A stretch of DNA of 64,000 nucleotides from Bdellovibrionota bacterium. Its GTDB lineage: Bacteria; Bdellovibrionota; Bdellovibrionia; Bdellovibrionales; JAMPXM01. Below are positions 1-64,000 of the stretch, piece after piece. A program made the position numbers and the translations under genes. Location: NCBI GenBank assembly GCA_963170185.1, contig CAUJGS010000104.1, forward strand, positions 1 through 64,000, in the 5' to 3' direction. Positions within the stretch are counted from its first letter, which is position 1. Every line of letters begins with the position of its first letter. The notes beneath the pieces are model-generated. The model was not told the origin of the DNA. It saw only the letters and a list, made by a program, of their open reading frames with translations, and did no database searches.

Positions 1-10
1 ACCGTCTCGA

Positions 11-681
11 TTAAAGACTCGAGCAATAAGCATAGTCATCCGGGCTCTTGGGAAACTGCACGCGGCCCGCCGGGCGCGTGGTTTGATCCGACTGATATCC
101 GAAACTGCATAGCTCACGACCGCCAAGTCGCTTGATCGTAAACCAGCTGTCTTTTTTGACCTATAGCCGTAGTCGAGACCGTTTTCCGACAATTGCCTTT
201 CACCGCGCAGGTCCCGTGAATGCTCGTGAATCACCGGCAAGAGAAGTGCCTCTCTCAGCCAAGCCAGATCGTCGATACGGTAGGCGGTGATGGTCTCGAC
301 TTCGTTTTTTTGAGAGTTCTGCCGGTTCGACACCGCCGCAGTTCGTGTGATCAGCGAGTTTCGACCATCGATCGGATAGAACTGCTCCATCCTGCCCGAT
401 GCGTCCCACTTCAAATGGATGATCGATCCGTCTGGCCGCACTTCCGACCAACGAAGGTCGAACGATGGGAACTTATCGTCCGTCACGCGCTGGGTCACCT
501 CGACCGAGCTTTCCGCAAACAGCTTCAATGCCTGATCGATTTCAAGTTGAAAGCCGGTTCGGTACTAATCGAGGTCCGCGTCTGGGCGAATCATCGAGCC
601 ACGAGCGGCTTGAACCAAAAGACCAAACGACAGCAAGCCAGCGACAAAAGAAAGAGCTCTTGATCGAGTGTTTGATTTCAT
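11..681 (-). pseudogene. Probable exported protein gene, disrupted: in-frame TAG at 565..567 and a -1 frame change at the A-run 152..157
   Basis: Manual translation of the minus strand from ATG 681: MKSNTRSRALSFVAGLLSFGLLVQAARGSMIRPDADLD*YRTGFQLEIDQALKLFAESSVEVTQRVTDDKFPSFDLRWSEVRPDGSIIHLKWDASGRMEQFYPIDGRNS... The signal-peptide-like N-terminus and the downstream protein share one frame. After TCAAAAAAG the -1 frame continues DSWFTIKRLGGRELCSFGYQSDQTTRPAGRVQFPKSPDDYAYCSSL and stops at 11..13. Confidence 0.55.
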
Positions 682-820
682 AGCCGCGGTTCTAAGGCCG
701 CCGGCCCGGGTTTCGCAAACCATGTACGGTCGACTGCCACTGCATGCGACAATTTATATCGCTCCAGTCGCACGGACGCCGTCAGGCTTGGCGTTTATGC
801 CCATCGCAAACCGCCATGAA

Positions 821-849
821 ACAAAAAACCTCACGACTTCATCGTGAGG
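821..849 (-). terminator. Rho-independent terminator downstream of trxA
   Basis: cctcacga-cttca-tcgtgagg stem-loop; on the minus strand it is followed by a T-run (gtgaggttttttgt). Confidence 0.75.
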
Positions 850-905
850 CAAAATGGTCCAACCAGTGGCAAAGCCAAGCGCGGCCAACGGCCGCGCGAC
901 ACCAA

Positions 906-1232
906 TCATAGCGCCGAGCTGATAAAGCTCACGATCTCTTCTTTCGAGCGATTGCCAACCATGTGGTTCACCTGCTCGCCACCTTTGAACAGAATCATCG
1001 TCGGGATACCGCGGACGCCGAACTTTTCCGTCATCTCTCGGTTGTTGTCGATGTCGAGCTTCACGATTTTTACTTTGCCAGAAAGCTCGCCTGCGATTTC
1101 TTCAAGCTTGGGTGCAAGCGACTTACACGGTCCGCACCACTCAGCCCAAAAGTCGACCAAAACCGGAACATCCGATTTCAATACATCTGTTTCAAAAGTT
1201 CCGTCTGTCGTTGCTGTGGTGTTGACTCCCAT
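906..1232 (-). CDS. trxA: Thioredoxin
   Basis: WAEWCGPCKSLAPKLEEIA active site and GIPTMILFKGG cis-Pro loop. Confidence 0.95.
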   Translation of the reverse strand: MGVNTTATTDGTFETDVLKSDVPVLVDFWAEWCGPCKSLAPKLEEIAGELSGKVKIVKLDIDNNREMTEKFGVRGIPTMILFKGGEQVNHMVGNRSKEEIVSFISSAL

Positions 1233-1429
1233 GGCGTCTTTCCTTTCCCAAATCAGTTCTGCCGATGATCAAATCATCTTCAATATTTGAAGTCTATCAG
1301 ACCTAGGTCAAGCTGCCCAGTCGTTCAAATAGTCGTGATTCTCAAATTGAGGCATCCTAACGCATAGCAACCATGCGGTTTCCTCTGGTCCACCTCTACC
1401 GGCGAAGCCAAACTGACCGATAAGACCAT

Positions 1430-3373
1430 ATGCTCAAGAACGAGATCAAAATCCTTATCGTCGACGACGACGTCACCTTCGGCTCCGCCCTTAAAGAGGC
1501 TGTCATTCGCGAAGGCTATAATCCGATCTTGGTGCATAAACCAGACGACGCTCTTGGCGCCCTGAAAACCAATGCTATTCAGCTTGCGATCATCGATTGC
1601 ATGTTGCCAAAGATGAACGGTCGCGAGCTTGTCAAAAAGATCGACGAAGAAGGCGCCGTCGGCATTCCAAAAATCCTGATGTCCGGGATTTTCAAGGACA
1701 AAAACTTCATCAAAGAATCGATCACGAAGTTCGGTGCCAAATCTTTCATCACAAAACCCGTCGATCTTCCGGACGTCTTACGCCAAATCAACGAATGCGT
1801 CGGGCACCTGATTGATATTCCGGTCTCGCCAGTCATCGAACTCATGACGAAGTCGCAAATCACACCTGGCGAACGCCTGAAGGCTGTCAACGCCAGCGAG
1901 TCCGTTCACGGCTACGAGCTACCTTGGATCTTTTCGATTCTCATGCACCCAAAAATTTCCGGGCTTTTGAACATCATCAGCGCCGACGGCGAACCCTCGC
2001 TCGTCGGTTTTAAAGCCGGTGAAATTATCCAGGTCGCCAATCGCGATCAAAAGTCCTACTTCGGTGTTCTCTTGGTGGAGCATGGCTTCATTGAACAAGA
2101 AGAGCTCGACGCCGCGATGGCGCAAACAGTGAGCGTCAAAAAGCTTGGTGAGCGACTGGTCGATGCCAACCTCTTGAGCCCTCACGCCATTCAAATCGTG
2201 ATGGCCGAGCAGCAAGGTATTCGACTGGGAAAAATCGTCGGCAATACGAGCGTGAAGATCTCATTCGTGGAAACCGACGAACTTCGCGAAGAAGCCAATA
2301 TCGACATGCCCATGTTAAACGACATTTTCAATGACTGGGCGACCTCGAAGTTTCCTGTCGACTGGGTCAAGACATTCTACACGCCGTGGATGCGAAACAA
2401 GATCGTACCCGGCCCCGACCACAACGACATGAACCGCACCCTTTCGGGTCCGGCCGTGCTACGAGCTTCAAAAATTCTTCCGCTGCTTCCTAAAGGACCG
2501 ACGATTGAGTCGCTACAAATGGAGTCGGGCCTTTCTGATTCGGACTTCTTCCCGGCATTTCATAACCTCTTCCTGGGCGGCTACGTGCGCTTTGGCGAGG
2601 AGATGAAAACCACCGACGTTCAAGTCCAGCGCAAACGACTTAAGAAACTCGAACAGGATCTCGAACGACAAAACTTCTTTGAGCGAATGGGTGTTTCACC
2701 AAAAGCCAAAGATGTGGAAATCAAACGCGCCTATCATGAACTAGCAAAAACAGTTCACCCGGACCGCCTCGGTGCGGATGCACCAATCGACATTCGCGAT
2801 TTGGCCCGCAAATGTTTTAACATGATCCAAGAAGCCAACGAGGTCCTCTCCAACCCGGCCGCGCGCGAAAACTATCTCCTCGAACTCGAACAGGGTCGCG
2901 CCGAGAAGATTTTGGAAGCCGAACAGATGATGGAACAGGCTCGCGCCTGCCTCACCAAGGGTGATATCCGCCGAGCCAAAGAGATGCTCGAAGACGCCGT
3001 GTTAAATGTTCCGATGACAACCGACCTTCGCCTGCTTCTGATGTGGGCGCAGATCAAGAGTATCGGCGCCGACAAAGACGAAGAGCTGGTGAACAAACTT
3101 CGCGATCAGCTTTCCGCCGTTCCACCGGAAGATCGCCACAACGCCGTTTACTTCTTCGTAAAAGGCCTCGTGCTAAAAGCCTCTGGCGACTTCGACGGTG
3201 CCCGACGTTCGCTCGAACAATCGGTCGGAATCGAACCAAACTTCGTCGATGCCAAGCGGGAAATGAATGTCTTAAGCCTGCAAGCGGGACGCCTAGAAAA
3301 ACCCGTCGACTTGCTCCGTGGCGATCTCAAAGATGTCTTGGGCGCCCTTTTGGGCGGAAAGAAAAAGCGCTAG
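1430..3373 (+). CDS. Response-regulator receiver + DUF4388/PATAN-like + DnaJ J-domain + TPR-like fusion protein
   Basis: N-terminal ILIVDDD...IIDCMLPKMNG...FITKPVD receiver; middle SGLLNIISADGEPSLVGFKAGEIIQVANRD resembling DUF4388; J-domain FFERMGVSPKAKDVEIKRAYHELAKTVHPDRLG with HPD; C-terminal TPR-like helices. Confidence 0.8.
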   Translation: MLKNEIKILIVDDDVTFGSALKEAVIREGYNPILVHKPDDALGALKTNAIQLAIIDCMLPKMNGRELVKKIDEEGAVGIPKILMSGIFKDKNFIKESITKFGAKSFITKPVDLPDVLRQINECVGHLIDIPVSPVIELMTKSQITPGERLKAVNASESVHGYELPWIFSILMHPKISGLLNIISADGEPSLVGFKAGEIIQVANRDQKSYFGVLLVEHGFIEQEELDAAMAQTVSVKKLGERLVDANLLSPHAIQIVMAEQQGIRLGKIVGNTSVKISFVETDELREEANIDMPMLNDIFNDWATSKFPVDWVKTFYTPWMRNKIVPGPDHNDMNRTLSGPAVLRASKILPLLPKGPTIESLQMESGLSDSDFFPAFHNLFLGGYVRFGEEMKTTDVQVQRKRLKKLEQDLERQNFFERMGVSPKAKDVEIKRAYHELAKTVHPDRLGADAPIDIRDLARKCFNMIQEANEVLSNPAARENYLLELEQGRAEKILEAEQMMEQARACLTKGDIRRAKEMLEDAVLNVPMTTDLRLLLMWAQIKSIGADKDEELVNKLRDQLSAVPPEDRHNAVYFFVKGLVLKASGDFDGARRSLEQSVGIEPNFVDAKREMNVLSLQAGRLEKPVDLLRGDLKDVLGALLGGKKKR

Positions 3374-3386
3374 CCAGCTAAAGAAC

Positions 3387-4214
3387 CTAGTCTTCGTCGT
3401 CGTTGGCGCCGTGGTTCGCCTTGAGATGACGAATGACCTCAATGGGATTTTGGCTCTCAGCTGTTTCGATCATCGCACGCACAAACTCGCGCTTTTCCCG
3501 CTGTAGCTTGGCTATTTTCTGCTCTTCCTCGATCGATCGGTTTTTTTCGGATTCTTCAAGACGAAGTCTGGCATCGCGCATGTGATCGGCGCTCAACATC
3601 GGCGGCAGTTCCGCTTCGACTTCCTCGGCAAGAAATTTCTCGTAGCGTTTTTCTCGCTCGGATTTCGGTCGCACCGCGGTCGCTTCGGCCTGCTCGCTAG
3701 GAATCGCCGAAGGCATGATCTCGCCAGTGCCCGTGACATGAATCAGTCGCTCGGGCGGTTCTTGATGTTTGATGATCTTAAGTTCTTCGGGCTCAAAAAG
3801 CCTTGCGTTAATGATCTTCGCAAATTTGTCTAAAAGTGGCTCCGACGGAATAGCCAACAGCCGCGCCACAACCTTGAGCGCCGCGTGCGGATCAAACGGC
3901 GTTTCGATCACGGCATCGACATCGGCATGCAGCAGATCTGGGTCCGAACTGAAATCGCCGTCGTCTCGCGACGGCATGAGCACCACGAGACGCGGGTTCA
4001 CGGTTCCGATGCGAAGCTTGGAAGCCAAATGAAGGCCGTCGATATGCCGTCCTCGGCCCGTTGCGATCACAAGATCCGGAGGAAAACCCAAGATCGCATC
4101 GACAACTAGAGATTCTCGCCCAAGACTTAGAACGTCGAACCCCAAACGACGGAACAGGGTTTCAAGACCGACAAGCTCGTTGAAATCATCTATGACAAGG
4201 AGAATCCGCCGCAC
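3387..4214 (-). CDS. Degenerate (pseudo-)receiver domain protein
   Basis: Receiver-like fold start MRRILLVIDDFNELVGLETLFRRLGFDVLSL...PDLVIATGRGRHIDGLHL, lacking the usual phospho-acceptor Asp. Confidence 0.6.
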   Translation of the reverse strand: MRRILLVIDDFNELVGLETLFRRLGFDVLSLGRESLVVDAILGFPPDLVIATGRGRHIDGLHLASKLRIGTVNPRLVVLMPSRDDGDFSSDPDLLHADVDAVIETPFDPHAALKVVARLLAIPSEPLLDKFAKIINARLFEPEELKIIKHQEPPERLIHVTGTGEIMPSAIPSEQAEATAVRPKSEREKRYEKFLAEEVEAELPPMLSADHMRDARLRLEESEKNRSIEEEQKIAKLQREKREFVRAMIETAESQNPIEVIRHLKANHGANDDED

Positions 4215-4301
4215 AGTTAGCAGCGTATCTGCAAATTTGCGGACGGGAAACGTCTGTAACGCCTTGCTTCACCTCCTTAGGATTGTTACAACAATCGCCT
4301 C

Positions 4302-5225
4302 ATGGAAAACCCCGTTCAGCTTCCGCCCATCAGCGGCTTCACTGTGATTCGAAATGCTCGTTTGATGGGCTATCCGATTCTCGAGAGCTTGAAGAGCCTG
4401 CTCCCGCTCGTCGACGAACTCGTCATCGGTCTTGGTCAAAGCGACGACGACACAAGAGCCATGCTCGAAAGCCTAGCTTCTCCAAAGATTCGGATCTTCG
4501 ATTCCTTCTGGGACACGAAGAAAACCAAGGGCGGTCTGATCTTGAGCGAGAAGACGAATGAAGCCCTGGCCGCCTGCAAACACGACTGGTGCTTTTACTT
4601 GCAAGCCGATGAGGTCCTCCATGAAGAGGACCTTCCCACGATCCGTGAAGGCCTCGCCCAAGCTGCGGCGCGCCCTGAAATCGAAGGCTTGTTGTTCAAC
4701 TACATTCACTTCTACGGCAGCTATTCGACCATCGCGACATCGCGCCGCTGGTACCGCAGGGAAGTTCGCCTGGTGCGTAAATCCAGCGGCATTCAAAGCC
4801 ACAATGACGCCCAAGGCTTTCGTGTCCCCCACGACGGCCGACTGCTTAAGCCCAAGGTTTTGCAAACTGAGGCCCGTATTTTCCACTATGGATGGGTGAA
4901 ACCCCCAAAAATGATGGGCCAAAAAAGCAAGCTCTTGAATCGCTGGTGGCATGGCAATAAACGAGATCATGAATTTGAAAACTTCGAATACGCGCGGCAA
5001 TATGGCTTACGTCCCTACAAAGGAACGCATCCCGAGGTGATGAAACCGCTCGTCGCATCGCAGGATTGGAGTTTTGACCCGCGCTTAAGTATCCTGGAAT
5101 GGTCGCTCAAAGATTGGAATCTTTTCGCCAGTGATGTTTTGGAGCGGATAACTGGTTATAGAATTGGCGAATACAAACCCTACCGGCTCGTAAAGGCCGT
5201 AAGAAGGCAAAAAAATGGCTACTGA
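4302..5225 (+). CDS. Glycosyltransferase family 2-like protein
   Basis: ISGFTVIRNARLMGYPILESLKSLLPLVDELVIGLGQSDDDT...WCFYLQADEVLHEED: GT2-like nucleotide-binding start and QADE motif. Confidence 0.7.
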   Translation: MENPVQLPPISGFTVIRNARLMGYPILESLKSLLPLVDELVIGLGQSDDDTRAMLESLASPKIRIFDSFWDTKKTKGGLILSEKTNEALAACKHDWCFYLQADEVLHEEDLPTIREGLAQAAARPEIEGLLFNYIHFYGSYSTIATSRRWYRREVRLVRKSSGIQSHNDAQGFRVPHDGRLLKPKVLQTEARIFHYGWVKPPKMMGQKSKLLNRWWHGNKRDHEFENFEYARQYGLRPYKGTHPEVMKPLVASQDWSFDPRLSILEWSLKDWNLFASDVLERITGYRIGEYKPYRLVKAVRRQKNGY

Positions 5226-6126
5226 ACAAAATCTCAAAGTCCGTACCGAAACGACAACTCTCCCCGATCGCGAATTTGTTGTCGACGCTGGGCGAACGAA
5301 AATTCGAATCGGCAAAGGGCATGGACTTGCGATCATCTCAGGACCTTGCGTGATCGATAGCCGCGAACTCATCATGAACACCGCGCGTGCGCTGACGGAG
5401 CTTTCGCAAAAAACTGGAATGCCGCTGATTTTCAAAAGCTCGTATGAGAAAGACAACCGCGGCTCCGAGAAAAACTGGACGGGCCCTATGGCCGACGACG
5501 GTTTAAAGATCCTCGCGGAAGTCCGCAAAGAGTTCGGCATTCCCGTTCTGACAGATATCCACCGCCAAGAGGATGTCGAAAAAGTCGCGGAAGCTGTCGA
5601 CGTTCTACAAATCCCGGCCTACATGTGCCAACAGACCTCGCTGATTCTGGCCTGCGGCCGCACGGGCCGTCCCGTCAATATCAAGAAGGGGCAGTTCAAC
5701 GCTCCTGAGAATATGTCGGGTGCTGTTTCGAAAATGCACTCGGTAGGAAACAAAAACGTTCTCCTCACCGAACGAGGCGCGTGTTTTGGATACAACCGTC
5801 TGGTTGCCGATATGCGCTCGATCCCGATCATGCAAGAGCTTGGCGCGCCGGTTTGCTTTGATGCCACGCACGTCATTCGTCTCTACGGAATCTCGTCGGC
5901 GGACCCCGCCGGTGGCGAACCACGCTTCGTGCCGCATCTCACGATGGCGGCCGTGGCGGCCGGTTGCGACGCACTCTTCATCGAGTCCCACCCGGAACCG
6001 ATGCAGGCAAAGTGTGATGCCGCTTCTCAGCTGAATCTCAAACATTGGGAACCGATGATCCGCATGGCGATGAAAGTTCGCGAGGCGATTAAAGCGCCAG
6101 AAAACGTCGGCCAATTCATTTATTAG
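5215..6126 (+). CDS. kdsA: 3-deoxy-8-phosphooctulonate (KDO-8-P) synthase
   Basis: IISGPCVIDSRE, FKSSYEKDNR, VLTDIHRQEDVEKVAEAVDVLQIPAYMCQQTSL are characteristic of KdsA. Confidence 0.95.
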   Translation: MATEQNLKVRTETTTLPDREFVVDAGRTKIRIGKGHGLAIISGPCVIDSRELIMNTARALTELSQKTGMPLIFKSSYEKDNRGSEKNWTGPMADDGLKILAEVRKEFGIPVLTDIHRQEDVEKVAEAVDVLQIPAYMCQQTSLILACGRTGRPVNIKKGQFNAPENMSGAVSKMHSVGNKNVLLTERGACFGYNRLVADMRSIPIMQELGAPVCFDATHVIRLYGISSADPAGGEPRFVPHLTMAAVAAGCDALFIESHPEPMQAKCDAASQLNLKHWEPMIRMAMKVREAIKAPENVGQFIY

Positions 6127-6250
6127 CCCGCTCCCTTGCTTAAGCGCGGCGTGTGTTTTCGGGCGTGCGCATGCGGGCGTGCAGTGGCGCGCCCGAACCT
6201 TGCCGATTAAAAAGTGACTTTGCGGACGAGCCACCAGAGAATAGTGACTG

Positions 6251-7354
6251 GTGGCGCGCTCGAAACTTCTCATCAGATATGTTTTAGCGGAAATGATCCC
6301 GACGTTCTTTCTCGGGGTCATCGTCTTCGTCTTTATCCTTTTGATGTTCCAGGCGCTCCGCCTGACCGAGTTTGTTCTCATCCACGGCGTCAAGCTTGCG
6401 ACCGTCGTTCAGATGATGGGTTATCTCTCAACAAGCTTTCTCGCCATTTTGTTTCCGATGAGCCTCGTTTTTACGGTGATTCTCACCTACGGTCGTCTGA
6501 GCTCCGACTCCGAGCTCGTCGCGCTTCGTGCCAGCGGCCTCAGCATGACCTCGATTGCGACCCCGGCCTTTATTCTAAGTACCCTGGTTTGTCTGTTAAG
6601 CCTGCAAACCTCCTTTCACATAGCCCCGTGGGGCAACCGCCAATTCGAAGTTCTGGTCTCGAAACTGGGTTCGATGAAACCCGGGGTGACGATCAAAGAA
6701 GGCACCTTCTCCGAGGGTTTTTTTGACCTCGTCGTCTACGCCAACAAGGTCGACAACAAACGCGGCGAACTTCACGATGTTTTCATCTACGACGAACGCG
6801 GTGGCGATTCCGCCATCACCGTTATTGCCCGCGAGGGACGACTTGTCCAAGACCCGGAAAAACCGGGCCACGCGGCCTCACTGCAACTGCTCGACGGGAG
6901 CATTCACCGCACAACCGATGCTCGGCATACGAAGATCGATTTCAAAACCTACGATCTGCAACTGTTTGATCCGATCAACGAGTCGGTCTCCTCAAAGTCG
7001 CCCCCTTCTTTGAGTCTCACCGAAATCCTAGCAGGCCTCAGAGATCCGGAACTGAAGAAGGATAAACAGCTTGAGCTACAGACCGAGTTTCACAAGCGCA
7101 TCGCTATTGGTCTTGCATGCTTGGTTTTTGGCATGATCGGTGTTGGCCTTGGCACCGTGACCAATCGGCGAAATGTGAAGGCCGGTGGCGCCGTGCTTTC
7201 GATTGGAATCATCGTGGCCTACTGGATTCTCTACGTCACCAGCGAAAGCCTCGCCCGCAATGGCACTCTTCCACCTTGGATTGCGATGTGGATCGCAAAC
7301 TTCATCTTCTCGATCGCCGGAATATTTCTGCTAAAGCGAGTCTGGAACAGTTGA
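6251..7354 (+). CDS. LptF/LptG (YjgP/YjgQ) family permease, GTG start
   Basis: Multiple TM segments with the YjgP/YjgQ pattern (KLLIRYVLAEMIPTFFLGVIVFVFILLMFQALRLTEFVL...LSSDSELVALRASGLS). Confidence 0.85.
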   Translation: MARSKLLIRYVLAEMIPTFFLGVIVFVFILLMFQALRLTEFVLIHGVKLATVVQMMGYLSTSFLAILFPMSLVFTVILTYGRLSSDSELVALRASGLSMTSIATPAFILSTLVCLLSLQTSFHIAPWGNRQFEVLVSKLGSMKPGVTIKEGTFSEGFFDLVVYANKVDNKRGELHDVFIYDERGGDSAITVIAREGRLVQDPEKPGHAASLQLLDGSIHRTTDARHTKIDFKTYDLQLFDPINESVSSKSPPSLSLTEILAGLRDPELKKDKQLELQTEFHKRIAIGLACLVFGMIGVGLGTVTNRRNVKAGGAVLSIGIIVAYWILYVTSESLARNGTLPPWIAMWIANFIFSIAGIFLLKRVWNS

Positions 7355-7370
7355 ACATTCGCCGCCAGGC

Positions 7371-8084
7371 TTACGTGCTCACTTGTTTTGCTTTCGCCAT
7401 TCGCAAGCGCGCCTCGGAGACCAAAAGCCCCGCAAGATCCTCGGCATTGCGAACCGGAATCCCGCCCCTTGTTAGGATCTCGTTGCAATACTCCCCTCTT
7501 GCGTCTCCCGGAAACCACGGCAAGGCCGCGACCGGACGCCCTAGGTCTAGTGCGTGACGAACCGTAATCGCTGTTCCACTGCGACTGCGAGCTTCGACCA
7601 CCAAAACCACGTCAGCAAGAGCTGCAATCAGGCGGTTGCGCTTTTCAAAATGCCAAGCTCGAATCTCGGTGTCGGGCGCATATTCAGAAAGCAAAGCTCC
7701 TCCGTTTTGCACGACGAGATCCACCCGACTCATCCAATCTTTCGGATAAGGTCGATTCAGCCCAGAAGGCAAAACGACAACCGTCGGCTGCTTTTCTTCG
7801 ATGGCGATCGCATGCGCCATCTCGTCGATTCCGCGTGCGCCGCCGCTTAAGATCACGCAGTTACGCGACAACGGCCGCAAATACCGGCGCATCCAGGTCT
7901 CGGCTTGCACACTGGAGTGTCGAGACCCAATCACGGCCAACACCGGCCGCGAATCGAAATCCAGCTGACCCAAGACACTTAACACCGGTGGCGGCTCGGC
8001 CAGCTCGGTGAGTTTAGAAGGGTAAAAAGGCTCCAAAATCGAAACGTCTCGAATCTCATGCATCATGAAATTCGAGACGTTCAA
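7371..8084 (-). CDS. dprA: DprA/Smf-like DNA-processing protein
   Basis: AVIGSRHSS, ILSGGARGIDEMAH, FEKRNRLIAALADVVLVVEARSRSGTAITV: Rossmann-like DprA core; short (237 aa). Confidence 0.8.
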   Translation of the reverse strand: MNVSNFMMHEIRDVSILEPFYPSKLTELAEPPPVLSVLGQLDFDSRPVLAVIGSRHSSVQAETWMRRYLRPLSRNCVILSGGARGIDEMAHAIAIEEKQPTVVVLPSGLNRPYPKDWMSRVDLVVQNGGALLSEYAPDTEIRAWHFEKRNRLIAALADVVLVVEARSRSGTAITVRHALDLGRPVAALPWFPGDARGEYCNEILTRGGIPVRNAEDLAGLLVSEARLRMAKAKQVST

Positions 8085-8106
8085 GGATCGAGCTTAGACT
8101 TTAAGT

Positions 8107-9942
8107 TCACTCACCAGGAGCACGCGAAACTCGAGGCGCTTCTTGGACGAGGTCCGGAAGACGTGTCGGGAACGCCGGGCCGGTGAAATCCCCTTTTCGG
8201 ATCTCACTGGTCGACAACACGACAAACGCCGACGCCATTTTTCCTGAAACCGAAAACACCTTCAAAATTCCAATCGGAGCTGTAACCTCGGGAATCTTGG
8301 ACTTCCGGCGTTCGCCGATACGGGCTTGAACAGCAAGCACGTCACCGACTTGAACCTCATTCTCGCTACCAGCCTCCAAGAACACGATCGCGCTATCGCC
8401 AAACATCGTGCGATCGGAATCTTCCCCGCCCCCTGCGATCACAAGCTTCGATGTCACACGTCGCCCCTTTGAGGAAACCGCGACTCGTGGCGGCTCACCC
8501 AAAAGCACATCCGAACCCACACGCACCGGCCCGACCGCGTATGTCACTTGTCCGCGGTAAATTTGCTTTTTCTCATCCACGAGTTCCATAAGACGAATGA
8601 CACCGCCAACCTCGTAGGCATAGCCGATGCCAGAAACCTTATAACGTTCGGTCACGGTAAAGACCTTCGATCCCACCGTGAGTGGCTCGTTGGCCTCAAT
8701 CAAAATCGTCTGACCGATGCTGGCCACGTATTCACCCGCCTCGGCTTCCACGACGCTACCCATTGGTTCCGGACGACGCTCATAACCGATGTGACTTGGC
8801 ACAATCGCCGCCGCCACTTTCTCCGCGATGCTGCTACGACGTCGAATCGTAACGGTCTTGTCTGGCATGCGCGGGCGAAGCTCAGCAAAGGAGCGCGGAA
8901 TGTCCTTTAAAACCGGGCGACGCTCGACATCCGAAGGCGGAATCTTTGGACGACGAACGAGTTCGTTTTGTTCGATCACGACACCGGCTTCAAGATCGGC
9001 CTGTGTGATACGCCCTTCCATGTCCTCGAGGAAAACCGGAGCTTCGCCCACAATCGGCTTTGGCTCGGCTTTTTTGGCCCGTGTCGGTGCGATTTCAATA
9101 TCGATATCCGCCTTTTCTTCGGCCGGAGGAAGATCTTGAATCGCCTGCACTTCATCTTCGCGATCAAACGCGGCGTTGCTCTGCTCGATCAGCGGATCTG
9201 GCTGATCTTGCACAACGCGAATCTCCGGCGGCGCAGCCTCGGTTCCGCCAACAAAGCGAATGGCTTGCCCCTTGGAAATCTGGTGCGGGTTTTGGATCTC
9301 GGGGTTTTCCGCCCAGAGGCGCGACCAATAAAATCCGTCAGCAAAAAGTGTTCGGCTAAGATCCCACAACGTATCTCCGGCCTGCACAGAGTACATTTCC
9401 GCTGCACGTGTTCCAACAAGCGAGGTCCACTTCTCGTCGCTCACCGGTTCGCCATGTTCGGTATAAATCTGCGCCAAACGCGATTCAAACTGCGAATTCG
9501 GCTCATCGCTACCGGGCGCCACCGAGACGCCAGCGTTCATGGTCGGTGACTCGGTCTCGGGAGTTTCCGGCACCACAGGTTCCGAGCGCGAGGCTTTCGC
9601 CGGTGGCTCAAATGGACTTTCAAGTGGCTCCATTTCGGAATCCGAAAGACCTTCCATCGGTCCAAGCGGTTCTTCATCGAAAAGCTGTTCACCGGAACCC
9701 GACGCATTGGGCGACGAGTTCGCCGTGGCGCCTGGTTTCGGCGACGGGCTCGGCGCCGGGTCCATGGACATATCGGTAGACATATCGTCGGACATTCCCG
9801 CACCGCTGTCGGAGAGCATGTCGATTTCGGACTCGATCGTGTCTTCAAAGTCTTGAGCTCGCACGCCCTGATTCAACATCAGAAATGCTAGCACCACAGC
9901 CGTTGCCGACAGCGTCGCACCCGTCTTCTTCCCTCTGCTCAC
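8107..9942 (-). CDS. LysM domain-containing exported protein
   Basis: Signal-like N-terminus and EMYSVQAGDTLWDLSRTLFADGFYWSRLWAENPEIQNPHQISKGQAIRF (LysM). Confidence 0.8.
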   Translation of the reverse strand: MSRGKKTGATLSATAVVLAFLMLNQGVRAQDFEDTIESEIDMLSDSGAGMSDDMSTDMSMDPAPSPSPKPGATANSSPNASGSGEQLFDEEPLGPMEGLSDSEMEPLESPFEPPAKASRSEPVVPETPETESPTMNAGVSVAPGSDEPNSQFESRLAQIYTEHGEPVSDEKWTSLVGTRAAEMYSVQAGDTLWDLSRTLFADGFYWSRLWAENPEIQNPHQISKGQAIRFVGGTEAAPPEIRVVQDQPDPLIEQSNAAFDREDEVQAIQDLPPAEEKADIDIEIAPTRAKKAEPKPIVGEAPVFLEDMEGRITQADLEAGVVIEQNELVRRPKIPPSDVERRPVLKDIPRSFAELRPRMPDKTVTIRRRSSIAEKVAAAIVPSHIGYERRPEPMGSVVEAEAGEYVASIGQTILIEANEPLTVGSKVFTVTERYKVSGIGYAYEVGGVIRLMELVDEKKQIYRGQVTYAVGPVRVGSDVLLGEPPRVAVSSKGRRVTSKLVIAGGGEDSDRTMFGDSAIVFLEAGSENEVQVGDVLAVQARIGERRKSKIPEVTAPIGILKVFSVSGKMASAFVVLSTSEIRKGDFTGPAFPTRLPDLVQEAPRVSRAPGE

Positions 9943-10955
9943 AGAGTTCTCCGTTCCATGGCGGCCATTTCGCGTTTTGCGCGACGAGCTTCCATCGTCT
10001 TGGGGTATTTCTTCATGACGTATTCAAAGTTCTGCTGGGCGATCTCGCGATTTCGTACCTCGCCCCCGCCCTGAAGGAGCAAGCGAGCGATCACTCCGCG
10101 CATCAGAGCCGAGCCGGCTTGTACACGAGGCTCGAGGTTTTTCAAACGAAGCGCCTCAGCGAATTGAAAGTCCGCCGAGCGCAAGGCCATTTCAAGAGCG
10201 CGCGCATCTTTGGCCGTTTTCCGCTGACGATAGTGATAAAGCCCCATCTGAAAGCGAGCTTCGCCAAAGACCTGAGACTCGGGATAAGACTTTTCCAAAA
10301 GACGCAGCGTCCGCTCGGCCCCATTCCAATCTGCCGATTTCAACTGCCCAAGCATCGTGCGCAAAAGTGCGCGATCCGCCTGCTCGCCAAGTGCCTCTTC
10401 CGAACGAGCCTGTGCGGGCGCTCGCTGTCCCATACTGGCGGCTTCATAGCGACGCGCCTGCCGAGCCTGTGCACGCGCTTTCTGAGCAAGAGAGGACTTT
10501 GGGGGCAGCTCTTTCGGAAGCTGTCCCACTGCTCGAAGATCCAGCATGTTCTTAACGGGTTCTTTCGGCGAAACTGTCATGTCTGGCTTCGACGGCTTCA
10601 CGGGTTTCCTTGCGTCCATAGGAACCTCTGTCACGATCCCAGGCTCGAAACCCCTCAATGGGTCCGTGGACTCCTCGGCGGCAAGCGGCGCAACAGCCCC
10701 ATTGCGCGTGAGCATCTTCAGACGCATGCGCAAAATCTGATTTCTCTCTTTCAGGTTCTCAATCTTCACCTGTGCTCGGCGAAGCTTACGGGCCGTTTGC
10801 TCTTCACGAGAAAGCCCCGTAGCTTGTTTGCCACTTCCGCTTGCGCCAAGAGTCCCAGCGCAACCGCTAAGCACCAGAGCTGAACCAATTGAAACAAGGC
10901 AGTTCAGCAATACCAAACTGCCACGGCTGATCGAAAAACATCCATGTCTTGCCAT
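9939..10955 (-). CDS. TPR-type lipoprotein, overlaps the LysM gene start by 4 nt
   Basis: ALVLSGCAG lipobox, coiled coil, then TPR-like C-terminus (SYPESQVFGEARFQMGLYHYRQRKT...). Confidence 0.65.
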   Translation of the reverse strand: MARHGCFSISRGSLVLLNCLVSIGSALVLSGCAGTLGASGSGKQATGLSREEQTARKLRRAQVKIENLKERNQILRMRLKMLTRNGAVAPLAAEESTDPLRGFEPGIVTEVPMDARKPVKPSKPDMTVSPKEPVKNMLDLRAVGQLPKELPPKSSLAQKARAQARQARRYEAASMGQRAPAQARSEEALGEQADRALLRTMLGQLKSADWNGAERTLRLLEKSYPESQVFGEARFQMGLYHYRQRKTAKDARALEMALRSADFQFAEALRLKNLEPRVQAGSALMRGVIARLLLQGGGEVRNREIAQQNFEYVMKKYPKTMEARRAKREMAAMERRTL

Positions 10956-11338
10956 ACTTCCCTAATGGTAAGGAGCGTCAGCTCAGATGAGAAGTGCGTA
11001 AGCAAATCAACCCAGGCCTCGGTCGAGGAGAGCTCGATTTTCGCGACACCTCGGAGGGTTCTTTCGAAGGTTCTCCTCAGAAAAACCCAGTTTTCCACAG
11101 CTAGTGTGGATCAGTGGCCTCTCAGGACCTTGGACCCGTGACTGGATAAGGGTTTCAGCGGATTGCTGAGTGTTTGTACAATTCATAAGGTACTGTTTTG
11201 ACTTAAGAAACACTGAAATTTTCAGATTTTGGTTTGTTTCTGTTTTCCTTCTTAAATCCGCCAATCGAAAACCTGTCACAGTCTGAAATACGGAGATCGC
11301 TAACGGAGTCGGTTTTCATTTTGCTCTAAGTAGCTGAA

Positions 11339-12541
11339 ATGATTCGACTGGCATTTACTCTATTCCTTTTCGTTCTCGTCGCCCACTCATTCTTGCCCTC
11401 ATGGTGCGCACGGATCACGCGCCCAGTTCACGAGCACTGCCTGAAAACCACTCCACTTTCATCCACGGAAGATGTTCGGCGCATTCAAGAATCTCTCGTC
11501 TGCGGAAGAAACTTAAAGGATCAAAAGGATGAGTTTCGTTCCTGGCGAGAACTGGGAATGATCCACGTACTCGTCGTATCCGGCGGTCATCTTTCCGTGC
11601 TCGCGATCTTCGTGCGCTATGCGCTTTCGCTGACTGTTCTCTTAGCACTTTCCCGTACACAGATTCAAAAGCGGCATCTTTGGTTTTTTGTCCACGCAGT
11701 GACTTTCTTGACCATCACATGGCTAGCGGCAGCCAATCGCTTCGAACCACCCGTGCTTCGCGCCTGGCTTGATTTTCTCATTCGCCCAAGCCTTAAGCGG
11801 CATGGCTATCAAGGCCAGGAGGCTGGCTTTGTGGCCACGTGGCTGGCCCTTCCGGCCGTGAGCGCAACAAGTGACCTGCTTTCGCTTGGGCTTTCCTTTT
11901 TCGCCTCCGTTTTATTGGAGGTTGTCGGAAGCTCGCTACATCGGCGGCCTTGGCTAGCAGCTCTCACGCTGCAAGCGGCCCTCTGGTGGGCCCTCTTGCC
12001 GCTGCTTTTGCCACTGGGACTCCCTCACCCGCTTGCGACCATGAGCAATCTGCTACTGGCTCCGCTCATCGGCGGCGTCCTCATACCTCTCGCGCTTATT
12101 CATCACGGGCTTTCACAAGTACATCTTCTCTGGCTAAGTGACGTCTTCGCCTGGACATGGGAGTTCACCCACAAACTTGTAGGCCTTCTTGGCGGACTGG
12201 CTCCAGATCTTGCTCCGCGGTTTCAAATCTCAGACTCCCAGCGCATGATCGTAAGCCTTTCTCTGATCAGCTTGGCGCTGGCACTCACCTTGCGCCGCAA
12301 CTCTCAAAAAAGAGCCAGTCAAAGCACGAGCTGGCGGCCGCTGAGCCTCGCTCTCGCCCTCATTCTTTCCGGGTGCTGGCTTCATGCTGGCCTAAAAAGC
12401 AACGGGAGCCCGATTTCTCGAAAGCTCCCGTCCAGTTCGTCGGCTGTGGCCGATCGTCAGATTAAACGCGGTAAGGTTTGTATTCCATATCGAGCGATCG
12501 AGCGACCGGCTCGTAGCAGATATTGCCGCCGTAAACATTGA
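11339..12541 (+). CDS. ComEC/Rec2 competence-domain-only membrane protein; the real 3' end may be earlier
   Basis: [22 protein letters not shown] matches the ComEC HLxxVSGxH signature; multi-TM; no metallo-beta-lactamase domain. Confidence 0.65.
12393..12431 (-). terminator. Terminator of ald
   Basis: acgggagc ... gctcccgt stem (12402..12431), followed on the minus strand by TGCTTTTT. Confidence 0.6.
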
Positions 12542-13580
12542 GCCCTTTGAACAGAGCTTTGTCTTTCGCGATCGCATCTTCAACACCAAGAGCCGCAAGC
12601 ATCGAAGCGTACTTCGCAGTCGCGTTCGTGAGTGCGTATGTCGATGTTCGCGAAACAACGCCTGGCATGTTTGGAACGCAGTAATGAATGACGCCGTTTA
12701 CTTCGTATGTCGGATTTTGGTGCGACGTTGGGCGGCAAGTTTCAATACAGCCACCTTGGTCGACTGCGACGTCAACTACAACCGAACCCGGTTGCATGCG
12801 CTCGATCATCGACTTCGTCACAAGAACTGGAGCTTTCCAGCCCGTGACAAGAACGCCGCCAACCACGAGGTCGGAATTTACGACACTCGCTTCGATGTTC
12901 GCCGAGTTCGAGTGCAAAGTTGTGAGACGCCCCTGGAAAACGTCATCAAGGTACTCAAGACGCTTGTGGTTCACGTCAAGAATTGTGACTTCCGCGCCAA
13001 GACCGACTGCCATTTTGGCTGCGTTGATACCGACAACACCACCACCGATGATCGTGACTTTCCCGCGGTTCACGCCCGTGACGCCACCAAGGAGAATGCC
13101 TTTTCCGCCGTGATCTTTTTGAAGGTAGTAAGCCCCGATCTGAGTCGCCATACGACCTGCGACTTCCGACATCGGCGTCAAAAGAGGGAGCGACCCGTCT
13201 TCTGGCTGAATCGTCTCGTAGGCAATCGCTTTCACGCGACGTTCGCAGAGAACTTTTGTCAGCTTCGCTTCCGCCGCCAAGTGAAGATACGTGTAGAGGA
13301 TTTGGTTTTCGCGCATCAGATCGTATTCGTCTGGAAGCGGCTCTTTCACCTTCACGATCATATCGGCTTTTGCGTAGAGCTCTTTTGCCGAGTCGATGAT
13401 CGTCGCACCCGCCTGAATGTAATCTTCATTCGTGATGCGGCTACCGACACCTGCGTCTTTTTCAATAATGACCGTGTGGCCTTCTTGAACGAGCTGTCTG
13501 ACACCTGCGTCGGTCATACCCACGCGGTTTTCCGAAATTTTGATTTCCTTTGGAACACCAATGACGATGCGTTTTCCCAT
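12462..13580 (-). CDS. ald: Alanine dehydrogenase
   Basis: [27 protein letters not shown]..., [34 protein letters not shown]; start taken at the internal ATG 13580. Confidence 0.95.
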
Positions 13581-13685
13581 TTTTAAACCCCTTCTCGAGT
13601 CGGCGGCGATTAGAGCCGAAGCCGCCCAAAGAGGCAAGAGGCACGTGACGATTTCGCCTGGGACCTAAAGAATCCTCACGGATTC

Positions 13686-14606
13686 TTAGCGTGGATCAAA
13701 GCTTTCGCGAAGACCGGCAATGGAAGAAGCCGCCTCAGACTCCCATGACCCGCCTAGAGAAAGCGCTTTGGTTCGCTCTGGGCTAGCTAGGATCTTTTTG
13801 ACGAGCTTACTCATGATGTCGTGGCCGGCCTTAAAGAGCACCACGTGCCCAAGAAGCGGGCGTCCAAGCGTCACCAAATCTCCTAGTGCGTCAAGCACCT
13901 TGTGACGAACAAACTCGTCCTCAAACCGAAGGCCCTCGGGGTTCACAACGCCGTCATCGCCGACGACGACGGCGTTCTCAAGGCTCCCGCCAAGGGCAAG
14001 GCCGCGTGCGCGCATCGCTTCGACGTCTTTTAAGAAACCAAACGTGCGCGCCGGTCCCACGTCGCGAGTGAAGCTTGTCTCGTTGATGTCGACATCCATT
14101 CGACTTCTCCCGATGCAGGCGTGAGGAAAGTCGATCGTGCAGGTCACACGAAGCCCCGAATACGGAACCACGTAGGCGTGTTTGTCGCCTTCACCATAAA
14201 AAATCGGCTCGGTGATATAAAGGTAGCGACGAGGCTCTTCTTGTTCCGCAAAACCGGCCTGCAGAAGAGCATCCATGAAGACCTTTGCCGAACCGTCTCC
14301 GATTGGAATCTCAGGGCCTGTGAGCTCGATAAACAAATTGTCGATACGAAAGGCCGCGAGGGCCGAAAGACAGTGCTCCACCGTGGACACTGAAAACTGC
14401 GGTCCACCTAGAGTCGTCGCAAGCGACGTCGCCTGAATATTCTCCGCACGCACGGGAATCGAAGGTGACCCCGGAAGATCGACTCGCACGACATGAATGC
14501 CGGTATCGGGCGGAGCTGGCCGGAACGCAAGCGACGCTGGTTGCCCTTTGTGAAGTCCAATTCCATGAACCGATACTCGTTTTCGAATCGTGCGCTGAAG
14601 GTACAT
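13686..14606 (-). CDS. lpxC: UDP-3-O-acyl-N-acetylglucosamine deacetylase
   Basis: QRTIRKRVSVHGIGLHKG, STVEHCLSALAAFRIDNLFIELTGPEIPIGDGSA, FVRHKVLDALGDLVTLGRPLLGHV. Confidence 0.95.
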   Translation of the reverse strand: MYLQRTIRKRVSVHGIGLHKGQPASLAFRPAPPDTGIHVVRVDLPGSPSIPVRAENIQATSLATTLGGPQFSVSTVEHCLSALAAFRIDNLFIELTGPEIPIGDGSAKVFMDALLQAGFAEQEEPRRYLYITEPIFYGEGDKHAYVVPYSGLRVTCTIDFPHACIGRSRMDVDINETSFTRDVGPARTFGFLKDVEAMRARGLALGGSLENAVVVGDDGVVNPEGLRFEDEFVRHKVLDALGDLVTLGRPLLGHVVLFKAGHDIMSKLVKKILASPERTKALSLGGSWESEAASSIAGLRESFDPR

Positions 14607-14853
14607 ATCTGCATCCTTGATTCAAGTACCGGGCCATAGCAAGAAGAGCCCCGACATACGTCTAAGGAGTCACTTCGAAATCATCTTCTAAATGCTTATT
14701 ATTACATGCGGAATATGCTTTTGCGTAATTGCACCTGCCGTTCTCAAACGCCTTCCAAGTGGCCCCTCAAAACTCGGAAAGTGTCGCAGAAAAGTCGAGA
14801 CTTCAGCCACACCAGACTCGAAACAAGTGCAAAGAAGTCACAGTTTAGAGAAA

Positions 14854-15147
14854 ATGAAGATCGTGAGACTCTTGGCTATTTCCATCAGCGCTATTTTTCT
14901 GGGAGCGGTTGGCTGCGCAAGCAAAGAGCAGTGGCGCACGTCGCTTGAACCCGAAGATGCTGGGAAAAACGCGCGCGCGCATCCTGCCGCCTACGGCGTC
15001 AGCGACGGTTTCACGTTTGGAAAACCGCACCGCGTACGTCCCGCAAACGACTTCATGTTTTATTACAAGGAATGCGGCCTCACCGACCCCATCGGCGACC
15101 GCGCCTTTTTCTCAAAGACCGCCTACGCCTGCACCGGCCCTCGTTAG
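14854..15147 (+). CDS. Small putative lipoprotein
   Basis: [30 protein letters not shown]: signal peptide with a Cys after a short hydrophobic stretch. Confidence 0.55.
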
Positions 15148-16226
15148 AACGCTTTCAAGTGCGCGCGAGCCGAGTCCGTAATGATACGTCCGCGCGGGGT
15201 CTTTTGCACAAGCCCCTCTTGAATCAAAAACGGCTCGTAGACTTCTTCTAGTGTGTCCGCCTCTTCCGACAAAGCGGCGGAGAGTGTTTCGATTCCCACC
15301 GGGCCACCGGCAAACTTCTCGTGAATGAGGCCCAAAATTCGGCGATCCATGTCGTCGAGCCCCAACTCGTCTACTTCCAAAAGATCAAGCGCTGCACGAG
15401 CCGACGCCTCGTCGATCACTCCGTGACCACGAACTTCCGCAAAGTCACGAACCCGTTTTAAAAGACGATTGGCGATACGCGGAGTACCTCGCGAGCGACG
15501 AGCGACCTCCATCGCGCCCTCAGGCGTGATGCGGATATTTAAGATACTTGCCGAGCGCGTGAGAATGTCGACCAAGTCTTGTTTCGTGTAGAATTGCAGA
15601 CGCTCAACGATTCCAAAACGATCGCGAAGTGGCGCATTCACAAGCCCTGCGCGCGTCGTGGCACCGATCAGGGTAAACGGCGCCAACTGAAACTTCATCG
15701 AACGTGCGCCAAGGCCCTCACCCGTGACGATGTCGATGTAGAAGTCCTCCATCGCGCTATAGAGGTACTCTTCGATTGTCCGATTCAGACGATGAATCTC
15801 GTCGATGAATAAAACCGTGCCCGGTTTAAGACCTGTCAAGATCGCGGCGATCTCGCCCTTGCGGTCAAGTGCGGGACCCGATGTCGTCTTGCACTCGACA
15901 CCCATCGTTTCCGCAATGATATGGGCCATCGTGGTTTTGCCAAGCCCCGGCGGGCCGCTAAGAAGAATATGATCAAGTGCTTCACCGCGCTTTTTTGCGG
16001 CCTCGACAAAAACCGCGATCTTTTCTTTTGCTTTCGGTTGCCCTGGGAAGTCTTCGAAACGTTTTGGGCGAAGCGTATTCTCCCATGTTTCACCAGGCGC
16101 TTGGGTTCCAGACAAGTTCGGGTTGCGACTTGCTGCCCCGCCCACCGTCGCAGGAGCGGTCGGAACAGGCGGAAGCTCTGAAGAGATCTGTTTCGTGATC
16201 GCTTTTTTGGGGTTTGAAACTTCCAT
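15144..16226 (-). CDS. ruvB: Holliday junction branch migration DNA helicase RuvB
   Basis: [74 protein letters not shown]. Confidence 0.98.
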
Positions 16227-16263
16227 TTCCCGTCTCCCTTACTCAAACCTTATCGGACAAAAA

Positions 16264-16905
16264 CTATCGTGCCAAAAACTGAAGAGCAAAACGCACACCC
16301 TCTTCAAGGGTTGGCGCCTCTCCACGCTCGCGAGTTTGATCGCCCAGCTTCGTAAGCACGTGCTCGATTTCTTGTGAACGGAAACCCAAGTGCGTAAGCG
16401 CGCTTGTGATTTCAGATTCAATCGGATTCTGACTTGCGAGCGGCATGCTTGCACCGGCTTGTCTCGATTTTCCAGACACGGCTCCCAAGCCAGCAAACTC
16501 TATGTAAACTCCCATTTTCCCTTTTAGCGAGACAACCAGCTGTTCGGCCGTCTTCTTGCCAACTTTTGGAAGCTGCGAAAGAGCCTTCGCGTCGCCAGCC
16601 TCAATCGCTCGCGCAATCGAAGCAAGCGAACCTGCCGACAAAATCTTGATCGCCATTTTAGGGCCGATGCCGTTTACCGAAAGCAGCGAAAGAAAAAACT
16701 CTTTCTCCGCGCGCGAACGAAAACCAAAGAGCGAGATCTGATCTTCGCGAACATGTGTGTAGACCTCAAAGACCGCGGTCTCACCTAGAGCTGCTTCATC
16801 CAAGGTTTCAAGCGAACACGAAAGCTCGTATCCCACACCCGCGACATCGACGACGCAGGTTTCTTGGTCTTTGAATTCCACGATGCCTTTGAGTCTTGCA
16901 ATCAC
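16264..16905 (-). CDS. ruvA: Holliday junction branch migration protein RuvA
   Basis: MIARLKGIVEFKDQETCVVDVAGVGYEL, FFLSLLSVNGIGPKMAIKILS, LPKVGKKTAEQLVVSLKGK. Confidence 0.97.
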   Translation of the reverse strand: MIARLKGIVEFKDQETCVVDVAGVGYELSCSLETLDEAALGETAVFEVYTHVREDQISLFGFRSRAEKEFFLSLLSVNGIGPKMAIKILSAGSLASIARAIEAGDAKALSQLPKVGKKTAEQLVVSLKGKMGVYIEFAGLGAVSGKSRQAGASMPLASQNPIESEITSALTHLGFRSQEIEHVLTKLGDQTRERGEAPTLEEGVRFALQFLAR

Positions 16906-17471
16906 AGCGTTGCTCCGTTCTTTGTCGCCGTCTTTGTCGCCGTCTTCGTCGCCATATGCTGGGTCACGTGTTCACGCCAACCTTGATAAGCGAGCGCCAA
17001 ACCATCGCTCGCATCAAGCGGCAGCTTCGCAAGCTCGCCTCCCAGATGAAGCAAACGATCGAGCACCACGCGAACCTCTTCCTTGTCGGAGTCGCCGCGA
17101 CCAGTGACCGCTTTCTTGGCCGTCTTCGTCGCGACTTGCAAAACCTCCGCTTCGTACTTACCCGCCACCGCGAGCACAACTCCACGAGATTCACCCAGGA
17201 CAAAAGCCGAGCTGACACTCTTACTGAGAAACACGTTTTCGATCACGAGTTTGGCCGGCCGACGCTCCGCAAAAATCGCTTCGAGCTCACCCAGAATTGC
17301 CGCCAGGCGACGATCCAAACTCAAGCGACCTTCCGGTTCGATCACTCCACAACCGCGAGCGACAAGGCGATCCGGTTCGCAGGCATCAAACTCGATCCAG
17401 CCAAAGCCCATGCGGCGTGTACCCGGATCAACTCCGAGAATGGTGATGGTCGATGGCTTGGGTTTCGGCAT
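16902..17471 (-). CDS. ruvC: Crossover junction endodeoxyribonuclease RuvC, with a repetitive C-terminal tail
   Basis: ITILGVDPGTRRMGFGWIE, KLVIENVFLSKSVSSAFVLGESRGVVL; overlaps ruvA by 4 nt; start at ATG 17471. Confidence 0.95.
   Translation of the reverse strand: MPKPKPSTITILGVDPGTRRMGFGWIEFDACEPDRLVARGCGVIEPEGRLSLDRRLAAILGELEAIFAERRPAKLVIENVFLSKSVSSAFVLGESRGVVLAVAGKYEAEVLQVATKTAKKAVTGRGDSDKEEVRVVLDRLLHLGGELAKLPLDASDGLALAYQGWREHVTQHMATKTATKTATKNGATL
16920..16953. repeat. 12-bp short tandem repeat (ctttgtcgccgt, about 2.8 copies) in the ruvC 3' end
   Basis: ctttgtcgccgt / ctttgtcgccgt / cttcgtcgcc; encodes the TATK-type repeated tail. Confidence 0.9.
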
Positions 17472-17546
17472 TTTTTCATCAAAGCAGCGGGTTTCATTGA
17501 GTAGCAAGGCTTGAAGCACAGGCACCGCAGTGCAACAATAGTCTCC

Positions 17547-18446
17547 ATGGGACCGCGTGCGGAAAAAGACAACAACACGACCTACGAAGCACCGCCCAAC
17601 ACCGAGTTCATCGAGCGTTGCCAAATCGAGTACGAACGCAATCCCGGGTCACGCGTCTTTGCGCCATTGGCCGAAGGTTATCGTCGTTTAAAAATGCTCG
17701 ACGAAGCGTTCGACGTCGCAAGCCGCGGTGTTCGCCAGCACCCGGACTTCGCCGCAGGCCGTATCGCCTTTGCGCGAATCTTGATCGAAAAAGAGGCGTA
17801 TGCCGACGCCGTCGATCAATTAAAAAAAGCCGCCGAGCTTTCGCCAGACAATATTCTCGCCTTCCTTTTGCTAGGAGAAACTCTGCTCAAGCTTCGTCGC
17901 CCCAAAGACGCGCTAGAAGCTTTTAAGATGGTTCTCTTTTTAAATCCGCTTCACGAACGCGCTTCGAAAATGGTGAAGAAGTGGGAGTTTCTCACCGCCG
18001 ACGAGTTTGACGACGACGTCTTCGAATGGTCGCACGCCCAAAACGAAGCTCAAGAAAACTCGCAAGTCACAAGCCGCTCCAGCAATGTTCCAAACAAGGT
18101 GACTCACGCCGATCGCGAAGCCAATCGCGCAATCTCCATCGCCGATGCCCTCACGGTTCGAAACGACATCGAAGGCGCCTTTGCACATATCGGACGAGCT
18201 GTCCGCGCTCTTGGTTTACGAGAAGACCTTGAGCACCGTCTTCTTCTCTTGGGAAAACGCATGGGCCTACGGCCCGAAGAAGTGCTGACGCTTGCCGGAG
18301 TGACTCCTGCACCGCGGCCCGACCCACAGCCGGTCAGACAGCACACCCCACCACCTGTGCCTAGAGAGTCACCACCACAAGAGACAAAGCGCAAAAAGCT
18401 GCAAAATCTGCTTAAAAAAGTGCAGCGCAAATCCGGCGACAATTGA
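17547..18446 (+). CDS. TPR-domain protein
   Basis: TPR-like repeats (LAEGYRRLKMLDEAFDVASRGVRQHPDFAAGRIAFARILIEKEAYADAVDQLKKAAELSPDN); start ATG 17547. Confidence 0.75.
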   Translation: MGPRAEKDNNTTYEAPPNTEFIERCQIEYERNPGSRVFAPLAEGYRRLKMLDEAFDVASRGVRQHPDFAAGRIAFARILIEKEAYADAVDQLKKAAELSPDNILAFLLLGETLLKLRRPKDALEAFKMVLFLNPLHERASKMVKKWEFLTADEFDDDVFEWSHAQNEAQENSQVTSRSSNVPNKVTHADREANRAISIADALTVRNDIEGAFAHIGRAVRALGLREDLEHRLLLLGKRMGLRPEEVLTLAGVTPAPRPDPQPVRQHTPPPVPRESPPQETKRKKLQNLLKKVQRKSGDN

Positions 18447-18503
18447 CGCCTGCCATCTGATGAGGGAAATCTAGGCCTTTCCATTAAAGAAGGTGGCCCA
18501 AGC

Positions 18504-19067
18504 ATGTATCAGCTTTCCGATTTCAAAAAAGGTCTCAAAATCCTCGTCGACGGTGAACCCTATGCGGTTTCCGACTTCCAACACGTAAAACCGGGGAAAG
18601 GAAACCAGTTCACGCGTTGCAAAGCTCGCAGCCTGCTCACTGGCCAAAACCGTGAGTGGACCTTCAAACAAGGCGAAAAGTTTGATGTTCCAGACATCAA
18701 CACGCAAGAAATGCAGTTCTTGTACAAAGACGACAACGGTTACGCTTTCATGAACCAGACAAACTTCGAACAAGTCGCATTGAACGATGACGATGTCGGC
18801 GAAGCTAAAAACTTCCTTACGGAAAACATGGAAGTCGTCATCATGTTCTTCAACGGCAAAGCCATTGGCGTGGACTGCCCGAACACAGTTCCTTTGAAAG
18901 TCGTGAAAACAGATCCGGCATTCAAAGGCAACACCGTCACAGGTGCGCAGAAGCCAGCGACTCTGGAAACTGGCTACATCGTCCATGTTCCCATGCACAT
19001 CCTCGAAGGCGACGTGCTAAAAATCGACACTCGCACAGGTGAGTACGTCGAGCGCGTAAACAAGTAA
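18504..19067 (+). CDS. efp: Elongation factor P
   Basis: SDFKKGLKILVDGEPYAVSDFQHVKPGKGNQFTRCKARSLLTG... typical EF-P N-domain. Confidence 0.96.
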   Translation: MYQLSDFKKGLKILVDGEPYAVSDFQHVKPGKGNQFTRCKARSLLTGQNREWTFKQGEKFDVPDINTQEMQFLYKDDNGYAFMNQTNFEQVALNDDDVGEAKNFLTENMEVVIMFFNGKAIGVDCPNTVPLKVVKTDPAFKGNTVTGAQKPATLETGYIVHVPMHILEGDVLKIDTRTGEYVERVNK

Positions 19068-19097
19068 GTCCGTTTCGCGATCATTCCTGCTTGGGCT

Positions 19098-19123
19098 CTG
19101 GCTGGCCGATGGGCTAGCCAGAC
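19098..19123 (+). terminator. Hairpin downstream of efp, possible terminator
   Basis: tctggct ... agccaga stem; weak T-tract. A second small hairpin tgctttc-taa-gaaagca follows at about 19141. Confidence 0.35.
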
Positions 19124-19220
19124 TTCTTGCCCGCTCTATCTGCTTTCTAAGAAAGCAAAACTCCCCTTCCCTCGAAAAATCGCTCAAAATAAAGGCTGCC
19201 GCGGGGGAGCACGTTTTTTC

Positions 19221-20297
19221 ATGTCGACTGCGATCGAAGCCGATATCCGACAGCTTTATATCGAAAGTGGCGATCCGCTTTCGGTTGCAACACAACTCGC
19301 CAAGCGCTGGGACGCCGGCGTTTTAAGCGATGACGATGTCAGAAGCCTCACACGCTTCATGATTCACACCGGCCTTCTCCCACATCTTTTCAATCAGATT
19401 CGGCGCCAGCTAAAAAAAGATGCACGCATCCCATGGTCCGCATTGGCCGAAGCACTTGCACGAGTCGATGCCTCACTCCAGCCGCTTGAACTCGATGCCA
19501 TTTTTGAAGGCGTCGAGAGCCAGTCACAAACCTACCAGCTCGATCTGCTCACCAATGATCTTGCGGAGAGCACAGGGCTAGATCGTTTTGACTCTCGTCC
19601 ACGCGAAGCGCGCATGCGACGCGTGGAAAACGCAAAGCGCCAGCACGAAGACAAACGCGCCGATCTCATGCGGCGGCTTGAGTATGCACGCGTCAACCGT
19701 TTGATCACGCAAGAGCGCCGCATTCTCGAGGAAATCCAAGCCTTCGACCCGAACGATCCCGCATTACGCAGGGAAAAAGATCTTTTTGAGTTCCGCGAAG
19801 CTCAAGAAATTGTGGCAAACGCACTTGCACAATCTCCGCCCAAATCAGAATTGGAACGAAAATTTTCTCGCCTCACACCGGAGACTCGAGAAGCTGCGCG
19901 TCCCATAGTAAAACAGGCGCGCAGCATGGCGAAAAACGCGAGCGAACAAGAGCTGTACGATCTCGCCTTGATGCTGATATTCATGGAACTCTATGGAGAA
20001 GCCGTCGCAATTTTGGAAAGCCGCAGGCTTTCTGAGAGAATTGACTGGATGATCTTGGAGACCATGATTCTTGGTCGCCAATACGCCGCCGCACTCGGCG
20101 AAGTGGAGAATTTAGAAGTGAAGTATGCCGGAGAACCTGAAGCGCCTTTCGCCCTCACCTACGCACGTGCACGTGCGCTTTGGGGCCTTGGCGACACGGT
20201 TACGGCTATCGAGCTGATGCGCAGTCTTGTGAAGGTGCGCCCGAGCTATCGGTCGGCCACAACTCTCCTTCAGCAGTGGATTGAGGAAGCGCCCTGA
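19221..20297 (+). CDS. Hypothetical helical-repeat protein
   Basis: Long ORF ending at the start of the TamB-like gene; TPR-like C-terminus (YAAALGEVENLEVKYAGEPEAPFALTYARARALWGLGDTVTAIELMRSLVKVRP). Confidence 0.65.
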   Translation: MSTAIEADIRQLYIESGDPLSVATQLAKRWDAGVLSDDDVRSLTRFMIHTGLLPHLFNQIRRQLKKDARIPWSALAEALARVDASLQPLELDAIFEGVESQSQTYQLDLLTNDLAESTGLDRFDSRPREARMRRVENAKRQHEDKRADLMRRLEYARVNRLITQERRILEEIQAFDPNDPALRREKDLFEFREAQEIVANALAQSPPKSELERKFSRLTPETREAARPIVKQARSMAKNASEQELYDLALMLIFMELYGEAVAILESRRLSERIDWMILETMILGRQYAAALGEVENLEVKYAGEPEAPFALTYARARALWGLGDTVTAIELMRSLVKVRPSYRSATTLLQQWIEEAP

Positions 20298-23200
20298 TGG
20301 CTCGAAAATCTCGGCGTCCGGAAAAGCCGGCTTCACCAAATAAACGCGTCACCGCCACTCGAGGCCGCTTGCTAAAACGCAAGTTCCTCTCGCGCCGGTT
20401 CATGATCCTCTCGACACTAGTCGCGGGAACCGCGTTTGTTCTTGGCACGGTGATTTCGCAAACTGTGCCGAAACTCAAATCATGGGCACTTGTTTCTATC
20501 GACACCTTTTCGCGAGAAAATCTCCCGGTTAGAATTCTGCCTGGGTCGATCGACTTTCGTTTTCTTCCGCTTGGAATCACGCTCAACGATATCCGCATTC
20601 TTCCGACAGAAGAGTTCGAAAAAGCCAACGGCCAGCTTATCTCGCCAATGACGATTCAGGAGATCAGCGCCGATCTCTCGCTTCTACAGATCGTACGTGG
20701 CGAAGTCGCACTCGACGAAGTTGCAATCTCCGGTACCGAGCTACAGGTGCAGGTGCCGCGAACCGAGTCCAAGGGTGGCAAACCGCTTGAAGGTCTGTTT
20801 AAGGCTCTTGAAAAAGTCCCCGTCACCACGTTTCGCCTAAGCGACATCAATGCACGTATCGAGGTCCCGCACGAACTGCTAAGCTTAGAGGTCGAAGGCT
20901 TCAAGCTCGATCTCACGCATCCGCGCTTTCGTTCAAAGCCGAAACTCGAACTCGAGACCTCGGCGAGTTCCATTGTTGTACGCAAAGGCCCCAAAGGTCT
21001 CGAGCCAGGGCTCGTCGCCCGTTTGAACCCCCATCTCGATATCGCGTTCACTCCTGAACAAATCGAGATCAACAAGATTGAAATCCGTCGCGGCTCCTCG
21101 ATTGTCGACATCAAGGGCGAGCTAACCGGAGACACCGAAGACCTGAAGTTCGAAAAAGGCAAAATCACGCTCTCGTCGGATCTCGATGTAAAGTCGACAC
21201 GTGATTGGCTGCAAAAATCCCTGCACGACGCCGAACCCACCCCGCCCATGACTGGCCGGATGCAGATCACGGCCGAACTAGAAAAGCTCGGCGCCAAATC
21301 TTCATGGGGAGCCGACTTCAAGATCCTCGCGCAAAACTACACGGTCGAAGGGATCGATCTCGATAAGATCGAGGCCACCGGAAAATGGAGTGACCAACAA
21401 GTCTTCATCCCGCTTGTCACCTCCCAATCACGCGCTGGACGCGCCGAGCTCAAAGAGATCCGTATTGGACAAGGCACCGAGGTTCTTCCCGACGGGCGCT
21501 CGCCGTGGCTGATGCGTATCGCAAAACTTTCGGCCTCACTTGAGCTTCACGAGTTTCTTACCAATATGGGAATCGGTCCGATTCCGGTTTGGTTAACGGC
21601 CCAAGGAGAATTTCCATGTGAGTCTCGACTTGCGCCCAAGTTCGTCATTCGCTGTGGCGGGTTCTTCAATGGACAAAACCTCATCGTACAAGGAGATCTC
21701 GCAGCGAGGCGAGTCGCCAAGGGGGCGATCGCGGGAATTCCGAACTTCACGTCAAAAGGGGAATTCACCTTCGACCTCGAAAAATTCGCCTATGAAGCAC
21801 AGATTCAATTTCCTAACTCCGTCGGCAAGAGCAAAGGGGAAGTGCGCTACAAATCGGGTTTCGACATCTCCTACGAAGCCGACAAATTGGCTATCAAAGA
21901 TCTCTCGGCCCTCGGAGGGCTTAAGCTTGAAGGTGACTTGAAACTAAAGGGCACGACGAAGGGCAATTCGGCAGCGGCGACTCTTTCCATGGATCTTGAA
22001 GGGCAAAATGTCTGGCTCGAAGACTTCTGGCTCGGCCAACCAAAAGCCAACGCCAGCTACAAGGCCGGCACTCTGAAGTTTTCAGGCCTTCAAGGTTTCT
22101 ACACGACATCTCGCTATTCCGGAGACGTGACGATCGACCTAAAGTCCTCGTCGATCGAAACCACGATGCGTGTCCCCTTCTTCGACGCTCGCGATCTCTT
22201 CAAAGTCTTTTCGCGAAAGTTCACTCCGCCCGTTGTCGTAACCGGCACAGGCCAAGCTTCGATTAAGGCAAACGGACCTTTTGATATCTCCAAGATGACC
22301 TATGATCTTAAGTCTTCGCTTTTCAAAGGCACCGTGGCGGGAGAAAACTTCGACCAGGTTCACTTTGACGTAAAATCCAAAAATGGAAACGTGAAATCCG
22401 AACGCGTCTCGCTCGCCCGAGGCGACGCCATCATTCAGCTTACGGGCGAGGGGTACCCGAACGGCACCATCGACACGACAGTCCGTGGCCGCGGACTTCG
22501 CTTGGAAGACACCAATATGATCTCGGAATCCGGCTTTGGCCTAAGCGGACTTCTCACCTTTGACATGGCCTTAAAAGGACCTGTCTTGGCTCCCGATGCC
22601 GATCTCAAAGGAAGCCTCACACGCACTTCCATCGCCGAAACCTCGGTACCAGATAGCGACTTCGAACTACATTTCAAATCTAAGACGATCGAAGGCCAAG
22701 GAAAGTTTCTCGGTGACTTAGTAAACGGCGAATTCATTTGGCCACTGACCGCCGACGCGCCAATGGAACTCAAGTTCCAATCCCGGGACTGGAACTTCGC
22801 TCCGATTTTCGCCGCGATTGCGGGGCCAGGCGGGCGGAAGGACTTCGAAGGCCGGTTAAGCGCAGACATTGATCTCAAATCTCCCAAAGGTGGATTCTGG
22901 GCTTCGACCGGACAGATCGCGATCGACCGACTTTCTCTTCGCCGAGGTCCGATCGAGCTTTCCAACCAGCGCAAGCTTTTGGCGACAATGAAGAACGGAT
23001 TGTTTTCGATTCGAGACTTCGAACTCACGGGAGAAGGCACACATCTAAAAATCAACGACCAACCGTCGGCCGAACAGACCAATCGCTATCTGGATGTTCA
23101 AATCAGCTCGAAGATCGACATGAATCTGCTTTCAATTTTCACGCCATTTTTCGAAGAGCTGCGCGGTCTGCTCTCGATGGCGATTTCTTTAAAAATGAGC

Positions 23201-24421
23201 CCCGAAGGCAGCGACATCATGGGCTCCGCCTATATCGACCGCGCGTTCATCAAGTTCCCCGAGTTCGTACACGCATTCGAGAACCTTCAAAGCGATCTCG
23301 TGTTCAATCATAAAAAAATCGTGATCAACTCGATCAAGTCGGACTTCGCCAACGGCAAGATCCAAGGCGCGGGCAGTCTCGAACTTCTTGGCAAGAAAAA
23401 CTACCCGGTGAATGTTTCCGGCACATTTGATCGCATCACTCTCAATATCCCGGACAAGGTTCGCTCCACAGGTTCTGGCAACTTCACATTCAGCGGGTCG
23501 TACTTTCCGTTCGTCTTAAAAGGAAACTACGTCATACGAGATGGTCTTTTTGCCAAAGAACTTGATGAGGGCACGGGACCACAGGGTGAAGATCTGCGCC
23601 GCGATCAGTTCTTGCCAAAGTTTCTTGTCGAGAACTCCTTCCAGCCTCTGCTCTTGGACCTCAAAGTCGACTTCAGCAAAGGCGTTCAGGCCAAAAACGA
23701 AATGCTCGAAGGCTCCGCAACCGGCACCATGCATGTCGAAGGACCGCCGACAAAGCCGAAACTCACCGGTGTCGTGCGTGCGAATCCGGAAACAAAGATC
23801 AAGTTCCGCGAAAACATCTTCGACGTCTCATCGGCGATCCTGACCTTCGACGACCCGCTAGAAATCAATCCGCGTCTTAATATCAATGCGCGAACACGTG
23901 TTGAAGACTATGACGTCAATTTGCAAGTAACTGGAACCGGAAAAAAACCGGAGATCTCTGTTTCCAGCATCCCGCCGATGCCCGAACGAGACATCCTTTC
24001 ACTTCTCGCCCTTGGAACGACCGACCGCAAGCTCACCGAGAATGTCGGTGGACAGCAACAAGGCACAGGCGCCAGTCAGCAGCTCCTTAGCGGCGTTGCC
24101 AACGAAGCTCTCAAGGGCGTGACAAAAGGGCTCGGCGTCGACGTCCAGCTCTCCCCTGGTTTTGACGACACCAACGAGGCCTATCAGAAAGTCGTCATCA
24201 AAAAACAATTCAATCGCCGCCTTGATGTTTCCGGGAGCCGTTCTCTAGGAAAGAAGTCGGAAACCGAGGCGAAACTCCGCTACCGTTTTACGGATCGCGT
24301 TTCAGGCGTCATTAGCGGGCAAGTGATCGACCAAAGTGAAACTTCCGATACCTCGGGCCAACAGTTTCGAAGCTCGGAAAAAGTGGGCCTCGACTTCGAA
24401 TACAAGTTTGAGTTCAAATAG
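20297..24421 (+). CDS. TamB/DUF490-like translocation and assembly protein (AsmA-like)
   Basis: 1374 aa, one N-terminal TM, beta-rich repeats, C-terminal TamB-like segment (EMLEGSATGTMHVEGPPTKPKLTGVVRANPETKIKFRENIFDVSSAILTFDDP...ISVSSIPPMPERDILSLLALGTT). Confidence 0.85.
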   Translation: MARKSRRPEKPASPNKRVTATRGRLLKRKFLSRRFMILSTLVAGTAFVLGTVISQTVPKLKSWALVSIDTFSRENLPVRILPGSIDFRFLPLGITLNDIRILPTEEFEKANGQLISPMTIQEISADLSLLQIVRGEVALDEVAISGTELQVQVPRTESKGGKPLEGLFKALEKVPVTTFRLSDINARIEVPHELLSLEVEGFKLDLTHPRFRSKPKLELETSASSIVVRKGPKGLEPGLVARLNPHLDIAFTPEQIEINKIEIRRGSSIVDIKGELTGDTEDLKFEKGKITLSSDLDVKSTRDWLQKSLHDAEPTPPMTGRMQITAELEKLGAKSSWGADFKILAQNYTVEGIDLDKIEATGKWSDQQVFIPLVTSQSRAGRAELKEIRIGQGTEVLPDGRSPWLMRIAKLSASLELHEFLTNMGIGPIPVWLTAQGEFPCESRLAPKFVIRCGGFFNGQNLIVQGDLAARRVAKGAIAGIPNFTSKGEFTFDLEKFAYEAQIQFPNSVGKSKGEVRYKSGFDISYEADKLAIKDLSALGGLKLEGDLKLKGTTKGNSAAATLSMDLEGQNVWLEDFWLGQPKANASYKAGTLKFSGLQGFYTTSRYSGDVTIDLKSSSIETTMRVPFFDARDLFKVFSRKFTPPVVVTGTGQASIKANGPFDISKMTYDLKSSLFKGTVAGENFDQVHFDVKSKNGNVKSERVSLARGDAIIQLTGEGYPNGTIDTTVRGRGLRLEDTNMISESGFGLSGLLTFDMALKGPVLAPDADLKGSLTRTSIAETSVPDSDFELHFKSKTIEGQGKFLGDLVNGEFIWPLTADAPMELKFQSRDWNFAPIFAAIAGPGGRKDFEGRLSADIDLKSPKGGFWASTGQIAIDRLSLRRGPIELSNQRKLLATMKNGLFSIRDFELTGEGTHLKINDQPSAEQTNRYLDVQISSKIDMNLLSIFTPFFEELRGLLSMAISLKMSPEGSDIMGSAYIDRAFIKFPEFVHAFENLQSDLVFNHKKIVINSIKSDFANGKIQGAGSLELLGKKNYPVNVSGTFDRITLNIPDKVRSTGSGNFTFSGSYFPFVLKGNYVIRDGLFAKELDEGTGPQGEDLRRDQFLPKFLVENSFQPLLLDLKVDFSKGVQAKNEMLEGSATGTMHVEGPPTKPKLTGVVRANPETKIKFRENIFDVSSAILTFDDPLEINPRLNINARTRVEDYDVNLQVTGTGKKPEISVSSIPPMPERDILSLLALGTTDRKLTENVGGQQQGTGASQQLLSGVANEALKGVTKGLGVDVQLSPGFDDTNEAYQKVVIKKQFNRRLDVSGSRSLGKKSETEAKLRYRFTDRVSGVISGQVIDQSETSDTSGQQFRSSEKVGLDFEYKFEFK

Positions 24422-24427
24422 GCTGCG

Positions 24428-27391
24428 ATGACGAAAAGAATCAGACCCTGTTCAGACAGAAAGCCACGTACGCCGCGCACTCTTCGCGGCGTCACGCGCC
24501 GTCTGGCGCAAGTGTGTCTCGTTGTCGGTCTGATTCAAATCGCAACCCCGTCGTCCGCGCTCGCTCAGCACGTTCTGCGCTTCACCGGTGTTTCGCAAGC
24601 CCAAGGCCGATCCTTGCAGGCAAAGTTCCCTCAAGTTTTCGAACGCAGCGTGAGCCTTGCTGAAGTCGACGAGATCGTGCGCTTTTTAATGAAGTCCGGC
24701 TTGTATTCCAACGTCGAAGTCGTTTCTCGAAGCGTCAACAACCAATCCGAACTGCTCTTGGTGGCCACCTCGCTTCGGAAAATCAAATCGATCACCATTC
24801 AAGGCCATCGCGCTCTTTCGACGTCCGAAGTTCTTCAAATCCTGCAAACTGAAGAAGGCAAAGTCTTCGAAAGAAAAGAACTCATCGAGGCGGTCAAAAA
24901 CCTCCAGACCGAGTACAGAAAGCGCGGCTACCGCGGCATGAATGCGGAAGTCGACTTCACCACTCCAAACGAAGCCGAAGTCGGTCTTATTGTAAAAATC
25001 GAAGAAGGCACTCCCACGATCGTGGATCGCGTTCAAATTGAAAGCGCCAACCCCGAGGTCGTTTCACGTGCCGAGCGACAGCTTCGTCACTTAAAAGGTC
25101 GCGCACTTTCCGAAGAAGACCTGCAAAATGCCGTCAAGGAAGTCGCGGAGGATTTACGAAACAACCGCTTCTTGATGGCCCGGGTCCTGGACCCGCAAGC
25201 AGTATTCGACGAATCGCAATCACGTGTTCGAATCTCGCTTACGATCGAACACCCCTGGAAGTTCGAGTTTAAATTCGATGGCAACGAGTCCTATACCGAC
25301 TCCTCCCTTATCAAGCAGATGAATCTCGACCAACTGGTTGGCACCGTCACTACACCGGCGCCGGAACTTGCCGAACGGCTTCGGCGATCCTACCAAACCA
25401 GCGGATTCGCGCACGTGCAGATCACGGCCAATGAAACGACCAACGAAGCCGCGTTCCTAAAAGAGATTCATTTTAAAATCGACGAAGGCCCTCGGGTTCG
25501 TATCAAACGCATCGAGATCTCTGGCAATATTTCGCGCCAAGGAAACTACTACGCGCAGTTCATCGCCAGCACAAACCACGATCTGCTTGGCGAGGGCTAC
25601 TACAATCGCAAGGATATCGAAGACGGAATCAAGGCCCTTGAGGAAGAGCTACAAAACCAAGGCTACCTAAGAGCCAAGGTCAAATCCTGGCGCTCCGAGT
25701 TTTCAAACCCTCAAGAGACAGCCAGAGCCACCAACACCGATAAGCCTGCTTCCAACAAGCGCGGAAGCCAAGCGACGCTTCTGCTTAACATCGACGAAGG
25801 CCCTCTCACCGTCATTCGGCAAATCCGCTTTGAAGGCGTCGATTCTTTTTCCAAAGCAGAGCTGCAAAGCCAACTCCCGATCCGCACCAGCGAATCCCTA
25901 CGGATCAAAGATCTCAATGCCGCGATTGATGCCCTGAAGAGTTTTTATCAATCGCGCGGTTTTATTGAGATGCGAATCTTAAACGAACAAGAAGGCTTGG
26001 TCACCTATAACGAGTCCAGCACACAAGCCACAGTCGAGTTTCAAGTTCACGAGGGACCCAAAGTTCGAATCAATTCTATCGTTCTCGATGGCAACTCGCT
26101 GACAAAAGACTACGTCATCTTGCGCGAGCTTTCGATGAAACCCGGCGATGTTTACACGCCGGAAGTTCGCGAAGATTCGATCTTTCACCTCCAAAAGCTG
26201 GGGCTCTTTTCAAGAGTCAGCATTCGCACTCTAGAAGAGGGAACTTCGATGGCAGACCGCACAGTCATCGTCGAGGTCGAAGAAAGCGCTCCGGGAACAT
26301 TCGAGTCCGGCGTGGGTGTCGCTTACGATCGCGATTGGCTCTTTCGCGGATACGCCGGTGTCGCCTATAGAAACCTTTGGGGCACAGGGCGCGCCATTAG
26401 CTTCCGCGCCGACCCGAGCTATTCGACCGATCCCAAGATCTCGTATCTCGAACACAAGATCACACTCAGCTATCTCGAACCCTACATCTTGCGCGACCGC
26501 AACAAGGGGCGTTTGAACCTCATTCGCGACGTTCGATTCACAGGTGTCGATTCAGACGGAAAAGCCATCATCCTCGCAAAAAACGAGATCGGACTTCAGG
26601 TCGAGCGCGATCTCACAAAGCACCTAAAACTCATCTACACGGCCTACAACCTGTCTAGCCAAAACGAGTTCGATCGCAGCAATCCCGACAACATCAAGCG
26701 CACGCAGAATATCGCCAAGACGGGGCCTCAGCTGGAATACGACACTCGCGACAACGTCTTTTATCCAACCAAAGGTGTTTATGCTCAGCTCGGGGTGGAG
26801 TACGCCGATCCGTATCTCGGCAGCTCCGAAGACGCCTCACAGTCGATCAAATTCACAAAGCTCAATGCGGCGATTTCCTATCCGTATCGCATTCTGGGAA
26901 GTTCGCGATGGATTTTTGCGACCAGCATCCGCTCCGGATACTTGGCAAACCTTTCGACGCTTCCACAAGGCGGCGTACCCGATCAAGAAGCCTTTTTCCT
27001 TGGTGGACGTTCGACTTTGCGCGGATTTCAGCCAACGGGAAGTGCTCCTGATCTCGAACGAGTACCGAACATCGTTCAGCTAGGGAAAGTCAACTTGCGT
27101 GACTTCTACGTCACGACCGATAGCTACTATTATCTTCTGAAGGCTGAGGTGCGCTTCCCTATCTATGGCGATTTCCATGGAGCCATCTTCTACGATGGTG
27201 GAGCAGTACTCCTTTCCCAACTCCATATCGATGCCCCCTACCGAGATTCTGCAGGTATCGCGATCCGATTGAAGTTTGCAGGTGGAATCGTGGCGGGTAT
27301 CGAGTACGGCAAAAAACTCGAACGAAAGAACTGGCACCCGCATGGGTACGAAAGCCCCGAGGCATGGCACATCTCTATCGGAACCTTTTAG
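24428..27391 (+). CDS. BamA/TamA-family outer membrane protein with multiple POTRA domains
   Basis: Repeated POTRA-like motifs (VRIKRIEISGN, TVIRQIRFEGVDSFSKAELQ, VRINSIVLDGNSLTKDYVILRELSMKPGDVY) and a C-terminal Omp85 barrel (FFLGGRSTLRGFQPTG). Confidence 0.88.
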   Translation: MTKRIRPCSDRKPRTPRTLRGVTRRLAQVCLVVGLIQIATPSSALAQHVLRFTGVSQAQGRSLQAKFPQVFERSVSLAEVDEIVRFLMKSGLYSNVEVVSRSVNNQSELLLVATSLRKIKSITIQGHRALSTSEVLQILQTEEGKVFERKELIEAVKNLQTEYRKRGYRGMNAEVDFTTPNEAEVGLIVKIEEGTPTIVDRVQIESANPEVVSRAERQLRHLKGRALSEEDLQNAVKEVAEDLRNNRFLMARVLDPQAVFDESQSRVRISLTIEHPWKFEFKFDGNESYTDSSLIKQMNLDQLVGTVTTPAPELAERLRRSYQTSGFAHVQITANETTNEAAFLKEIHFKIDEGPRVRIKRIEISGNISRQGNYYAQFIASTNHDLLGEGYYNRKDIEDGIKALEEELQNQGYLRAKVKSWRSEFSNPQETARATNTDKPASNKRGSQATLLLNIDEGPLTVIRQIRFEGVDSFSKAELQSQLPIRTSESLRIKDLNAAIDALKSFYQSRGFIEMRILNEQEGLVTYNESSTQATVEFQVHEGPKVRINSIVLDGNSLTKDYVILRELSMKPGDVYTPEVREDSIFHLQKLGLFSRVSIRTLEEGTSMADRTVIVEVEESAPGTFESGVGVAYDRDWLFRGYAGVAYRNLWGTGRAISFRADPSYSTDPKISYLEHKITLSYLEPYILRDRNKGRLNLIRDVRFTGVDSDGKAIILAKNEIGLQVERDLTKHLKLIYTAYNLSSQNEFDRSNPDNIKRTQNIAKTGPQLEYDTRDNVFYPTKGVYAQLGVEYADPYLGSSEDASQSIKFTKLNAAISYPYRILGSSRWIFATSIRSGYLANLSTLPQGGVPDQEAFFLGGRSTLRGFQPTGSAPDLERVPNIVQLGKVNLRDFYVTTDSYYYLLKAEVRFPIYGDFHGAIFYDGGAVLLSQLHIDAPYRDSAGIAIRLKFAGGIVAGIEYGKKLERKNWHPHGYESPEAWHISIGTF

Positions 27392-28224
27392 GACTTAGGT
27401 TTCTTTCTCGCAACAACCACGATCGAAGCACCAAGCGGCATTGGGAAAAATCTCAAAAGCTGTCTTTCTAACCAAAACCCGACCGCCAATACCTTAAGTG
27501 CCTGGTGCTGCGCTCGATGCTTGGCCTGAATCTCCCCTCCTTGGCCTCGCTTCGCACCAACCAAGCGCGAAAGCCAGCCGGCTAGAAACATCAGGGGCGC
27601 AAGCGCAACGAAGAAGTAAGTGCCATAGACGACCTGGAATCCCGCGCGATCCAACATCTCGCTCAGTCCTCTGAGCGTGTACCGACGAAAATGCCCTGCC
27701 TCTACATCCCGATCTGACCAAAGTGCTTGATAGGCCGGAACGGTAATTGCCACCGAACTCTCTGCCGAAATAATATCGCCGACCGACTTCATAAAAGTGA
27801 CGTCGTCATTGATATGCTCGACAACATCAAACAACCCAACATCCACCTTCAAAGCCGCAGATGGTTTAAGGTCCGAGAGCTGAGCCCAAATCACATCCCG
27901 AACACCGCGTTTTTTCGCGTTGCGAGCCCCCTGAGGGCCAGGCTCTATCAGTAGCCCTCGAAACCCCAAGGACTCCAAATAGCTAGCAACGGCACCATTG
28001 CCACCACCAACATCCAATACATCTCGATGCCCAAAGTAGTTCTTGGCGACCTTGCCTATTACGTAGTTGCGATGCATGAACCACGGCGACTTTTCTTCCA
28101 AAGAAAAACACACATCGTGATCATCTTCAGGATACGAAACCGCCGACGTACCCAACTCCCGAGGCCGCCAAAGCCCATCCTCGACCTTTTGAAGATTTAA
28201 AAAAAACTCGTCCACTCGCGACAT
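27388..28224 (-). CDS. Class I SAM-dependent methyltransferase
   Basis: DVLDVGGGNGAVASYLESLGFRGLLIEPG; DVGLFDVVEHINDD. Confidence 0.8.
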   Translation of the reverse strand: MSRVDEFFLNLQKVEDGLWRPRELGTSAVSYPEDDHDVCFSLEEKSPWFMHRNYVIGKVAKNYFGHRDVLDVGGGNGAVASYLESLGFRGLLIEPGPQGARNAKKRGVRDVIWAQLSDLKPSAALKVDVGLFDVVEHINDDVTFMKSVGDIISAESSVAITVPAYQALWSDRDVEAGHFRRYTLRGLSEMLDRAGFQVVYGTYFFVALAPLMFLAGWLSRLVGAKRGQGGEIQAKHRAQHQALKVLAVGFWLERQLLRFFPMPLGASIVVVARKKPKS

Positions 28225-28227
28225 CGT

Positions 28228-29070
28228 CTAAAAACTCATTCGATCTGGAAGACCAAGACGAGAAGAAATCACGCGGACGATTTCAGCCGCCGTCTCCTCG
28301 AGCGCACGTTCCGTCACGTTAAACACCGGCCATCGTCGATTCTGTCGAAAGAGATCTTGCGCGTATTCGATCTCCTTTTCGATATAACCGATGCGAGCGT
28401 ACTCGCCCCCCGGGTCTTGCCCAAATTTTTCCAGCCGATTTCGGCGGATTTTTGAAAGTGAATCGGTATCGATTAGAAGGCCGACAATTTTCCGCTGATC
28501 GACTTCAAAGAGCTCTTTGGGGAGTTTCGAGTTTAAAACCAAAGGAATATTGGCGACCTTCCAGCCTTTGTGGCTCAAGAAAATCGAAAGCGGTGTTTTT
28601 GACGTGCGGGAGATCCCGACCAGAATGATGTCAGCCTCGTTTAAATCCGTGAGACACTTCCCGTCGTCATGCTTGACGGTGTACTCGATCGCCTCAATTC
28701 GTTTGAAGTAGCGATCATCCACCATGCGAAGAATGCCGACACTTCTCTGCCCAGGCCCGCCGCCAAAGTATTCATCCAATGTCTGTAGAAGCGGGCCAAT
28801 AAGATCGACGCTCAACAAACCCTTGGCCGCCGACTGTTCTTGAATCACTTGCTTAAGCTGCGGACTCACCACCGTGTGAATAATAATGCCTTGGTTTTCA
28901 AAAGCGTCGGCTATCACACTCTCCACTTGAGACTCAGTCCGAACATTTTTGGAGCGAACAATATTGATTTCGGCATCTTGGTATTGAACAAGGGCCGCAC
29001 GAATCATCGTAGCGGCCGTTTCCCCAGTCCCATCCGAGATGATATAAATCGTACCCCGTCGCTTTTCCAT
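28228..29070 (-). CDS. ppsR: PEP synthase regulatory protein / kinase-pyrophosphorylase (DUF299)
   Basis: TIYIISDGTGETAATMIRAAL, ILVGISRTSKTPLSIFLSHKGWKVANIPLV; start at ATG 29070. Confidence 0.9.
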   Translation of the reverse strand: MEKRRGTIYIISDGTGETAATMIRAALVQYQDAEINIVRSKNVRTESQVESVIADAFENQGIIIHTVVSPQLKQVIQEQSAAKGLLSVDLIGPLLQTLDEYFGGGPGQRSVGILRMVDDRYFKRIEAIEYTVKHDDGKCLTDLNEADIILVGISRTSKTPLSIFLSHKGWKVANIPLVLNSKLPKELFEVDQRKIVGLLIDTDSLSKIRRNRLEKFGQDPGGEYARIGYIEKEIEYAQDLFRQNRRWPVFNVTERALEETAAEIVRVISSRLGLPDRMSF

Positions 29071-29762
29071 CAGAGCTCCAGCTCCGTCCAGCGAGCGGAT
29101 TTCACAGCAGACCGTCTTGAAACCTCGGCAACAACTTGCGCAAGACTCTCCGCCAACGGCCGAGAAAACACCTCGGGACGAGGGTCTATCACAACCCAAG
29201 CTCCGCGGCGTCCAAGATCAATCATCAAGGCTTTCGCATCTGGATAGAGCTCCGGCGTGTGAAAGTCAGAAAAACCCACTTCCGAAAGCCACTCACGGAG
29301 TTCCTTCATCACCAGCACGCGCCCTGCGGAATCGAATTCTTCACCCGCAAAGGAGGCTTCGCTAGCAAGTGGTCTTGGCAAAAGCTCGGGCTCGATCCGA
29401 CAGCGCGACTCCGGACGAAAGATTTCACCATGCGAAAAGACGGCGGAAAGTTCAACCTGAACTCGGAGCTGCGACGTAGGCTCGTCGCGAAGTCGTTCAC
29501 GAACAAAATGCCGGCGGAACTCAAACCCATAGGGATAAAATCGACTGAGTGTTTTAAAATCCAACACGTTATTGGTTTGTCGAAGTTCGGCCTCGACATC
29601 CGAACGCATGATCCAAGTCGGCTTCATACGTTCAGCCTCAAAGCGCAACGCGTGTTCGCGCTCCTTACCTTCGATAAACTCCGAATAACGACGCCATGCC
29701 TGCCTCACGCGTGAGGCAAACGTCCTCACACGCTCCTGGAATCGACCCATCGGATCCCCCAT
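29070..29762 (-). CDS. Hypothetical protein, conserved-looking
   Basis: 230-aa ORF abutting ppsR in a minus-strand operon. Confidence 0.6.
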   Translation of the reverse strand: MGDPMGRFQERVRTFASRVRQAWRRYSEFIEGKEREHALRFEAERMKPTWIMRSDVEAELRQTNNVLDFKTLSRFYPYGFEFRRHFVRERLRDEPTSQLRVQVELSAVFSHGEIFRPESRCRIEPELLPRPLASEASFAGEEFDSAGRVLVMKELREWLSEVGFSDFHTPELYPDAKALMIDLGRRGAWVVIDPRPEVFSRPLAESLAQVVAEVSRRSAVKSARWTELEL

Positions 29763-30133
29763 TCACCCTGAGAAAGCTCCGCAAGTTCCTTCGGCGCTGG
29801 TGGCTTTGAACCTTGCGGTGGCAAAATGGTCGCAGTTTTCACACGCATCTTCGTCAATGTTTGATGAACAAGCGTTAACCAAGCCCCAGAGCTCAGACCT
29901 TCAGAAAAGAGAACCAGCAGACGCGGTGACGGCCACCCTTCGGGAGTCGCCAGCAAGAGCGGCGCTTTCGGATTTTTTTCCTGCCGATTGCGGCTCCGGC
30001 GAATCAGAAGCCCTAGCTCCCAATCGACACGCTCAGTCCACGGGTTGTGATCCGGATCGAGAAGAATCCATAAGTCCGACGGGCTTTCGAAAGCCGCATC
30101 AAAGCTGATAGATTTGAAGATTTCGAGAGTCAT
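29726..30133 (-). CDS. Hypothetical protein
   Basis: 135-aa ORF between nusB and the downstream ORF, same strand, overlapping the next gene. Confidence 0.55.
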   Translation of the reverse strand: MTLEIFKSISFDAAFESPSDLWILLDPDHNPWTERVDWELGLLIRRSRNRQEKNPKAPLLLATPEGWPSPRLLVLFSEGLSSGAWLTLVHQTLTKMRVKTATILPPQGSKPPAPKELAELSQGEWGIRWVDSRSV

Positions 30134-30142
30134 GCCCCATCG

Positions 30143-30586
30143 TCAGATTTGACGTGCGATCGGGTCAAGAATCCCGTTCACAAATGACGCTGAGTCCGTG
30201 CTGCCAAAAAGACGCGCAAGCTCGACAGCCTCATTGATCGCGATATTGGGTTTCAACTTCGGATGCAAGAACGTCATCTCAAATACGGCGATTCTTAGCA
30301 GCGAAAGATCGACAAGACTCATGCGGGCCACCTTCCAGTGGCGAGCATGCGCCTCGATCGTGCGATCAATCGTCTCCAGATTTTCACAAACTCCGAAGAA
30401 CAACGTGCCACCGTATTCGGCGATCTCGCGTTCGATGTCGAAGTCGCGCACAAAGTCGGCAAAAAGCCCCTTCGGCGACGCCTCAAGACCTTTGTCCGGC
30501 GCAAACGCTTTGAGAAACAGGAGCTGGAGGGCCATTTCGCGCGAACGGCGACGTGGTGTGAGTTCAACAGATTCGAGATCAGGCAT
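30143..30586 (-). CDS. nusB: Transcription antitermination factor NusB
   Basis: RRRSREMALQLLFLKAF...MSLVDLSLLRIAVFEMTFLHPKLKPNIAINEAVELARLFGSTDSASFVNGILD. Confidence 0.93.
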   Translation of the reverse strand: MPDLESVELTPRRRSREMALQLLFLKAFAPDKGLEASPKGLFADFVRDFDIEREIAEYGGTLFFGVCENLETIDRTIEAHARHWKVARMSLVDLSLLRIAVFEMTFLHPKLKPNIAINEAVELARLFGSTDSASFVNGILDPIARQI

Positions 30587-30686
30587 GGCGCGCACTTTAG
30601 GGAGTGCGAGCAGACTCGTCAACGTCAGAGAAAAATCAGGGGAAGAATGCTTGCGAAACCCGGGGTATTCAAAGGAACCTTAAAGT

Positions 30687-31517
30687 ATGAACAGCGCTAG
30701 AATCCCAAGAGAATTCGCTAAATCCGCTCTGATCCTCGCCACCTCCGCTCTCGGCATTCTGGGGCTCGGCCTCGTCGGCGTGGAATCTGTCCATGGGCAG
30801 GTTTTTCAAGACGGAATGGGAGCGGTCGAGGTCACCGATCAGGGCGCCGTCACCCCGGGTAGCGCTGCCGAGCGCAACATGCGCCGCAATCGCCGCGAAC
30901 GCGTTCGCAGAGACTTCAAACCCGAGGTCGGCCGTCAAGCCGCCGCCAAGTATATGTCCCCTCAGCGACCCGACAATCGCGACGAAGACGACAACGCCTC
31001 TTCTCGTAGTGAAAGCTCTGGCAGAACCCCGGCTGGAACCACTGATCGCTACCTGGCGCTCCACTTCGGTTCTTACGTGTCTGACAACTCCTACCGCTGG
31101 GGCACGCCAGAGAATCAAGAAAACGTCGGGCGCTGGAATGTCGGCGTCACCTACCGCCTCGGCGAATGGGTGAATTCGATGGATCTCCTCATGCGCTTTG
31201 ATGTCTCTCGCTTTGCGATGGCTGAAGGCGGGGTCACCAAGTTTAGCTTCCTCCCCATCATCACCTTTCCCGATGCCTCAAGTCGCTTTCCCCTGTATTT
31301 TGGTGCTGGTGTGGGCCTAGGCGTCTTCGGAACACAACTAAAGGGTGAATCTTCGCTGGCTCTCGACTATCAACTTCTAGCGGGAGCTCGCTTCTTCAAC
31401 CTCTGGGATATGACCGGATTGTTTGTCGAAGGCGGGGTCAAAAACCACGTTCATATCTTTAGCGACGGACAATTTAATGGCACGTATATCACGGCAGGGC
31501 TCCTCTTCACGTTCTAA
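30687..31517 (+). CDS. Putative outer-membrane beta-barrel protein
   Basis: Signal-like N-terminus, alternating hydrophobic beta strands, C-terminal ITAGLLFTF* aromatic end. Confidence 0.65.
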   Translation: MNSARIPREFAKSALILATSALGILGLGLVGVESVHGQVFQDGMGAVEVTDQGAVTPGSAAERNMRRNRRERVRRDFKPEVGRQAAAKYMSPQRPDNRDEDDNASSRSESSGRTPAGTTDRYLALHFGSYVSDNSYRWGTPENQENVGRWNVGVTYRLGEWVNSMDLLMRFDVSRFAMAEGGVTKFSFLPIITFPDASSRFPLYFGAGVGLGVFGTQLKGESSLALDYQLLAGARFFNLWDMTGLFVEGGVKNHVHIFSDGQFNGTYITAGLLFTF

Positions 31518-32919
31518 CTCACGCTCTAACTCACGCTCCAAAACAAGCGGCCCGTCATCTCAAACACGACCGGACTCTCGCGAGCAGGCAAACCCTTTTC
31601 GCCGTGCCGACGAAGAGCGGGATCGTAAGAGTGGCGGCCGTGAACCGCGCGGTTTTTTCCTTCACCGTCCGGTGGCGGCAATTGCTATCGAAGCCCTGGC
31701 TCAGGTGATGCTCGAAGGGCGTTACGCCGGTAAAGTTATCGAGCATGCGTTTAAAAACGAAAAAAAAATGGGCGCACGCGATCGGCGGCAATTCGCCGAA
31801 ATCGTCTACGACTTAGTACGCTGGTGGAGAAAGTCGGCGGCCGCGTTCGGCTGGAACGAAGCAACCGTTCCGCAAAAATCCGATCTCTGGAAATGGCTGG
31901 CCGTCCTCATCATCGATAAAAATTTAAAAGAAACCGGAGAGCCACGGCTTCCAAACTGGCCCGAGTTTGAACGCATTAGCGCCGACAAGATCGCTCGCCG
32001 TCTCTCTGAAATCGATCCGACAGAAGATCGCGCGATCTTCGAAAGTATTCCCGACTGGATGGACGAACTCGGCGAAAAAGAACTTGGTCGCCGTTGGCCA
32101 CAGATTCTTCATAGCCTCAATCTACAAGCCCCCGTTTTCATCCGCGCCAATACGCTGAAGTGCAATCGCGACGACCTCGCCAAGCGCCTTCGTCAAGAAG
32201 ACGACATCATGACCCACGCCGCCGAACACACGACCAACGGCCTCATGCTCGTGGAGCGAAAAAACGTGTTCGTCACTCAAGCCTTTAAAGATGGCTGGTT
32301 CGAAGTGCAAGACGGCGCCAGTCAACAAGTCGCCGAGATGCTCGGCGCCGAGCCCGGTGAACGCATCATCGACGCCTGCGCCGGAGCTGGCGGAAAAACG
32401 CTGGCGCTTGGTGCGATGATGAAAAACAAAGGAAAGCTCATCGCTCTCGATGTTCACGAAGGAAAACTGCAAGAGCTAAAAAAGCGAATCGCTCGCAGCG
32501 GAGTCGACACCTGCGAGGCTCGTCTGATCGACTCGCAGAAAGTTATCAAACGCCTTGAAGGAACCGCAGATCGTGTTCTTTTAGATGTGCCATGCTCGGG
32601 AATGGGCGTGCTTCGCCGTAACCCCGACGCAAAATGGAAACTTGGCTTAGAAGAAATTGAACGCCTGCGCGAACTCCAAGCCCGCATTCTCGATGAATAC
32701 ACGCTGATGGTAAAGCCGGGCGGTCTTGTGCTTTACGCGACGTGCTCAATTCTTCCGAGCGAGAACCATCAACAGATCGAAAAGTTCTTAAAACGGCGCG
32801 CGGCCGACAAAACCGCGGGTGCCGCACGTTTTGAACTTGTACGCGACCGCGAGTTTTTACCGGGAGCAAATCGCTACGACGGTTTCTACGCCGCCCTATT
32901 GAAGCGCGTCGCTCCCTAA
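31477..32919 (+). CDS. RsmB/NOL1/NOP2/Sun-family rRNA (cytosine-C5) methyltransferase
   Basis: AEPGERIIDACAGAGGKTLALGAMM, VLLDVPCSGMGVLRRNPDAKW, GLVLYATCSILPSEN: two catalytic Cys motifs. Confidence 0.92.
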   Translation: MARISRQGSSSRSNSRSNSRSKTSGPSSQTRPDSREQANPFRRADEERDRKSGGREPRGFFLHRPVAAIAIEALAQVMLEGRYAGKVIEHAFKNEKKMGARDRRQFAEIVYDLVRWWRKSAAAFGWNEATVPQKSDLWKWLAVLIIDKNLKETGEPRLPNWPEFERISADKIARRLSEIDPTEDRAIFESIPDWMDELGEKELGRRWPQILHSLNLQAPVFIRANTLKCNRDDLAKRLRQEDDIMTHAAEHTTNGLMLVERKNVFVTQAFKDGWFEVQDGASQQVAEMLGAEPGERIIDACAGAGGKTLALGAMMKNKGKLIALDVHEGKLQELKKRIARSGVDTCEARLIDSQKVIKRLEGTADRVLLDVPCSGMGVLRRNPDAKWKLGLEEIERLRELQARILDEYTLMVKPGGLVLYATCSILPSENHQQIEKFLKRRAADKTAGAARFELVRDREFLPGANRYDGFYAALLKRVAP

Positions 32920-33815
32920 CCTGGAATACCTTGTTTGAGAACGCGGAAGAAGACGTCGATCAACTGAGCTGATGCCGATGGATCACGCGAGTAAAACACG
33001 ACATTTGTTGTATGCTTGAGATCCATCACGGGAATCTGCGTGAGCCGCCCCATGCGAACCTGTTTGCGAATGGCGTGCGCCGGCAAAAAACCCCAGCCAA
33101 GTCCGCTTTCAATAACACGTTTCAAAGTTCCAACATTGTTGGACTCAAACACAACGTTCAGCGAAACGCCGGACGACTCGACGACTTTCTTAAAGGCTTG
33201 GTCAAAGCCCTCGTACTTTTCGGCAAGCTTAACAAACGGGCGCTGATCCAATTGTTCCGCCCGAATTTCATCTGGCAGCGATGGATCTTTGCCAGATGCC
33301 ACCAACCACATCTCATCTTTATGAAGCGGGCGCCCCTGAAGACCAAGCGACTGCGCTTGAGCCGCCGTAATCTCGGGCAAAATTGCGACGTCCAAACGCC
33401 CTTCTCCCGCCGCCTTGAGAACCTCGTTGGCGTCTTCGTACATGAGCTCAATCGAAACACGATTGTGGTGCTTGAGTAGAGTCGCAACACTTGGTGCGAC
33501 CAGCTGCAGTCCCAACGAATTCAGCGTCCCAATACGCAGATGTCCTTGTACACCCTCCGCCATCGTCTGGATGGCGGCTTGGGCCTGCTGCGTGAGTTGA
33601 ATGATCCGACGAGCATAGTCATACAACAGCTGCCCTTGCACCGTGGGCCGTGCATGACGAGCACCACGATCCAAAAGTCCGACCCCCATCTCTTCTTCCA
33701 AATTTCGAATCTGCTGCGAAACCGCTGGCTGAGTCAGGAAGAGTTTTTCAGCTGCCGCTGTCATACTTCCTTCAGAGACGACTGTTGAGAACGTGATCAA
33801 TTGCTGCAGGTTCAT
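32916..33815 (-). CDS. LysR-family transcriptional regulator
   Basis: MNLQQLITFSTVVSEGSMTAAAEKLFLTQPAVSQQIRNLEEEMGVGLLDR HTH. Confidence 0.93.
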   Translation of the reverse strand: MNLQQLITFSTVVSEGSMTAAAEKLFLTQPAVSQQIRNLEEEMGVGLLDRGARHARPTVQGQLLYDYARRIIQLTQQAQAAIQTMAEGVQGHLRIGTLNSLGLQLVAPSVATLLKHHNRVSIELMYEDANEVLKAAGEGRLDVAILPEITAAQAQSLGLQGRPLHKDEMWLVASGKDPSLPDEIRAEQLDQRPFVKLAEKYEGFDQAFKKVVESSGVSLNVVFESNNVGTLKRVIESGLGWGFLPAHAIRKQVRMGRLTQIPVMDLKHTTNVVFYSRDPSASAQLIDVFFRVLKQGIPG

Positions 33816-33873
33816 GGCGCATTCCCCCTACTCCCATTCTTCACCCAATCTCCAATAGAAATCACTGGATTTC

Positions 33874-35904
33874 TCACCGCCATTTGCGCCCAGCGCACCA
33901 GTTCGGACGCGCCGGGACACCGCCCTCTGCTGTCTCTTGAGCCAATCTACTCTCGAGAAGCTGCATGCGCTCCGGCGGGAACAGCACTGCCGGTCCTTTG
34001 CGATGCGCTTCTTTCAGCAACGTATTCGCTTCCGCCAAGTCATACGCAGGAGCCCGGTCGACGGAAAACCCGTCGAGCATCGCCTCAACCCCCAAACAAG
34101 AATTGTGCTGACACGCGAGACGCGCCATAAACAGTCGATCGTCGCGACGCGCCTGCGAAATCGCACTCATATAATAATATGCCAGAGCCGGCTTACCAGA
34201 CTTCTCCGCTAAATAGGCAATCAGTCTCAGGACATGCTCACTTCCGGTACGTGGAAGCGACTGACCATGGAAGTATTTGATATCCGATTTTTCAAAATAC
34301 TCGATGGCTGTTTCCAAAAACTCGATCACCGGTGAATTCGCCGCAAACTCACGCTTTGCTAGTTCATACTCCTGCTTCAAACCGGGAAGGCTTTCCTCAT
34401 CCAGACACTCGGGATGCGAAAACACCATAGAGGTATGAGCATAGCGCCCTGTCTTCGGCCTCGATAAAAGTGCATGGTTTAAACCAAAGTAGTGAAGCTC
34501 AAACTCTTGCGACTCCAGGGCCGTATCTAAAAGCCCACCGGGCTCCGTTGAACGAGCTATCACAAAGTCAGCCGGATATTTCTCAAGCTCCTTTTTAAAG
34601 GCCGCCGAATTATAGCTCGCCTTCATATAGTCTCGAACAAAACTCGGAGGATAAAGAACGTTGGCTCGGCCATCGATAAAGATCTTGCTGTCCTTTGGGA
34701 TATTCAAAAGCAGGTAGCCGCCACTTACGAATTCATTGCGAATCTTGCCGCTGATACTTTTCTCGGCCATATAGGCCACGATGTCCTTGGGCTGCTGATC
34801 GTCGGAGATACTTATCGTATATGGCCTAGTTGAAGTCGCGACCGAAGCTATCAGATAAGGCCCAACGGCGATTAGCAAAACCAACGGACCGATCGCATAC
34901 AGCGACACGGCTAGCTTTCGTTTGGCGTGAGACTTTGCGAGACCCAAAATCCAATTTAGATGTTCGACAATGAACGGCATAGCGACCAAAGGAAAAAGCC
35001 CCAACATACGTCGCATATTAAATGCGTACATCAAGAACACGGCGACTAAAAAAGCGTCCGCGATTTTCTTGCGCTTAATACTCAGCAAGATCCCCACAAA
35101 ACTCATCAGCAAAACCGCCTGAAGAGGAAGTCCTATCAGTTCGAATTCAATCGGCTGAAACTCGACGATTTCGTTGTCGAGTGTACCCTCTTTCGGCAAA
35201 AACACATGCAGCAAGATATTCTCAAATGACCAGTTCAAAAAACCAACCACGAGCGAGGCCAGACCTGCTCCCAACCAGAGAAACCAGTCGGCTCTTTTCG
35301 ATCTCTCCTCAATCTGGCGCACAGCGATTTTTAAAAACAGAGCCGCACCGATGGCATAACCCAAAATGCTGCTGGTGTGCACGTTGGTCCAAAAGAGAAG
35401 TAGCAAGACAAATGGGATATAAATTCGATCTTTAAAGCGATTTTTCTCAATCTTGTCGGCTAAGAAGTAGAGGTAAAGCATGAGTCCGATAAAGAGAAAG
35501 CCAAACATCTCAGGTCGCGGCTCATAGCGAATTCGAAATGTCATCGAAAGCCCCAACATACCCAACAACTGAAGATGCATCGGGACGTTTAGACGCGACA
35601 TTGTTCTCGAAAAAACCACAAGTGAAGCGGAGAAAATAAAGAATAGCAGCGTTTGAACACCAAAGGCACCTGCGCCAAACTTATAAAACAGAGCCAACGT
35701 TGCATCGAAAATCGGGGTCGCAAACGAAAGCGCCTCCCCAGGGAACGAATATGAGTAGTGATCCACAAATGCCGAGCTGCCCGACTCAATGAGATCAAGA
35801 CCCGTCTTCAAATGCCAGTAGTAGTCTGGCGAAAGCCCAATCTCCGAATAGGCCAAGAAGCTTGCCAGGACCGCTGCAAAACCTAGAAGAACGAATCGAC
35901 CCAT
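33874..35904 (-). CDS. Polytopic membrane protein, GT-C-like with C-terminal soluble domain
   Basis: 676 aa with many TM segments, SPDYYWHLKTGLDLIESG start and IFIDGRANVLYPPSFVRDYMKA motif. Confidence 0.65.
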   Translation of the reverse strand: MGRFVLLGFAAVLASFLAYSEIGLSPDYYWHLKTGLDLIESGSSAFVDHYSYSFPGEALSFATPIFDATLALFYKFGAGAFGVQTLLFFIFSASLVVFSRTMSRLNVPMHLQLLGMLGLSMTFRIRYEPRPEMFGFLFIGLMLYLYFLADKIEKNRFKDRIYIPFVLLLLFWTNVHTSSILGYAIGAALFLKIAVRQIEERSKRADWFLWLGAGLASLVVGFLNWSFENILLHVFLPKEGTLDNEIVEFQPIEFELIGLPLQAVLLMSFVGILLSIKRKKIADAFLVAVFLMYAFNMRRMLGLFPLVAMPFIVEHLNWILGLAKSHAKRKLAVSLYAIGPLVLLIAVGPYLIASVATSTRPYTISISDDQQPKDIVAYMAEKSISGKIRNEFVSGGYLLLNIPKDSKIFIDGRANVLYPPSFVRDYMKASYNSAAFKKELEKYPADFVIARSTEPGGLLDTALESQEFELHYFGLNHALLSRPKTGRYAHTSMVFSHPECLDEESLPGLKQEYELAKREFAANSPVIEFLETAIEYFEKSDIKYFHGQSLPRTGSEHVLRLIAYLAEKSGKPALAYYYMSAISQARRDDRLFMARLACQHNSCLGVEAMLDGFSVDRAPAYDLAEANTLLKEAHRKGPAVLFPPERMQLLESRLAQETAEGGVPARPNWCAGRKWR

Positions 35905-36113
35905 AAGCCTCCCGTCTCGAAATGAGACATTTCTATCCTCTATTTTTTTTGCCCAATACTCACACGAAATAACCAGATTCCTGAATGATTCCTGATGGGA
36001 AGATGGATCTCGACAAAGGTCGAAACCGCGTCCACTTGCACGATACTCCGCTTTCCAATCTAGTAGATAAGATGCGACTCTTTTAGTGCAGTCCTTAAGG
36101 GGGAAAACAGCCT

Positions 36114-36911
36114 ATGAGTCTGACGTCACGTGGTTTTTTGGGGCGTGGTTTTTTAATGAACACCGGACTCTTCGCTGTCCTCGCTACCGGCTTCGCTCTC
36201 GCAGCTGTGCCCGAGCAAGCTCTGGCAAAAACTTTCCGCAACGCCTACGTGAGCTTCGAACTCGCAGATCGTTGGGACTGCACGCTCGAGCAAACAGAAT
36301 GGGTCTGTCGAACAGCCGCCGGTCCCACCGACAACCGTGAGGCCATCATCATCTTGACCGCAAAAGAAGTCGGTCCTTCGGATTCGCTCACTGCCTACCA
36401 ACAACACTTAAAAACAGCGCGTTCGATTTTCGCCAGAAATGGCCAACCTGTTCAGTCGCGGGTTCTTAAAGTTGAGCAACGCACGATCAACCAACACCCT
36501 TGGATCGACGGTATGCACGAGGCGAGCGAAGTTCCAAACTACTTCACGCGCTACCTTGCGACGACAAAAGACAAAATCGCCATCCTGGTCACGTTTAGCG
36601 CGCACAAAACTCACTACTCGAAGTACTCCCAAGACTTCTTCCGTGCGATCGAGTCACTTCGCGTGATCGCGACGAAAAACCTCATGGGTGGCGCCGGCGG
36701 AGCTGGCGGGGTCGGAATTCCAGGCTCCGACATGCTCGGTAGCGCCAACAATGGCGCCTTTGGCATGGGCGACGAACTCCCTCAAGAGGGCACAGGTTCA
36801 GGAGCCGACACGGTCACACAGGCCGCCATGGCGCTGGCGGTTCTTCTTTTGGTGGGTGGCCTTTACATGATTCTTCGTAAAAAGAAGAAAAAGCCTTCTA
36901 AAAAGAAGTAA
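36114..36911 (+). CDS. Exported protein with Gly-rich linker, C-terminal TM and Lys-rich tail
   Basis: N-terminal signal sequence; C-terminus MGGAGGAGGVGIPGSD...TQAAMALAVLLLVGGLYMILRKKKKKPSKKK. Confidence 0.7.
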   Translation: MSLTSRGFLGRGFLMNTGLFAVLATGFALAAVPEQALAKTFRNAYVSFELADRWDCTLEQTEWVCRTAAGPTDNREAIIILTAKEVGPSDSLTAYQQHLKTARSIFARNGQPVQSRVLKVEQRTINQHPWIDGMHEASEVPNYFTRYLATTKDKIAILVTFSAHKTHYSKYSQDFFRAIESLRVIATKNLMGGAGGAGGVGIPGSDMLGSANNGAFGMGDELPQEGTGSGADTVTQAAMALAVLLLVGGLYMILRKKKKKPSKKK

Positions 36912-36975
36912 ACTCCCCAGAAGCAAAGGCGGGGTCCGCTTGAGCAGGCTCCGCTTTCATGGGTAAGCTGACTTC

Positions 36976-37368
36976 ATGACTCTCTTTGTCAATGCCCCTA
37001 TCGCCGACCAGCTCTTTGATCGCCTAGTTCAATTCCCAAGTCTTTTAAATAGCTTAGATAAGTCCATCGAAGCCCTCGGCATGCCAACGTGGGCCTTGGC
37101 GTTGGTCATGATCCTCGCTCTCGTGAGCTTTGTTTTCGCCAGCCGCGAGTTCTTAGCCTGGTTCCTAAAAACCAATGCCATCGCCGACGAGGTTATACGC
37201 CTAGAGGTTTTGGTGCGCGATCTTCAAGAAGACTTAAAAGCCTTAGAAGACATGGTGGCAAAAACAAAGGGCCTAGCGGCCCCCGAAGTCATCGACGATT
37301 CCAAACCCGAAGCAGTGAAAGCGGAAACCAAGGTCGAAACACCACCGCAGTTTCCGCTTCATCACTAA
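36976..37368 (+). CDS. Small single-TM protein with coiled-coil
   Basis: TM WALALVMILALVSFVFA then EVIRLEVLVRDLQEDLKALEDMV. Confidence 0.55.
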   Translation: MTLFVNAPIADQLFDRLVQFPSLLNSLDKSIEALGMPTWALALVMILALVSFVFASREFLAWFLKTNAIADEVIRLEVLVRDLQEDLKALEDMVAKTKGLAAPEVIDDSKPEAVKAETKVETPPQFPLHH

Positions 37369-37376
37369 TCGCGACA

Positions 37377-38804
37377 TCACTGTAGCGACGAAACCGGAAT
37401 CACTTCGTAAGAATCAAACTTCCCTTTTAAAGACTCCGTGCTCGCGGCCGGTGCGTGAATCACGATCGTGAGATTTCCAGGCTTCAGGGCTTTACGAAGC
37501 GCCGAATTCACATCCGAGACCGAGACATTGCCGAGATCGCGAACATAGTTCGTCAAATAGCTATCGGGAATTCCATAGAGTCTTAGCAGAAGCATGTTGT
37601 AGGCAAGCTTGTCGCTGGTCTCAATCGCTTGCGGAAACACACCCGCCAAATAACCGCGAACGCGCTTGATCTCTTCCGAAGTGATGCCTTCAGAGAGCAA
37701 CTTCTTGTACATCGCCAGCGTTTCCACCACGACCTTCTCGATGGAGTCCACCTTCGTGAAAGTTTCGATTTCAAAGGGTCCCTCTGAAAGACGCGCATCG
37801 AAACCCGACGAGATCGAATACGTAAGACCAAGCTCTTTACGAATCCGATCATTCAAACGACTCGCGAAGGCACCACCAAAAACGGTGTTACCAACTCTGA
37901 GAGGTAAGAAGTCTTCGTTATTGCGTCGGATGCCCATCGTCACAAACCGAATCTGAGCTTGAGTCAAACCAGGTTTGTCGACAACGACGATGCGAACACC
38001 TTCCGGGCCTTTATTGACAGGAACGGCGTCTTGCTCAACTTCGCGCTTCGCCCACGTACCAAACTCCGTTTCCACTTTGGTTTCAAACTCGGGATCAAAC
38101 TGACCCACCACAACCAAAACGGAGTTGTTTGGACGGAAGTATCGCAGATAGTGCTGAATCACGCTTTTCTTCGAAAGGGACGCCACTTCTTTAGCCGTCC
38201 CCGCGACGGATCTTCCGTACGGATGCTTGCCAAACAACATCTTTGTCGCCGCCAGATCGGCGATGTAGCGTGGATTGTCAAACGCTCGCTCAATACCACC
38301 TACGATCTGCTTTTTCACTCGCGCCAGTTCGGCGTCGGCAAACGAAGGCATCGTGGTGACTTCAAAAAAGTTCGAGAACAAGTCGGCCGAGGTCGTCGAC
38401 AACCCCGAGATACTCATATACGAGTAGTCGTGATCAACGGATGCGCGAAAGCTTGCTCCGATTCGAGCAAGATCATCACCAATTTGTAGAGCGTTTCGTT
38501 TGCGAGTTCCTTGATCCAAAAGGCTTGCAACCAAATTGGTAAGACCCGCCATCCCCTCAGGGTCTTCACTCGCACCCGACTTCACCATCAGTCCCATGGA
38601 AAGCGACGGAAGGCTTTGATCAGGAACAAATAAAACCCTTAAGCCATTTGCCAAGACAGTTTCGCGATGAGGCCGCAAAACCGACGACGATGACGGCTTA
38701 TTGTACCCCCCGCCCAAGTTCGAACCCACACCCGACGCGCAACCCGTAACCAATACGGTAACCAGGGCCATGCTCAACACAGATTTATCGATTGATAGTT
38801 TCAT
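37377..38804 (-). CDS. M16-family peptidase homologue, likely the non-catalytic partner (lipoprotein)
   Basis: VTGCASG lipobox; M16 fold (VLANGLRVLFVPDQSLPSLSMGLMVKSGASEDPEGMAGLTNLVASLLDQGTRKR) without the HxxEH motif. Confidence 0.85.
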   Translation of the reverse strand: MKLSIDKSVLSMALVTVLVTGCASGVGSNLGGGYNKPSSSSVLRPHRETVLANGLRVLFVPDQSLPSLSMGLMVKSGASEDPEGMAGLTNLVASLLDQGTRKRNALQIGDDLARIGASFRASVDHDYSYMSISGLSTTSADLFSNFFEVTTMPSFADAELARVKKQIVGGIERAFDNPRYIADLAATKMLFGKHPYGRSVAGTAKEVASLSKKSVIQHYLRYFRPNNSVLVVVGQFDPEFETKVETEFGTWAKREVEQDAVPVNKGPEGVRIVVVDKPGLTQAQIRFVTMGIRRNNEDFLPLRVGNTVFGGAFASRLNDRIRKELGLTYSISSGFDARLSEGPFEIETFTKVDSIEKVVVETLAMYKKLLSEGITSEEIKRVRGYLAGVFPQAIETSDKLAYNMLLLRLYGIPDSYLTNYVRDLGNVSVSDVNSALRKALKPGNLTIVIHAPAASTESLKGKFDSYEVIPVSSLQ

Positions 38805-38807
38805 CGG

Positions 38808-40322
38808 TTATTCTCCCTTCGGGCGTACAACGACGAGGTTGCTACGCTCGGGACTGAGATATTTTCTGGCCGCCGCTCGAATCTGTTCCGGCGTGATCTT
38901 CATGTAACGATCAAGGTCTGTGAATACACGGTTGTAGTCGCCAAACAGAATCTCATTTGTCGCAAGCGACTCTGCCTTGCCATGAAGAGTCTTAAGGCTC
39001 TCCACTTGCGAAACGATCAATTGGTTTCGTGCTTTTTCAAGTTCGGCTTGAGTGATCAAAAGATTGCGCGGACGCCACATCTCCGCATATGCCGACTGTT
39101 GAGCATCGATAAATCTTTTTTGCGCTTCGCCACGCTTTCCGCCTGGCTTAAGCGAGATAAAGATCTGAAACAGGCCCGCATCTTGGAGCGAGTTGTTGCT
39201 CGTGCTGGCATTCGTCGCCAACTGCTCCTTGTAAACCAGACGTCGATACAGTCGACTGCTCTGGCCCCTTCCCATCACGGCCGAAAGCAGATCCAACGCA
39301 TACGACTCATCGGTTCCAGCCTTGGGAACCGCGTAGTTGATCGCCATCGTCCATGCTCCGACGTCACGCTTGATAAAAAGAGAGCGCGGCGCAGTTTGAT
39401 CGGGCTCTGGCGCATGAGCGACGCGAGGAACTTCCTGCTTAGGAATCGCGCCGTAGTATTTCTTAACAAGTTCTTTTGCCTTGGCGATTTCAAAATCACC
39501 GGCGAGCACCAAGACCGCATTGGTCGGGCTGTAGTAAACGCGGTGAAAGTCTTGCGCGATTTCCGGTGTCACACGCCCGAGGTCTTCCATCGTACCGATG
39601 ACTTCATTTTTGTAGGGATGCTTGCGAAACACGGTCGCAAAAATTCCTTGCCAGAGCAGTCCCATGGGGTTGTCATCCAAACGATAACGCCGCTCTTCCT
39701 TTACGACCTCACGTTCGGAGTCCAAAGCCCCCTTGTCGATCACGAGGTGCTGCATGCGATCGCTTTCGATATCCAAAAGCAGTTCCAACTTCGAAGACGG
39801 GGCATTGATGTAGTACCCGGTGTAGTCTTGCGTGGTGAACGCATTGTTGGTCGCGCCATTGCTTTGCAGCAAGAGATCAAACTGATCTCCCGAATATTTC
39901 TTCGTCCCTTTGAACATCATGTGCTCAAAGAGATGCGCGATCCCGGTCAACCCCGTCTTTTCGTCTTTCGATCCAACCTTGAACCACGAATGAAAGCTCA
40001 CCAAAGGAACGCTGCGATCCGAGTGATAGAGCACCGTGAGTCCATTCGGGAGAACTTCTTTTTCCACCGGAAACGACAAACCGAGTTTTGCCGAAGGCGC
40101 TGGCGTTGCTTTCGGCGGAAGCGTCTTTGTGAGCTTCGCTTGACCAGACGGAGCCTGAACCGCAGGAGCCTGCGCTCCGGAGGTTTGGCTATTGGCCACA
40201 CTCGCCGCCAAAAGCGACAAGACCGCTAACCCGATCAATGCCGGCCGGTAAAATTCCAAGAAGAAAGAAAGCACAAATGGCTGAATTTGCGAGGTAGATT
40301 TTGAGTTTTTCATCCCCTTCAT
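38808..40322 (-). CDS. M16-family zinc peptidase
   Basis: GIAHLFEHMMFKGTKKYSGDQF with HxxEH zinc motif. Confidence 0.92.
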   Translation of the reverse strand: MKGMKNSKSTSQIQPFVLSFFLEFYRPALIGLAVLSLLAASVANSQTSGAQAPAVQAPSGQAKLTKTLPPKATPAPSAKLGLSFPVEKEVLPNGLTVLYHSDRSVPLVSFHSWFKVGSKDEKTGLTGIAHLFEHMMFKGTKKYSGDQFDLLLQSNGATNNAFTTQDYTGYYINAPSSKLELLLDIESDRMQHLVIDKGALDSEREVVKEERRYRLDDNPMGLLWQGIFATVFRKHPYKNEVIGTMEDLGRVTPEIAQDFHRVYYSPTNAVLVLAGDFEIAKAKELVKKYYGAIPKQEVPRVAHAPEPDQTAPRSLFIKRDVGAWTMAINYAVPKAGTDESYALDLLSAVMGRGQSSRLYRRLVYKEQLATNASTSNNSLQDAGLFQIFISLKPGGKRGEAQKRFIDAQQSAYAEMWRPRNLLITQAELEKARNQLIVSQVESLKTLHGKAESLATNEILFGDYNRVFTDLDRYMKITPEQIRAAARKYLSPERSNLVVVRPKGE

Positions 40323-40362
40323 TTTTGTCTAGAAACAAAATGAGGGTCAATTCCTCGAGACT

Positions 40363-40884
40363 TTACTGTACCAAGAACTCGCCGAAGTAAACGTCTTTGA
40401 CCACGCCCTGACTAAGCGAACGATTTAAGGTCACAGCGATCTGGTCCTTCAGAAACAACTTCCCCTGAATCGTCTCGACGTCATCGTAGGTCTTCGTATT
40501 AAGGATTCGAACGATCGAGTCACGAGCAGCCGGACTGTTGCGCACAATCTCTTCGAACCCATCTTTGTCGAGCATCTCCAGCGTCAAAGTCACACGAATG
40601 ATCCGTCGCGGTTGCCCCTCGAGGTTCACCGTAAAGGTCGGCATGGTGTAGAGGACAGAATCACGAACACCTTCCGTCTCACGGGTCAGTTTCAAATCTT
40701 GAATCGCAGCAGGTTCGCGCACACTCGGTGGGTGCCAGCCCAAAGTCGCCTTAAAAGTCAGAAAGGCACCGATTCCAAGTACCGAGAAATTCACTAAAAC
40801 AAACAGCGGCAACATGAGTTTGTTCACTTTGCTCGGCTGCTCGCCTTCGGCTGGAGCCTTCTGTTTTTCTTCGGCCATTGCCAC
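40363..40884 (-). CDS. fliL: FliL-like flagellar basal body-associated protein
   Basis: Single N-terminal TM, YTMPTFTVNLEGQPRRIIRVTLTLEMLDKDGFEEIVRNSPAARDSIVRILNTKTYDDVETIQGKLFLKDQI. Confidence 0.75.
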   Translation of the reverse strand: MAMAEEKQKAPAEGEQPSKVNKLMLPLFVLVNFSVLGIGAFLTFKATLGWHPPSVREPAAIQDLKLTRETEGVRDSVLYTMPTFTVNLEGQPRRIIRVTLTLEMLDKDGFEEIVRNSPAARDSIVRILNTKTYDDVETIQGKLFLKDQIAVTLNRSLSQGVVKDVYFGEFLVQ

Positions 40885-41014
40885 TCCCCAAGTAACGGCT
40901 TCAACCCGTTCCTCGAAGTACTTAACGGACCAAAGGCCTTATCTCTGAAGTCCAGGCGAAGGCAACTGGACCCGAATTCTTGAGCTTCCAGCCCCAAAGT
41001 GAGACACTTCCCAT

Positions 41015-42133
41015 GTGATGTTTCGAAACCGCTCATATTCCAACTCATCGGCCACCGGCCTTGGCGCTCACTACCTTTTCACTTCGGTGATCACACTCGC
41101 GGCTTTGGCAATGGCGAATCCCCCAAACACCGCATCGGCCAACACCACAACTACCGCCGAGGATTCGGCCGGTCGAGATTCCGAACCACAAAAGATTTGG
41201 GCCAAGGACTCTGTCCCCAAAAGTATTTTGGCGATTCCAACAACGGGCACGTACTACGCCCCCTATATCTTCGTCGTCGATAAGTCCGATCGCTCACTTG
41301 AAATCTGGAAACAGACTCGACCGACTCCGACGTCTTTTGAAATCACACGCGTTCAAAGCTATCCCGCCGATCTCGGCAAAAACGCCGGTGACAAAATCGC
41401 CGAGGGAGACCACAAAACGCCTGAAGGTATTTATTTTCTACTAGAAAAACTTGAAGGCGCCGGACTCGACTTCAAACTCTACGGCAATCGCGCCTACACG
41501 ACGAACTACCCGAACCTCTTTGACAGCCTCGATGGAAAAACCGGAAGCGGAATCTGGCTCCACGCCGTTCCCGACAATGTCCCACTGACGCGCGGAAGTC
41601 GCGGCTGTGTCGTCGTACGCAATGACGTGGTCGTCACTCTTGACCCTTATGTCCAGCTGGGAAAAACACCCATCGTTATATCCGATAAAATCGATCCTCG
41701 CCCCTTCAAAGAATTCCAAGCCGAACAGGCGCGACTACAAAACTGGTTGGAATCCTGGCGCGCCGCTTGGGCCGCCAAGGATCTCGAGCGCTACATGAGT
41801 TTCTACGACGAGGACTTCCGTTCCGCTGGCATGAAGAAGGCCGATTGGCGCACCTACAAAGAGCGTCTCAACAAACAATATAAGACCATCTCAGTTGCCC
41901 TCTCCGAACCAATCGGAGTTGAGCACCGTGGACGAGCTATTGTTCGCTTCATTCAAAATTACGCCAGTGATCAAGTCAGCGATTTGGGAGAAAAGACTCT
42001 CCACTTGGTGAATCGCAATGGCAGCTGGAAAATTCTCTCCGAGGAATGGCGAGCTGATTCGTCAGATGCCGCTCGCCAAACAGTCGTCGCTGCCAATCCG
42101 ACAACGACACCCAGCCAACCCACAGCTCACTAA
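41015..42133 (+). CDS. L,D-transpeptidase/carboxypeptidase (YkuD) with C-terminal NTF2-like domain, Csd6/Pgp2/Bd1075-like
   Basis: YkuD catalytic segment GIWLHAVPDNVPLTRGSRGCVVVRND; C-terminal LQNWLESWRAAWAAKDLERYMSFYDEDFRSAGM...GSWKILSEEW resembles NTF2/SnoaL. Confidence 0.8.
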   Translation: MMFRNRSYSNSSATGLGAHYLFTSVITLAALAMANPPNTASANTTTTAEDSAGRDSEPQKIWAKDSVPKSILAIPTTGTYYAPYIFVVDKSDRSLEIWKQTRPTPTSFEITRVQSYPADLGKNAGDKIAEGDHKTPEGIYFLLEKLEGAGLDFKLYGNRAYTTNYPNLFDSLDGKTGSGIWLHAVPDNVPLTRGSRGCVVVRNDVVVTLDPYVQLGKTPIVISDKIDPRPFKEFQAEQARLQNWLESWRAAWAAKDLERYMSFYDEDFRSAGMKKADWRTYKERLNKQYKTISVALSEPIGVEHRGRAIVRFIQNYASDQVSDLGEKTLHLVNRNGSWKILSEEWRADSSDAARQTVVAANPTTTPSQPTAH

Positions 42134-42136
42134 CTC

Positions 42137-42346
42137 CTAATTAAGCCCCTCGTTTTCGAGGTCGACGCGAACGACGTTGTCCGCAAGATCAGGCAAAGAT
42201 TCGAGATGCTTTTTCAAATCTTCTTTCGAGAGACGCTTACGGCTGACGTTCAGATCGATGAGACGCTTATCAAACTTCAAGCGTTCGATCTCGACCGCCA
42301 ATGATTTCGATGCTCCCGTTGTCGAACTGACGATTTTCCCAGACAT
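42137..42346 (-). CDS. Small hypothetical protein (69 aa)
   Basis: Compact charged ORF filling the gap between the YkuD and rhomboid genes. Confidence 0.5.
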   Translation of the reverse strand: MSGKIVSSTTGASKSLAVEIERLKFDKRLIDLNVSRKRLSKEDLKKHLESLPDLADNVVRVDLENEGLN

Positions 42347-42361
42347 GTTTACCGTCCTCTA

Positions 42362-43159
42362 TTAGTTCCAGTATTTGGGTCCATCCGGATCAGTCGGCTT
42401 ATCGCCACCACCTTCCGAACCCTTTTCGTTGTCTACCACGAGCTTCAGTCCCCGTCCACGCTTGGTCGACTTATTGCGCCAACGCCGCTGCTGAAGCCAT
42501 GTGTAACCCCTTAGAAAAACAAAACCCGAAACGATCCCGCCAAGATGGGCGAGATTCGCCTCACTTGACCCGCCAATGCCGCTATTGAGCAGCGTCGCGA
42601 CTTCCACGGCCCCAAGGATCAAAACAAACCACTTGGCCCGCATCGGGAAGACCATCATGAAATAGACGATGCGTTCGCCAAAGAGGATCCCATAGGCGAG
42701 CATCAAGCCAAAAACGGCTCCAGAAGCACCCACGACCGGCGTCGTCCACCCCGTAAAGGTTTGCGTCACCGCTCCATAGATCGCCATGACTAAGACGTAG
42801 AGAACTCCTGCCCCCGCACCGGAGAAGAGATAAAACGCCAAGAAGAGCTTCGAGCCCCAGCGGCTCTCAAGCTCCGACCCCAGCCACCAAAGCAAGAGCA
42901 TGTTGAACAAGATATGAAAGAGATTGGTCGAGTGCAGAAACTGATATGTGAAAACCTGCCAGACGAAAAACTTTTCGATCACCGAAAGCGGAACAAGCCC
43001 GAGGCCATACGTGATATGAGGCTGACCGAGGAAGTACTTCTCCACGATCACCTGCAAGACCAGCCAAACCACGACGCAGATCCCAATCATCCATTTCACA
43101 ACGGGAGTGATTGGAACCATTGCGTTCCACTGCACCGATCCTTGGCCGCGATTTCCCAC
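42362..43159 (-). CDS. Rhomboid-family intramembrane serine protease
   Basis: LLWWLGSELESRWG, VGASGAVFGLMLAYG (GxSG) and AHLGGIVSGFVF catalytic His. Confidence 0.93.
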   Translation of the reverse strand: MGNRGQGSVQWNAMVPITPVVKWMIGICVVVWLVLQVIVEKYFLGQPHITYGLGLVPLSVIEKFFVWQVFTYQFLHSTNLFHILFNMLLLWWLGSELESRWGSKLFLAFYLFSGAGAGVLYVLVMAIYGAVTQTFTGWTTPVVGASGAVFGLMLAYGILFGERIVYFMMVFPMRAKWFVLILGAVEVATLLNSGIGGSSEANLAHLGGIVSGFVFLRGYTWLQQRRWRNKSTKRGRGLKLVVDNEKGSEGGGDKPTDPDGPKYWN

Positions 43160-43220
43160 TACTTAGCTCCTACTTTGGCCGACAGTTTGGCCGCTCTATC
43201 CATACCCTAGCTACCATACC

Positions 43221-43700
43221 TTAGCTATGTGCCTGGCCACTTGCATGCAAACCAGGCTCTGAGAGTTCTAAGAGTACCCCGCCAGTCGAGGCTGGGTGAA
43301 CAAAAACCACACGACACCCATGCGCACCTAGACGGGGTGTCTCGTTCACCAGTCGAATTCCAGCCATTTTTAAACGACCCACAGCTTCATCGATGCCTTT
43401 TACTCGCAAACAGACGTGATGAATCCCCGGCCCGCGCTTATCTAAGAACTTTTTGATAGGACTTTCGTCCGAGGTCGGCTCCAAAAGTTCAATCGAAGCC
43501 GCGTTGCCAAGGTTCAAAAAGCCGACTTTCACTTTTTCAGTCGGAACCTCTTCGGTGGGCATCTCGGTAAAGCCCAAGGCTTTGTAGAATTTGAAACCCT
43601 CTTCCAGAGAGTTCACCGCAACACCTAAGTGATCGAGTTCAAACCCGATCGATTTTAAAACTGCGCCGGCCTTGCCAAATTGGTCCGAACTATTTGTCAC
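43221..43700 (-). CDS. mce: Methylmalonyl-CoA epimerase
   Basis: LDHLGVAVNSLEEGFKFYKALGF...GPGIHHVCLRVKGIDEAVGRLKMAGIRLV...HPASTGGVLLELSE. Confidence 0.9.
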   Translation of the reverse strand: MTNSSDQFGKAGAVLKSIGFELDHLGVAVNSLEEGFKFYKALGFTEMPTEEVPTEKVKVGFLNLGNAASIELLEPTSDESPIKKFLDKRGPGIHHVCLRVKGIDEAVGRLKMAGIRLVNETPRLGAHGCRVVFVHPASTGGVLLELSEPGLHASGQAHS

Positions 43701-44302
43701 GACTTTGCTCCTTGGCGGTGGCCACTCTTTAAGCCCCGCGACTCCGTCATACGCGACTCGATTAAGGGCACCAAACGCTCATACGTTTGCTCAAGCGTTT
43801 CGATAACCACTTTGGTTTCTGCGATCAGCGGATAGAAATTCGCATCACCTGCCCAACGAGGCAGAATGTGCCAGTGCAGGTGTTCCGGAATCCCCGCCCC
43901 TGCGACCGATCCAAGATTGAGTCCCATATTAAATCCGCCGGGCCGATAGGCCTCGGTGAGAACTTCGACACCGATTTTCATCAATTCGTTCACGTCACGC
44001 ATTTCCGAATCCGTCATCTCTGTGAACTCGCCATTGTGACGTTTCGGCAAAACAAGAAGATGTCCGCTATTGTACGGAAATTTATTGAGCATGAGCATCG
44101 CCTGCCCATTTTCACAAAGCACCAGGGACTCTGGGCTAACGCCCTCTTTGAGGGCATGGCAAAACACGCAGCCTTCGGGACGAATGAGGCGTCGCACGTA
44201 CTTCATGCGCTCAGGGCGAAACATCACGTTGCGTGTAACCGGCCACTCGGGCTTCGTTTTTTTTCGGGTCAGCTTCTTTTTCGCGACGCGCTTCTTAGCC
44301 AT
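43697..44302 (-). CDS. HIT-family protein (AP4A-hydrolase-like)
   Basis: GHLLVLPKRHNGEFTEM; GIPEHLHWHILPRW histidine triad. Confidence 0.92.
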   Translation of the reverse strand: MAKKRVAKKKLTRKKTKPEWPVTRNVMFRPERMKYVRRLIRPEGCVFCHALKEGVSPESLVLCENGQAMLMLNKFPYNSGHLLVLPKRHNGEFTEMTDSEMRDVNELMKIGVEVLTEAYRPGGFNMGLNLGSVAGAGIPEHLHWHILPRWAGDANFYPLIAETKVVIETLEQTYERLVPLIESRMTESRGLKSGHRQGAKS

Positions 44303-44320
44303 TCACTCGACATCATCAAA

Positions 44321-44351
44321 TAAAAAACCCGAGGGGACAACCCTCGGGTTT
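44321..44351 (-). terminator. Rho-independent terminator of rpsA
   Basis: aacccgaggg-gaca-accctcgggtt; minus strand runs into ttttttattt. Confidence 0.88.
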
Positions 44352-44398
44352 GCGCGACATTCTCCCCCGAAATGGGGTCGCTGTCGTTTAAGACGAAA

Positions 44399-46300
44399 CT
44401 ACTCGTCTTTTTTCGTCGTCGCGGCACCTTTCAGTGCATCGCCGAAGAGATCGCCAAGCGAAGTCTTCGATGTCGACGTGAGTTTCTTCACGTAGTCATC
44501 AACGTCTGCTTTTTGCTCACGAAGCTTTACGAGCTTCGCCGAGAGACCGATTTTACGAGCATCGCGATCGATCGAGATGATCTCAGCTTTGATCGTGTCA
44601 CCTGGTTTGCAGAACTCTTCTGCCTTGTTCACACGGTCAGTCGAAAGTTCAGAGATGTGGATAAGACCTTCGATGTCCGCTTCGAGCTCAACAAATACGC
44701 CGAAGTCCGCAGTTTTTGCGACTTTAACGTCATGCTGAGTGCCGACGCCGTACTTCTGGTCGATGTTCGCCCAAGGATCTGCCTCAAGTTGCTTGATACC
44801 AAGCGAGAAGCGTTCTTGTTCGATGTCGACGCCCAAGACAACTGCGCGGATCTTTTGACCCTTTGCGAACATTTCCGAAGGATGGTTCACGCGCTTTGTC
44901 CAAGAGAAGTCCGAAATGTGAACGAGACCGTCGATACCGTCTTCAACGCCAACAAAGACACCGAAGTCAGTGATCGAGCGAACTTCGCCCTCGATGATCG
45001 TACCTGGGAGGTAGCTGTTTTTAAGCTCAACCCATGGGTTCGCCATCAATTGCTTCATGCCGAGGCTGATACGACGTGCAGCCGAATCGACTTCGAGAAC
45101 CTGAACGTCGACTTCGTCGCCAACGTTTACGATTTGCGAAGGATGCTTCACGCGCTTTGTCCAAGACATTTCTGAAACGTGGATGAGACCTTCAACGCCT
45201 TCTGCGAGCTCAACAAACGCACCGTAATCGGCAAGTGATACGATTTTGCCTTTGAGTTTCGCGCCCACTGGGAATTGCGCCAAAGCGGCTTCCCAAGGAT
45301 CTTGTTGAAGTTGTTTGAGACCAAGCGACACACGTTCTTTTTCGGCGTCGTACTTCAAAACAACGACTTTGATTTCGTCGCCGAGGTTAATGACTTCCGA
45401 AGGATGCTTTACACGGCCCCACGACATATCCGTGATGTGAAGAAGACCGTCCATACCGCCGAGGTCGATGAACGCACCGTAGTCGGTGATGTTCTTAACG
45501 ATACCTTGAACGATCGAACCTTCCTTCATCGCATCCAGAGTCTGCGTGCGGAGGTTTTCGCGCTCTTCTTCGAGGAGGGCACGACGCGAAAGAACGATGT
45601 TTCCGCGTTTCTTGTTGAACTTGATAACTTTGAATTTGTACTTCTTGCCGATGTAGATGTCCATGTTGCGGACCGGACGCAGATCGATCTGCGAACCTGG
45701 CAAGAATGCCTTCACGCCGATATCAACCGAGAGACCACCTTTAACTTTCGCAATGATAGTACCTTCGATGAGCTCTTCGTTTTCCGCCGCACGCGAGATG
45801 TCGTTCCATGCGCGCATCATGTCCGCTTTGTCTTTCGACAGAACGACCATGCCGTTTTCGTTTTCCACGCGGTCGATGTAAACTTCGACTTCGTCGCCTG
45901 GCTTCACTTCGCGAACGCCGTCGACAACGCGGAATTCATTGATTGGGATCAGACCTTCTGACTTGTAGTTGATATCAACCAAAACATAGTCAGTTTGAAC
46001 TTCAACGACAGTGCCTTTAACGACATCGCCTGGTTTGAAGTCGCGCTCTTTGATCGATGCTTCAAAGAGATTTTCAAATTCAGCCGCAGTCTTTTTCGAC
46101 TTAGGGCCTTCTGCATCGTCAAACAGAGATTGAATGCGAGCCGCCTCTTGTTGAGCTTTTGTAAGAGACAGAGCAGCTTTACCGCCGCCAGAAGATTGAG
46201 TGTTGGCCGCCATAGGCAACCAGTTGAAAGGGTTAAAGAAAAACTTCATAAGGTTTGTTTTGTCCTCCTTAGTGAAAAACAAGCTCCGAGAGTAAGGCAA
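44399..46300 (-). CDS. rpsA: 30S ribosomal protein S1
   Basis: Serial S1 domains (VVKGTVVEVQTDYVLVDINYKSEGLIPINEF, IVQGIVKNITDYGAFIDLGGMDGLLHITDMSWGRVKHPSEV, etc.); actual start may be the internal ATG MKFFFNPFNW or MAANTQ. Confidence 0.95.
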   Translation of the reverse strand: MPYSRSLFFTKEDKTNLMKFFFNPFNWLPMAANTQSSGGGKAALSLTKAQQEAARIQSLFDDAEGPKSKKTAAEFENLFEASIKERDFKPGDVVKGTVVEVQTDYVLVDINYKSEGLIPINEFRVVDGVREVKPGDEVEVYIDRVENENGMVVLSKDKADMMRAWNDISRAAENEELIEGTIIAKVKGGLSVDIGVKAFLPGSQIDLRPVRNMDIYIGKKYKFKVIKFNKKRGNIVLSRRALLEEERENLRTQTLDAMKEGSIVQGIVKNITDYGAFIDLGGMDGLLHITDMSWGRVKHPSEVINLGDEIKVVVLKYDAEKERVSLGLKQLQQDPWEAALAQFPVGAKLKGKIVSLADYGAFVELAEGVEGLIHVSEMSWTKRVKHPSQIVNVGDEVDVQVLEVDSAARRISLGMKQLMANPWVELKNSYLPGTIIEGEVRSITDFGVFVGVEDGIDGLVHISDFSWTKRVNHPSEMFAKGQKIRAVVLGVDIEQERFSLGIKQLEADPWANIDQKYGVGTQHDVKVAKTADFGVFVELEADIEGLIHISELSTDRVNKAEEFCKPGDTIKAEIISIDRDARKIGLSAKLVKLREQKADVDDYVKKLTSTSKTSLGDLFGDALKGAATTKKDE

Positions 46301-46409
46301 AGCCCCTCTTCCGTCCCGTTTTCATCACGTCGAACGGTTATCGGCGCTCATAGCGGAGGAGTCAAAGAGCCTTTTAAGACCCTTCAACGCGATGCATTTT
46401 TTGCTGGTT

Positions 46410-47150
46410 CTAGCGAGCTACAGCCGGGCGGTTGAGGCCTTCAGATTCAATCAGGCTGGCGATCTGGCCAACCACGTCCTCAAAGCCCAATTTCGACGTG
46501 TCGATGGTGTGAGAACCATCTGGGGCTCGCATAGGGGCCGCTTTGCGATTGGCGTCTTGGTGATCGCGCTGAGTCTGCTCGGAGATCATCGACTCCAGCG
46601 ACCGTCCCTCTTCAAGCGCTCGACGTTGGGCGCGGTCTTCCGCACGAGCCGTGAGGAAGACTTTCAGGGGCGCTTGAGGAAATACGACCGAGCCACAATC
46701 GCGGCCTTCCGCGATGAGCCCATTTACGCCGGCGGCGCAATCGCGCTGCGCCTGCAAGAGCGCCAGACGAACAAGAGGGTAAGATGAAATCTTGGAAGCC
46801 ATTGCGCCTACGGACTCTTTACCGATGTCCTCTGTGCGGTCGACGCCTTCAAAAAAGAACATCGTCTGTTCGGAAGTCAGTCGCACCTCCCAGCGATCGC
46901 TTTCTACCAAAGCCACAATCGCCCGCTCGTCTTCGAGATTGAGACCCGAAAACCCAGCCGCCCAAGCAATACCGCGATAGAAACTTCCTGTAGAAACCCA
47001 AGACCAGCCGAATCGACGAGCCAACTCGCGCGAAACGGAAGATTTGCCGCTAGCCGCTGGGCCATCGATGGTAACAATCACTGGCGCCGTCGCCGGATTT
47101 GTCGACGCGGTCTTCGTGGAGGCGTTGTCAGGTGCTGAGCTGCGGTTCAT
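46410..47150 (-). CDS. cmk: Cytidylate kinase
   Basis: VIVTIDGPAASGKSSVSRELARRFGWSWVSTGSFYRGIAW; GLIAEGRDCGSVVFPQAPLKVFLTA. Confidence 0.92.
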   Translation of the reverse strand: MNRSSAPDNASTKTASTNPATAPVIVTIDGPAASGKSSVSRELARRFGWSWVSTGSFYRGIAWAAGFSGLNLEDERAIVALVESDRWEVRLTSEQTMFFFEGVDRTEDIGKESVGAMASKISSYPLVRLALLQAQRDCAAGVNGLIAEGRDCGSVVFPQAPLKVFLTARAEDRAQRRALEEGRSLESMISEQTQRDHQDANRKAAPMRAPDGSHTIDTSKLGFEDVVGQIASLIESEGLNRPAVAR

Positions 47151-47278
47151 CGCCACCTTCTCGGTCTCGAGATTCACTTGAAACATGCTTTGAATCCATA
47201 CCCTAAACGGCCCAAACCGGGTCAAGCACCCTGTGATGACTCAGCGCAATCTTGCCTTGAGAATAGCCAATCCGTGCC

Positions 47279-48550
47279 TTAAACGATACGAAAGCCCTGC
47301 GCCTTAAGTCGCTCGTTAAGCGTCTTTAACTGCTCCCGATTAGAGGTCTCAACCAAAAGATCGATTCGTGTTTCTCGCAAACCCAGTTCTGGCGAAACGC
47401 GATCATGATAGACCTCAAGAACATTGGCGCGTTCGGAGGCCATCACTTCGGTGATGCGGTGAAGGTTTCCTGGCAGATCGTCGACCACGACCGCAATACG
47501 CGCCAGACGGTTTTCATGACGAAGTCCGCTTTCGATCACGCGCGACATGACGTTGAGATCAATATTGCCGCCGCACAAAATGACGGCCGTCTTGCCCTTC
47601 AAACGAGTTTTCCCAGCCATTACCGCCGCCAAGCCTGCGGCCCCCGAGCCCTCGGTCACCGTCTTGGCTTTTTCGAGCAGCGAAACGATCGCCGCCGCAA
47701 TTTCGTTGTCATTTACTTCAACGACTTCATCGACCAGACGCTTGATATGGGCCTCAAACATCGCCGGATGCGCATTTTTAATCGCAATCCCCTCGGCGAT
47801 CGTCGTCACCGCTTTTCTTCGTTTGTTTGGATCTTGGTTTTCTAGCGCGATATCTTCGAACTTCTCTCCCGAAAAAAGCCGCCGCATCATAGACGCCTGA
47901 TTGGAAACCACGCCGATGATCTTGATCGAAGGCTTCATGGCTTTGGCCGCGATCGCGATGCCGGAGATCAAGCCACCTCCGCCAATCGGGATCACGATAT
48001 TGTCGACATCGGGAAGGTCTTCCAGAATTTCAAGCCCGATCGTACCCTGGCCCGCAATCACCCGCGGATTCATATAGGGATGAACGAATATCCAACCCTT
48101 CTCTTTTTCAAGCTCTAGGGCTTTTGCGTAGGCGTCGTCATAGACATCGCCGTGCAGGATGACTTCCGCACCGTGAGAGCGAGTGGCGTTGATTTTCACA
48201 ATCGGGGCGGTTTGAGGCATTACGATGTGCGCCTTTGCTCCGACAAGCTTTGCTCCAAACGCGACACCTTGGGCGTGATTGCCAGCCGAACTCGCAACAA
48301 CACCTCGAGCCAGATCTTCTTTCGAAAGCGAGAGCATCGTGTTCAACGCGCCTCGAATCTTAAAGCTCCCGGTCAGCTGCTCGTTTTCAAGCTTGATGAA
48401 GATTTGCGTGTCGGGGTTCGTGCTGCCGATCGCAAATGGAAGCTCACGCAAACCCGTGCGGCGAACCCGATTTCGAATCAGTTCGCGGGCCGCTTTGATA
48501 TCGTCGATGGAAACTTCTAAAGAGGGCGCACTCTGGAGCAATGACTTCAT
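47279..48550 (-). CDS. ilvA: Threonine ammonia-lyase with ACT domain
   Basis: FIKLENEQLTGSFKIRGALN (PLP lysine), VVASSAGNHAQGVAFGAK, IPIGGGGLISGIA; C-terminal ACT-like. Start at ATG 48550. Confidence 0.88.
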   Translation of the reverse strand: MKSLLQSAPSLEVSIDDIKAARELIRNRVRRTGLRELPFAIGSTNPDTQIFIKLENEQLTGSFKIRGALNTMLSLSKEDLARGVVASSAGNHAQGVAFGAKLVGAKAHIVMPQTAPIVKINATRSHGAEVILHGDVYDDAYAKALELEKEKGWIFVHPYMNPRVIAGQGTIGLEILEDLPDVDNIVIPIGGGGLISGIAIAAKAMKPSIKIIGVVSNQASMMRRLFSGEKFEDIALENQDPNKRRKAVTTIAEGIAIKNAHPAMFEAHIKRLVDEVVEVNDNEIAAAIVSLLEKAKTVTEGSGAAGLAAVMAGKTRLKGKTAVILCGGNIDLNVMSRVIESGLRHENRLARIAVVVDDLPGNLHRITEVMASERANVLEVYHDRVSPELGLRETRIDLLVETSNREQLKTLNERLKAQGFRIV

Positions 48551-48602
48551 AAGCCCTAAGTTGTCAGACCTGCGCGCGAGCCTGTCAACTTCAACGGCCA
48601 CT

Positions 48603-48881
48603 TCAAGAGGCAACGTGTGTGGTGTCAGATTCTGGCGCCGTATCCGACCACCACTCGGTGAAGCCAACCAAGGGACGGTACTTCTTTAAATCTTTGGGAA
48701 AAGGCCGCCGCAACAAAACCGACGGCGTCGTATCAGCAAAGTAAAATGGGGCGAACTTCGCGCCGCAGCTACCGCAAGCCGCTACCCGTTCACCATGGGC
48801 CTCATGGGTCTCATTGCAGCGGTGACAGCGGCGAACCTGTGTCCAATCGCGAGATGAGAAAAGGGGCTTGGCTCGTTTCAT
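48603..48881 (-). CDS. Small zinc-ribbon protein
   Basis: RRCHRCNETHEAHGERVAACGSCGAKFAPFYF (CxxC...CxxC), start taken at ATG 48881. Confidence 0.6.
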   Translation of the reverse strand: MKRAKPLFSSRDWTQVRRCHRCNETHEAHGERVAACGSCGAKFAPFYFADTTPSVLLRRPFPKDLKKYRPLVGFTEWWSDTAPESDTTHVAS

Positions 48882-49281
48882 GTCTCTCGTCCTTTCCCGC
48901 ATAACCGAGTTCGCGGTACACCAAGACGAGATTTCATCGAATATGCCAACAGCAGCCATTCCAAGCTTCCGCCGACCGTCGATAAACAAACGGCTCTCAA
49001 ACCCAGGTCCATTTTCGCACGAGATCCGATCGAATCCGAACAGAACTTCCCAGCGGCCTTGAGGCCGGCGAGCCTTTTGACTTCCCATTTTGCTACGAGC
49101 GAAATTCCTTCTCCGCCGCAACGACTTGACGCGCCGCATGGAAGTTTTTGCACCCTGTGTGTACACGCCTTAGGCGTTTCAAAATGGCCGAGAATACCGT
49201 CATTTGCCGATCGCTTTATTTCGCACCGGTACCCCCTCTTGCAATCCCTCTCCTCGCCCCCAAACGACCACATAAACCGAT

Positions 49282-50544
49282 TTGAGGAGACGTAAACCCG
49301 TGCCACTTAAATCCGATATTTCTTCGACAAAGCCGACAATTGACGTCACACGCCTGGCTCTGTGCGCCGCACTAATGGGCGCCAATATCCTGGGAGCCAC
49401 GCAGAACGCGCTCGCTGGGAGCCAAGAAGGCCGCCTCGATTTCGCAGCCGCCGCCCGATTCAAAGTCGACGAGAAGGCCTTTGCAGTGGCTCAGAACTCG
49501 GATCGTAAGCTTGATCTCTCGCCAGAAACGATTCGGCGCGCGGCTCAGCAAGTCGATGCCGAGCGCCGAGCGTTTTGGACCAAACCTCGTCCCGGTTACC
49601 AAGCACCCGTTGGCCGTCGCCCTGGCGTTGATGGCCCGTGGGCCGAAAACCCAAGCTCTGTTTCCGGTGTCGCCGAAATCCGTATCTTCACACTCGATAC
49701 GCGAGACCGTGAGACCTGCACAGCCTTCGAAAAACGTTTGCGAGAAATGAATCCGGCCCGTGGGTTTGCCGATCGCCCGCAACGTCTTTGCGACAACTCC
49801 AACAGCACCGACGGGCACGTGGCGCAAATCGCAGTCGTGTACCCAAAAGACCAAGCCGAGTTTCGAACCTAACTCGATACAAAGTTTCTCACTAGCACCG
49901 ATCGCACTCTGGCAAATGACACTCGCAATCTCGCAATGGGGATGGTTGGAACCATGGGAGTTTTGTGGGCGATGCCAGGCGAAGTAACCGGTTGGGACAA
50001 AAAAGCGATCCGCGCCAATCCCGACGGCATCTTTGCTGAGTACAAACAAAACATCAAAGCCGGGCCAGTTTGGGACAAAGACGATCCGTTCTTTAACTAC
50101 TTCGCTCACCCCGCTGCGGGTGCAGCGTACTACACGCTCTCTCGTCACAACGGAAAATCGCCGCTAGAGAGTTTCGGGTATTCATTTGCGATGTCGACCT
50201 TCTTCTGGGAGTATGGCTTTGAAGCCTTCGCCGAAATCCCCTCGATGCAAGATCTCATCATCACCCCCGTGATCGGCTCGCTCTTGGGCGAGGCCGCCTT
50301 TCAATACGAAAAGAAAATCCGCGCGCAAGGTGGCACCGTTCTCGGTTCAAAAACACTGGGTTCGATTGCCTTAATCATTTTGAATCCGGCAGGAGCCTTC
50401 TCGGACGCCGTAAACAAAGCGCTTGGGTCACGCGTGATCAAGAGTGCGAAAGCCGATCTCGTTCTTAAGCGTTATAGCCCCGACAAAAACAACGAGTCGG
50501 CATACGCAAACTTTATCGGAATCCAATTCTCTTTCCGGTTCTAA
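49282..50544 (+). pseudogene. DUF3943-like exported/membrane protein gene interrupted by a single in-frame TAA (49870..49872)
   Basis: ORFs 49282..49872 and 49936..50544 share frame 1. The sequence between them reads EFRT*LDTKFLTSTDRTLANDTRNLAMGMVGTMGVLWAMPG with no other stop. Downstream FNYFAHPAAGAAYYTLSRHNG...STFFWEYGFEAFAEIPSMQDLIITPVIGSLLGE resembles DUF3943. Confidence 0.7.
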
Positions 50545-50545
50545 T

Positions 50546-50579
50546 TATACCGCTACGGCTTCGCCTGCGCTTTGCCTCG
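50546..50579. repeat. 34-bp direct repeat, copy 1
   Basis: tataccgctacggcttcgcctgcgctttgcctcg, identical to 50602..50635. Confidence 0.95.
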
Positions 50580-50601
50580 CAGGCGTGCTCGGCAATTTTC
50601 A

Positions 50602-50635
50602 TATACCGCTACGGCTTCGCCTGCGCTTTGCCTCG
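50602..50635. repeat. 34-bp direct repeat, copy 2
   Basis: tataccgctacggcttcgcctgcgctttgcctcg, spaced 56 bp from copy 1. Confidence 0.95.
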
Positions 50636-50875
50636 AAAGCGCGGCGCCAAAGTGGTGGTTCCTTCTGAGGACCGCGGTCTCAGGCTGTCACCGTGGACTT
50701 GGTGGCTGACTCACGCGAAAATCCGTCGGCAAAGCCGCCATCTCGATATAGCTATCGCCCGCAGCGCAGCATTGAGGGCCCTCGCCCGATAGCATGAACA
50801 AGCGTTAACATTGGTACGTTTCCTGATATTCCCCTTCGCGTTCGCAAACATTTTGTCAAAATCTTAGGGGAATTT

Positions 50876-51568
50876 ATGAAACTCGGTTCGATGTTCTCGG
50901 TCGCACTTTCAAGTCTCGCACTCGCCTTCGCCACAACAGCCTTCTTAGCCCAAGCAGAAGCCGCACATCATACATCCGCTGTACTTAAGCACGTCGAAGT
51001 TCAAGGCAAACTCGAAGAGCGCTACGTCGCCGTCGTGGCTCTTGATTCGAAAAACGAAACTATCAAAGTTTCGGTCCTAAACGACATCTGCGGCACTTTC
51101 GCAAATGACGGCATCGGCCACGCTTGCCTCGCAATGCCGGCCCTGGTCGACGGTTTCGAACTCCCCTACAACAAGACGGTCGATGGCTGTGGCGTGATCA
51201 AATACGAAGCTCGTCGTGATCAACGCCCGGTCGATGGCCTACTCGTCGAACTTAGCTACACGGACTATTCAAAAACAGACTGTGAAATGGACATCCCAGG
51301 ACTACAGACACTCGAGATCAACGTCGATTCACTTCGTGGCAACCCCGTGAAGTACTACGCCCTCAACACAAAGCCTGTGTCTGTGAGCCAATCCAAACGC
51401 GACGATGCGGCCATTTACAACGCTTTGAATGTTAAAGAGGTCGATCTCAACCCAGGTATCGCAGGCTCGCGTCGCACGCAAAAGTCCGTTGGTGGCTTAA
51501 CTTGCACGAAGTCGCTGACAATCGTGCCACGCGCTAAGCCTTCGTACTCTTGCTCGCTTGAAAACTAA
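50876..51568 (+). CDS. Hypothetical secreted protein
   Basis: MKLGSMFSVALSSLALAFATTAFLAQAEAA signal peptide; several Cys in the mature part. Confidence 0.65.
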   Translation: MKLGSMFSVALSSLALAFATTAFLAQAEAAHHTSAVLKHVEVQGKLEERYVAVVALDSKNETIKVSVLNDICGTFANDGIGHACLAMPALVDGFELPYNKTVDGCGVIKYEARRDQRPVDGLLVELSYTDYSKTDCEMDIPGLQTLEINVDSLRGNPVKYYALNTKPVSVSQSKRDDAAIYNALNVKEVDLNPGIAGSRRTQKSVGGLTCTKSLTIVPRAKPSYSCSLEN

Positions 51569-52377
51569 GCCGAGATGATAGCCTGAAAAGCCTTGGGATC
51601 AAGCGAAGCGCCTCCGACAAGAAAGCCATCGATCCCAGGCATTTGGCCGAGAGCCTTTGCGTTTTCGGCCTTCACACTGCCACCGTAGAGAATCGAAATC
51701 TCTTCGGCGGTTTGCGCACCAAGTTCTTTCGTCAGTAGTGCCCTTAAAAACTGATGCACCTCAGACGCCTGCTCAGGTGTCGCAACCTTCCCCGTGCCGA
51801 TCGCCCAAACTGGTTCGTAAGCGAGAGCAAATTCATGCGGCGCTTGTGCTAGCTTAGCTCGCACAGTGGGCGTGAGTGCCGCCAACGATTGAGTCTCAAC
51901 GACTTTCATCGTCTGCCCCGCCTCGCGCTCATTTAGAGTCTCACCAATGCAAAGCATGACTTTTAAACCTTGAGCAAAACCGGCTTCGACCTTCTTAGCC
52001 AAGTTCGCATCGGTTTCATTAAAGATCGTGCGCCGTTCGCTATGACCAACCAGAACCCAAGCGGCACCCATTTCTTTGGCAACACTCATCGAGTTTTCGC
52101 CAGTGAAGGCACCTTGAGTTTCAAAGTAGGCGTTTTGAATTCCAAGCGCCGGCGCCGATCTCGCAGAAACTTTCGGAGCCGTCGACATGCCTAACGCTGC
52201 GGCCGCCGCCTCGGTGGCTTCGCAAGCTGCCTGAAACGAAAGTGCGGGAACAAAAAACACGACGCTTTTTTTTGCGTTCGCGCCGCCAGCAGCCGCCATA
52301 AAATCTTGAAAGAAAGCTTTTGTCTCGCGAGGAGATTTGTTCAGTTTCCAGTTAGCTGCATAGATAAACGGACGCAT
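51565..52377 (-). CDS. tpiA: Triosephosphate isomerase
   Basis: FIYAANWKLNKSP, WVLVGHSERRTIFNETD, FALAYEPVWAIGTGK, ILYGGSVKAEN, GFLVGGASLDP. Confidence 0.97.
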   Translation of the reverse strand: MRPFIYAANWKLNKSPRETKAFFQDFMAAAGGANAKKSVVFFVPALSFQAACEATEAAAAALGMSTAPKVSARSAPALGIQNAYFETQGAFTGENSMSVAKEMGAAWVLVGHSERRTIFNETDANLAKKVEAGFAQGLKVMLCIGETLNEREAGQTMKVVETQSLAALTPTVRAKLAQAPHEFALAYEPVWAIGTGKVATPEQASEVHQFLRALLTKELGAQTAEEISILYGGSVKAENAKALGQMPGIDGFLVGGASLDPKAFQAIISA

Positions 52378-52407
52378 GAAGACTCCCCTCTTAGAAAACA
52401 CAAAAAG

Positions 52408-53676
52408 CTAGAACGTGGGCGCGACTGACTCGCGAACAATGCGAAGCGCTTCAAGGCCTGGCAGCTTTGCGCCTTCCAGGTACTCAAGCGATGCCCCGCC
52501 GCCCGTTGAAATATGAGTCATTTTGTCGGCAAACCCAGAAGCCTCTGCCGCCGCCGCTGAGTCTCCGCCACCCACAACAGAAACTCCGCCGTTTTGCGCA
52601 AGCGTCGCCAAGGCTTCCGCGACGCCAAACGAACCCTTTGCAAACTCTGGTCGCTCGAACACACCCATCGGGCCGTTCCAGAACACAGTTTTGGCACGCT
52701 CGATTTCTTTTCGATAGAGCTCGCGAGTTTTTGGACCAATATCTAACCCTAAGCGATCTTCCGGAATTGCCGGAGCATCGACGGTTTCAATTTTTGTCGG
52801 AGCCAAGAAGTCGTCTGCGACGATGTGATCGATCGGGAGCAGAATTTTTTTGCCGCGCGATTCGATACGCTTAATAAGATCGCGAGCAAACGAGAGTTTG
52901 TCTTTTTCGACACGCGATTTTCCGACACCAAGTCCTTGCGCTGCCAGAAACGTGTACGCCATCGCTCCGCCAACCAAGAACGTGTCGATCTTTTCCATCA
53001 TGCTTTCGATGACTTTGATCTTATCGCTAACTTTCGCTCCGCCCATGACGGTGAGGAATGGTTTTTTAGGGCCATCCATGAGCATGCCAAGGTTTTCGAT
53101 TTCTTTTTTGATCAAGAAGCCGCAACCACGTTTTGCGATCAGGCGCGGAAGCGCATCGATTGTCGAATGCGCACGGTGAGAAGCGCCGAACGCGTCGTTG
53201 ATGTAGATATCGGTGTAGCTTGCGATGACGTTAGCAAGCTCCGAAGCGTTTTTGGTTTCGCCTTTTTCAAAGCGGACGTTTTCTAAGAGCAAAATCTGCT
53301 TTGGTTTCAAAACCGGAAGCAAAGCCTTTGGTGCATCCGAAGTCGGTTCTTCGATGAGAATCACTTCGCAGCCAAGAAGCTCTCCTAAGCGAGCCGCCAC
53401 GGGCTCGAGTGTATACTTGGGACGATCTTCCGGTGTTTCCGGGCGACCAAGATGCGACGCCAAAACGAGCTTCGCACCTTTTTCCATCGCGTATTTCAAA
53501 GTCGGGATCGCGGCACGAATGCGCGTGTCGTCGGTGATCTCTAAGTTCCCGGGCTCGCCCTTCATAGGAACATTGAGATCAAGACGGATGAAAACCTTCT
53601 GGTCTTTGAGATCGAAATCTTCGATCGATTTAATGCCTTGAAGACCAGAAAACGACTTACCAAAACCTGCCGACAT
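52408..53676 (-). CDS. pgk: Phosphoglycerate kinase
   Basis: VFIRLDLNVPM, LASHLGRPE, LLLENVRFEKGE, VVGGGDSAAAAE, HISTGGGASLEYLEG. Confidence 0.98.
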   Translation of the reverse strand: MSAGFGKSFSGLQGIKSIEDFDLKDQKVFIRLDLNVPMKGEPGNLEITDDTRIRAAIPTLKYAMEKGAKLVLASHLGRPETPEDRPKYTLEPVAARLGELLGCEVILIEEPTSDAPKALLPVLKPKQILLLENVRFEKGETKNASELANVIASYTDIYINDAFGASHRAHSTIDALPRLIAKRGCGFLIKKEIENLGMLMDGPKKPFLTVMGGAKVSDKIKVIESMMEKIDTFLVGGAMAYTFLAAQGLGVGKSRVEKDKLSFARDLIKRIESRGKKILLPIDHIVADDFLAPTKIETVDAPAIPEDRLGLDIGPKTRELYRKEIERAKTVFWNGPMGVFERPEFAKGSFGVAEALATLAQNGGVSVVGGGDSAAAAEASGFADKMTHISTGGGASLEYLEGAKLPGLEALRIVRESVAPTF

Positions 53677-53692
53677 CTTTGAAAAACCCTTC

Positions 53693-54712
53693 TTAGAGAC
53701 CTTTAGCCGCCATCATTTTCGCCAAATCAACAAGGCGATTCGAGAAACCCGTCTCGTTATCGTACCAAGAGAAGACTTTCGCCATGCGCGAACCAGAAAC
53801 CATCGTGCTTGGAAGATCGACGATCGATGAATGTGGATTGCCGTTGAAATCAACCGAAACAAGAGGTGCTGCTTCACAAGCCAAGATGCCCTTCATTGCA
53901 CCTTCGGCTGCGGCTTTCAGTGCGCCGTTAACAGCGTCAACCGTCATGTCTTTTTGCGAAACAAACGTGAGGTCGACAAGCGAAACGTTTTGCGTGGGAA
54001 CACGAACCGATGTGCCGTCGAGACGCCCTTTGAGCTCGGGCAATACTTCAGAGACAGCTTTTGCCGCACCTGTCGTTGTAGGGATCATCGAAGCCGAAGC
54101 CGTGCGTGCGCGACGAAGATCTTTGTGGCCAGCATCCAATACCATTTGGTCATTGGTGAAAGCGTGGATCGTTGTCATGAGGCCGCGCTCGATACCGAAA
54201 GTTTCGTTCAAAACTTTTGCGATCGGAGCCAAGCAGTTTGTCGTGCACGAAGCGTTGGAAACGATTTGGTGTTTCGCCGGATCGTAAGTGCCATCGTTGA
54301 TTCCAAAAACGATCGTCGCATCCGCCGCTTTCGCCGGAGCTGACGCGATGATCTTTTTGGCTCCGCCTGCGATGTGCTTTAAAAGCTCTTCGCGTTTGTC
54401 GTTAAAGACACCTGTGCAGTCGATGACGATGTCTGCGCCCCAGGCTTTCCAAGGAATTTGCGAAGGATCTTTTGATGCAGAAAGTGGGATCTTCTTTCCG
54501 TTCACGACAAGGGCTGAAGTAGCGCCTTCGCCTTCAAGCTTCACATCGGCACCGAAGATTCCGTGAGTCGAGTCGTACTTCAAAAGGTGAGCGGCTTGTT
54601 GTGGGCTACCAAGATCGTTGATCCCAACAAATTCGATGTTCTCAAACCCCGCACGCAAGAGCACACGACCGATACGACCAAAACCATTGATACCAACACG
54701 AACTTTTGCCAT
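53693..54712 (-). CDS. gapA: Glyceraldehyde-3-phosphate dehydrogenase
   Basis: VRVGINGFGRIGR, IVSNASCTTNCLAPIAKVL, VPTQNVSLVDLT, WYDNETGFSNRL. Confidence 0.98.
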   Translation of the reverse strand: MAKVRVGINGFGRIGRVLLRAGFENIEFVGINDLGSPQQAAHLLKYDSTHGIFGADVKLEGEGATSALVVNGKKIPLSASKDPSQIPWKAWGADIVIDCTGVFNDKREELLKHIAGGAKKIIASAPAKAADATIVFGINDGTYDPAKHQIVSNASCTTNCLAPIAKVLNETFGIERGLMTTIHAFTNDQMVLDAGHKDLRRARTASASMIPTTTGAAKAVSEVLPELKGRLDGTSVRVPTQNVSLVDLTFVSQKDMTVDAVNGALKAAAEGAMKGILACEAAPLVSVDFNGNPHSSIVDLPSTMVSGSRMAKVFSWYDNETGFSNRLVDLAKMMAAKGL

Positions 54713-55045
54713 GAAGCCCGACCTTTCCTACGGAAGCCAATTTGATTTGCGCTTGGACCATACGCCTGACTGAGTTCAGCGGCAAGTAGCGAACTGCGGG
54801 TCCTGACGCCTTAAACACTGGTCAATTCCACAGCAAAACCGACCGCCAAAAACCGACCCGCGAATCGGCACGGAAACCCCGACTCAGCTCAATGCGTCAA
54901 GAGCCATAAAGCGGCATATCCATGAAGAAATGGTCTGGTTCCAAAAACGATCTCCACCTTGCCCTCGCAGGTATTGCGCGGCCAGGCGCTAAACCGCCGA
55001 GGTACGCCGGCTGCACAACACCCTTCATGAAAGAGGCCCTGACCC

Positions 55046-55522
55046 ATGAAATACCCTATCCTGATCGCAGCATTGCTACTTCCCAACCTCGCACATGCCC
55101 AGTCGACTCTGCTCAGCTGTAGCGGTTCGCAGAACAAGTTCGGGCGCCCGGCCCCCATGATCGAAATCAAGGAAAACCGGGAGAGCTACCTGCTCACCAT
55201 GACCGACGCTTCAAACAAAGCCGCGACGTCGTTTATTCTGGAGCGTAACCAAATTGAAGTCGCGCAAAGTGGCGGCGGTTACAGCGTGGAAGTGAAATCC
55301 ATCGGCCCGATGGCAAAGAAGTTTTTCTCGCTCACCACGCGCGAGCTCACGGCACCTGAAGCAATGGGAAACTCGCTCCGGCTTTCCGCCAACAACCAGA
55401 TTCACATCGCCGAAGACTTTTCGCCCCCGGCTCTTCGCTGGATGGGAACTTACCTGGGCGGCGCCTGCCAGTTTGATAGCGTCGCCATAGCTAAAAAGCT
55501 TGCCGACTCGGCCAATCGTTAG
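55046..55522 (+). CDS. Hypothetical secreted protein
   Basis: MKYPILIAALLLPNLAHAQS signal peptide; convergent with tatD (4-nt overlap). Confidence 0.6.
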   Translation: MKYPILIAALLLPNLAHAQSTLLSCSGSQNKFGRPAPMIEIKENRESYLLTMTDASNKAATSFILERNQIEVAQSGGGYSVEVKSIGPMAKKFFSLTTRELTAPEAMGNSLRLSANNQIHIAEDFSPPALRWMGTYLGGACQFDSVAIAKKLADSANR

Positions 55523-56322
55523 AATTGGAGCTTGGGGAAAAGACGCTTGGCATTGGCGCGTGTCGCCTCCGAAAGCGCTTGAACAGAAACACCTTTGAGG
55601 CTCGCTACAACGTCTGCCGTGTGCACGACAAATTCCGGGAGATTGGATTTTCCGCGTTGCGGGACCGGCGCCAAGAAGGGCGCATCGGTTTCGACGTGGA
55701 TACGATCCAGCGGAACAAAGCGCACGACTTCGCGAAGCGAATCGGCGTTTTTAAACGTCACCACTCCACTGATCGAGATATCAAAACCGCAATCCAGAGC
55801 ATCAGCGGCCAATTCCTTAGAGGACGTAAAGCAGTGCAAAAGCCCCTGCACGCGGCCTTTGTATTCTTTAAGAACCATGGCGCAATCTTGATCCGCATCG
55901 CGCGTGTGAATCTCAACCGGAAGCCCAAGCTCTTCGGCTAAATCCATCTGCCTGCGAAACGCCTGCAGCTGCTCTTCCTTTGGACAATTGTTGTAGTAGT
56001 AATCAAGACCGATCTCGCCGACCGCCACAATCCCGCGCGAATGCATCGGGTCTTTGTGCTTCACCTGTTCGCGAATCCAATCGTTCACACCTTCGTTCCA
56101 CACGCCGGCCTCGTGCGGGTGAACACCAAGCGTGCAAGCGACTTCAGGGAAAAGTTTTTGCGAGTATTCGAGCACCACGGGGTGATCCGCAGGCTCTGTC
56201 CCGATTGTGATCACGCGATCCACGCCCATGAGCTTTGCCGCTTCCAATGCTTCGGGAAACGGCGTTTTAAGCTTGTCGAGGTGAACGTGGACATCGATGA
56301 ATTTGGGACGAGAATCAGACAT
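55519..56322 (-). CDS. TatD-family hydrolase
   Basis: FIDVHVHLDKL, AVGEIGLDYYYN, LPVEIHTRDADQD, LLHCFTSS, VETDAPFLAPVPQRGKSNLPEFV. Confidence 0.93.
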   Translation of the reverse strand: MSDSRPKFIDVHVHLDKLKTPFPEALEAAKLMGVDRVITIGTEPADHPVVLEYSQKLFPEVACTLGVHPHEAGVWNEGVNDWIREQVKHKDPMHSRGIVAVGEIGLDYYYNNCPKEEQLQAFRRQMDLAEELGLPVEIHTRDADQDCAMVLKEYKGRVQGLLHCFTSSKELAADALDCGFDISISGVVTFKNADSLREVVRFVPLDRIHVETDAPFLAPVPQRGKSNLPEFVVHTADVVASLKGVSVQALSEATRANAKRLFPKLQF

Positions 56323-56334
56323 AAACCTATACTA

Positions 56335-57390
56335 TCACGGAGCCCTAAGAAGCGCCACGATTCGTGACGACATCTGCTCCCACAAGAGCTGTCGGTCGAC
56401 GTTTCTGGCGAGGTCTGCTTCGGACTCCAAAGCGAGGTCCGTTAGTTTTTCTAGGCGCTCGAATTCGAGATCGCGAAGCCATTTCGGAATCGCCCCGCGT
56501 GTCGAGCCACCAGCTCCTAGCCCCGCACCCGCGACCGAGCTTTGAGCTTGCGTGCGCCAGGCCTCACCAAGCTTTCGCCCGAGCATCCGAAACGCGAGCT
56601 GATGGTGATCACGCTCTTTTAAACTTTCCTTTAAGCCCCCGAGGGCCCGAAGTCGTTCGCTCTCGGGCTCGCGCTTATCAAACGCTTGAAGCCACGTCGA
56701 AAGCGAGTCTTGAATAGCGCCGATCTCACCGCCGTCACCGTCGCCTTGGCCACGTGCCAGTTCGAGTGCGGCACCTGGGGACCCCATACTCATTTCCAAA
56801 AGCCAGGGCTCTAACTTTAAAGATGGTTCGACATCCCCAACAACGCGCACGACTTCGTCACTAGAAAGCGGTGCAAAGCGCACAACCTGCGAGCGCGAGC
56901 GAATCGTTGAGAGCAGCATCGAGCTACTCGGAACAAGAAAAATAAAGTGCACGCCAGGAGGTGGTTCTTCGATCGACTTCAAAAGTGCATTGGCCGCTTG
57001 AGGTCCAAGGGCTTGCGCCTCATCAAAGATGAAAACAAGCTTTCGCCCCTCTCTCCCGAGACTCAAAAAATGCATCGCTTCGCGGGCTTGCTCGATCTTG
57101 ATGTTCGCGCCGTCTGGCTGAATGAAATAGATGCTATCTGTTTGAGATACGGCTTGAGTGAGGTCGAGCCCCCGATGATCGCCCGTAAGTTCGCGCGCGA
57201 TTTCCAAAGCGACGAGTTTTTTTCCGATGCCGGGAGGGCCTGCGAAAATCAAAGACGGCGGGAAACGCTCTTTCATAGCGCTTAAGCGCTTTCGAACGTC
57301 TTCGTGCCCAATCGGGCGGCGTTTGCCGGCCGCACTCGCATCTAGACCAGATTTTTCCAAGCTAGGCTTTTCGATGCTCGCTTTCGCCAC
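56335..57390 (-). CDS. holB: DNA polymerase III delta' subunit-like clamp loader protein
   Basis: PPSLIFAGPPGIGKKLVALEIARELTG; VFIFDEAQALGPQAANALLKSIEEPPPGVHFIFLV; IRSRSQVVRF. Confidence 0.88.
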   Translation of the reverse strand: MAKASIEKPSLEKSGLDASAAGKRRPIGHEDVRKRLSAMKERFPPSLIFAGPPGIGKKLVALEIARELTGDHRGLDLTQAVSQTDSIYFIQPDGANIKIEQAREAMHFLSLGREGRKLVFIFDEAQALGPQAANALLKSIEEPPPGVHFIFLVPSSSMLLSTIRSRSQVVRFAPLSSDEVVRVVGDVEPSLKLEPWLLEMSMGSPGAALELARGQGDGDGGEIGAIQDSLSTWLQAFDKREPESERLRALGGLKESLKERDHHQLAFRMLGRKLGEAWRTQAQSSVAGAGLGAGGSTRGAIPKWLRDLEFERLEKLTDLALESEADLARNVDRQLLWEQMSSRIVALLRAP

Positions 57391-57391
57391 T

Positions 57392-58039
57392 TTAAGCTCC
57401 CAGCCAACCGCGGCGGCGAAGTTCCGAAAGTGTGCGTTCTAGCAAGGTCGCGGCATCCAACCCCGCATCGAGAACAAACCAACGAGACGGCTCCTCTTTC
57501 GCCTGTGCCAAGAAACCGTTTCGTACACGTTGATGAAAGTCGTCGGCTTCGCGCTCGATGCGATCCGCCTGCGCACTTCCGGCTTGGGCCTCACGCCCTT
57601 TTTGCCGACGGCGACTTTCTTCGACCGTGAGGTCCAGAAGAACCACAAGCTCGGGCCGCACACCTTGCTCGGCGTAGCGATTGAGGCTGTCCACTTCGGT
57701 GCGCGAAATTCCGCGAGCAAAACACTGAAACGCCACGGTCGATTCGCTGAAGCGATCACAAAGCACGGTTTTATCGCTAGCCAAAGCAGGTGCGATCACT
57801 TTTGCCACATGCTGAGCACGGCTTGCTTCGTAGAGAAGAATTTCGGTTGCCGAAACCGGCGACTCGCCGTCGGTTTTCAGAATCAAACGACGGATCTCTT
57901 CCGCTAGAGGTGTTCCACCCGGCTCGCGCGTGACCACGACCTCCGACTGGGCTCTTTCAAAAGCCTGACGAACTCCCGCAATGAGAGTGCTCTTTCCAGA
58001 GCCATCCAAACCTTCAAACGAGATAAACTTTCCAGCCAT
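57392..58039 (-). CDS. tmk: Thymidylate kinase
   Basis: KFISFEGLDGSGKSTLIAGVRQAF; VTREPGGTPLAEEIR; VLCDRFSESTVAFQ. Confidence 0.95.
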   Translation of the reverse strand: MAGKFISFEGLDGSGKSTLIAGVRQAFERAQSEVVVTREPGGTPLAEEIRRLILKTDGESPVSATEILLYEASRAQHVAKVIAPALASDKTVLCDRFSESTVAFQCFARGISRTEVDSLNRYAEQGVRPELVVLLDLTVEESRRRQKGREAQAGSAQADRIEREADDFHQRVRNGFLAQAKEEPSRWFVLDAGLDAATLLERTLSELRRRGWLGA

Positions 58040-58148
58040 GCGACGGACCTTAGCCCAGCGCCGGTCAGGCGTCATAACGCAAAGCCCCGGCTACCCAGAA
58101 CAAGCTTCTGGCCTTCGATTTCACTCAGTATTTGCCGATAAAAACGGC

Positions 58149-59135
58149 ATGGTTGGCCGTACGCCCCTTCCCAGTACAACCCGCGTTTTGCTTGCCGAGG
58201 AATCGAGCTTCGTTTCCGATCGCTTGAAAGACTATCTCGAAGAGCGCGGTTTTCAGGTGCGAGTCGCTCCGACAGGCACGGCGGCACTTGAACTCGTGCG
58301 TAGCTTCAAGCCCGACTTCGTCCTCTACGACATGATGCTTTCGGATCTGCACGCGATCGGCTTTTTGAAGACCATGAAACTTGAAGGCCTCCTCGGAGAC
58401 GACAAGGTTTCCAATGGCCGCGCGCGCGTCTTTGTCATGTCGTCGCACAACTCACAGTTCAATGTGAAAGAATGCCTGAAGGCCGGAGCCGTCGACTATC
58501 TCGTCAAGCCCGTAAAACCAGAAGACGTCCTAGCTCGTCTCATTCTTCATCTCCAGGTGAAACGCCAGATCCTCGAATCCGATGTCGGCGACCGTTCGGA
58601 TACGGGCCAAGCTCTTTACTACATGCATTTGACCGAACTCCTGCTTCGAGAGGGTTTAAAACTCGCACCTCAGCCCGAAGCCCTCTACAACCTCGTCGGA
58701 ATGCTCAGTCTGGCCACCGACGCGGTTCGTGTTTCCGTGATCGAGGCACACATCGCAGAGACCGGCGGCAGCGCCACAAAGGGGCTTGTGCGAGCGTCGC
58801 ACGACAAACGCGATATCGATGGCCTCATGATCGACCTCGAAAAATACCCGGAAGTGATCTTCGTCCTACGATCCGAAAAGACATTGGCCCTTGATAATCT
58901 CAAAGGCGATCCCACGATGGCCGCGATCGCCAACCTCCATAAGTCGATCTCGTTTAACGCCATTGTCGTCTGCCCGATTCGCCTGGGGTCGGAAATGTGG
59001 GGCGTCTTAAGCGTGCGCCTTCCGGAAACCAAAAAGTCCCTCTCGGACTTTGAAATCCGCTTTGCCCAGCTCACCGCCCACGTCATAGGCACCGTCATCG
59101 CCCGTCAGCCGGCCTTCGTCCGCGCCGCCTCCTGA
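58149..59135 (+). CDS. Response regulator receiver with C-terminal GAF-like domain
   Basis: RVLLAEESSFVSDRLKDYLEERGFQV...PDFVLYDMMLSDLHAIGFL...GAVDYLVKPVKPEDV; then a GAF-like region (IAETGGSATKGLVRASH...SLSDFEIRFAQLTAHVIGTVIA). Confidence 0.75.
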   Translation: MVGRTPLPSTTRVLLAEESSFVSDRLKDYLEERGFQVRVAPTGTAALELVRSFKPDFVLYDMMLSDLHAIGFLKTMKLEGLLGDDKVSNGRARVFVMSSHNSQFNVKECLKAGAVDYLVKPVKPEDVLARLILHLQVKRQILESDVGDRSDTGQALYYMHLTELLLREGLKLAPQPEALYNLVGMLSLATDAVRVSVIEAHIAETGGSATKGLVRASHDKRDIDGLMIDLEKYPEVIFVLRSEKTLALDNLKGDPTMAAIANLHKSISFNAIVVCPIRLGSEMWGVLSVRLPETKKSLSDFEIRFAQLTAHVIGTVIARQPAFVRAAS

Positions 59136-59248
59136 AAAACTCTCCGACGCGTGACGCGGCGAGAAAAACGTTGGACGTTCCGGTCGGTTCAGAACTATAA
59201 CCATGGGGCTAACGTAACCTTGCTCAATCAATAAGGGATTTTGCACCC

Positions 59249-59629
59249 ATGATGACATTGATCCTCGTCGTTCAGATTATCTCCTGCTTGCTCTTGATCG
59301 CTCTCGTTCTCTTGCAAGATCCAAAAGCGTCGGGCGGAAGTGCGATGTTCGGCGGAACAGGCTCGAACACAGTCGTTGGCGCAACTGGCGGAGCAACTCT
59401 CCTACAAAAACTCACTCGCTACTCGGCGATCGTATTTGGCGTCTGCTGCTTGCTACTCACGATGATGTCTCGTCGTGAAGCTGGTTCGGGCTCGGTTTTC
59501 GAAAATCTTCAAGATGCGGGAGCAAAAGCCCCTATCTCGGCTCCGGCTGACCCGAACGCGACAACACCTGCTGTTCCGGGAACAACGGCGCCTGCCGATG
59601 CGACAGCTCCGGAGTCGAAAACGAAGTGA
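59249..59629 (+). CDS. secG: Preprotein translocase subunit SecG
   Basis: MTLILVVQIISCLLLIALVLLQDPKASGGSAMFGGTGSNTVVGATGGATLLQKLTRYSAIVFGVCCLLLT. Confidence 0.94.
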   Translation: MMTLILVVQIISCLLLIALVLLQDPKASGGSAMFGGTGSNTVVGATGGATLLQKLTRYSAIVFGVCCLLLTMMSRREAGSGSVFENLQDAGAKAPISAPADPNATTPAVPGTTAPADATAPESKTK

Positions 59630-60792
59630 CCTCTCAGCTCGAGGACGAAAGTTCAACCACGAGCCAACCGCAGCACCCAGGGCCGCAAACTGAACCGCCC
59701 AATGATCGACGTTTGATTGCGATCATCGCCTCGATCGGGGCGATGGCGGCGATTGCGTTGATTCTCTCGCAAGCCGGACTTTTACACTTAAGTGGCTTCG
59801 GTGGTTCCGACTCCCAGCAAGCGGATCTTGCCAGCGCTCCGGAAATGACTGGGGCGATCATCGGTCAGATTCAATCGGTCGAAGGCCAAGTTGAAATTCG
59901 CCCACCGCGTGGAACGCAGTTTTACCCGGCCGTCGTACAGCCACTTGTCGCCGAGGCCCTGATTCAAACGCAAGCAGCCTCGGCCGCAGTTATCGAGTTT
60001 CAATCCGGTCCGACACTTCGCCTGCTCGCCAACTCGCGACTGGTGGCCGAACTCGATCCCACTCAAGAAGGCACCGTTCACGCCACTCTGATCGCCGGCG
60101 AGTTCACGGTACTCAATCCCGGAACCAGCGAGACCTTCACGATCTCGCAAAACGGAGTGCCTATCGACTACAAAGGTGGATCGATTGCCCGCAAAGTCCC
60201 TCTGATTCCAGTGACTGACGAAGCCGCGGCCGGCGGCGTGACCAGTGGCACTGCCAATGAGGAACTCTCCGAGCAAGAAAACTCCAATGCCGAAATCGTC
60301 GAAAAAATGGAGGCTGAAAAAGAATCCGAGCTTGCGACGATGCCCTCCACAGAGCTTCCAACGCTTGATCCAAAAAGCAAAGCCACGAATCAGACCAATG
60401 AGAGCGCGAAAGACGAGGCTCGAGAGGAATCAAGCCTCTTGCGCTCGACACTCACCAACGACGACATTCGGTCTCAGATGAAAGCCCAGGCCGGTGGGTT
60501 TCAGAAGTGTTATGTTTCGATGGTGAACCGGATGAGCGAAGCCGCCACGACTTCGGACACGCAGACTCCGGACGGCGCCGAGCGCACGGCGGGCGAACTC
60601 CCTCGTGGCGAAGTGCTTGTTTCGTTTAAAATTCTCGCGAGTGGCAAAGTCGAAGACTCCTCAGTGATTCGTTCGCCGTTTCAAGACGAGCTCTTTGACC
60701 GCTGCGTGGTCGAGGCTTTGGGCCGTATTCGCTTTCGGCCCTTCCAAGGTGCGACAATTCCGGTTGCCGAGTTCCCAATCGTTCTTGAATAA
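59626..60792 (+). CDS. FecR-like / AgmX-PglI C-terminal domain (TonB-like) protein, GTG start overlapping the secG stop
   Basis: N-terminal TM; FecR-like IIGQIQSVEGQVEIRPPRG...; C-terminal GGFQKCYVSMVNRM...GEVLVSFKILASGKVEDSSVIRSPFQDELFDRCVVEALGRIRFRPF. Confidence 0.75.
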   Translation: MTSQLEDESSTTSQPQHPGPQTEPPNDRRLIAIIASIGAMAAIALILSQAGLLHLSGFGGSDSQQADLASAPEMTGAIIGQIQSVEGQVEIRPPRGTQFYPAVVQPLVAEALIQTQAASAAVIEFQSGPTLRLLANSRLVAELDPTQEGTVHATLIAGEFTVLNPGTSETFTISQNGVPIDYKGGSIARKVPLIPVTDEAAAGGVTSGTANEELSEQENSNAEIVEKMEAEKESELATMPSTELPTLDPKSKATNQTNESAKDEAREESSLLRSTLTNDDIRSQMKAQAGGFQKCYVSMVNRMSEAATTSDTQTPDGAERTAGELPRGEVLVSFKILASGKVEDSSVIRSPFQDELFDRCVVEALGRIRFRPFQGATIPVAEFPIVLE

Positions 60793-60811
60793 GTCATCCT
60801 TCTTGTAAGAG

Positions 60812-61291
60812 GTGACTGACATGAGAAACGTTCTGACTTCCACCGCCATGCTCTTGATTGCGCTGCTTTCGACAACCGCCGCGGCTTCCGACGCCGCCTT
60901 GAAAAAGAAGAACCTCGTAGCGCCCGTTAAAAAAGGCAATGTTCAATACTCGATCACAATGCGCGAACGTCCATGCCCGCCGGCGACCCCGGAAGAAGCT
61001 AAAGTTCCGACGACTTTGAATTCCGTCATAAAAATGTGCGGTTACTCGTACTCGGTCTCCGCCAACGCCATCGACAACGGCGAACTTGTTTGGGAAAGCA
61101 CGCTTTACACTCGCGACTACAACCTCGCAAAAGATCGCGAGGCTCAGTTGATTCACCCGGTTTCATTGAAGATTCAAAAAGGGATTTCGGGAGTTGTGAA
61201 AAACCAAAAAGGCGATGAGTTCGTTATCTGGCTCGAGCGCGGCTATTTGACGAAACCACCCACTCCAAAAAACTACCCGACCGAGAAATGA
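60812..61291 (+). CDS. Hypothetical secreted protein
   Basis: MRNVLTSTAMLLIALLSTTAAASDAA signal peptide. Confidence 0.6.
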   Translation: MTDMRNVLTSTAMLLIALLSTTAAASDAALKKKNLVAPVKKGNVQYSITMRERPCPPATPEEAKVPTTLNSVIKMCGYSYSVSANAIDNGELVWESTLYTRDYNLAKDREAQLIHPVSLKIQKGISGVVKNQKGDEFVIWLERGYLTKPPTPKNYPTEK

Positions 61292-61310
61292 CGAATTCGC
61301 TAAAAAAGAA

Positions 61311-61340
61311 AAACCTCGGCCTTTTGAGCCGAGGTTTTTT
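61311..61340. terminator. Bidirectional Rho-independent terminator between converging genes
   Basis: aaaaacctcggc-cttttga-gccgaggttttttat; A-run on one side, T-run on the other. Confidence 0.88.
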
Positions 61341-61415
61341 ATTTAGCGATCGTTGACCCACGGAGCGATCAACTCATTGCTCGACTGTTCATTGCTCGAC
61401 TATCGAGGTCACGCG

Positions 61416-63674
<2,259 letters not shown>

Positions 63675-64000
63675 CTAAAGTCTCCTGTTGTCTTGTTGAA
63701 GGTGGATGGTTGTTGCGACACGTTTTGCGTTATCGCTCACGTTCTCGCCACGGTCTCAATGACTTTCGCCAAGGAAGGACGTTTCGTGAAATCGATAAAA
63801 CAGATCGTTCAATAGTTCGGCTCTATTGCGAACCCCTAACACATGGCGCAAACCAAACTGTGATCAACGCGATTCGTGAAGATAGTCGATGCCATCGGGA
63901 ATCCATGGCTCGTGCGTGCCCTCAAGACGGTACACTCGGCCATCTTGCGACTCACCAACTGGCCGAGGCTCGACAGAGGTCTTGAAATCTCTGGAAACAA

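Follow-up and report, generated by a model that had tools for sequence, protein, structure and literature searches.

The gene at positions 41,018–42,133 of the window (the whole 64,000-nucleotide stretch of DNA that was analysed, from an uncultured member of the Bdellovibrionales) is, as judged from sequence, an orthologue of Bd1075, and it very probably encodes a periplasmic L,D-carboxypeptidase that makes tripeptides from tetrapeptides at one side wall and so bends the cell. Bd1075 is the wall-trimming enzyme that curves the cell of Bdellovibrio bacteriovorus, and its activity, targeting and deletion phenotype have been described (PMC8938487). The first-pass annotation had called the product "Csd6/Pgp2/Bd1075-like". 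Since residues, gene order and the gene tree agree with each other, this label can be sharpened to Bd1075 orthologue.

Gene, Start Codon and Domain Organization

The open reading frame at 41,015–42,133 on the plus strand comprises 372 codons and has two equally good starts, the ATG at 41,018 and, as an alternative, the GTG at 41,015. Residue numbers are counted from the ATG unless stated otherwise, and Pfam ranges from the GTG. The following features are considered:

40,363–40,884, minus strand: FliL-family gene, divergent upstream neighbour kept in the order, a context marker
41,018–42,133, plus strand: Bd1075-orthologous L,D-carboxypeptidase gene, 371 residues from the ATG at 41,018
41,018–41,143, plus strand: Sec-type signal peptide region, predicted from hydropathy, with a helix at residues 19–32 in the model
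41,264–41,680, plus strand: YkuD catalytic domain with H182, A183, C197, V199 and the D-Ala pocket residues Y155 and W180
41,735–42,046, plus strand: NTF2-like Cds6_C domain with Y259, F267, K281, K326, E342 and Y315 (equivalent to Bd1075 Y274)
42,044–42,049, plus strand: codons of E343–W344, equivalent to Bd1075 E302–W303 by alignment
42,137–42,346, minus strand: small conserved open reading frame of 69 residues, convergent downstream neighbour, a context marker
42,362–43,159, minus strand: rhomboid-family gene, the next kept neighbour, a context marker

A chance open reading frame at 41,015–42,133 was ruled out, because a match to the protein was found in 290 of the 369 genomes of the phylum, a Cds6_C domain occurs in 283 of the 369, usually in one such protein each, and the structural model has a mean pLDDT of 88. 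Sigma-70-like promoters and terminators were sought around the gene, and none scored above shuffled sequence.

Residues 19–33 are hydrophobic and are followed by ASA, which fits a Sec signal peptide by hydropathy; cleavage after ASA, at residue 41, is possible. Pfam places YkuD at 84–222 (E 2.3e-13) and the NTF2-like Cds6_C at 241–344 (E 7.8e-21), both in GTG numbering and above cut-off. The catalytic motif reads WLHA...RGSRGCVVV and contains H182 and C197. The catalytic segment H...SRGCVVV and the NTF2-like C-terminal region, both pointed out in the first-pass annotation, are thus borne out, the latter by Cds6_C and by the fold match described below. The same applies to the proposed Csd6/Pgp2/Bd1075-type architecture, which is found in the Pfam domain order and in the fold over both domains.

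Predicted Structure and Comparison with Solved Proteins

The AlphaFold2 model, calculated from a 42-row alignment, has a mean pLDDT of 87.9; nearly all of both domains scores above 90, and residues 33–60 have no secondary structure. Among solved structures, that of Bd1075 is closest in sequence (7o21; E 2.5e-84 over residues 58–370), followed by Csd6 (E 1.9e-31) and Pgp2 (E 3.7e-23). Foldseek ranked them in the same way: 7o21 was the best match (E 1.4e-33, TM 0.92 on target), and TM on target was 0.71 for Csd6 and 0.70–0.71 for Pgp2. Below these three proteins the top 50 matched the NTF2 domain alone, with one exception. The structural comparison suggested at first reading therefore found both Csd6 and Bd1075, by sequence and by fold, with Bd1075 first.

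Bd1075 (7o21; PMC8938487) shares 43.3% identity with the window protein over 307 aligned positions, together with domain order, fold, catalytic residues, Val two residues after the catalytic Cys (C+2), Y274, the W303 extension, an N-terminus without the dimer motif, and the gene neighbourhood. Besides the loop described below, the window protein differs in its longer N-terminal region and in its host, which the order places in a different family. At 31.5% identity, Csd6 of Helicobacter pylori (4xzz; PMC4599014) has the same YkuD and NTF2 folds, the Tyr/Trp of the D-Ala pocket and the NTF2 pocket residues, but it differs in having Ala at C+2, Gly after the catalytic His and dimer helices, and in the absence of the W303 extension. 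Pgp2 of Campylobacter jejuni (6xj6; PMC8038945) is 28.9% identical; the architecture and the pocket of Y233, F242, K257, K307 and E324 are kept, whereas Pgp2 has Ala at C+2 and the dimer motif and ends before W303.

Diagnostic Residues

In Bd1075, the catalytic residues are H141, A142 and C156, accompanied by an unusual V158 and by Y274 at the base of the NTF2 pocket; W303 lies in a C-terminal extension required for convex-face targeting in B. bacteriovorus (PMC8938487). All six residues are kept in the alignment with the window protein, as H182, A183, C197, V199, Y315 and W344. With A183 after the catalytic His and V199, not Arg, at C+2, the protein falls within the YkuD-NTF2 L,D-carboxypeptidases, which are recognized by Gly, Ala or Ser after His. 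It also has Y155 and W180, the counterparts of Csd6 Y133 and W158, a D-Ala pocket that sets L,D-carboxypeptidases apart from DpaA (PMC10653827).

Mutants of the NTF2 pocket of Pgp2 (Y233, F242, K257, K307 and E324) failed to restore helical shape (PMC8038945). Their equivalents in the window protein, Y259, F267, K281, K326 and E342, are all kept, and these five residues are invariant in the family wherever the column is filled. Other positions are less constant and are points against the Bd1075-type reading: the crystal-contact loop P107/K108 of Bd1075 is replaced by A/G, and the equivalent of Pgp2 E107 is variable, being Glu in the window protein and Arg in Bd1075. The Csd6/Pgp2 dimer motif is absent from the N-terminus, as in Bd1075, and the protein is probably monomeric.

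Gene Neighbourhood and Phylogeny

The gene is flanked on one side by two M16 peptidase genes and the FliL-family gene, and on the other by the small open reading frame and genes of rhomboid, glyoxalase, HIT, ribosomal protein S1 (rpsA) and cytidylate kinase (cmk; called by inspection), all of them on the minus strand. Among the 73 named loci of the class, most show this order, give or take single genes, and so does B. bacteriovorus strain kdesi (L103). The 69-residue product of the small open reading frame (42,137–42,346, minus strand) gave no Pfam match; its gene adjoins that of the rhomboid protein in a large part of the order.

In a 75-row gene tree, the protein groups with its own genus plus one other member of the family (100, starred), and this branch lies inside a 41-row clade of the class (98, starred) that includes Bd1075, as expected from vertical descent. 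Very long branches dominate a second tree, built from the YkuD domains alone and including those of the other YkuD proteins encoded in the genome, so that ordinary L,D-transpeptidases (Ldts) cannot be placed in it; from this tree, use was made only of the starred set with Bd1075, to which the window protein belongs. For the window protein, the analysis itself shows the domain make-up, the predicted fold, the diagnostic residues, the orthology and the gene order. The gene is a clear addition to the known Bd1075 family and does not represent a new kind of system.

Proposed Function and Alternative Readings

The steps of export, D-Ala cleavage, targeting to the side wall and bending of the cell rely on what has been reported for Bd1075, Pgp2 and Csd6. 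By this analogy, the protein would leave the cytoplasm by Sec export, and its NTF2-like domain would bind peptidoglycan and hold the enzyme on one lateral wall. There, Cys197 and His182 of the YkuD domain would remove the terminal D-Ala of tetrapeptide stems to give tripeptides, and such uneven trimming would alter the mechanics of that wall, so that the cell bends. The second YkuD and NTF2 protein of the same genome, discussed below, could share or replace this role, which counts against the curvature role proposed here. The genome also has one bactofilin gene (G000:C29:36565-36849, plus strand), a member of a family that contributes to cell shape in Helicobacter too.

It may be supposed that the Bd1075-orthologous enzyme has no curvature role in this organism and serves general wall turnover or a helical, as opposed to vibrioid, shape. 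B. bacteriovorus is the only organism tested (PMC8938487), helical shape is set by Csd6 and Pgp2, and the family extends through a large part of the phylum and into organisms outside it. In our opinion this is nevertheless unlikely, because every targeting-related residue of Bd1075 is kept, Y274 and W303 included.

The YkuD domain and its catalytic Cys and His would also suit an ordinary L,D-transpeptidase that forms 3-3 cross-links or attaches lipoproteins. Canonical enzymes of this type carry Arg two residues past the catalytic Cys, as do two of the nine YkuD proteins of this genome (SHGCVRM and AGCIRL), whereas the window protein has Val there. It also has the Tyr/Trp pocket of L,D-carboxypeptidases (Y155/W180) and belongs to the starred set with Bd1075, and no Ldt appeared in the Foldseek top 50. 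Grouping with ordinary Ldts, named at first reading as an outcome that would speak against a curvature enzyme, is thus not observed, and this explanation is rejected as highly improbable and largely refuted.

A DpaA/YafK-type amidase that frees outer-membrane lipoprotein from peptidoglycan is hardly credible and is likewise rejected: DpaA/YafK/LdtF proteins share the YkuD catalytic core, and the window protein matches NCBIfam LdtF_DpaA_YafK (NF040599) weakly, but at 22.2 bits against a cut-off of 365, and it has an NTF2 domain, absent from DpaA, and Trp in the pocket where DpaA has Met (PMC10653827), in a genome with a separate DpaA-like protein on contig C43. From its sequence, the C43 gene (G000:C43:5656-5946, minus strand, locus L008) probably encodes a DpaA/YafK-type amidase. 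Its product matches PDB 8ikr, which we take to be a DpaA/YafK/LdtF protein, with E 1.1e-62.

A Second YkuD and NTF2 Protein

The genome encodes a second protein with YkuD and Cds6_C domains, of 288 residues (G000:C71:1134-1997, minus strand; loci L010/L121). Within the genus, four of the five genomes have it, and so does G267 from another family; otherwise it is found among proteins of other classes in a set of 15 (99, starred) of the 75-row tree, and this nested position suggests horizontal gain. Its D-Ala pocket is changed, with Trp replaced by Met and Tyr by Phe, and Phe stands at the W303 position; the NTF2 pocket is kept. It can be tentatively proposed, with considerable doubt, that the genus shapes or tethers its envelope with two such enzymes, the inherited Bd1075 orthologue and this protein with the altered pocket and W303 position and its closest relatives in other classes, the latter maybe cutting another bond, such as the lipoprotein link that DpaA cuts, with the NTF2 pocket still serving to place it.

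Distribution of the W303 Extension and Natural Losses

W303 has been stated to be conserved among Bdellovibrio homologues and absent from other L,D-carboxypeptidases (PMC8938487). In our data, 80 distinct sequences from the class extend to this column and 78 of them have Trp there, as do eight of nine sequences of family f12, which belongs to another class. A Trp of this type was also found in Fluviispira, Spirobacillus and records labelled Aminicenantes and Nitrospirae (loci with it outside Bdellovibrio: L116, L117, L119, L120 and L134–L141), and the two traits, Val at C+2 and the W303-type Trp, also occur in lineages outside the Bd1075 orthologue group. The extension is thus far more widespread than has been published.

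Five near-complete and otherwise syntenic genomes, drawn from those of the order without a homologue, lack the gene: a profile search found no trace of it between the FliL and rhomboid genes in G183 (L177), G202 (L178), G201 (L179), G203 (L180) and G247 (L181). The two flanking genes remain close together in all five, FliL being inverted in G201. These candidate natural knock-outs span four genera and three families.

Conclusions

The wide occurrence of W303, the clean losses at the locus and the second YkuD and NTF2 protein with a changed pocket go beyond the published work consulted. What was a curvature enzyme of a single predator is now a family in most sampled genomes of the phylum, with a neighbourhood conserved across the order. 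The losses open a comparative test, in which the genomes without the gene should belong to straight cells and those keeping it to curved ones. As the side-wall targeting Trp also occurs outside Bdellovibrio, targeting to one side of the cell may be an old and widespread trait.
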